NCBI GenBank assembly: GCA_027621385.1
Contig: JAQCBQ010000005.1
Coordinates: forward strand, 1-33,387
Origin: Bacteroidota bacterium
Lineage (GTDB): Bacteria > Bacteroidota > Bacteroidia > CAIKAF01
Direction: 5' to 3'
Length of the DNA: 33,387 nt
Position numbers and translations under genes: made by a program. The notes beneath the pieces were generated by a model. The model searched no databases. It had not been told where the DNA came from and saw only the letters and a program-made list of their open reading frames with translations. Position 1 is the stretch's first letter. Each line of letters starts with the position of its first letter. This document shows positions 1 to 33,387 of the stretch, piece by piece.

Positions 1-855
1 GGCTCTTGAGGCAGATTTCTCATCGATTAAGCCCGACAAGCCCAATTTTTGTTCTTTTAAAATATCATCAACGTTTTGTCGGTCAATCAGTTTAATCAGG
101 GGATTGTTTAAATCCAATAAGGCATTCACCACTTGTTCTCCAAATTCAGTAGCAATGCGGCGGCCTCTTTTTTGTTCTTGAAAGGGCATAATAGCAATTA
201 CCCGCTGATGCTTTGAATTCAAATCGGCCATCAGCTGCCGTAGGTCTCGGTAATTGGGGGCCTTTTGATTGACTTTCTGAAACCAATCCATAGCTTTACC
301 GGCCTGACCGGCTTGCAAGGCCGTAAGTCCATTCCTATACCAAGGATCCACTTCAATGGCAAGGCGCAATTCTCGAATGCCGGAGTAATCGGGTTTTTTA
401 GATTCAATGGTTTGCAGGACATTTCGGGCTCGGGTATAATCAGCTGCATCAATGGCCTTGGCTGCCTCTTTAAACCAGCTTTCCACCTCTTTTTCCAAGG
501 CTTCTGAATAGTACCCCTGATAGTGTTCAGGCCACAGCAAACGCACCTGCATGGCTGCAATTTGGCGTTCAAAATCGCGGGCATCTTGATAGGCTTTAAT
601 GGCCGCACCATACTCTTCCAGGTTGTATTTCACCCAGAATACCCCCAATAGGTCATCTACGACACGTTGTCCGGTGCGTTGAAGTCCTGCACGGGCATCT
701 TTATGACTGGGTTTTCTGAATAAAAATTGATGGTAGGCCGTGGCTGCATCCCTAAAATTGCCAGATTGTTCTAAGCCTTTAGCCTGTTTAATTGACTGAC
801 TATTGACAGAACAAGACATTAAAATTAAAGCTCCTAATAAAACAAATGAACGCAT
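1..855 (-). CDS. Lipoprotein with TPR-like region followed by CsgG-like domain (3' end outside window)
   Basis: Manual reverse-strand translation from ATG at 855 stays open to the window edge: MRSFVLLGALILMSCSVNSQ... (lipobox-like LMSC), repeat-like helical region, then ...RRIATEFGEQVVNALLDLNNPLIKLIDRQNVDDILKEQKLGLSGLIDEKSASRA, resembling CsgG family proteins. Not in the ORF track because it is open-ended. Confidence 0.72.
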   Translation of the reverse strand, partial: MRSFVLLGALILMSCSVNSQSIKQAKGLEQSGNFRDAATAYHQFLFRKPSHKDARAGLQRTGQRVVDDLLGVFWVKYNLEEYGAAIKAYQDARDFERQIAAMQVRLLWPEHYQGYYSEALEKEVESWFKEAAKAIDAADYTRARNVLQTIESKKPDYSGIRELRLAIEVDPWYRNGLTALQAGQAGKAMDWFQKVNQKAPNYRDLRQLMADLNSKHQRVIAIMPFQEQKRGRRIATEFGEQVVNALLDLNNPLIKLIDRQNVDDILKEQKLGLSGLIDEKSASRA

Positions 856-899
856 GTGGATAGTACTTAAAACCAATAATGCAAATACCATGCAAAAAA

Positions 900-1250
900 T
901 CAACCTCCGGTTCGTTTAACTTTAAATCCTTGTTTTTGAAGAAACTTCATGACCTTAACTACCTGATCCCCCTGAACTAAAATATGGTCTTCAGCCACTG
1001 TACCACCGGTGCCACAAAAGACCCGTATTTCTTTGGCCAATTCCTGACGTCGACTGGAGTTCAAATCCTCAACCCCAGTAATTAGGGTGGCTGTTTTACC
1101 GGCTCTGCCCTTTTTTTCAAACCGGACTCCCAGAACAAGTTCAGACTCTGGCCTGATTTCTTCCTCCTCCGCATCGGCATGCAGCGAATTGAGATCAGAA
1201 AAGGTCGAATATACAACGGCTGACGACCTATTTTTTAATACCTTCGACAT
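900..1250 (-). CDS. SUI1/eIF1-like translation initiation factor (YciH family)
   Basis: 116 aa; C-terminal GKTATLITGVEDLNSSRRQELAKEIRVFCGTGGTVAEDHILVQGDQVVKVMKFLQKQGFKVKRTGG is typical SUI1. Confidence 0.9.
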   Translation of the reverse strand: MSKVLKNRSSAVVYSTFSDLNSLHADAEEEEIRPESELVLGVRFEKKGRAGKTATLITGVEDLNSSRRQELAKEIRVFCGTGGTVAEDHILVQGDQVVKVMKFLQKQGFKVKRTGG

Positions 1251-1265
1251 ATTATCTTAAAACAG

Positions 1266-3620
1266 ATGAAATTAAGTTTCACAAAGGTACAACTGAAATT
1301 CAGTTTCCTAGGGTTATTTTTTTGTTTTGGAAGTTTTGCTTTTGGTCAATTGACCACTCAGTACGATACTCCAGCGAATTTAATTAATAACGTATTGGTA
1401 GGGAATGGCTTAAATGTAAGCAACATCAGCAGCCAAGGCGCTCCCCTTCAATTTGGTCGATTCAATGGAGTCAATTCCAATCTGGGAATTGGCAGTGGGG
1501 TTGTTATTGCTACTTGCGATATTAACCCACCGAATGGGCTGTCGGCTGGAAATTTTTTGAACAGCGCCAATACTCCAGGGGATCCCTTACTGACTCAACT
1601 TGCCAATGGTTCAGTCACCAATAACGCAGGAATTATTCAGTTTGATTTTATTCCGGGCGGAGATACGTTGGAGTTTGATTATGTTTTCGCTTCGGCCGAG
1701 TATAATTTTTATGTCAATTCTACATTTAATGATGTGTTTGGGTTTTTCTTAACCGGTCCAAAACCCGGTGGTGGTCAATACATCAACGAAAACATCGCAT
1801 TAATTCCAGGAACTACCCTTCCGGTGGCCATTAACAATGTCAATAACGGTCAATCTGGAGGTTGCGCTACGGGCCCTTGCAACAACTGCCAGTATTTTGT
1901 GGACAATTGCAATCCAACGTCCATCGCCTTTGGTGGATTTACCACGCCCCTAAAAGCCAAAGCGGCCGTGATTCCTTGCACAACTTACACCCTGCGCATG
2001 GGTGTGGCCGACGTGATTGACGGGGCATTAAATTCAGCTGTTTTTCTGAAAGCCAATTCCTTTAATGCAGGTTTGGTGTCCATTTCAAGTGAAATTGATT
2101 TTAACAACACGGGTGGATTCAGCAACGATACGGTTTTGTATGAGGGGTGTAGCGATGCTACTTTAAAGTTCATTCGGGCAGGTGAAAGCACTCAGAACGA
2201 TACCGTTTTCTTCAATTCTTCGGGAACAGCATCTCAGGGCACCGACTTTACCGCCTTTCCAAATTATGTGGTGTTCCCGCCGGGAGTTGATACTGTATTT
2301 TTAAGTATCACGCCTTTCTTTGATGGAGTCCCTGAACCCGATGAAACATTAACCATAACCATTATGGATACCATTTGCAATGTACCCGTAATGAGCTCTG
2401 TAACGTTGGTTATTAAGGACGTTTCGCCCTTAAGCATAATGGCTTCTGACACGAGCATTTGCCGCGGACAGGTCGTTCCTCTCTCCTACTCAAATTCAGG
2501 GGGTTCTGGATTTTTTGATATCGATTGGACTCTGAACGGTCAGGCTCTGAATACGCCCTATGTGGTTCAACCCCCTGTTAGCCGTGATTATGTTATTCAA
2601 ATTTACGATGAATGTCTCGATACCACCTTGGTAGATACTATGAGCATTAAGGTCTTCCCCAAGCCCAACGTAAAAATCGATGATTTGAGTGTTTGCTCAG
2701 ATGTTCCGGTAACCTTAAATCCTACTCAGGTTCTTGCCGGTTTTGGATATGCTTGGACCCCCGATTCCAATTTGAACAGCGGCAGTATTCCAACCCCGAC
2801 CTTCCAATATGGGCACGACGGTCCTGGAAACCAAATTCTAGTGATTCGAATGGCGGTAGACTCGGCAGGAGTTGTTTGTACACGAGATTCAGCACGAATT
2901 ACAGTTTTCCCTCGACCAGATGTAGCCTTAGACGGAGATACCGTTGCCATTTGTGAAAATGCAGATGTAACTTTGGATGCCGGACCCGGTTTCCTTTCCT
3001 ATGCTTGGCAAAACGGACCAAATACCCAAACCTACACCGTAGATCAGCCGGGATGGTATTTTGTTGAAGTTACCGACAACAACAACTGCAATGCTCTAGA
3101 CTCCACCTTTGCTGATGCTCAATTCCTTCCGGTATTCGACGTAGCAGACCAAGAAGTTTGCTCTGGAGATACGGCTATCTTAACCGTTACCGATACCCTA
3201 GGAAATGTCCTTTGGTGGAATGGAGTTACCGATACCATTAATTTTGTGTGGTGGGATACCACCATTACACTCAGCATCACCAACCTGTGTGGAAGTACTG
3301 AAGATGAAGTGAACATCAGTCTCATTGAGGGAATTCCTCCCTTCGATTTGCCCAATATTTTGTACCGCGGTTCAACAGCAAACCCAGATAATGCCACTTA
3401 CTTTGTTGCTGCCATGGAAACTGCCGAGACATTCTTGTTGACCATTTACAACCGCTGGGGGGTCTCGGTGTTCCAAACCAACGATTTAAGTTCCAGATGG
3501 GACGGTACAACTCCCTCCGGAGCACCGGTAGCACCGGGCACCTACTTTGCTGTCCTCAGTTACATCGATTGTCAGGGCAATGAAGGAAAAGTGAGCGGAA
3601 GTGTTACCGTAATAGAATAA
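1266..3620 (+). CDS. Secreted choice-of-anchor L / Calx-beta-like protein with gliding-motility-associated (T9SS type B-like) C-terminal domain
   Basis: Signal peptide; TPANLINNVLVGNGLNVSNIS...FDFIPGGDTLEFDYVFASAEYNFYVN...FNDVFGFFLTGP (choice-of-anchor L); Calx-beta-like GTDFTAFPNYVVFPPGVDTVFLSI...DEPDETL-like segment; C-term YNRWGVSVFQTNDLSSRWDGTTPSGAPVAPGTYFAVLSY. Confidence 0.88.
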   Translation: MKLSFTKVQLKFSFLGLFFCFGSFAFGQLTTQYDTPANLINNVLVGNGLNVSNISSQGAPLQFGRFNGVNSNLGIGSGVVIATCDINPPNGLSAGNFLNSANTPGDPLLTQLANGSVTNNAGIIQFDFIPGGDTLEFDYVFASAEYNFYVNSTFNDVFGFFLTGPKPGGGQYINENIALIPGTTLPVAINNVNNGQSGGCATGPCNNCQYFVDNCNPTSIAFGGFTTPLKAKAAVIPCTTYTLRMGVADVIDGALNSAVFLKANSFNAGLVSISSEIDFNNTGGFSNDTVLYEGCSDATLKFIRAGESTQNDTVFFNSSGTASQGTDFTAFPNYVVFPPGVDTVFLSITPFFDGVPEPDETLTITIMDTICNVPVMSSVTLVIKDVSPLSIMASDTSICRGQVVPLSYSNSGGSGFFDIDWTLNGQALNTPYVVQPPVSRDYVIQIYDECLDTTLVDTMSIKVFPKPNVKIDDLSVCSDVPVTLNPTQVLAGFGYAWTPDSNLNSGSIPTPTFQYGHDGPGNQILVIRMAVDSAGVVCTRDSARITVFPRPDVALDGDTVAICENADVTLDAGPGFLSYAWQNGPNTQTYTVDQPGWYFVEVTDNNNCNALDSTFADAQFLPVFDVADQEVCSGDTAILTVTDTLGNVLWWNGVTDTINFVWWDTTITLSITNLCGSTEDEVNISLIEGIPPFDLPNILYRGSTANPDNATYFVAAMETAETFLLTIYNRWGVSVFQTNDLSSRWDGTTPSGAPVAPGTYFAVLSYIDCQGNEGKVSGSVTVIE

Positions 3621-3623
3621 AAC

Positions 3624-5030
3624 ATGAGGGGGCTTTATTCGGCGACCTTCGGTTTACTTGCAGTTCTGCAGGTAAATCTTTTGGCTCAATTGCCTGTTGT
3701 ACAAGGAAATTTAACTTCAACAGCCGGTGACCGGTTGTCTATCCTCCAGGTATTTCCAGATTCAGTGCCTTGGGTTTCTTTGATTTTCAGAGCAGAAAAT
3801 CAAAATGGGGAAGCGCTTTTTGGCTTAAAATCAAGCGCCTTAACCGTAGAAGAAGATCAGCAACCTTGCACAATTATTGATTTTCGTCCCCTATCAGCGG
3901 GAATGCCATTGGTTGTAAATATGGTATTGGATCAATCCACGTCCATGTATTTTGATTATGTTGAGTTAAATCGCCTTAACATAACGCCTTTAGATGTGAC
4001 GGTTGATTCAAATGGACAGTTCCTTTTTCCCAAAAGCTACACTCCGCCTCTGATTCAGGCAAAAAATGCCATTCAACACTTTATTGAAAAGTTAAACATT
4101 GGGAAAGATAAACTAGGATACATTGGCTTTTCAAATGAGGTAAAACTGCGGATACCGCCCACCCAGAATAAAGAGAAGCTGATTCAGTCTTTAGAAAATT
4201 TAGAGGCAGCAGCCTCTACGGCCTTTTACGATGCCCTTATGGTGGCTCTGCAGAATTACGAATCTGATTACGGAATGAAGGTCATCATTGCCTTAACCGA
4301 CGGCAACGACAACAGTTCTGTTTTCACCTTCGACGATGTGGTTGACCTATCCAAGGAAAAGCAAATTCCCATTTACATCATTGGTTTGGGTGAAGTCAAT
4401 GCAGACAGTCTAAATGTATTGGCCTCAAAAACCGATGGTCAATTTTTTTATGCCCCTACGGCCAATGTGCTTGACAGCACCTACCAAATCATTCAAAATC
4501 GGATAAATGCCTTTTACGAGCTCATTTACGAATCCAAGAATCTGTCAGCATCAGACACCCTGCGTTCCATTTACCTCGGATTTATGGCGGCTGATTCTAC
4601 CTTGTTGTACGATGAAGCTACCCTGCGGCTGCACCCCGAATTGCGCCAACGGTTAATTGAAATTTCAGAACAGCGCAGGCAAGCAAAAAATCAAAACAAT
4701 GCGCTAGCCCTTCTTGGCTTTATATCGGTCGCCGCTATCGGAGCCGGTTTGGTTTTCTTCACATTCCGACCCAAAAACCAAAAGCGTATCGATGGCTTAA
4801 CGCTGCTTCCCAATCCGGCAGATACCATTACTATCGCTAAGCTTAAGCGTAAAGTGAAATCCGGGAAGTGGCAGGTTACTTCCCAGCATGGACACAGCAT
4901 GTTTGAACAAGAATCTACTTCTTCCGAACTTCAATTGAATGTAGGGTCCTGGCCCACTGGAACCTATGTTTTAACCTTCACTTCGCCCAAAGGCGAAATC
5001 CATCGGGCGAATTTGCTTGTACAGCATTAG
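3624..5030 (+). CDS. von Willebrand factor A domain protein with C-terminal TM segment and T9SS-CTD-like tail
   Basis: MVLDQSTSM (MIDAS-like DxSxS) and ALTDGNDNSS; TM ALALLGFISVAAIGAGLVFFTF; tail LLPNPADTITI...LNVGSWPTGTYVLTFTSPKGEIHRANLLVQH. Starts 3 nt after the previous stop. Confidence 0.82.
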   Translation: MRGLYSATFGLLAVLQVNLLAQLPVVQGNLTSTAGDRLSILQVFPDSVPWVSLIFRAENQNGEALFGLKSSALTVEEDQQPCTIIDFRPLSAGMPLVVNMVLDQSTSMYFDYVELNRLNITPLDVTVDSNGQFLFPKSYTPPLIQAKNAIQHFIEKLNIGKDKLGYIGFSNEVKLRIPPTQNKEKLIQSLENLEAAASTAFYDALMVALQNYESDYGMKVIIALTDGNDNSSVFTFDDVVDLSKEKQIPIYIIGLGEVNADSLNVLASKTDGQFFYAPTANVLDSTYQIIQNRINAFYELIYESKNLSASDTLRSIYLGFMAADSTLLYDEATLRLHPELRQRLIEISEQRRQAKNQNNALALLGFISVAAIGAGLVFFTFRPKNQKRIDGLTLLPNPADTITIAKLKRKVKSGKWQVTSQHGHSMFEQESTSSELQLNVGSWPTGTYVLTFTSPKGEIHRANLLVQH

Positions 5031-5149
5031 TAAAAAGCGAGTTCGACCGATTTCAATTAGCGCCGTTCAGAGCACATCTTCGAATACCACAAATCGAGGT
5101 GGACTGTTTTACAACTAGTAGAGGAAGGTAGCTGGGGACTGTTATTTTG

Positions 5150-5302
5150 GTGGGCGGCTGATCCGGCTATCGCAGGTAGTCCTCCTGCCCGTGCTCGCAG
5201 CCCTAACGGTTTTGGGTAGCTCACAAGCTCGCTCCCAAAACCGTGGGGCTGCGGCACGATGCAGTTGTGGGCTACCTAGCTCTATCCGGGCCGGGCGGCC
5301 CG
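5150..5302 (+). repeat. GC-rich structured intergenic element, divergent member of the dispersed family
   Basis: Begins GGGCGGCTGATCCGGCTATCGCAGGTAG, like GGGCGGCTGCCGGGCTTTCACCGGTAG in the 26.6 kb copy; closes with GGGCTACCTAGCTCTATCC, like GGTCTACCTGGCTCAATCC. Nested stems 5175-5179/5272-5276, 5190-5194/5254-5258, 5197-5203/5246-5252, 5206-5216/5234-5244. Confidence 0.7.
5287..5302. terminator. Possible terminator hairpin between convergent genes
   Basis: Perfect stem CGGGCC-GGGC-GGCCCG immediately before the convergent gene's stop codon; no clear T-run, so function uncertain. Confidence 0.3.
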
Positions 5303-5309
5303 AAACTCC

Positions 5310-8300
5310 TTATCTCAACAAATTAACATTGCCTCTAAATTCATGGTATTCACCATAAAAATCTCGAACAATGATTTTGTAAACGTAAATGTCTTGTTTC
5401 GCTGGGCCATTTAAATATTGGCCATTCCAGCCCTTTTTCATGGGCTCCAGATTTTTCAAATAAGCCACCTCTTCTCCCCAGCGATTGAACACCCACATTT
5501 CAGCCTCAACAATGCCTCGGCCATGCACCATAAACTCATCGTTGGTACCGTCGTTGTTGGGTGTGAATGAATTGGGTATGTACACCGTGAAATCTGAGTT
5601 GATGCGTACCGTGTGGTATACAGAATCAGAACACCCTTTATCGGTAGCAATCCAAAGGTAAACCACGTAAGTGCCCGTGTCAGCAGGATAAACATGAGAT
5701 ACATGTTGAGAAGTATAGGTACTTCCCTCACCCATTTCCCAATAGAATTGGGTTGGATTTCCTAAGCTTAAATTGGTGAACTCTAAATTCCGCTGAACGA
5801 TGGTTGGGTTTTCAGGAGTAAAAGCAAATTCTGCATCGGGTAAGGCATACACCTTGATGGTATCAGTAAAGGTCACGGTAGTATCGCAATTCTTATCGGA
5901 ATTGGCATACAATGAAACCGTATAATTACCCGGAGTCATATAATACTGGGTTGGATTTGCCATGCTGGCCGTTTGTCCATTTCCGAAATCCCAAAGGTAA
6001 CTGCTCACGGTATTGCTTCCAGGTATGGTAGTATTGTTGGTGAAATTCACAAACAATGGAGCACAGCCCTCAAAGGGGAATGGGGTAAAATCAACCCGAG
6101 GTCTGGGGTAAATAGAAACCGGCTTGGTTACACTATCGATGCAGCCTTGGTTGCTGGTGGCCACCAAGGTCACCATGTATGTACCATCGGCAGGGAATAC
6201 AGCCGTTGGATTGGCAACGAAGGAATTGGGCAAGGTTGGAGTGGCAAAATCCCAAATGTAGCTGGTAATGCTTCCACCCTGAATGATGGAGGAGTTCGTA
6301 AAAGTCACTGTTTCCCGGCTGCATTCGCTTGGTGCACTAAAATCAGGTTGAGGCAATGGATGCACTGTGGTATTGCCATAGGCTGTATCTGCACAACCGT
6401 TCGCAGAAATGACAATCAACTGAATTGGATATGTGCCAGGGTTTTGATACGTATGATTTGTCACACCTTGGTTTCCTGTGGCTCCATTCCCATAATCCCA
6501 GAACCACTGCGCCACTGTCCCATTGGTTACCGTAGATTGGTCGGTAAAAATCGTGGGAACACCATGACAAACGTTGGGGACTGAAATTGCTGCCTGCGGC
6601 CAATGGTAATTGGTATAGGGTATGGTTACAGTATCTAAACAACCTTCATCGCTTGTTACAATTAAGGTAACATTGTAGGTGCCATTTCCAGGATAGGTAT
6701 ATGTGGGAGAAGGTTGTGTACTAGTTTGTCCGTTTCCAAAATCCCAGCTCCAGTTCTGAATAACTCCGGGGTTAGAAATTGAAGACTGATCTGTGAACGG
6801 AGCAATCATCCCGCAGGAAGGAGGCAAAGCAAAATTGGCTACCGGTTTAGGAGTAATCAACAAACTTTGAGATACGGTATCGGTACAGCCTCCAACACCT
6901 GCAACCACCAGCGTAACCGTATAAGTGCCATGGGTTCCATAGGAGTGCTGAGGGTTTTGTTGGGTAGAAGATTGACCGTTGCCAAAATCCCAATTCCACG
7001 TGGCTATGCTTGAATTTGGAATGGTCGATTGATCTGTAAAGGGAGCAAAAGAACCAAAGCAGGTTTGGGGTACAGAAAATGCCGCTTGAGGTATAGACCA
7101 GGTCACGAATGGCTGCACCAACGTATCAGAACAACCTTCGTTTGAAACCACAACTAGAGATATGTTGTAGGGCCCAGGCACCGTATATTGATGCGATGGA
7201 TTTTGCTGATTTGCAGTTTGACCATTTCCAAAGTCCCAAGCCCAGCTGACAATCGTACCTGGATTGGCAATCGTAGACTGGTCGGCAAAGGCATTCAACA
7301 AACCACAGGAATCGGGCAATGAAAAATTAGCCACCGGTGTTGGAGGAACGTTTACGCTTTGCGTAATGGTATCGGTGCAACCACCTTGACCTGTTACAAT
7401 CAACGTAACGTTGTACACTCCATGGCTAGGATAACTGTAATTGGGGTTTTGCTGAGTACTGCTTTGTCCATTGCCGTAATCCCAATTCCAATTGGTAATG
7501 GTAGAGTTGACGATGGATGAATTGTCTTGAAATGGAACTGGATTTCCATGGCAGGTTTGTGGACCGGTAAAGGCTGCTGTAGGAATAGACCAAACTGTAA
7601 ATGGTTTAATAATTGTGTCGGAACAGCCTTGATTGGAGGAGACAATCAATTGAACATTATACACGCCTGGAGAAGCATAGGTATAATTTGCGTTGGCAGT
7701 ATTGGCGGTTTGTCCATTCCCAAAATCCCAGGCATACGAAGTAATAAAGCCAGGAGGAGCAATGGTAGAAGAACTTCCAATGGGCCCTGATAAGCCACAT
7801 GATGGAGGAAGAACAAAATCTGCAACTGGGGTTGGTGGCACATTCACCACTTGAGTAGCTGTATCAGAACAACCTCCAGGCCCCGTAGCTATAAGCGTAA
7901 CGGAGTATTGTCCGGGGTTCACATAGTTCATGGAAGGGTTCAATTGCGTTGAAGTCTGTCCATTTCCTAAATTCCAATTGTACGACATTTGTCCATTGCC
8001 CTGAATGCTCGAGGTATTGGTAAAGGGTACTGAATTCCCGTGACAGGTTTGTGGAGCTGTAAACGAAGCTACGGGAATGGCATATCTGGTAATTTGCTGA
8101 GTCGCAGTCCCAGTACAACCATCACTAGAGGTAGCGGTAAGCGTAATTGAGTAATTACCCGGATTGGTATAATTAAAATTCGGATTGGCTGATGTAGAGG
8201 TTTGACCGTTCCCTAGAACCCATTGATAACTTGCGATGGTTCCGGGTGGAGCTATCGTAGAAGTATTGGTAATTTGACCCGTTAAACCACAAGGGGGAGG

Positions 8301-9935
8301 CATGGTAAAGGACGCCACAGGATTGGGATTAACCGTAACCGATTGAATTGCCGTATCAACACATCCACCAGGTCCAGTCACAATCAACTGAGCTGTATAG
8401 GTACCCGGATTGGCATAGGTATGCCAAGGACTTGCTTGAACAGATGTATTTCCATCGCCAAAATCCCAGGAATGATTCATTAGGCCGCCACCCAAAATCG
8501 TAGAGGTATTGACGAATGGCATAACCTGGCCGTGGCATACATTATTAAACGTAAAACTGGCGCTGGGGATTGAGTTCATGGTGACCGGACTGACAATGGT
8601 ATCGGCGCAACCGTTGTTATCTGTAACTACAAGAGTTACATTGTATGTACCCGGAGAATTATAGGTATGGGATGGATTTTGAAGTGTATCAAATGAACCA
8701 TCACCAAAATCCCAGCTCCAAGAAACCAAACTTCCTGGTTGAGAGATTGAAGAGGAATCGGTAAATACACGAACCATTCCACAGGCGGAATCGGCTACAA
8801 AATCGGGAGTTAAAATGGGGGGTACAACCACAGGAAGCGTGACCGTATCTTCGCAGCCCACCTGAGCGGATGAAATCAATGTTACATTGTACGACCCGGG
8901 ATTGGCGTATTGGTGAATCGGATTTTGTTGAGAAGAATTCGGGCTACCATCACCGAAATCCCAGTTCCAAACTGCAGGCTGAACACCAGGAATAGTGGTA
9001 GAATCATTAAACTGCAATGTTCCATTGCACAAATTCTGGGTAAAAAAGTGAGCTGCAGGAAGCACCGGATTGATGTTGGCAGAAAGTTGAGCAGTACAAC
9101 CGGTAGCTGAAGTCAATGTAACTTGATACACGTTTTGACCCCAGGTAGGATTCACAATTGAAATTTGCTGAGTGGTAGCTCCATTTGACCATTGGTAACC
9201 CACAAACCCCGGAGGAGCAACTAAGGTAGCAACTGTATCTCCTACACAATAAGTGATATCAATTTGAAGTGGGCGGCATTCGGCGGCTAAATATGCATAA
9301 CCATAGTGACCAGAATAATCGCAGTCACCCGTTCTAGCTTCAATTGTAACAACCTGACCCACATAATTCAACAGATTTACGCCGGTTGTGGTCCAGTTTC
9401 TCCACCGAACCTGACCTTGGTTTACAAAGCCGGGGACGTTGTTGCCGGCAGCTACCTGATAAAAAGTACAAGGGATAATCCCTCCATTTTGATTTTTAAC
9501 CTGCATTTCAAAGCGAGGCTGAGCTATAGGGGGATGGCCGGGGTCTTGCAATACCACCGCATACCTATAAATAAACAGGGCATTTTGCTGAGAAACCGTA
9601 AACGAGTAGGTTAAACTTTCCGCCTGAGCCCCTACCTGACTGTTCCCTAAGCGAGCGGATTGAGGAGTGCCAGGAGGCGTTCTTGTTAGAGCATTAATAA
9701 TGGGGTCAAGACCCGGAGTCATAATGGTATGACGACCATTTTGAATGGTGTTTGGATTCGTAATCACAATAGGACAGCAGTTGCCAATTCCACCAACCCA
9801 GTTTTGAAATCCATTCATGGAGAAATCTGCATTTGGACAACCAGCACCGGGCTGACTAAAGCCAACCAAAGGAGCGAGCAGCATTAGAAGCAATGCTACC
9901 GGAATCTTGAAAGAATGAGGTAATTTCATCTCCAT
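5310..9935 (-). CDS. Giant secreted PKD-repeat protein with gliding-motility-associated C-terminal domain
   Basis: 1541 aa; signal peptide; many WDFGNGQT/S...NPxHxY...PGTYxVTLxVTxxxGCxDT PKD repeats; C-term VYIPNSFTPNNDGTNDEFMVHGRGIVEAEMWVFNRWGEEV...KGWNGQYLNGPAKQDIYVYKIIVRD. Confidence 0.93.
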   Translation of the reverse strand: MEMKLPHSFKIPVALLLMLLAPLVGFSQPGAGCPNADFSMNGFQNWVGGIGNCCPIVITNPNTIQNGRHTIMTPGLDPIINALTRTPPGTPQSARLGNSQVGAQAESLTYSFTVSQQNALFIYRYAVVLQDPGHPPIAQPRFEMQVKNQNGGIIPCTFYQVAAGNNVPGFVNQGQVRWRNWTTTGVNLLNYVGQVVTIEARTGDCDYSGHYGYAYLAAECRPLQIDITYCVGDTVATLVAPPGFVGYQWSNGATTQQISIVNPTWGQNVYQVTLTSATGCTAQLSANINPVLPAAHFFTQNLCNGTLQFNDSTTIPGVQPAVWNWDFGDGSPNSSQQNPIHQYANPGSYNVTLISSAQVGCEDTVTLPVVVPPILTPDFVADSACGMVRVFTDSSSISQPGSLVSWSWDFGDGSFDTLQNPSHTYNSPGTYNVTLVVTDNNGCADTIVSPVTMNSIPSASFTFNNVCHGQVMPFVNTSTILGGGLMNHSWDFGDGNTSVQASPWHTYANPGTYTAQLIVTGPGGCVDTAIQSVTVNPNPVASFTMPPPCGLTGQITNTSTIAPPGTIASYQWVLGNGQTSTSANPNFNYTNPGNYSITLTATSSDGCTGTATQQITRYAIPVASFTAPQTCHGNSVPFTNTSSIQGNGQMSYNWNLGNGQTSTQLNPSMNYVNPGQYSVTLIATGPGGCSDTATQVVNVPPTPVADFVLPPSCGLSGPIGSSSTIAPPGFITSYAWDFGNGQTANTANANYTYASPGVYNVQLIVSSNQGCSDTIIKPFTVWSIPTAAFTGPQTCHGNPVPFQDNSSIVNSTITNWNWDYGNGQSSTQQNPNYSYPSHGVYNVTLIVTGQGGCTDTITQSVNVPPTPVANFSLPDSCGLLNAFADQSTIANPGTIVSWAWDFGNGQTANQQNPSHQYTVPGPYNISLVVVSNEGCSDTLVQPFVTWSIPQAAFSVPQTCFGSFAPFTDQSTIPNSSIATWNWDFGNGQSSTQQNPQHSYGTHGTYTVTLVVAGVGGCTDTVSQSLLITPKPVANFALPPSCGMIAPFTDQSSISNPGVIQNWSWDFGNGQTSTQPSPTYTYPGNGTYNVTLIVTSDEGCLDTVTIPYTNYHWPQAAISVPNVCHGVPTIFTDQSTVTNGTVAQWFWDYGNGATGNQGVTNHTYQNPGTYPIQLIVISANGCADTAYGNTTVHPLPQPDFSAPSECSRETVTFTNSSIIQGGSITSYIWDFATPTLPNSFVANPTAVFPADGTYMVTLVATSNQGCIDSVTKPVSIYPRPRVDFTPFPFEGCAPLFVNFTNNTTIPGSNTVSSYLWDFGNGQTASMANPTQYYMTPGNYTVSLYANSDKNCDTTVTFTDTIKVYALPDAEFAFTPENPTIVQRNLEFTNLSLGNPTQFYWEMGEGSTYTSQHVSHVYPADTGTYVVYLWIATDKGCSDSVYHTVRINSDFTVYIPNSFTPNNDGTNDEFMVHGRGIVEAEMWVFNRWGEEVAYLKNLEPMKKGWNGQYLNGPAKQDIYVYKIIVRDFYGEYHEFRGNVNLLR
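5900..8900 (-). repeat. Tandem PKD-domain-encoding repeat block (alternating two subtypes)
   Basis: Translated repeats alternate between a CGL...SNQGCSDT type and a QTCHG...TGPGGCTDT type, implying an approximately two-domain repeat unit. Boundaries approximate. Confidence 0.7.
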
Positions 9936-10015
9936 AAAATGGCAATTTCTAGGAATTAGACCTTAAATTTTAAAAAAAGTTGCAGGGTGGTTATAAATTT
10001 CCATGTCAACAACGC

Positions 10016-12631
10016 TTATCGGATAAGGTTGATGTGCCCGTGATACTCATGAACCAAATTAAAAAAGTCTCGAACGACCAACCGATATGCGTAGGTGCCC
10101 TGGGGTGCAGGACTTCCATTGTAACTACCGTCCCAACCTTTATTTAAAGGTGCCAAATGTTCACCCCTATATAAAGAAGCTCCCCAGCGATCAAAAATTT
10201 CTAAGTCAGCTTCTACAATAGCCGTCCCAGCAATGGTAAAAAATTCATTTAAGCCATCTCCATCGGGGCTGAACGTATTTGGAACATACACATTGTATTC
10301 AGGAATCACCTTAACCCAGCGCCAGGTGGTATCAGCACAACCCCATTGATTGAATGTAACCAATCGTACTGGATATGAATTTGTATCTGATGCATAATAA
10401 ATTCTGGGATTCTCATCCGTAGAATTCATTCCATTGCCAAAATCCCACTCGTAATTTTCACCCATATCAGATCGATTTCTAAATTGTACAAGAGGATTGT
10501 TCACTGTTGGTTTTTCTGGAGTCCAATCAAAAGCCGCTGTAGGTTGAGGCCGTACTGTGATGTAATTGTTTAAGGTGAGTGAAGTATCACAACCTTGATC
10601 AGAAACCGCATACAAGGTCACCGAATATGAACCTGCGGCGTTGGGGTATGCGTGGCTTGGAGAGGCCTGAGTAGAAGTTCCGCCATCTCCAAAGTTCCAT
10701 ACCCATTGAACCACTGAACCAACATCAATGGTAGATTGATTATCAAAGAAAGGCACCACAGGGTAACAACCAGACAATGGACTGGCATCCCAAATCAGAT
10801 TTGGTTTTGGCCAAACGGTAGCAGTTTTAACCACCGAATCAACGCATCCCGCGGCACTTGTAGCAGTTAAAACAATAGGCCAATCTCCGGCATTGGGAAT
10901 CAACAAGGTTGGATTTACCACCGTTTGCGATGGGATACCCGAACCAAAGTTCCATTGATAACTTGCAATGCTACCTTGAGAAATGCTACTCGAATTTACA
11001 AATTGGCTATTGAAACCTTCGCAGGGTGAATTAACCGTGAAATCCACCACAGGTAAGGGCAGAATTGTCAACATTTGAGTCAATGTATCTGTACAGCCAT
11101 CGGCAGTGGTAACCACCAAGGTCACCGGATACGAACCTTCCGTCGGATAGATGAGCGATGGGGTTGGATTTCCCGAAATTTGAGCCCCATTCAGTCCGAA
11201 ATCCCATTCCCAATTCACAATTTGAGAGAAGGGAACGGTTGATTGATCTACAAAAGCTACAGGATTCTCTGCACAGGTTGTTGGAGAAAGAAACTGAGCG
11301 GTTGGGAACGCCCAGTTTGTAAAAGGAGCGGTGTAGGTATCGGTACATCCATTGGCCGAAGTCACGGTCAAACTTACCTGCCACTGGCCCGGTTGAGTAT
11401 AGGTATGTGTTGGGTTTTGAACGGCGGAGGTTGAGCCGTTACCAAAATCCCAAGCCCATCCAACAATTTGACCAGGTCCGCTTGGTGTGGTTGAATTATC
11501 TAAAAACTGATTCATCAAACCACAATCCGTTGGCAGAATAAAGTTGGCGATGGGGTCTACATCCAATACAGAAATAGGAAATTGCACACTATCCTGGCAT
11601 CCCATTGGCGCAGTAATCACCAAGGAACCGGTGTAATTGCCATAATTGGCATAGGTATGAGTAGGATTGGCCTGAGTTGAGGTACTTCCGTTTCCAAAAT
11701 TCCAGAAGTAATTTGTGAAGGTGTAACCGCTGGTATCGGCAAAGGTCATTTGACCCGAACATCCAGGGGTAATCGAAACTGAATTGGATAAATCAATCAC
11801 CTGAATGCAGACCGTATCAGAACATCCAAAACCCGTTGAATCACTTATAGTTACAACAATACAAGTGTCGTTTTGAACGGAAAACAGGGTGTCTGAGGTA
11901 GCATTGGCACCGGACAATCCGGTTGACCATGAATAGTTCCCGGTGGACCCCCCGTTGATGTTGATGTCTTCCAGACCCCAGTTATCGCAACAGGTACCTG
12001 AAGAAAAGAATTGAATCCAACGGAATTTAGTACTTGCGGTTTGGGCAGCTGGAGGAATTGGAATGCTAACCGTATTCCAAACCGTGTATGGTGTTGGGCC
12101 GTTTGCCACCCCATTTGTCGTACCGGGATTGGTAGGCAATTGAATGCCCGCCGGAGAAAAGTACGTGATATCAACCCAAGAAGCTCCATTGTTAATGGAA
12201 TACTGCAAAGAAACGCCTTCCCGTGCTAAATCGGGTCCTTCGCAAGGTGTCATCCCCCCTTGCTGACTAAAAATAAAACTAAAATCAATGGTTCCGCCCC
12301 CGGTTACATTTAAGGTGGCAGTTTGAATTTCTGGGGTTGAATTTCCGGAACTTGCCGCCCAATAGTAAGGCGTACCACTTGGACTAGGACCGCAGGGTGA
12401 CGTAAAGGATGTCGTTCCCGTAGTGGACCAACCCGAAGGCAGAGTTCCAGAATTAAAATTGAAATTGTATCCCCCACCGCTCTGCAACATTCCGTTTGCC
12501 GAAATGATCACATTAGAACCTTGACAAACAGGATTAAAATTTGCCGAAGCCGTAATGTTGCACAATTGCTGTGAGAAAGCCGGCATGAAAGCCAAACTTA
12601 AAACCGCTGATAGAATGTATTTTTTAAACAT
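10016..12631 (-). CDS. Secreted protein with N-terminal reelin-like/jelly-roll-like region, PKD repeats and gliding-motility-associated C-terminal domain
   Basis: Likely start ATG at 12631 (MFKKYILSAVLSLAFMPAFSQ signal peptide) rather than 12673; N-region VSLQYSINNGASWVDI...CCDNWGLEDININGG; PKD repeats; C-term VYVPNTFSPDGDGLNEFFTIAGTAIVEADLEIFDRWGASLYRGE. Confidence 0.88.
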   Translation of the reverse strand: MFKKYILSAVLSLAFMPAFSQQLCNITASANFNPVCQGSNVIISANGMLQSGGGYNFNFNSGTLPSGWSTTGTTSFTSPCGPSPSGTPYYWAASSGNSTPEIQTATLNVTGGGTIDFSFIFSQQGGMTPCEGPDLAREGVSLQYSINNGASWVDITYFSPAGIQLPTNPGTTNGVANGPTPYTVWNTVSIPIPPAAQTASTKFRWIQFFSSGTCCDNWGLEDININGGSTGNYSWSTGLSGANATSDTLFSVQNDTCIVVTISDSTGFGCSDTVCIQVIDLSNSVSITPGCSGQMTFADTSGYTFTNYFWNFGNGSTSTQANPTHTYANYGNYTGSLVITAPMGCQDSVQFPISVLDVDPIANFILPTDCGLMNQFLDNSTTPSGPGQIVGWAWDFGNGSTSAVQNPTHTYTQPGQWQVSLTVTSANGCTDTYTAPFTNWAFPTAQFLSPTTCAENPVAFVDQSTVPFSQIVNWEWDFGLNGAQISGNPTPSLIYPTEGSYPVTLVVTTADGCTDTLTQMLTILPLPVVDFTVNSPCEGFNSQFVNSSSISQGSIASYQWNFGSGIPSQTVVNPTLLIPNAGDWPIVLTATSAAGCVDSVVKTATVWPKPNLIWDASPLSGCYPVVPFFDNQSTIDVGSVVQWVWNFGDGGTSTQASPSHAYPNAAGSYSVTLYAVSDQGCDTSLTLNNYITVRPQPTAAFDWTPEKPTVNNPLVQFRNRSDMGENYEWDFGNGMNSTDENPRIYYASDTNSYPVRLVTFNQWGCADTTWRWVKVIPEYNVYVPNTFSPDGDGLNEFFTIAGTAIVEADLEIFDRWGASLYRGEHLAPLNKGWDGSYNGSPAPQGTYAYRLVVRDFFNLVHEYHGHINLIR

Positions 12632-12828
12632 AGGCGAGTTTTCACTTCCTTGCAAATTTATTAAATTAATCAATGCCTAGATTCATTTTAACGACTTTAC
12701 GCTGCATTCCTTAATTACTTATTGAAATTTACACACCAAAAAACTGCTTGAAAAGAAAGAAAAGGAGGCATAAACAGTAGAAAGCAAAGGCAATTCCACC
12801 TCAATGCCGAAGTAAACAAAACGCATAC

Positions 12829-12849
12829 GAATTGAAAACAAATCAATTC
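12829..12849. repeat. Small perfect inverted repeat
   Basis: GAATTGA-AAACAAA-TCAATTC, 7 bp arms, 7 nt loop. Confidence 0.35.
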
Positions 12850-12907
12850 AAATACTCCTGTCATTTTTTCATCGTCTGAAAAAAAATCTTCTAGAGCCCT
12901 TAAAGTT

Positions 12908-13060
12908 TTGAGGCATTGCGGCAGGGATTGAAGGAGCTAGCTCTGCAATTGGAAGCCCGGCGGACCGCGCGGTGCGGAGGCGACCTTGGGAGCCCCCGCA
13001 AACCCGCTGGACCGCAGGGCTGCCATTGCAGACTAGCCCTGAAAGCCCGTTCGCCGCCCA
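12908..13060 (-). repeat. GC-rich structured intergenic element, copy A
   Basis: Plus strand TTGAGGCATTGCGGCAGGGATTGA...GACCGCGCGGTGCGGAGGCGACCTTGGGAGCC...TGAAAGCCCGTTCGCCGCCCAA; shares ends and core with 26536-26689 and with the reverse complement of 17119-17263. Confidence 0.88.
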
Positions 13061-13155
13061 AATTTAAATTTTTATTAAGTTCCAGATTTAATTTTAGAGC
13101 AAACTACTCTGCTGAATCCTGAGGCAATATCAGGAAATTCGCAAGCGAGTCCGAT

Positions 13156-13965
13156 CTACATTTCAGGAAAATCGGTTCGGGAATACACCTCTAAAATCAC
13201 ATCTAAAATGGCTGGCATGCTTGCCAATGCCAAGGTGTTTGCTGCATCGCTCCACGCAGAATCAGGATGCGGATGTGTTTCCATGAAAAATCCATCAACA
13301 CCCAGCGCAGATGCTGCCTTAGCAAGAACTACAGCCATTTTTCGCTCTCCCCCGCTCACTCCATTCAATCCACCGGGCGATTGAACAGAATGCGTAGCAT
13401 CAAACACCACAGGGCCCCAAGGCTTCATTTTTTCAATGCCTCTGAAATCCACTACCAGGTCTCTATACCCAAATGTGCTACCCCGTTCGGTCAACCAACA
13501 AGACCGATCTGTCCGCCCCGTCTTTTCCACCACGAACTTCATATCATCGGGAGACAAAAACTGTCCTTTCTTAATATTCAAATGGCACTTTGTTTGACCG
13601 GCAGCCACCAATAAATCCGTTTGCCGGCACAAAAAAGCGGGAATTTGAATTACGTCTACCACTTCTTCAAGGTGAGGAAGCTGCCAACTTTCATGTACAT
13701 CCGTAAGGACCTTCAGTCCCAGGCGCTGCTTGATCTCCCACAGAATCTCCAATCCCTTTTCCATTCCATGCCCGCGGCGGCTGCCCAGCGAAGTGCGGTT
13801 GGCTTTATCAAAAGAGGCCTTGAATATGTAGGGCATGGAACGCGCTTGACAGGCCGCCTTCATTTGTTCCGCAACTTCTAAACACAAATCCAAGGACTCA
13901 GCCACGCAAGGTCCAGAAATAAGAAATGGGCGGCTTGAACTAAAAAAATCAGATTCAATAGGCAT
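13156..13965 (-). CDS. kdsA: 3-deoxy-8-phosphooctulonate (KDO-8-P) synthase
   Basis: FLISGPCVAES, FKASFDKANRTS, TDVHE, IQIPAFLCRQTDLLVAAG, KKGQFLSP, TERGSTFGY, FDATHSVQ signatures. Confidence 0.97.
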   Translation of the reverse strand: MPIESDFFSSSRPFLISGPCVAESLDLCLEVAEQMKAACQARSMPYIFKASFDKANRTSLGSRRGHGMEKGLEILWEIKQRLGLKVLTDVHESWQLPHLEEVVDVIQIPAFLCRQTDLLVAAGQTKCHLNIKKGQFLSPDDMKFVVEKTGRTDRSCWLTERGSTFGYRDLVVDFRGIEKMKPWGPVVFDATHSVQSPGGLNGVSGGERKMAVVLAKAASALGVDGFFMETHPHPDSAWSDAANTLALASMPAILDVILEVYSRTDFPEM

Positions 13966-14902
13966 CGTGAATTCGAATTACGCCCACTAGGGCTTGATTG
14001 GCATCTACAACGGGCAAGGCGGAGCGTTTTTGAACTCCCGATTCCATTAAATGTATGGCTTCTCCCAGGAAATTAGAAGGTAAACATGTTGTAGGATTCG
14101 GATTCATCAAGGATGTTGCCAAACAGGTTTCTACGGAAGTCCCATTCACCAATGCACGCCGAATGTCGCCTTCAGTAATAATTCCCAGCAATTTCCCCTG
14201 AACCTCAACGCAGGCCAAGCCCAGTGGTTTTTCTGTCATAGCAATCAGCACCTCGCGCATGCTTTGCTCGGGATTGATTCGCGCCACAGATTCCAAGGGA
14301 TGCATCACCTGCTCTACCCGCAGGCTCCAATTTTTCCCCAATTGCCCCGCTGGATGAAACCCAGAAAAATTGGAGTAGCTAAAGCCGGTGGCATCTGCCC
14401 AGGCAAACATTAAGGATTCACCTGCAACCATTGCCACTACAGTGCTGCAGGAAGGCGCTAAATTCAAGGAATCGGCTTCAGCACTTACCGAGCAATCTAG
14501 ATTCACTGTCATGGCATTGGCCAATATGCCTTGGGGATTCCCGAGCAATCCAAGGGAAGAGATTTGGTGCATCTTCAACCAGTTGGAAAGTTTAATTTGC
14601 TCTTCGCTGTTGCCACTTTTTGAAATAAAAATGGCCAAGCAGCCCGGCGAAAAATACCCCAAATCACCATGAAAGGCTTCTGAAGGCAACATAAAAACGG
14701 CCCTTTTACCCAATGAACGAGCCGTTGCTGCTAATTTCCGGGCAATGTAGCCGCTTTTTCCCGTTCCTATAAAAATCCATTCCTCCGATTCGGACAGCAA
14801 AGCCAGTGCTTGGGCCCAATGAACCTCCCATTTGTCCTCAAGACCAATTAAGGCCTGTCGGTAACGGGAAATGTATTCTCCGGGGTTTGAGGACTGCATC
14901 AT
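13955..14902 (-). CDS. kdsD: Arabinose-5-phosphate isomerase (KpsF/GutQ, SIS + CBS domains)
   Basis: FIGTGKSGYIARKLAATARSLGKRAVFMLPSEAFHGDLGYF; paired CBS domains at C-terminus. Overlaps kdsA. Start probably ATG at 14902 (track start 14920 would include a promoter-like box). Confidence 0.93.
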   Translation of the reverse strand: MMQSSNPGEYISRYRQALIGLEDKWEVHWAQALALLSESEEWIFIGTGKSGYIARKLAATARSLGKRAVFMLPSEAFHGDLGYFSPGCLAIFISKSGNSEEQIKLSNWLKMHQISSLGLLGNPQGILANAMTVNLDCSVSAEADSLNLAPSCSTVVAMVAGESLMFAWADATGFSYSNFSGFHPAGQLGKNWSLRVEQVMHPLESVARINPEQSMREVLIAMTEKPLGLACVEVQGKLLGIITEGDIRRALVNGTSVETCLATSLMNPNPTTCLPSNFLGEAIHLMESGVQKRSALPVVDANQALVGVIRIHDAY

Positions 14903-14907
14903 ACTGA

Positions 14908-14915
14908 CAAAGATA
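14908..14915 (-). promoter_or_regulatory. Bacteroidetes -7 box TATCTTTG
   Basis: Reverse strand TATCTTTG-TCAGT-ATG(14902); matches TAnnTTTG consensus. Confidence 0.55.
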
Positions 14916-14988
14916 TACAAGGACTGCCAATTTGTCCCTATCCTTTGCGCTGGTATGCTTTTTGAATTAGCAGGAGAAAAAATTAATT

Positions 14989-16821
14989 ATGTCGTCAACC
15001 AAAGAATCAGTTTCAAGGCAAGGTAGCATTCAGGTGCAAACCGACAACATTTTTCCAATCATCAAGAAATTCCTGTATTCAGACAATGAAATTTTTTTAC
15101 GGGAATTGGTTTCAAATGCCACCGATGCCATCCAAAAAACCAAAGTGCTTGGATCGGTAGGTGAGTTTAAAGGCTCAATGAAAACCCCGAAAGTTGAAAT
15201 TAAATTGGATAAAGAGGCCAAAACGCTTACTGTATCTGATAACGGGATAGGAATGACTGCCGAGGAAATGGAAAAGTACTTGAATCAGGTCGCTTTTTCC
15301 GGAGCCAGGGAGTTTTTAGAAAAGTACAAGGGCGTTGAAGACAAGCAAACCATTATTGGCCACTTCGGTCTAGGATTTTATTCGGCCTTTATGGTAGCCG
15401 CGAAAGTAGAGGTGGTGAGTAAGTCGTTCCAAACCGGAGAACCCGCCCACCGTTGGACCTGCGATGGAAGTCCCTCCTACTCTATTGAACCGGCTACGCG
15501 CAAAACTCGAGGAACCGATGTAATTCTTCACATGTCAGAAGAAGGAGAGGAATTTTTGGACCAAAATCGAGTGAAAGGCATATTGACCAAATATGGCAGT
15601 TTTTTACCCGTTCCTGTTTTCTTTGAAAAAGAGCAAATCAACAACACAGAGCCGGCTTGGACCAAAAAACCTGCCGACCTGAGCCAAGAAGATTACGCCT
15701 CCTTTTATAAGGAGCTCTACCCCGGCTCCTTTGAAGACCCTTTATTCCAAATTCATCTGAATGTCGATTACCCTTTTAATCTGACCGGTATTTTATATTT
15801 TCCGAAAATCAAGGAACACTTTGATGTTCAGCGGAAAAAAATCTCATTGTACTCCAATCAGGTGTTTATCACCGACTCGGTAGAAGGCGTGGTGCCTGAG
15901 TTTCTAACGCTTCTGCATGGGGTACTGGATTCTCCAGATATTCCTTTAAACGTCTCCAGGTCGTACCTTCAGGCCGATGCCAATGTGCGAAAAATTAGCA
16001 GTCACATCACCAAAAAAGTAGCGGACAAATTGGAAGAAATGTTCCAAAACAACCGCAGTGATTTTGAAAGCAAATGGAACGACATTCGGATTTTCGTTCA
16101 ATATGGTGCCATCACAGACCAGAAGTTTGCAGAACGGTGTAAGAAGTTTTCTTTGTTCGAGAATTTGAATGGAAGCTTCCATACCATGGAAGAACTTCAA
16201 GCCAATCTGAAAGAGGCGCACACTGACAAAAACAATCAGTTGGTAATTTTATACTCTGCCGATCCCGAAGCCGACCATGCCTACATTTCTCGTGCAACCG
16301 AGCGGGGATATCAGGTGTTTAAAATGAGTAGTCCGTTGGAATCTCATTATTTGGGCCATTTGGAACAAACTCATGAATCGGTCAAATTTGCCCGAATCGA
16401 TTCTGATTCTCCAGAAAAATTAATCGACAAGGGCATTGAAGTTCCCTGTTCTTTAAGCGAAGAACAGCGCACTGAGCTTCAGGGAATTTTTGAATCGTTG
16501 AAGGAGGAATCTTCCTTAAGCATGGCGGTGGAAAATTTATCCAGCTCAGACATGCCGGTAACGATTACGGAATCGGAATTCATTCGCCGAATGAATGAGA
16601 TGCAGCAAATGAATGCCATGGGGGGGCAAGCCTTCCGGATGCAGTCGGCTGTAGTTAATGCCAACCATCCCATCATGCTATCCATTCTTCAAAAAGAGAC
16701 AGAAGAGGATAAAAAAGCGGTGGCCAAGCAAGTGTTAGATATGGCCTTACTGAGCAAAGGCATGTTAAAAGGTGAAGCATTAACACGGTTCTTGGAACGG
16801 TCGCTCGAACTGCTTAAATGA
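14989..16821 (+). CDS. htpG: Molecular chaperone HtpG (Hsp90)
   Basis: [52 protein letters not shown] signatures. Confidence 0.97.
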
Positions 16822-17063
16822 GTCGGATAGCCCCTTCTAACTGGAAGCGAATATTGAGCTTTCCTTTGGTGGCCATGGTTCGGCTGTACCAGTGGATTAT
16901 TTCGCCTTGGCTGCCCGCCGCCTGTCGTTACACGCCGACCTGCAGCCACTACATGGTTGAGGCCTTGCAAAAGCACGGCCCCATTCGGGGCTTATGGCTT
17001 GGGTTAAAGCGGATTGGCCGCTGCCACCCTTGGGGCGGATTTGGGCATGACCCAGTGCCGTAA
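16818..17063 (+). CDS. yidD: Membrane protein insertion efficiency factor YidD
   Basis: [64 protein letters not shown] overlap with htpG. Confidence 0.95.
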
Positions 17064-17118
17064 ATCCTTGAATTTCAGCGATAAAGGGATTCTTTGATGA
17101 ATTTTCTTAATTTCTAGT

Positions 17119-17263
17119 GGGGCGGCTGCCGGGCTTTCACCGGTTGTCCGCAGTTGGCAGAAGGCTGGCCCAGCGGGTTTGCGGTGGCTCCTAAAGTCGC
17201 CTCCGCACCTCGCGGGCCAGGCTCTGCCACCTTTGCGGGCAACCGTGTTCAATCCCTGCCGCA
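17119..17263 (+). repeat. GC-rich structured intergenic element, copy B
   Basis: Plus strand GGGGCGGCTGCCGGGCTTTCACCGG...TTTGCGGTGGCTCCTAAAGTCGCCTCCGCACC...TTCAATCCCTGCCGC; reverse complement aligns to copies A and C. Confidence 0.85.
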
Positions 17264-17377
17264 AAAGAAACCGGCGTAGATTTTCTACCACCTGCACAGG
17301 CTAAACCCTTGAATTCAATGCATGCCAGGTCTTGTTTCAGAATTTGAAACCTAAGTGAAAAAACTTCAGTCGAAGCC

Positions 17378-18079
17378 TCAGGAATGGTGTTGGTTGCCAA
17401 CGCTTTTTAATGCCCACATGCTTGCAAAAACAATCAGGAGCAGAAGTAAGGAGTAAAACCCATCTTCCAAGGGGACGGAGCCCAAGCGAATGCCCAGATT
17501 TTCAGCATCGTTATACCATACAATAGGCAAAGCGGTGAGCACGCCGTTCACAGAAAAAAAGGGAATTAGATGCACCAACCACATCAAGCCCAGTTTCCCC
17601 ATATGTCTATTGCCCCAGAACCAACGGTGTAAAAGTAAGAGAAGCAACAAAAGGCCAAAAGTAATTCTAGGATACCAGGCATTGAAACCCAAGAAAAAGA
17701 GTCCTGCGGCGGTCAGCATCCAAATCCACCAAATGGCATTTCTGAACCGAAAAAATGGGTCTCCAAAGTACGCTTCTAAGCAGGCATAAATAAATACGGT
17801 GGCATATGGAACGGCGATAAAGAACAACCACTCTTCAATGGGAAGATGCCAGATGTAAAGCCCGGTCAAGTAGCTGGGATTAAAGCCCCAGATGCCATGA
17901 ATCGTAAACGCAATATCCCAAGGAATAAATACCAGCATTCCCATAAAAATACCGGGAAACAAATACTTCCATTGTTTGTAAAAAGCGACCTTTTTATCAA
18001 ACGACAAGACCAAGGTTGAGACCAAGGTCAACACATCCAACAGCAGATAGGTGTATTTACCTGTCCACTCGAAAATCAT
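17378..18079 (-). CDS. Lycopene beta-cyclase, membrane CrtYcd type
   Basis: Multi-TM; GIWGFNPSYLTGLYIWHLPIEEWLFFIAVPYATVFIYACL (PxEE motif); directly downstream of crtB. Confidence 0.88.
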   Translation of the reverse strand: MIFEWTGKYTYLLLDVLTLVSTLVLSFDKKVAFYKQWKYLFPGIFMGMLVFIPWDIAFTIHGIWGFNPSYLTGLYIWHLPIEEWLFFIAVPYATVFIYACLEAYFGDPFFRFRNAIWWIWMLTAAGLFFLGFNAWYPRITFGLLLLLLLLHRWFWGNRHMGKLGLMWLVHLIPFFSVNGVLTALPIVWYNDAENLGIRLGSVPLEDGFYSLLLLLIVFASMWALKSVGNQHHS

Positions 18080-18915
18080 AGCATATTCATGGAATGCCGG
18101 GCGAAAGAACGCAACAGGATGCTCACCTTTCGAGCATTGTTAATTCGAATGCGCTCCTGCATAATTCGTTCAGGTTGAATGGCCTTTATTTTTCGGAACA
18201 ATTTAGTGTAGTACCGGTACGCCAGGTAAACTCCAATTTGTGCTCCTTTAGGTAAGCGACGAATGCCCTCTAAAGCATGGTCAAAATCCTTTTGAATATC
18301 GGCTTCAATTTCCTTTTTGGCCGACAAATTGAAAGCGGTCCAATTCAAATTCGGGAAATACACTCGTCCTCTGGATTGGTAATCATCGCCCATATCGCGT
18401 AAAAAATTCACCTTTTGAAAAGCGGCACCTAAGCTTTTTGCATGGGGCTCGAGCTGCTGGTACAATTCCTTATTGCGTTCGCAGAAAACCTGCAGGCACA
18501 TCAATCCAACCACTTCAGCAGACCCATAAATATAGGTTTCGTAGCTTTTTTGATCGTGGCTGTTTTCATCGATATCCATTTCCATGCTGTACAAAAAGGC
18601 TTCAATCAATGAATGATCTATGTTGTATTCATTTACGGCCAGCTGAAAGGCATGGAGGACTGGGTTCAGGCTAATTTTACGTTCAATCGCCAACCAGGTT
18701 TCGCGTTTAAACTCATCTAACAGCATTCGTTTGTCGTGCTCGTGAAAGGTATCTACAATTTCATCGGCAAAACGCACAAAGCCATAAATGGAATATACGG
18801 GGGTTTGGAATTTGGGAGCCAACATACGTATTCCCAGCGAAAACGATGTGCTGTAGCGGCGCGTAATGTGGCGGCTACATTCTTGTACGGTTAAATTATA
18901 CAGTGGGATGCTCAT
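18076..18915 (-). CDS. crtB: Phytoene synthase
   Basis: SIYGFVRFADEIVDTFHEHDKR, GSAEVVGLMCL, AFQKVNFLRDMGDD. Confidence 0.95.
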   Translation of the reverse strand: MSIPLYNLTVQECSRHITRRYSTSFSLGIRMLAPKFQTPVYSIYGFVRFADEIVDTFHEHDKRMLLDEFKRETWLAIERKISLNPVLHAFQLAVNEYNIDHSLIEAFLYSMEMDIDENSHDQKSYETYIYGSAEVVGLMCLQVFCERNKELYQQLEPHAKSLGAAFQKVNFLRDMGDDYQSRGRVYFPNLNWTAFNLSAKKEIEADIQKDFDHALEGIRRLPKGAQIGVYLAYRYYTKLFRKIKAIQPERIMQERIRINNARKVSILLRSFARHSMNML

Positions 18916-20377
18916 GTTGAATGCGTTCGGTGACTAATTTTGAACTAATGACAACGATGGGAAGGCCTGTTCCTGGAATGGTACTGGCGCCCACGTAATA
19001 TAAATTATTGAGAGATTCGTCTTTGTTGGCTGGCCTGAATGCCCCAATTTGATTTAGGCCGTGTGCCAAGCCCAAACCACTTCCACGGTATAAATTGAAG
19101 GTGTTTTGCCATTCATCGGGCGGCATTACCCGACGTACTTCCGTATTTCCGGCCAAATCAAAACCGGTACGCTCCGATAAATCAGCGATGATGGTGTCGG
19201 CAAGTTGATTTGCATCTGACCAATCTGGCTTAAACCGTAAGTCAGGAACCGGACATAAAATGAAAATATTTTCACAGCCTTCCGGGGCGCAAGCCGCATC
19301 GCTTTTTGAAGAAACATTCACATAATAATAGGGCTTTTCAGGGTTCACAGAAAGCTTAAAAATCTTATCTGCATACTCTTGAAAATTGGTACCCAAAAAA
19401 TAATTATGATGGTGCAAACCTTCCACCTTTCCTTTTACTCCCAAATAAATGGTGAAGGGACTTAAGGTCCAATCCATCTTATCGAGAGCCTTTTCATTGA
19501 ATTTAGGTCGTCCAAGCAATTTACCGCGAAAGGATGCCGCATCTGAATTAATCACAAACACATCGGCCGTGTACCTATTTCCATGTTGATCTTCCACGGC
19601 GTTCACCTTACCATTGGTTTCGTGTACGCGAACGATTTCTGTTTCGTATTTGAATTCAACACCACGCCGTTTCAATTCTTCTACCAACTTCGTTGTAATG
19701 GTATACATTCCTCCTTTTACACTCCAGTATCCATCGTGTTGCAGTTCAGTATAATTCAACAATTTATATACGGCAGGAGTATCAAAGGGGGTAGCCCCAA
19801 GAAAAAAGGCAACTAGGCTAAAAATCACCTTCACTTCATGCGAATCGAAATGATTGTCCAATTCAGACCACATAGAGCGAAACATAGCCGGGGCATGTTT
19901 CCAGGGTACCCCAGCCATCGACATCAGGTAATCGAGTTTGCCGTTGAAGTTTTTCTTTACAATTCGATATTCTGTATCGTGAAAAATTTCTTTTGCCCCA
20001 GCCAAGTAGCGTTGGCATTTCTTGACAAAATCGGGTTCAATGTCTTGAAATTCTTGAGCCAGTTTTTCCAATTCTCGAAAGATTTGAAACTTTCGGTCGC
20101 TGCCGGCAAAATTGACAGTGTAAAGGGGAGACAGCTGTTGGTAGGTCAACGGGTTCTCCATGTTGCAAGAGGAAAAGAGTTCATCAAACTCGTAACTCAT
20201 GGAGAAAAAAGACGGCCCAAGGTCGAAGGTGTATCCCTTTTCAGAGTAAGTATTTAGGCGGCCACCGGGAGTGTTGTGTTTTTCAACGATGCGAACCTGA
20301 TATCCGAGCGTGGTTAATCTCAAGGCTGTTGAAAGGCCTCCAAGACCAGAACCAACTATAATTGCATTCTTTTTCAC
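18896..20377 (-). CDS. crtI: Phytoene desaturase
   Basis: AIIVGSGLGGLSTALRLTTLGYQVRIVEKHNTPGGRLNTYSEKGYTFDLGPSFF; C-term LYYVGASTIPGTGLPIVVISSKLV. Confidence 0.96.
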   Translation of the reverse strand: MKKNAIIVGSGLGGLSTALRLTTLGYQVRIVEKHNTPGGRLNTYSEKGYTFDLGPSFFSMSYEFDELFSSCNMENPLTYQQLSPLYTVNFAGSDRKFQIFRELEKLAQEFQDIEPDFVKKCQRYLAGAKEIFHDTEYRIVKKNFNGKLDYLMSMAGVPWKHAPAMFRSMWSELDNHFDSHEVKVIFSLVAFFLGATPFDTPAVYKLLNYTELQHDGYWSVKGGMYTITTKLVEELKRRGVEFKYETEIVRVHETNGKVNAVEDQHGNRYTADVFVINSDAASFRGKLLGRPKFNEKALDKMDWTLSPFTIYLGVKGKVEGLHHHNYFLGTNFQEYADKIFKLSVNPEKPYYYVNVSSKSDAACAPEGCENIFILCPVPDLRFKPDWSDANQLADTIIADLSERTGFDLAGNTEVRRVMPPDEWQNTFNLYRGSGLGLAHGLNQIGAFRPANKDESLNNLYYVGASTIPGTGLPIVVISSKLVTERIQHEHPTV

Positions 20378-20871
20378 AAGGTTGAATTGTTAGAATTTAA
20401 GGGATAAGTACGGGACAATTTAGAACTTTGTTTTGGCCAATACTTTGATTTAACGAATAAAAATCCAAAGGCTTCTCCATTTTCCTTACCCAAGCTTTTG
20501 TGGTGAATTTTATGCGCCTTTCGAAGCGCGAGCAAATATGGATTTTGGGTATGCTTAAACCATGAAAAGCGTTGATGAACAAAAATATCATGCACAAAAA
20601 AGTAAGCGGCGCCATAACCGGCAATACCCAGGCCGGCAGAAAATCTCCAATCCATATGTTCAGACCCACTTACAATTAAAACCATAGAAAGCAGAGCAAA
20701 TACAACCCCAAACACATCGTTCAATTCGAACCTCTTGTACTTTGGGGTGTGGTGGTCCTTGTGCAATGACCACAGAAATCCGTGCATAATGTACTTATGC
20801 GTAAACCAAGCCACTCCCTCCCAAAGGATGAAAAAGAAAAGAAACACCAAAATATGCAACCACCAAGTCAT
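20374..20871 (-). CDS. crtZ: Beta-carotene hydroxylase (fatty acid hydroxylase superfamily)
   Basis: HKYIMHGFLWSLHKDHH, HDIFVHQRF, KAHKIHHK histidine motifs; overlaps crtI. Confidence 0.9.
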   Translation of the reverse strand: MTWWLHILVFLFFFILWEGVAWFTHKYIMHGFLWSLHKDHHTPKYKRFELNDVFGVVFALLSMVLIVSGSEHMDWRFSAGLGIAGYGAAYFFVHDIFVHQRFSWFKHTQNPYLLALRKAHKIHHKSLGKENGEAFGFLFVKSKYWPKQSSKLSRTYPLNSNNSTL

Positions 20872-20934
20872 GGGTAAAATATCTGTTTTTGTAACAAAAT
20901 AGAAAAGAAAATGTTCTCGAATTTGAGCATCAAA

Positions 20935-22182
20935 CTAGTTCAAGGGGTAAAGTTTATTCTTCAACATTCTGCCTTCTATTTGACCAGAAAGCATTTGATT
21001 TTCCCAAGGGGATTTTGATTCAGCAGGGGTATGGCCTTCCGGATTCCAAAATGTAAATTCGGCATCCATACCTTCCTCTATCCGTTGCTCTGCAAGACCT
21101 AAGGCTTTTCTTCCTCCAATGGAAATGACCTGCACGAACTCAGAGGGGCTCATTCGTTCTTTGAGTTTGGTCCAAGCGGCTAGGGTAAAATTAGCTAGAG
21201 TAGATTGGCCAAAAGGTACCATTGGGAAAGGTAAATCGATGGCATCGGGGTGCCAAGGCCTATGGTCGCTGCACAGAAACGAAATCAGTCCAGATTTAAA
21301 GGCTTGGAACCAGTTATCTAAAGAGAGCTCGGGAGCCAAGGGCGGCCAAAACTTAAACTGCTCTGAAAAGTCTTGCATGGCAGAATCAGACCACCAGAAG
21401 TACTGTGGTGCTGTACCCAGTATTACTTCGTTTGAGAATTTTGAATTCGGGATGTTCATGGTGGATGACAAGAGCGGATACACCATTTTTTTATTGGTGT
21501 ATTCGGCCAAATTTGATAGATTTTGAAGGTACTCACTTTCTACAAAATTGGGCATTCCATCCAGCCCCATGGTTAAAGCCGATACTCCTTCCCAAATCTG
21601 ATAATTCCTTCCAAAATCAGGCTCGGGCAACACATTCCATAGGTGGTGGTTCGGCATAATGGAGGTGTATTTTGCTGCTTCAAGTGCCAATGCCGTCTTC
21701 GCATGATTGGGAAATCCGTCGGTAAAACCGACTGCACCTGCCTGAGCATACATCCCATAATTAACCATCCTTTTGCCTTCCAAATGTTGAGAAAGTGGTG
21801 CAAAAGCCAAGGCATTAACCGCTTCAATTCCAGAAGGAAATGGATTAAATTCCATTCCATTCATGGGTTCAGAGGCCTGCATTTTAGATGGACTTAAGGC
21901 CAGGGTGGTAATTCCTGATTTCTCCACCTGAACCATCCAATCCGCAACAGATTGATGGTGTTCTTCACCTGCCTTTGCCCCATGATTCCATGGATCAACC
22001 CAACCCGGAGAAATGCAATGGAACTGCTGGTAAACTCTTGCATCATTAGGAAATTCCTGAATATCCACTGCCATTTTCACTACCCTACCCTCTTCCACCA
22101 ATACATCAACCACTTGATCATTCCAAGAAGATTGAGGGTCGGTTACTTTCACATTTTTAATGAGGTAAATTGTATCGTTCAT
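20935..22182 (-). CDS. Dihydroorotase-like amidohydrolase, probably non-catalytic
   Basis: ISPGWVDPWNHGAKAGEEHHQSV aligns to the PGxxDxHxHxREPG region but lacks the intact HxH; SDHRPWHPD...VPFGQSTL resembles the DHOase TDHAPH region. ATG at 22182 overlaps the upstream TGA (ATGA); track start 22191 is GTG. Confidence 0.75.
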   Translation of the reverse strand: MNDTIYLIKNVKVTDPQSSWNDQVVDVLVEEGRVVKMAVDIQEFPNDARVYQQFHCISPGWVDPWNHGAKAGEEHHQSVADWMVQVEKSGITTLALSPSKMQASEPMNGMEFNPFPSGIEAVNALAFAPLSQHLEGKRMVNYGMYAQAGAVGFTDGFPNHAKTALALEAAKYTSIMPNHHLWNVLPEPDFGRNYQIWEGVSALTMGLDGMPNFVESEYLQNLSNLAEYTNKKMVYPLLSSTMNIPNSKFSNEVILGTAPQYFWWSDSAMQDFSEQFKFWPPLAPELSLDNWFQAFKSGLISFLCSDHRPWHPDAIDLPFPMVPFGQSTLANFTLAAWTKLKERMSPSEFVQVISIGGRKALGLAEQRIEEGMDAEFTFWNPEGHTPAESKSPWENQMLSGQIEGRMLKNKLYPLN

Positions 22183-24194
22183 CGATTCCACATTTTAAAC
22201 CAGAAAATTTCCAAAGCAAGGAAAAATAAGGCGAATAGAATCAGCCAGAATTGAAGATTCAATGGACCTTGCTGAGAAGCCCCTTCCCAATCTTTGGATT
22301 GAGCAATGCTAAATTGTTCTGCCAAATTCTGCCGTTCAAGGGTTGAATTCAGGCTGTCGGAGGTCAAAAAAACCAATTCTGATTCATTTGCCGGAAGTGA
22401 AACACCAAATATGCCTACGGTATCTGCCCCCAACGAAACCAGATATAAGCCTGGTCCAAGATTCCCCTTTCCCGGTCTTAGCTCATCCATCCTTCCCTTT
22501 GGAGTTCTTAAACCGAGCCATGATTCGTCTGGTCTTTGCCAGGGAGAAAAAGAATAAACAGGATCTTTAGTGTTTTCAGATTTAGGAACTATAATCACAA
22601 CATCGGCATCGGAATTGAAGTGCCACAAAGCTTTAAACGTAGCTTGGTAAGCCATTTTCAAGGCCAAGGGAACAAACAAAGGGTGTTGGACAAACTCATT
22701 TCCCTCCTGACTTAAATCCATAGAAAACACCCAATGCTGTTGTGCGTTTTGGGTTGATTTCAATACCGATACCACCGGCAATCCGTCTTCTGTGCTCAGC
22801 AGAATTTGTTTGCTTAATCCTGTGCTGATTTTGGCAGAAGGCACCACCCTTGGCAACTTCATATCTGGATCTTGTCTGGAAAAAACGTCGGCATAAAATG
22901 GGTTGGAGGGGTCAGGAGGAGCCAAAGAAATAGGTTGGCCATTCATCGCTTCAACTGCAAAATTGAGGCCCTGTTCCATTTTGAGTCCTTGACCATTTTT
23001 TGAAAAAACCCATGCCACTGTGGTGCCCTGTTCTGATTTTTGCTTTAACAGTCCTAGAATTCCACTCGATAAATTTTTTGGCCCATTTACTAAAATCAGG
23101 TCTGCACCTTCTATGCTGCTCAGAGAAACGGAGCTTTCTGAGCTCACTGAATAATCGATGAGAGCGTCCGAGCGAAATAACCGTTCAAAAGAGGTAGTTG
23201 CTTGTGTTCCTCTAAGCTCAAATACCTTAATTTTTGAACCGGCGTAAAAACCAAAATCCATTCTATTGTCTCCTGAAAATGGATCTGCATCCAAATACAC
23301 CGAGCCAAAAGACCAGCCGGAATGTTCTAATCGCGCCTTAAAGGAAATCTGCTGAGTGGAGTTTGGCGGAATAGTACTATTAACCGGAGGGAGCTCTCGG
23401 TTTGACAGATTAAAAAACACCTGTACGTCTTCCAGTGCTTCGGTCCCATGATTTCGTATTAATGCAGCGAATTCAACTTCAGTTCCGGCCAACAGAATAG
23501 GTGAGGCTACCCAAACAGAATCAATAGAAATATTTGGAACGGCCTCGACCGAAATGGGCAACAATGAAATTTGCCCAAGCGAATCTGTAGCGGTTGGAAA
23601 AGGCAGCATATTCCGTTGGAAATCTGACACAATGAGGCGCCCGAGGGGAGACGTTTCATCAGGCAGAGATAAGCGTTGGCGTTGGATGACCTCTGAAATG
23701 GTCCGGGAGGGGGCTCCTCCCGCAATTTGATTTAACCGTTGGAGTGCCTGAGATTTGGAAACAAACATTTGGTCTGAAGCAAAAAATTCACCTGTAAGAA
23801 TTTGAATTTTAGCTTCATCTGGCAAGGAATGAATGTAGGCTCTAACGCGCTGAATGGATTCCTGCAATCCATCGCCCGCCGCATTTGAAGCCAACAGTAA
23901 GCTGGGAGAGTTATCTAAAAAAATAGAATATTGCTGTGGTTTTGATTGAGCATTTGGGTTAAACGTTGGGGCTGCGAAGAATAGAATCAGAGCAGCGAGT
24001 GCCAGGATTCTACTGAGCAGAATTAATCGATGTTTTAACTTATTTCGTTGTTGTTCTTCTTCCTTTAACCTAGATAAGGTTAACACATTTGGGAAAGGAA
24101 GAACCTTATATCGCCGTAAGTTTACTAAGTGTAAAATTAAAGGAACAACCAATAGCGGGAGAAACCACAAGGCCGTAGGCTGCTGAAAATGCAT
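22179..24194 (-). CDS. BatA N-terminal domain (aerotolerance-regulator-like) membrane protein
   Basis: MHFQQPTALWFLPLLVVPLILHLVNLRRYKVLPFPNVLTLSRLKEEEQQRNKLKHRLILLSRILALAALILFFAAP is typical of BatA N-terminal domains; C-terminal TM. Start likely 24194, not 24284. Confidence 0.85.
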   Translation of the reverse strand: MHFQQPTALWFLPLLVVPLILHLVNLRRYKVLPFPNVLTLSRLKEEEQQRNKLKHRLILLSRILALAALILFFAAPTFNPNAQSKPQQYSIFLDNSPSLLLASNAAGDGLQESIQRVRAYIHSLPDEAKIQILTGEFFASDQMFVSKSQALQRLNQIAGGAPSRTISEVIQRQRLSLPDETSPLGRLIVSDFQRNMLPFPTATDSLGQISLLPISVEAVPNISIDSVWVASPILLAGTEVEFAALIRNHGTEALEDVQVFFNLSNRELPPVNSTIPPNSTQQISFKARLEHSGWSFGSVYLDADPFSGDNRMDFGFYAGSKIKVFELRGTQATTSFERLFRSDALIDYSVSSESSVSLSSIEGADLILVNGPKNLSSGILGLLKQKSEQGTTVAWVFSKNGQGLKMEQGLNFAVEAMNGQPISLAPPDPSNPFYADVFSRQDPDMKLPRVVPSAKISTGLSKQILLSTEDGLPVVSVLKSTQNAQQHWVFSMDLSQEGNEFVQHPLFVPLALKMAYQATFKALWHFNSDADVVIIVPKSENTKDPVYSFSPWQRPDESWLGLRTPKGRMDELRPGKGNLGPGLYLVSLGADTVGIFGVSLPANESELVFLTSDSLNSTLERQNLAEQFSIAQSKDWEGASQQGPLNLQFWLILFALFFLALEIFWFKMWNR

Positions 24195-24197
24195 AAT

Positions 24198-24205
24198 CAA
24201 AGGTA
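24198..24205 (-). promoter_or_regulatory. Bacteroidetes -7 box TACCTTTG
   Basis: Reverse strand TACCTTTG-ATT-ATG(24194). Confidence 0.5.
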
Positions 24206-24340
24206 CAATTAATAAAGAAACGGGGAGAGATAGTGGAAGCGGGTATTCCTCAAAAAAATCAAAAAGAAGCCGATTGAAATCCATTGAGATTCCAATCGGC
24301 GGTATAAGAGGTAGCTGAGATGTGGGGGCCTTAATTGGCT

Positions 24341-26305
<1,965 letters not shown>

Positions 26306-26324
26306 TCAAACAACATTATTCCCA

Positions 26325-26332
26325 CAAATATA
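26325..26332 (-). promoter_or_regulatory. Candidate -7 box TATATTTG upstream of gyrB
   Basis: Reverse strand TATATTTG 22 nt before the gyrB ATG. Confidence 0.4.
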
Positions 26333-26535
26333 CAGATAACCACAGCCTAAACTTCCCATAATTTGAATCAATTGACCTTATTTTTCAACAATTTTTCAGC
26401 AATTTCAATTAAAAAACCGACTTTGCATACGAGGGGCTGATGGGAGGGAAATTTGTTGGTGTTCAATGGGCAAATGGATTGGATTAAATTGGGAGGGGTT
26501 TGGTTCGGTTTTCGTCTTGTGTCCGGAGATTGGTC

Positions 26536-26689
26536 TTGAGGCATTGCGGCAGGGATTGAGCCAGGTAGACCAACGGTCGGCAGCCCCTCTGACCGCGCGG
26601 CGCGGAGGCGACCTTGGGAGCCCACGCAAGCCCGCTGGACAGAAGGGCTGCCGCTGTTGGCTACCGGTGAAAGCCCGGCAGCCGCCCAA
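26536..26689 (-). repeat. GC-rich structured intergenic element, copy C
   Basis: Plus strand TTGAGGCATTGCGGCAGGGATTGA...GACCGCGCGGCGCGGAGGCGACCTTGGGAGCCCACGCAAGCCCGCTGGAC...GGTGAAAGCCCGGCAGCCGCCCAA; the first 24 nt are identical to copy A. Confidence 0.9.
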
Positions 26690-26698
26690 CACATTTGC

Positions 26699-27751
26699 TT
26701 ATACGTTCTCCAGCAAAATGGACGTTGCCTGCCCGCCGAATCCTTGGCTGTTTATCAGTACAGATTGGGGCAAGCTGGGCAGGGCCGATTCGGGAGTCAG
26801 CATGGGCCGGCATTGTTCGGCCAACATCTTCCAGGCCCAAACCATACTGACCGCGGTAGAGGCGCCGAGCGCATGGCCGCTGAACCATTTGCTGCCCATT
26901 GTAATGGGCCTTTGCGACTTGAATACAGCATCGATCGCAGATTGTTCTGCCAAATTTCCATTTCGAGTTCCGGGAAGGTGCGCCAAAATCAAGTCGGGGG
27001 TTCCAAATGGATGGCAGGCTTGTTTCATTGATTCCTGAAAGGCCAAGCCCAAGGGATGAATCCCCGCAGGGCTAGAGGCTTTTTCCATGGCCCAGCCTAT
27101 ACCAGATATTTTCATTCCCTTTTCCGGTTGCTTGGTGGTTAAAACCATAGCCACGGCCGCTGAGGATACCACCGTTCCAATTCCTGCATTTGAAGTGCGC
27201 AGCGGCCAGGGACCTGAATCGGGATTGGTATTCAATATTCCAGATTTTTTCAGCATGGCTATGGTAGAGGGGTGTTCAGGAAGTTCTATGGCTGCCACAA
27301 CCGCCTGATCAATGAGCCCAGCCCTCATCCATGCTATGGCATTGATGAAGGCCATTCCAGAGCTGCTGCAGGTTTGCGACGCTGAAATGGAAGCGGGAAT
27401 ATTCAGAAAAGAGGCCATGGAACTGGCGTAAACTCCATGCGTGCTGAAGGGACTGCTGCGCGCATCTGGATTTTGTTCTTTAATCTGATTAAAAAGATAA
27501 GATTCATCTCCCCTGGAACTGGCAGAAAAAACGGCAGTAGTTCCAGCTTGTAGGACGGACTTCAGCTTATCGGCCATATTGTTTAACAGCTGTATACCAT
27601 CGGGATATTTGCTTTGAGGGTAGGCCTCAAGCTGAATTCCCTGCCGCCTCCAACATCCATCCTTCCAGTAAAACGGTGAAAGAGGTGTGCCCTCTGGCCA
27701 AATGGCTTGTCCATCGGCCACTTCTACAGCCTGTATGAAAATAGGTTTCAT
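26699..27751 (-). CDS. Beta-ketoacyl synthase (KAS I/II, FabF-like) in biotin operon
   Basis: SASQTCSSSGMAFINA (active Cys region), LAHLPGTRNGNLAEQSAI (first His region), GSKWFSGHALGAS (Lys/second His), SQGFGGQATSILLE. Start ATG at 27751 overlaps the bioA TGA (ATGA); track start 27823 is too long. Confidence 0.85.
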   Translation of the reverse strand: MKPIFIQAVEVADGQAIWPEGTPLSPFYWKDGCWRRQGIQLEAYPQSKYPDGIQLLNNMADKLKSVLQAGTTAVFSASSRGDESYLFNQIKEQNPDARSSPFSTHGVYASSMASFLNIPASISASQTCSSSGMAFINAIAWMRAGLIDQAVVAAIELPEHPSTIAMLKKSGILNTNPDSGPWPLRTSNAGIGTVVSSAAVAMVLTTKQPEKGMKISGIGWAMEKASSPAGIHPLGLAFQESMKQACHPFGTPDLILAHLPGTRNGNLAEQSAIDAVFKSQRPITMGSKWFSGHALGASTAVSMVWAWKMLAEQCRPMLTPESALPSLPQSVLINSQGFGGQATSILLENV

Positions 27752-29025
27752 GGTTTTAAGTAGCGCATCAACAGGTCTTCCATGACTTGATAAATTTGAT
27801 TCAATTGGACTGAATTTGTGCACAATGGCGGCACCGTGTAAAGCACATTACCAAGAGGGCGGAACAAAATACCGGATTGTAAGCCGGCCCTATACAATTC
27901 TCGTCCAATTGAATCGGTATAAAAATACCCGGAGGTATTGCGGGGTAAATCTATGGCTAAAACTGAACCCATGCACCGTGCCGAGGCCTCAGGGAAGCGT
28001 TGATTCCATTGTGCAGCCTTGTTTTCATGCGATTGCATCAAAGAAGAAAATGCCTGTTGCTGAGTTGGGCTATGCCATTCGTTTAGAGTGGCTTGTGCTA
28101 AGGCACATGACATGGGATTACCCGTAAAGCTATGGCCGTGGTAGAAGCGTTTTGCCCGGTTGGGTTGTTCGGTCCAGGTTGCCAATTCGGGAGACATTAG
28201 CGTAGCACCCAGGGGTAAGAACCCTCCGGTCAGCGCCTTTGACATGCACAGCAAATCTGGGGTTTGCAATTGTTCAGAAGCGAGTGTAGTTCCTGTTCTG
28301 CCAAATCCGGTAAATACCTCATCCGCAATGAGTAAAACGCCTTCTTCCCTCAACACCTGCAAAAGAGGAATTAATGCTTTGGCTGATTGCATCCGCATAC
28401 CTCCGGCTCCTTGCAGGAGTGGTTCATAGATAAAGGCAGCGGGTTGTTCTTGTTTAATGCGTTGTCGAATCCGATCTAAGTCATATCCAGATTGAGGATT
28501 GTATTCCAAAAAATGAACCGGAGCCAACAGATGTTCGTAGGGTTTAACGAACAAATCGCGTTCTCCGGCTGCCATTGCCCCTAAGGTATCTCCGTGGTAA
28601 GCTCCCGAAAAGGCCCAAAAACATTTGGGGCTGAGAGAAGATTGAGCGCGAAAATTCCAAGCCAATTTCATGGCTACCTCTACGGCAGTGGATCCATTAT
28701 CGGAAAAAAACACAGCCCCCTTGGGGCCACCTTTTAACTGAACCAAATGTTGAGCCAGTTCCATAGCGGGCTGATGCGTAATTCCGCTGAACATAACATG
28801 TGCCAGGGTTTCGGCTTGATTTTTCAAGGATTGAAGCAGGGGGGCATGTCCATGTCCGAAGAGATTAACCCACCAGGAGGAGACGGCGTCGATGTAGGTT
28901 TTACCTGAGTCATCCATGAGCAAGGCTCCTTCGGCCTTTTGAATGAACAGCATATCCTGCTGGTCATCGGGATGACTGAAGGGGTGCCTTAGGAATTGGC
29001 CGTCTATGAGTTTCCAGCTTTCCAT
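27748..29025 (-). CDS. bioA: Adenosylmethionine-8-amino-7-oxononanoate aminotransferase
   Basis: YIDAVSSWWVNLFGHGH, ADEVFTGFGRTGT, CMSKALTGGFLPLGATL, FYHGHSFTGNPMSCALA. Confidence 0.97.
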   Translation of the reverse strand: MESWKLIDGQFLRHPFSHPDDQQDMLFIQKAEGALLMDDSGKTYIDAVSSWWVNLFGHGHAPLLQSLKNQAETLAHVMFSGITHQPAMELAQHLVQLKGGPKGAVFFSDNGSTAVEVAMKLAWNFRAQSSLSPKCFWAFSGAYHGDTLGAMAAGERDLFVKPYEHLLAPVHFLEYNPQSGYDLDRIRQRIKQEQPAAFIYEPLLQGAGGMRMQSAKALIPLLQVLREEGVLLIADEVFTGFGRTGTTLASEQLQTPDLLCMSKALTGGFLPLGATLMSPELATWTEQPNRAKRFYHGHSFTGNPMSCALAQATLNEWHSPTQQQAFSSLMQSHENKAAQWNQRFPEASARCMGSVLAIDLPRNTSGYFYTDSIGRELYRAGLQSGILFRPLGNVLYTVPPLCTNSVQLNQIYQVMEDLLMRYLKP

Positions 29026-29031
29026 GATGCA

Positions 29032-29673
29032 TTAAAGATCGGCAAGAAATGGTTGTATGGAGGTTGCCCATTGCGTAAGTCCGTTCTTGAATGGAAAATC
29101 CAAGTGATTTAATCGGGGCCAAATCAGCAATTCGGGATGAAATTGAGCAATAATATCCTCATTGTCTTCAAAGGGCTTGCCTGTAAACACCAAACCAGCT
29201 ATTGAGATTTTTGCTTGTTTGAGGCATTGGATGGAAAGCAGGGTGTGATTGATGCTACCCAAGTAATCTGTACTGACCAGCAGAACAGGCAGTTTAAAGC
29301 GCTGAATTAAATCCAACATCGTTTGCCTGGGATTCAGGGGTACAAGTAAGCCTCCGGCCCCTTCCACAATTAGGGGATTGTGCATTTCCGGGATTTGAAT
29401 ATCGTCTAAATCTACCTTCTTCCCTTCCAGGAAAGCAGCTCTGTGAGGAGACAATGGAGCTTTAAACGCGTTCCATTCTGGCAGAAAACGAGAAGGGGGT
29501 AAATCGGTTAATTGTTGAATGGTATCTCTGTCTAAATCATCTGGGGCTCCCGTTTGCAGAGGCTTAAAATAATTGGCATTTGTGGCCAGCATCAGGCCAG
29601 CACTAACAAATGTTTTCCCCACATTGGTTCCAATTCCGGAAACAAAACAACCATTTTTCATCTTCTTAGGCAT
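29032..29673 (-). CDS. bioD: Dethiobiotin synthetase
   Basis: FVSGIGTNVGKTFVSAGL P-loop, YFKPLQTG, VEGAGGLLVPL. Confidence 0.96.
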   Translation of the reverse strand: MPKKMKNGCFVSGIGTNVGKTFVSAGLMLATNANYFKPLQTGAPDDLDRDTIQQLTDLPPSRFLPEWNAFKAPLSPHRAAFLEGKKVDLDDIQIPEMHNPLIVEGAGGLLVPLNPRQTMLDLIQRFKLPVLLVSTDYLGSINHTLLSIQCLKQAKISIAGLVFTGKPFEDNEDIIAQFHPELLIWPRLNHLDFPFKNGLTQWATSIQPFLADL

Positions 29674-30731
29674 TCATTTAAGGTGAGTAATTCCTGTTCT
29701 GTATTGTGGGCATGAACCATACATCGGTATCCTTCTTGGCCTGCATCGACCGTGGGAGGCGTTAGGTATTTAAGTCCAAATTTAGCTTCCCATTCCCGGT
29801 TTTTTGGCATTGGCATATACAAAATCCAGGGAACTGAATTGGGTTTCATTGGACCATGTATCAGATTTAAATTTTTATGCAATTGGGTAATTCCTTCTGC
29901 AATCCATGCTGGAGATTCCATCAGCTCTGATACCTGTAGGGCGGCCAGGGGGTGAATGCCTGTTGAATATATAAACCCCTTTCCGGTACCGCTTAACAGT
30001 TCTATTAGCGTTTGGCTTCCCAAAATACCTCCTCCGGCTGAGCCCAGGGCTTTACCAAATCCAATTATCGTGGCAAAAATCCAGTCTTCGCGGTCTTTTT
30101 TAAGCGCCCAGCCGAGCCCTTGATGTCCTAATACTCCGAAGCTGTGGGCCTCATCTACCACCAAACGGAAGCCATAGGATTGATGCAGGGATTGAAGATC
30201 GGTCTTATTGCTGATGTAGCCAGTCATGGAGTACACCGATTCAATGGCCAGGTAGGTTTGACCTGCATGCGGTTTTTTTAGTAGGGATTCCAAGGCATTA
30301 AAATCGGCATGGGGGAAGCCGGTAGAAGGAATTTTTGATTGATGTATAGCCAGGCGCATGGAAGCATGCACAGACTTATCGTAAAAAATACGATCGTGTC
30401 GGGTGGGAATGGTTGAAAAGAAGATCGCATTGGCTTGAAAAGCCGAGGAGGTTAAAATTCCTGCTTGGGTTCCGGCGTACTGAGCTAAGGCAGACTCGCA
30501 CTGATGATAAATGGGCAGATTGCCTGAAATGCTTCGGCTTGCGGCAGCGCCGAGGGGTATATTTTCATTCAGCATCCGTTGAAGCAGATGTATTTTCAGG
30601 GCCGAATTCCGGGCTAAACCCAAAACATCATTGGACTGAAAATCGGGTCCTTGCCATGAATTTGGCAGGACCTTAAACCTGCCGTCCTGTTGTGCCGATT
30701 GAATCCGAAGGGTTAAATCGGATAGATTCAT
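29658..30731 (-). CDS. bioF: 8-amino-7-oxononanoate synthase
   Basis: Class II PLP fold: SNDVLGLA, ASRSISGN, VVDEAHSFGVLGHQGLG, TIIGFGKALGSAGGGILG; between bioB and bioD. Confidence 0.93.
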   Translation of the reverse strand: MNLSDLTLRIQSAQQDGRFKVLPNSWQGPDFQSNDVLGLARNSALKIHLLQRMLNENIPLGAAASRSISGNLPIYHQCESALAQYAGTQAGILTSSAFQANAIFFSTIPTRHDRIFYDKSVHASMRLAIHQSKIPSTGFPHADFNALESLLKKPHAGQTYLAIESVYSMTGYISNKTDLQSLHQSYGFRLVVDEAHSFGVLGHQGLGWALKKDREDWIFATIIGFGKALGSAGGGILGSQTLIELLSGTGKGFIYSTGIHPLAALQVSELMESPAWIAEGITQLHKNLNLIHGPMKPNSVPWILYMPMPKNREWEAKFGLKYLTPPTVDAGQEGYRCMVHAHNTEQELLTLNECLRR

Positions 30732-31753
30732 TAGGCGGGAACCTGGTCTAAATGGGGTTGAGGTTTATGAGCAGGTCGGGGCGTAAGGCCGAGCAAAGCA
30801 AACATAGCTGCATCCGATTGAAACTCTGGATTGGGTGTGGTCAGCAATTTATCGCCGGTAAAAATCGAATTTGCTCCTGCCATAAAGCACAGGGCCTGTT
30901 CAGCCACAGATAAATCGGTTCTTCCTGCGGAAAGGCGAACCATACTTCCGGGCATGACCAAGCGTGCCACCGCGATGGTGCGCAGCATTTCCCAAAAAGG
31001 TAGTTTTTCTTGGTTTTGAAGCGGGGTTCCTTTGACTGCGACCAGGGTATTGATGGGAACGGATTCAGGATGTTGGGGAAGCGTTGCTAAAGTATGCAAC
31101 AGCCCTACCCTATCTTTAGACTCTTCCCCCATTCCAACGATGCCACCACAGCACACATTTAAACCTGCTTCACGAACGTGGTCGAGCGTATTCAGGCGAT
31201 CTTGGTAGGTTCGGGTTCCGATGACCTTATCGTAGTATTCGGGCGAGGTATCTAGGTTGTGGTTGTAGGAGTGTAAACCGGCCTCCTTAAGGCGGTCGGC
31301 TTGGTCTTTGCTGAGCATTCCCAAGGTGCAGCACACCTCCATTCCCAGGGCATTGACTTGCTTAACTGCATCTACAATTCGATCAAAGTGCACATTGTCT
31401 TTCACTTCACGCCAAGCGGCCCCCATACAAAACCGGCTGCTTCCGGCCTCTTTGGCTTCCATGGCAGAACTTACAATTTCAGCCACATTAACCAAGGGAG
31501 TGCCCTTTACATCTGTTTGATATCGAGCCGCCTGAGGGCAGTAGGAGCAATCTTCAGGGCAACCTCCGGTTTTTACGCTGAGCAATGTACTCATTTGCAC
31601 TTCAGAACCGTCATGCCAAGCCCGATGTACCAAAGCTGCCTCGAAAATCAAATCCATTAAAGGTTTATTGTACAGGGCCGTAATTTCATCTCGGGTCCAG
31701 GTATTTCTGATGGGATTCGAATGTCGAATTCCAGATTTCATACTTTCATTCAT
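30731..31753 (-). CDS. bioB: Biotin synthase
   Basis: GGCPEDCSYCPQAARY radical-SAM motif; CCTLGMLSKDQADRLKEAGLHSYNHNLDTS. Confidence 0.98.
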   Translation of the reverse strand: MNESMKSGIRHSNPIRNTWTRDEITALYNKPLMDLIFEAALVHRAWHDGSEVQMSTLLSVKTGGCPEDCSYCPQAARYQTDVKGTPLVNVAEIVSSAMEAKEAGSSRFCMGAAWREVKDNVHFDRIVDAVKQVNALGMEVCCTLGMLSKDQADRLKEAGLHSYNHNLDTSPEYYDKVIGTRTYQDRLNTLDHVREAGLNVCCGGIVGMGEESKDRVGLLHTLATLPQHPESVPINTLVAVKGTPLQNQEKLPFWEMLRTIAVARLVMPGSMVRLSAGRTDLSVAEQALCFMAGANSIFTGDKLLTTPNPEFQSDAAMFALLGLTPRPAHKPQPHLDQVPA

Positions 31754-31757
31754 AGTT

Positions 31758-31765
31758 CAAAGATA
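31758..31765 (-). promoter_or_regulatory. Bacteroidetes -7 box TATCTTTG in front of bioB
   Basis: Reverse strand TATCTTTG-AACT-ATG(31753), within the 23 nt gap to the upstream rhomboid gene. Confidence 0.55.
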
Positions 31766-31776
31766 TCCTTTTTATT

Positions 31777-32607
31777 TCAGCTGTTTTTTGAATACTCGTC
31801 GAGCAGTTTTCGTTCGCTTTTACTTAAGCTGGACAAGCCTTTCCGGTGTACTTTTTCCAGCAATTCATCGAGTGTAGCTTGTTGTTTTTGCTTTTGACTT
31901 AGAAAAGCTTCATCGGAAATCGGTTTACGGAAAGATACATGCAAATGAGATTCCGCTCTTTTTCGGTAGAAGATACGAAAGGGATCGGCCCCTTGGCTGC
32001 GTTTCCAACCGTACCACAACCCAACGGCAGCTCCGCCGAGGTGGGCGAGCGTACCGCCCAGGTTTGAGGCCGAACCCAGCATCAAAATATTGAGGACCAA
32101 ATAGGCCAGAGCTACGAATTTCAATTTAACTTGTCCGAACAGAAAAAGTCGAATGGGCAGTTCGGGGTGAATTCGGGCCAAGGCCACCATGAGTCCGAGC
32201 AAGGCACCACTGCTGCCCAGCAACATCCCAGTTCCCATAAACGATTGCATACCTGGACTTTGCATCAGCGTCCAGCTAAGAACATTTCCACCCAATCCGG
32301 CAGCAAAAAACAAGGGGAAAACACTGATGGAGTCAACCATCATTAGGTACATTCTGCCAATGAAAAAAAGAAACAGGCCATTGAACAGAAAGTGAAAAAA
32401 TCCTTCATGTGCCAGAATGGAAGTAACGATTGTCCACGGTTTCCAAATCAGGCTAGATGCATTGTAGGGGAGGGCGAACCATTGAACTACTTCTGATTTA
32501 ATGAGCAGACCTTCTAGCATTTGAAAGGCCAGAAAGAGCATCAGCTGAATGGCAAGCAACTGAAGAATCGGGTCTTTTTTGATATCGAAATCGGAGGAGT
32601 TCAACAT
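31777..32607 (-). CDS. Rhomboid family intramembrane serine protease with C-terminal soluble tail
   Basis: GFFHFLFNGLFLFFIGR, GSSGALLGL (Ser), LAHLGGAAVGL (His); tail ...LSSLSKSERKLLDEYSKNS. Confidence 0.92.
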   Translation of the reverse strand: MLNSSDFDIKKDPILQLLAIQLMLFLAFQMLEGLLIKSEVVQWFALPYNASSLIWKPWTIVTSILAHEGFFHFLFNGLFLFFIGRMYLMMVDSISVFPLFFAAGLGGNVLSWTLMQSPGMQSFMGTGMLLGSSGALLGLMVALARIHPELPIRLFLFGQVKLKFVALAYLVLNILMLGSASNLGGTLAHLGGAAVGLWYGWKRSQGADPFRIFYRKRAESHLHVSFRKPISDEAFLSQKQKQQATLDELLEKVHRKGLSSLSKSERKLLDEYSKNS

Positions 32608-32610
32608 GCG

Positions 32611-33249
32611 TTAAAAACGTTTCTTTTTGAACCGATAAATATTCAAGAAGAGCCAGCCGGAAAGCACTCCGCCCAGGTGAGCAAAATGAGCGACATCTCC
32701 ACCCCCGCTTAATCCGGAGAACAGATCCATCAAAATGAGTCCGGCCATCAGATATTTGGCTTTGACTGGAATAAAGAAATACAAGTAAATGGGCTGATTG
32801 GGGAAAAAGTAGGCATAGGTGAACAGAATTCCATAAATGGCTCCGCTGGCACCCACTACAGGAACCGGATCGGTCCATTGAAAAAAGGTCATTATGAGGT
32901 GAATTAAACCTGCACCGATGCCGCTAAACAAGAACAGTGAGAGGAAGCGTTTGGAGCCCATGATATTTTCAATGGCGGCACCGAACATCCAGAGAGCGAA
33001 CATATTGAATATCAGGTGGAACAAAGAGGATGGGTCATGTAAAAACATATACGTAACCAGCTGATGCGGATAAAATTGTTGATATCCACCCAGAAAAGCC
33101 GGGAAATGAAGGGCCAAATAATTCATCATCCAATTCTGGATGATGGGAAGGGTGCTAAAGGCAAAGAACAGATACACAATGCCATTGAGGATAATTAAAT
33201 TTTTAATTACCGGGGGCAAAATGGAAAATCCGCGTGGTGCTTGGTACAT
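32611..33249 (-). CDS. Rhomboid family intramembrane serine protease
   Basis: HLIFNMFALWMFG, VVGASGAIYGI (Ser), AHFAHLGGVLSGW (His). Confidence 0.94.
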   Translation of the reverse strand: MYQAPRGFSILPPVIKNLIILNGIVYLFFAFSTLPIIQNWMMNYLALHFPAFLGGYQQFYPHQLVTYMFLHDPSSLFHLIFNMFALWMFGAAIENIMGSKRFLSLFLFSGIGAGLIHLIMTFFQWTDPVPVVGASGAIYGILFTYAYFFPNQPIYLYFFIPVKAKYLMAGLILMDLFSGLSGGGDVAHFAHLGGVLSGWLFLNIYRFKKKRF

Positions 33250-33253
33250 GCTT

Positions 33254-33261
33254 CAAAGATA
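33254..33261 (-). promoter_or_regulatory. Bacteroidetes -7 box TATCTTTG in front of the rhomboid gene
   Basis: Reverse strand TATCTTTG-AAGC-ATG(33249). Confidence 0.55.
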
Positions 33262-33387
33262 AGGGAAAGCTCGGATTTACATGGAATGACAGCTTAAGAA
33301 ATAGGTAAAATCTGGTTCAAACGTTAGCGAAAACTTAGCACGAATACCTAAACCGAGTTGGTTTTATAACGTTTCCATTTCAAAAAT

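Follow-up and report, generated by a model that had tools for sequence, protein, structure and literature searches.

Bacterial extragenic palindromes are usually seen as remnants of mobile elements. REPs are hairpins of 20–65 nt with a GTAG or GTGG foot and a linked TnpA-REP gene. The attC sites of integrons combine arms of variable sequence with a conserved structure and strand-specific mismatches. Longer intergenic repeats include ERIC (RU-1; 127 bp), whose copies have a shared sequence, TA termini and terminal inverted repeats, and YPAL (RU-2; ~168 bp), for which target duplications and filled and empty sites point to recent mobility (PMC2229807). The BIMEs of E. coli, which number ~600 per genome, have been proposed to act as supercoil barriers and stop the diffusion of supercoils in a test cassette; what supercoil-diffusion barriers consist of is named there as an unanswered question (PMC6907758). 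For Bacteroidetes, a study of RAYT genes describes 'atypical secondary structures' in subclass 2.6, hairpins of a non-canonical kind that lack the GT[AG]G foot (PMC6006769).

The element that concerns us, D, lies in a 33,387-nt stretch of DNA that was analyzed as a whole (the window) and that belongs to a Bacteroidota genome of 2.36 Mb in 246 contigs (G000). A sequence-only reading of the window had grouped D with three other elements (A, B and C) as a divergent member of one family with the same ends, and this grouping held: a covariance model built from 15 copies (R1) scored D as a full-length member (111 bits, E = 3e-21). The shared ends were found three times in the window as against 0 in 100 shuffles, and the genome-wide search for the shared-ends pattern returned 12 matches, compared with 0 for a reversed control. 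The long, near-perfect hairpin of D was likewise present as described, with a predicted RNA fold of -95.9 kcal/mol (z = -7.4) that was equaled by 0 of 200 shuffles. The features of the locus are collected in Table 1. To the right of D (5310-12673, minus strand) lie two neighboring genes for secreted proteins with PKD repeats (14 and 5 units, with a DNA period of ~246 bp), both of which carry type IX secretion (CHU_C) tails.

Table 1. Positions in the window of element D, its parts and neighbors, and its relatives A, B and C.
Feature	Position	Strand	Basis or remark
Left neighbor gene (VWA domain, type IX sorting tail)	3624-5030	+	stop codon 121 nt before D
T-rich, C-poor tract left of D (feature common to the family)	5139-5151	+	in the case of D, seen in the sequence
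Element D (full length, 143 nt)	5152-5294	+ (orientation of the sequence-only reading)	R1 111.5 bits, model positions 1-142
D private arm, 5′ half	5190-5216	+	compensatory changes in the G001 and G005 orthologues
D apex AGCTCACAAGCTCGCT	5218-5233	+	bottom strand AGCGAGCTTGTGAGCT, motif GCGA-N6-GAGC
D private arm, 3′ half	5234-5258	+	sequence, fold, orthologue alignment
Right neighbor gene (PKD repeats, CHU_C tail)	5310-9935	-	convergent; stop codon 15 nt after D
Element A	12918-13059	-	R1 135.9 bits
Element C	17120-17262	+	R1 150.7 bits
Element B	26546-26687	-	R1 120.2 bits

Like ERIC, D and its relatives are single long intergenic stem-loops of fixed length, chromosomal and present in many copies, but they conserve only the base and the apex, and we saw no sequence relation between the two. 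Like YPAL, they are long palindromic intergenic repeats that are not A+T-rich and have a strong predicted fold, but neither filled and empty sites nor target duplications were seen between close element-bearing species. With attC sites they share variable arms, a conserved structure and strand-specific mismatches, but they occur in both orientations and it is their apex that is conserved rather than variable; because orientation is mixed and spacing is ~9 kb, they form no cassette array of the attC kind, and inspection of the element by eye revealed no R or L boxes. The hairpins of RAYT subclass 2.6 resemble them in phylum and in the missing GT[AG]G foot, but element-rich genomes are without Y1 genes, and the 2.6-like gene in G000 is accompanied by different, short repeats.

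The family is large. R1 found at least 148 copies in G000 (150 of 550 candidates were scored), and contiguous stretches of 1.18 Mb (G003), 0.69 Mb (G000) and ~0.35 Mb (G005) contained 131, 72 and 47 copies, respectively. This density of one copy per ~8–9 kb in the genus of the window corresponds to roughly 250–300 per genome. The copies occupy intergenic sites in both orientations and are 142 ± 3 nt long, with 189 of 199 falling between 140 and 144 nt. Each of the six genomes in the genus of the window carries the element, as do a genome of a sister genus (G014, 104 copies), two further genomes of the same class (G055 and G056, 28 and 33 copies) and MAGs labeled Bacteroidales, Flavobacteriaceae and SZUA-53 (5–55 copies); a strict pattern scan detected copies in at least 11 of 396 genomes. 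Elsewhere, shorter relatives that share the base motif are present in 1 to 11 copies. Genus g52 has single-copy short relatives in six genomes, some of them at shared loci (L324/L325 and L327/L328), where they lie between the same genes across genomes, either a regulator gene and an enzyme gene or another pair of conserved genes.

The 142-nt hairpin family is previously undescribed. Rfam gave no match for the window at the gathering threshold, nor for D and eight of its relatives at E≤1, phages and plasmids had no match to the element, and a literature search with sequence words and the topic found no description of this hairpin family. Many contigs of G000 end inside copies (C170:1-129, C26:1-116, C215:1-77, C143:1-81 and C181:2-63 among them), and the element therefore probably causes breaks in assemblies. 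A 99-nt partial element (model positions 24-123) was found in G000 (L105:19232-19330) and in G003 (L144:10079-10177), and given their equal length, score and composition these two probably represent the same locus.

What the copies have in common is above all their pairing. Among 44 copies from G000, 36 of the 43 pairs varied on both sides, and the covariation score was 0.55, compared with 0.14 when partners were re-dealt (0 of 500 trials as high) and at most 0.14 when the structure was slid; 25 copies from other families yielded 0.51 versus 0.14. Distant orthologues had accumulated 43 compensated double changes versus 3 uncompensated ones, and between G000 and G003 one-sided changes affected 0.6% of paired versus 3.5% of unpaired positions. 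These patterns of substitution indicate that structure, not sequence, is under selection.

The mismatches within the stem suggested which strand, and which kind of molecule, adopts this structure. On the strand in which D is listed in Table 1, isolated stem mismatches were pyrimidine-pyrimidine in 430 cases and purine-purine in 35, and those of the bottom strand are hence G.A, A.G, A.A and G.G. On this strand the base of the hairpin has the invariant motif GGG-A-TT-GA .. GA-AA-G-CCC, and in the family apex GA again faces GA. Of 199 copies, 147 folded better on the bottom strand with DNA parameters (P = 1e-16); with RNA parameters the preference was weak (115 of 199). If the functional molecule were RNA, tolerance of G.U would be expected on its strand; arm covariation was almost solely Watson-Crick. 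Because counts from model-fitted alignments (GT 59 versus AC 25) lean to G.U by construction, we relied for wobble on isolated mismatches outside recurrent positions, which were G.T in 42 cases versus A.C in 30 (P = 0.19), and on recent orthologue changes, in which Watson-Crick pairs became GT 4 times versus AC 17 times. We infer that one strand folds, probably as DNA rather than RNA, and that the folding strand would be the complement of the plus strand of D.

With respect to D itself, the sequence-only reading had stated that it lacks the core of the other members, which is half right, because the arms are private to D but the family apex is retained. The apex at 5218-5233 (AGCTCACAAGCTCGCT) is alignable with the family apex GGCTCCCAAGGTCGCC, and its bottom strand reads GCGA-GCTTGT-GAGC, where nearly all copies have GCGA-N6/7-RAGC and ~194 of 199 agree with the form GCG[AG]-N5-8-RAGC; the apex of D is unchanged across G000, G003 and G001 and has one change in G005. 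The differences between D and the family are confined to the arms between base and apex. At the ends, CTATC..CTATCC replaces CTTTC..CAATCC, a covarying T-A to A-T change found in 6 of 199 copies, and the copies on contigs C6, C151 and C20, which have ends of the D type together with the usual apex, are intermediates between the two types. The suggestion that D represents a discrete sister subfamily is not supported: its inner arm matches no other copy (best 0.67; random 99th percentile, 0.61), the apex is retained, and clustering by arm produced one large continuous cluster plus singletons.

The history of this locus bears on the other interpretation offered, that of a constant base with an exchangeable arm. 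In G003 the orthologue of D lies between the same convergent gene pair and is 98.6% identical, and in G001 and G005 D adjoins the orthologue of the left gene (52% protein identity), with 6 and 8 compensated double changes, respectively, in the arm. By these alignments, four species have inherited the arm of D at one and the same locus, where it has undergone compensatory changes. An exchangeable arm is plausible for the family as a whole, but D as a case of a swapped arm is unsupported, as its arm has been inherited in this way. The earlier observation on D is partly confirmed and its interpretation partly supported. The D locus of G001 and G005 (L120 and L121) also holds an additional element, in the order minus then plus.

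Orthologous sites elsewhere in the genomes allowed us to ask how well the elements are kept in place. At all 36 of the G000/G003 sites for which both flanks could be placed the element was present, and whole elements were 98.4% identical between the two genomes, compared with 88% and 92% in the flanks. Of the places occupied in G005, 7 of 10 retained the element in G003 and 4 of 4 in G000, always in the same orientation; the remaining 3 of 10 were empty in G003, where the intergenic sequence was too diverged to show the joint or to resolve a target duplication. At two loci the species carried unrelated elements at the same place and in the same orientation, which suggests replacement by gene conversion. 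Truncated relics are almost absent: with the threshold lowered to E = 10 across 560 kb, 63 of 64 matches above 25 bits covered the whole model. Comparison of these genomes shows the elements to be retained at orthologous sites under purifying selection.

Between copies, the outer and inner parts of the stem were coupled only in part. Paralogues were up to 97% identical, and between many copies the inner arms were down to the random level. In 16 pairs of copies the outer identity was at least 0.92 and the inner arms were unrelated, and in 17 pairs the inner identity was at least 0.88 and the outer identity below 0.72. The outer N6 stem was shared by 20% of paralogue pairs with inner arms at least 90% identical versus 3% of those with unrelated arms, and by 26 of 29 orthologues. 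Full independence of the modules was rejected: an exact two-sided comparison of N6 suggested near-independence, but a one-sided comparison showed partial coupling. From copy to copy, therefore, the outer helix and the inner one vary independently only to some extent. The simplest account would be that nested modules are exchanged by gene conversion in conserved blocks, and fast compensatory drift of the short stem may contribute.

Placement relative to genes was far from random. Only 12 of 186 copies lay inside a called reading frame, compared with 163 expected from coding density, and relative to the available room convergent gaps were enriched and divergent gaps depleted (64/86/24 versus 43/91/40 expected for convergent, tandem and divergent gaps, P = 2e-4). 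When a co-oriented gene preceded the element, the median distance from its stop codon to the left end was 20 nt; overall, a stop codon lay within 30 nt of the left end in 75 of 114 cases and within 50 nt of the right end in 35 of 100, the tighter placement of the left end being significant (P = 1e-5). The 12 nt to the left of the element were 52–57% T and 3–4% C regardless of the direction of the neighboring gene, and because of this independence we count the T-rich tract as part of the element. Pairing of the tract with the A-rich right flank was considered and rejected, as it gave no gain over re-dealt flanks.

The elements of G003 were also evenly spaced, with a coefficient of variation of 0.615 versus 0.85 ± 0.07 for random intergenic gaps (0 of 1000 permutations as low, P<0.001) and a largest gap of 26.6 kb; the contigs of G000 were too short for the same test (P = 0.23), so that G003 is the one genome in which even spacing is clearly demonstrated. 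A bias toward one replication strand was rejected: a correlation was seen in local windows (P = 2e-5), yet whole contigs carried about equal numbers on both strands, and we attribute the local correlation to the base composition of the element itself. Orientation showed no bias with respect to contig-level GC skew, so that no observation links the chosen strand with replication. Where two elements lay close together in G000 or G003 (seven pairs, with gaps of 41–464 nt), their order was always plus then minus.

The reading that we tentatively favor, plausible though short of probable, is that D is one of a family of 142-nt extragenic DNA hairpins that are conserved within a lineage and that the host maintains in a BIME-like role. 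Against this reading, retention at orthologous sites is incomplete at larger distance (the three empty places in G003), orientation lacks a GC-skew bias at the contig level, and the tightness of the left end to stop codons might also be explained by a role in RNA. Such a role, as part of 3′ UTRs or as a small RNA family that protects or processes transcripts or ends transcription, would also fit the very strong covarying fold and the median of 20 nt after the stop codon of a co-oriented gene, but G.U is not tolerated on either strand, copies behind tandem genes are sense in 50 and antisense in 36 cases (P = 0.16), and Rfam has no match, and we regard a structured RNA as unlikely. An intrinsic terminator was rejected, because whichever direction is read the T-tract of the element lies on the wrong side for one, the T-run coming before the hairpin and A-rich sequence after it. 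A process acting on the DNA itself, in which template switching between the arms lets a quasi-palindrome correct itself so that pairing needs little selection, would account for near-absent wobble pairs and abundant double changes. That process would, however, erase the mismatches at base and apex, which instead persist; close orthologues show far fewer double changes than the divergence of their flanks would predict, and the element exceeds its flanks in identity, so that we hold self-correction to be highly improbable. Nor does a signal for self-recognition, such as a DNA uptake sequence, seem more than slightly likely: uptake sequences are likewise numerous, evenly spaced, intergenic and paired in inverted orientation (PMC1939737), but they are short fixed words, and the elements are 142-nt, structured, variable in their arms and several times sparser.

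Descent from a mobile element deserves fuller consideration. The elements could be non-autonomous mobile palindromes (REP-, MITE-, ERIC- or YPAL-like) that were moved by a transposase in trans and are now mostly fixed, as might be suggested by the hundreds of dispersed copies in both orientations, the near-identity (up to 97%) of some paralogues, the patchy distribution in genus g5 (104 copies in G014, 0–1 in its sisters G009, G013 and G015) and the 3 of 10 places that are empty at larger distance. Against this stand the absence of empty sites from 36 close comparisons, the scarcity of truncated copies, the even spacing and the distribution of candidate transposases. Y1 transposase genes (PF01797) are absent from G001, G005 and G014, whose copy numbers range from 104 up to 150 or more, and are present in G006, G007, G010, G011 and G015, where R1 found 0 copies; no target duplication was resolved at the diverged empty sites, and the RAYT genes that we did observe have short REPs of their own, as does the single RAYT gene near an element (L246), whose REPs are canonical. 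We judge mobility in this form to be fairly improbable. A link to RAYT and REP was rejected because element-rich genomes are without Y1 genes and other repeats surround the RAYT genes. A selfish REP or MITE is made less likely by the 36 close sites, all of them filled, by the near-absence of relics and by the three element-rich genomes with no Y1 gene. REPs and REPINs have a GT[AG]G foot on a 20–65-nt hairpin and a cognate Y1 gene, whereas the element has a base of GGGCGGC..CTTTC, 142 nt and no such foot; copies of MITEs, ERIC and YPAL are alike throughout, whereas the inner arms of many copies of the element resemble one another at the random level. G000 holds two REP-associated Y1 transposase genes, L021 (G000:C206) and L022 (G000:C236); one lies amid repeats that encode ETHNRASL and are inserted in its own frame too, and the frame of the other contains inverted repeats of the GGGGCAGACC/GGGGCGAAC type.

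For a host-kept DNA hairpin, a mechanism can be proposed. Negative supercoiling or transient single-stranding would let the complement of the plus strand of D fold, and a dedicated putative protein would read the base mismatch motif (GGG-A-TT-GA .. GA-AA-G-CCC) together with the apex (GCGA..GAGC), the distance between the two signals being fixed by the length of the arms. Arm sequence would be irrelevant provided that pairing holds, and would therefore drift by compensatory change; at times gene conversion, with other copies as donors, would replace it. Once bound, the hairpins would provide the chromosome with sites at regular intervals, and the most plausible role of these sites would be that of boundaries between supercoils or domains, as with BIMEs. 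The elements resemble BIMEs and REPs in being extragenic palindromes, in numbering hundreds per genome at a similar density and in occupying convergent or tandem gaps, and their density and spacing would be compatible with a BIME-like topological insulator; they differ in their length of 142 nt, in having no GTAG or GTGG foot and no linked transposase gene, and in arms whose sequence is not conserved. A more doubtful extension is a chromosome-marking system specific to Bacteroidota, in which evenly spaced, strand-specific hairpins with interchangeable arms and a putative protein would set topological or segregation domains.

This family breaks assemblies and has no Rfam entry. That the arms always pair and the copies stay put suggests a real job, perhaps in chromosome organization, and elements that are kept in place, structurally preserved base pair by base pair and evenly spread make a host function directly testable. 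If a major phylum has a DNA element that is read by its structure and occurs this densely, it would offer a concrete candidate for a supercoil-diffusion barrier.
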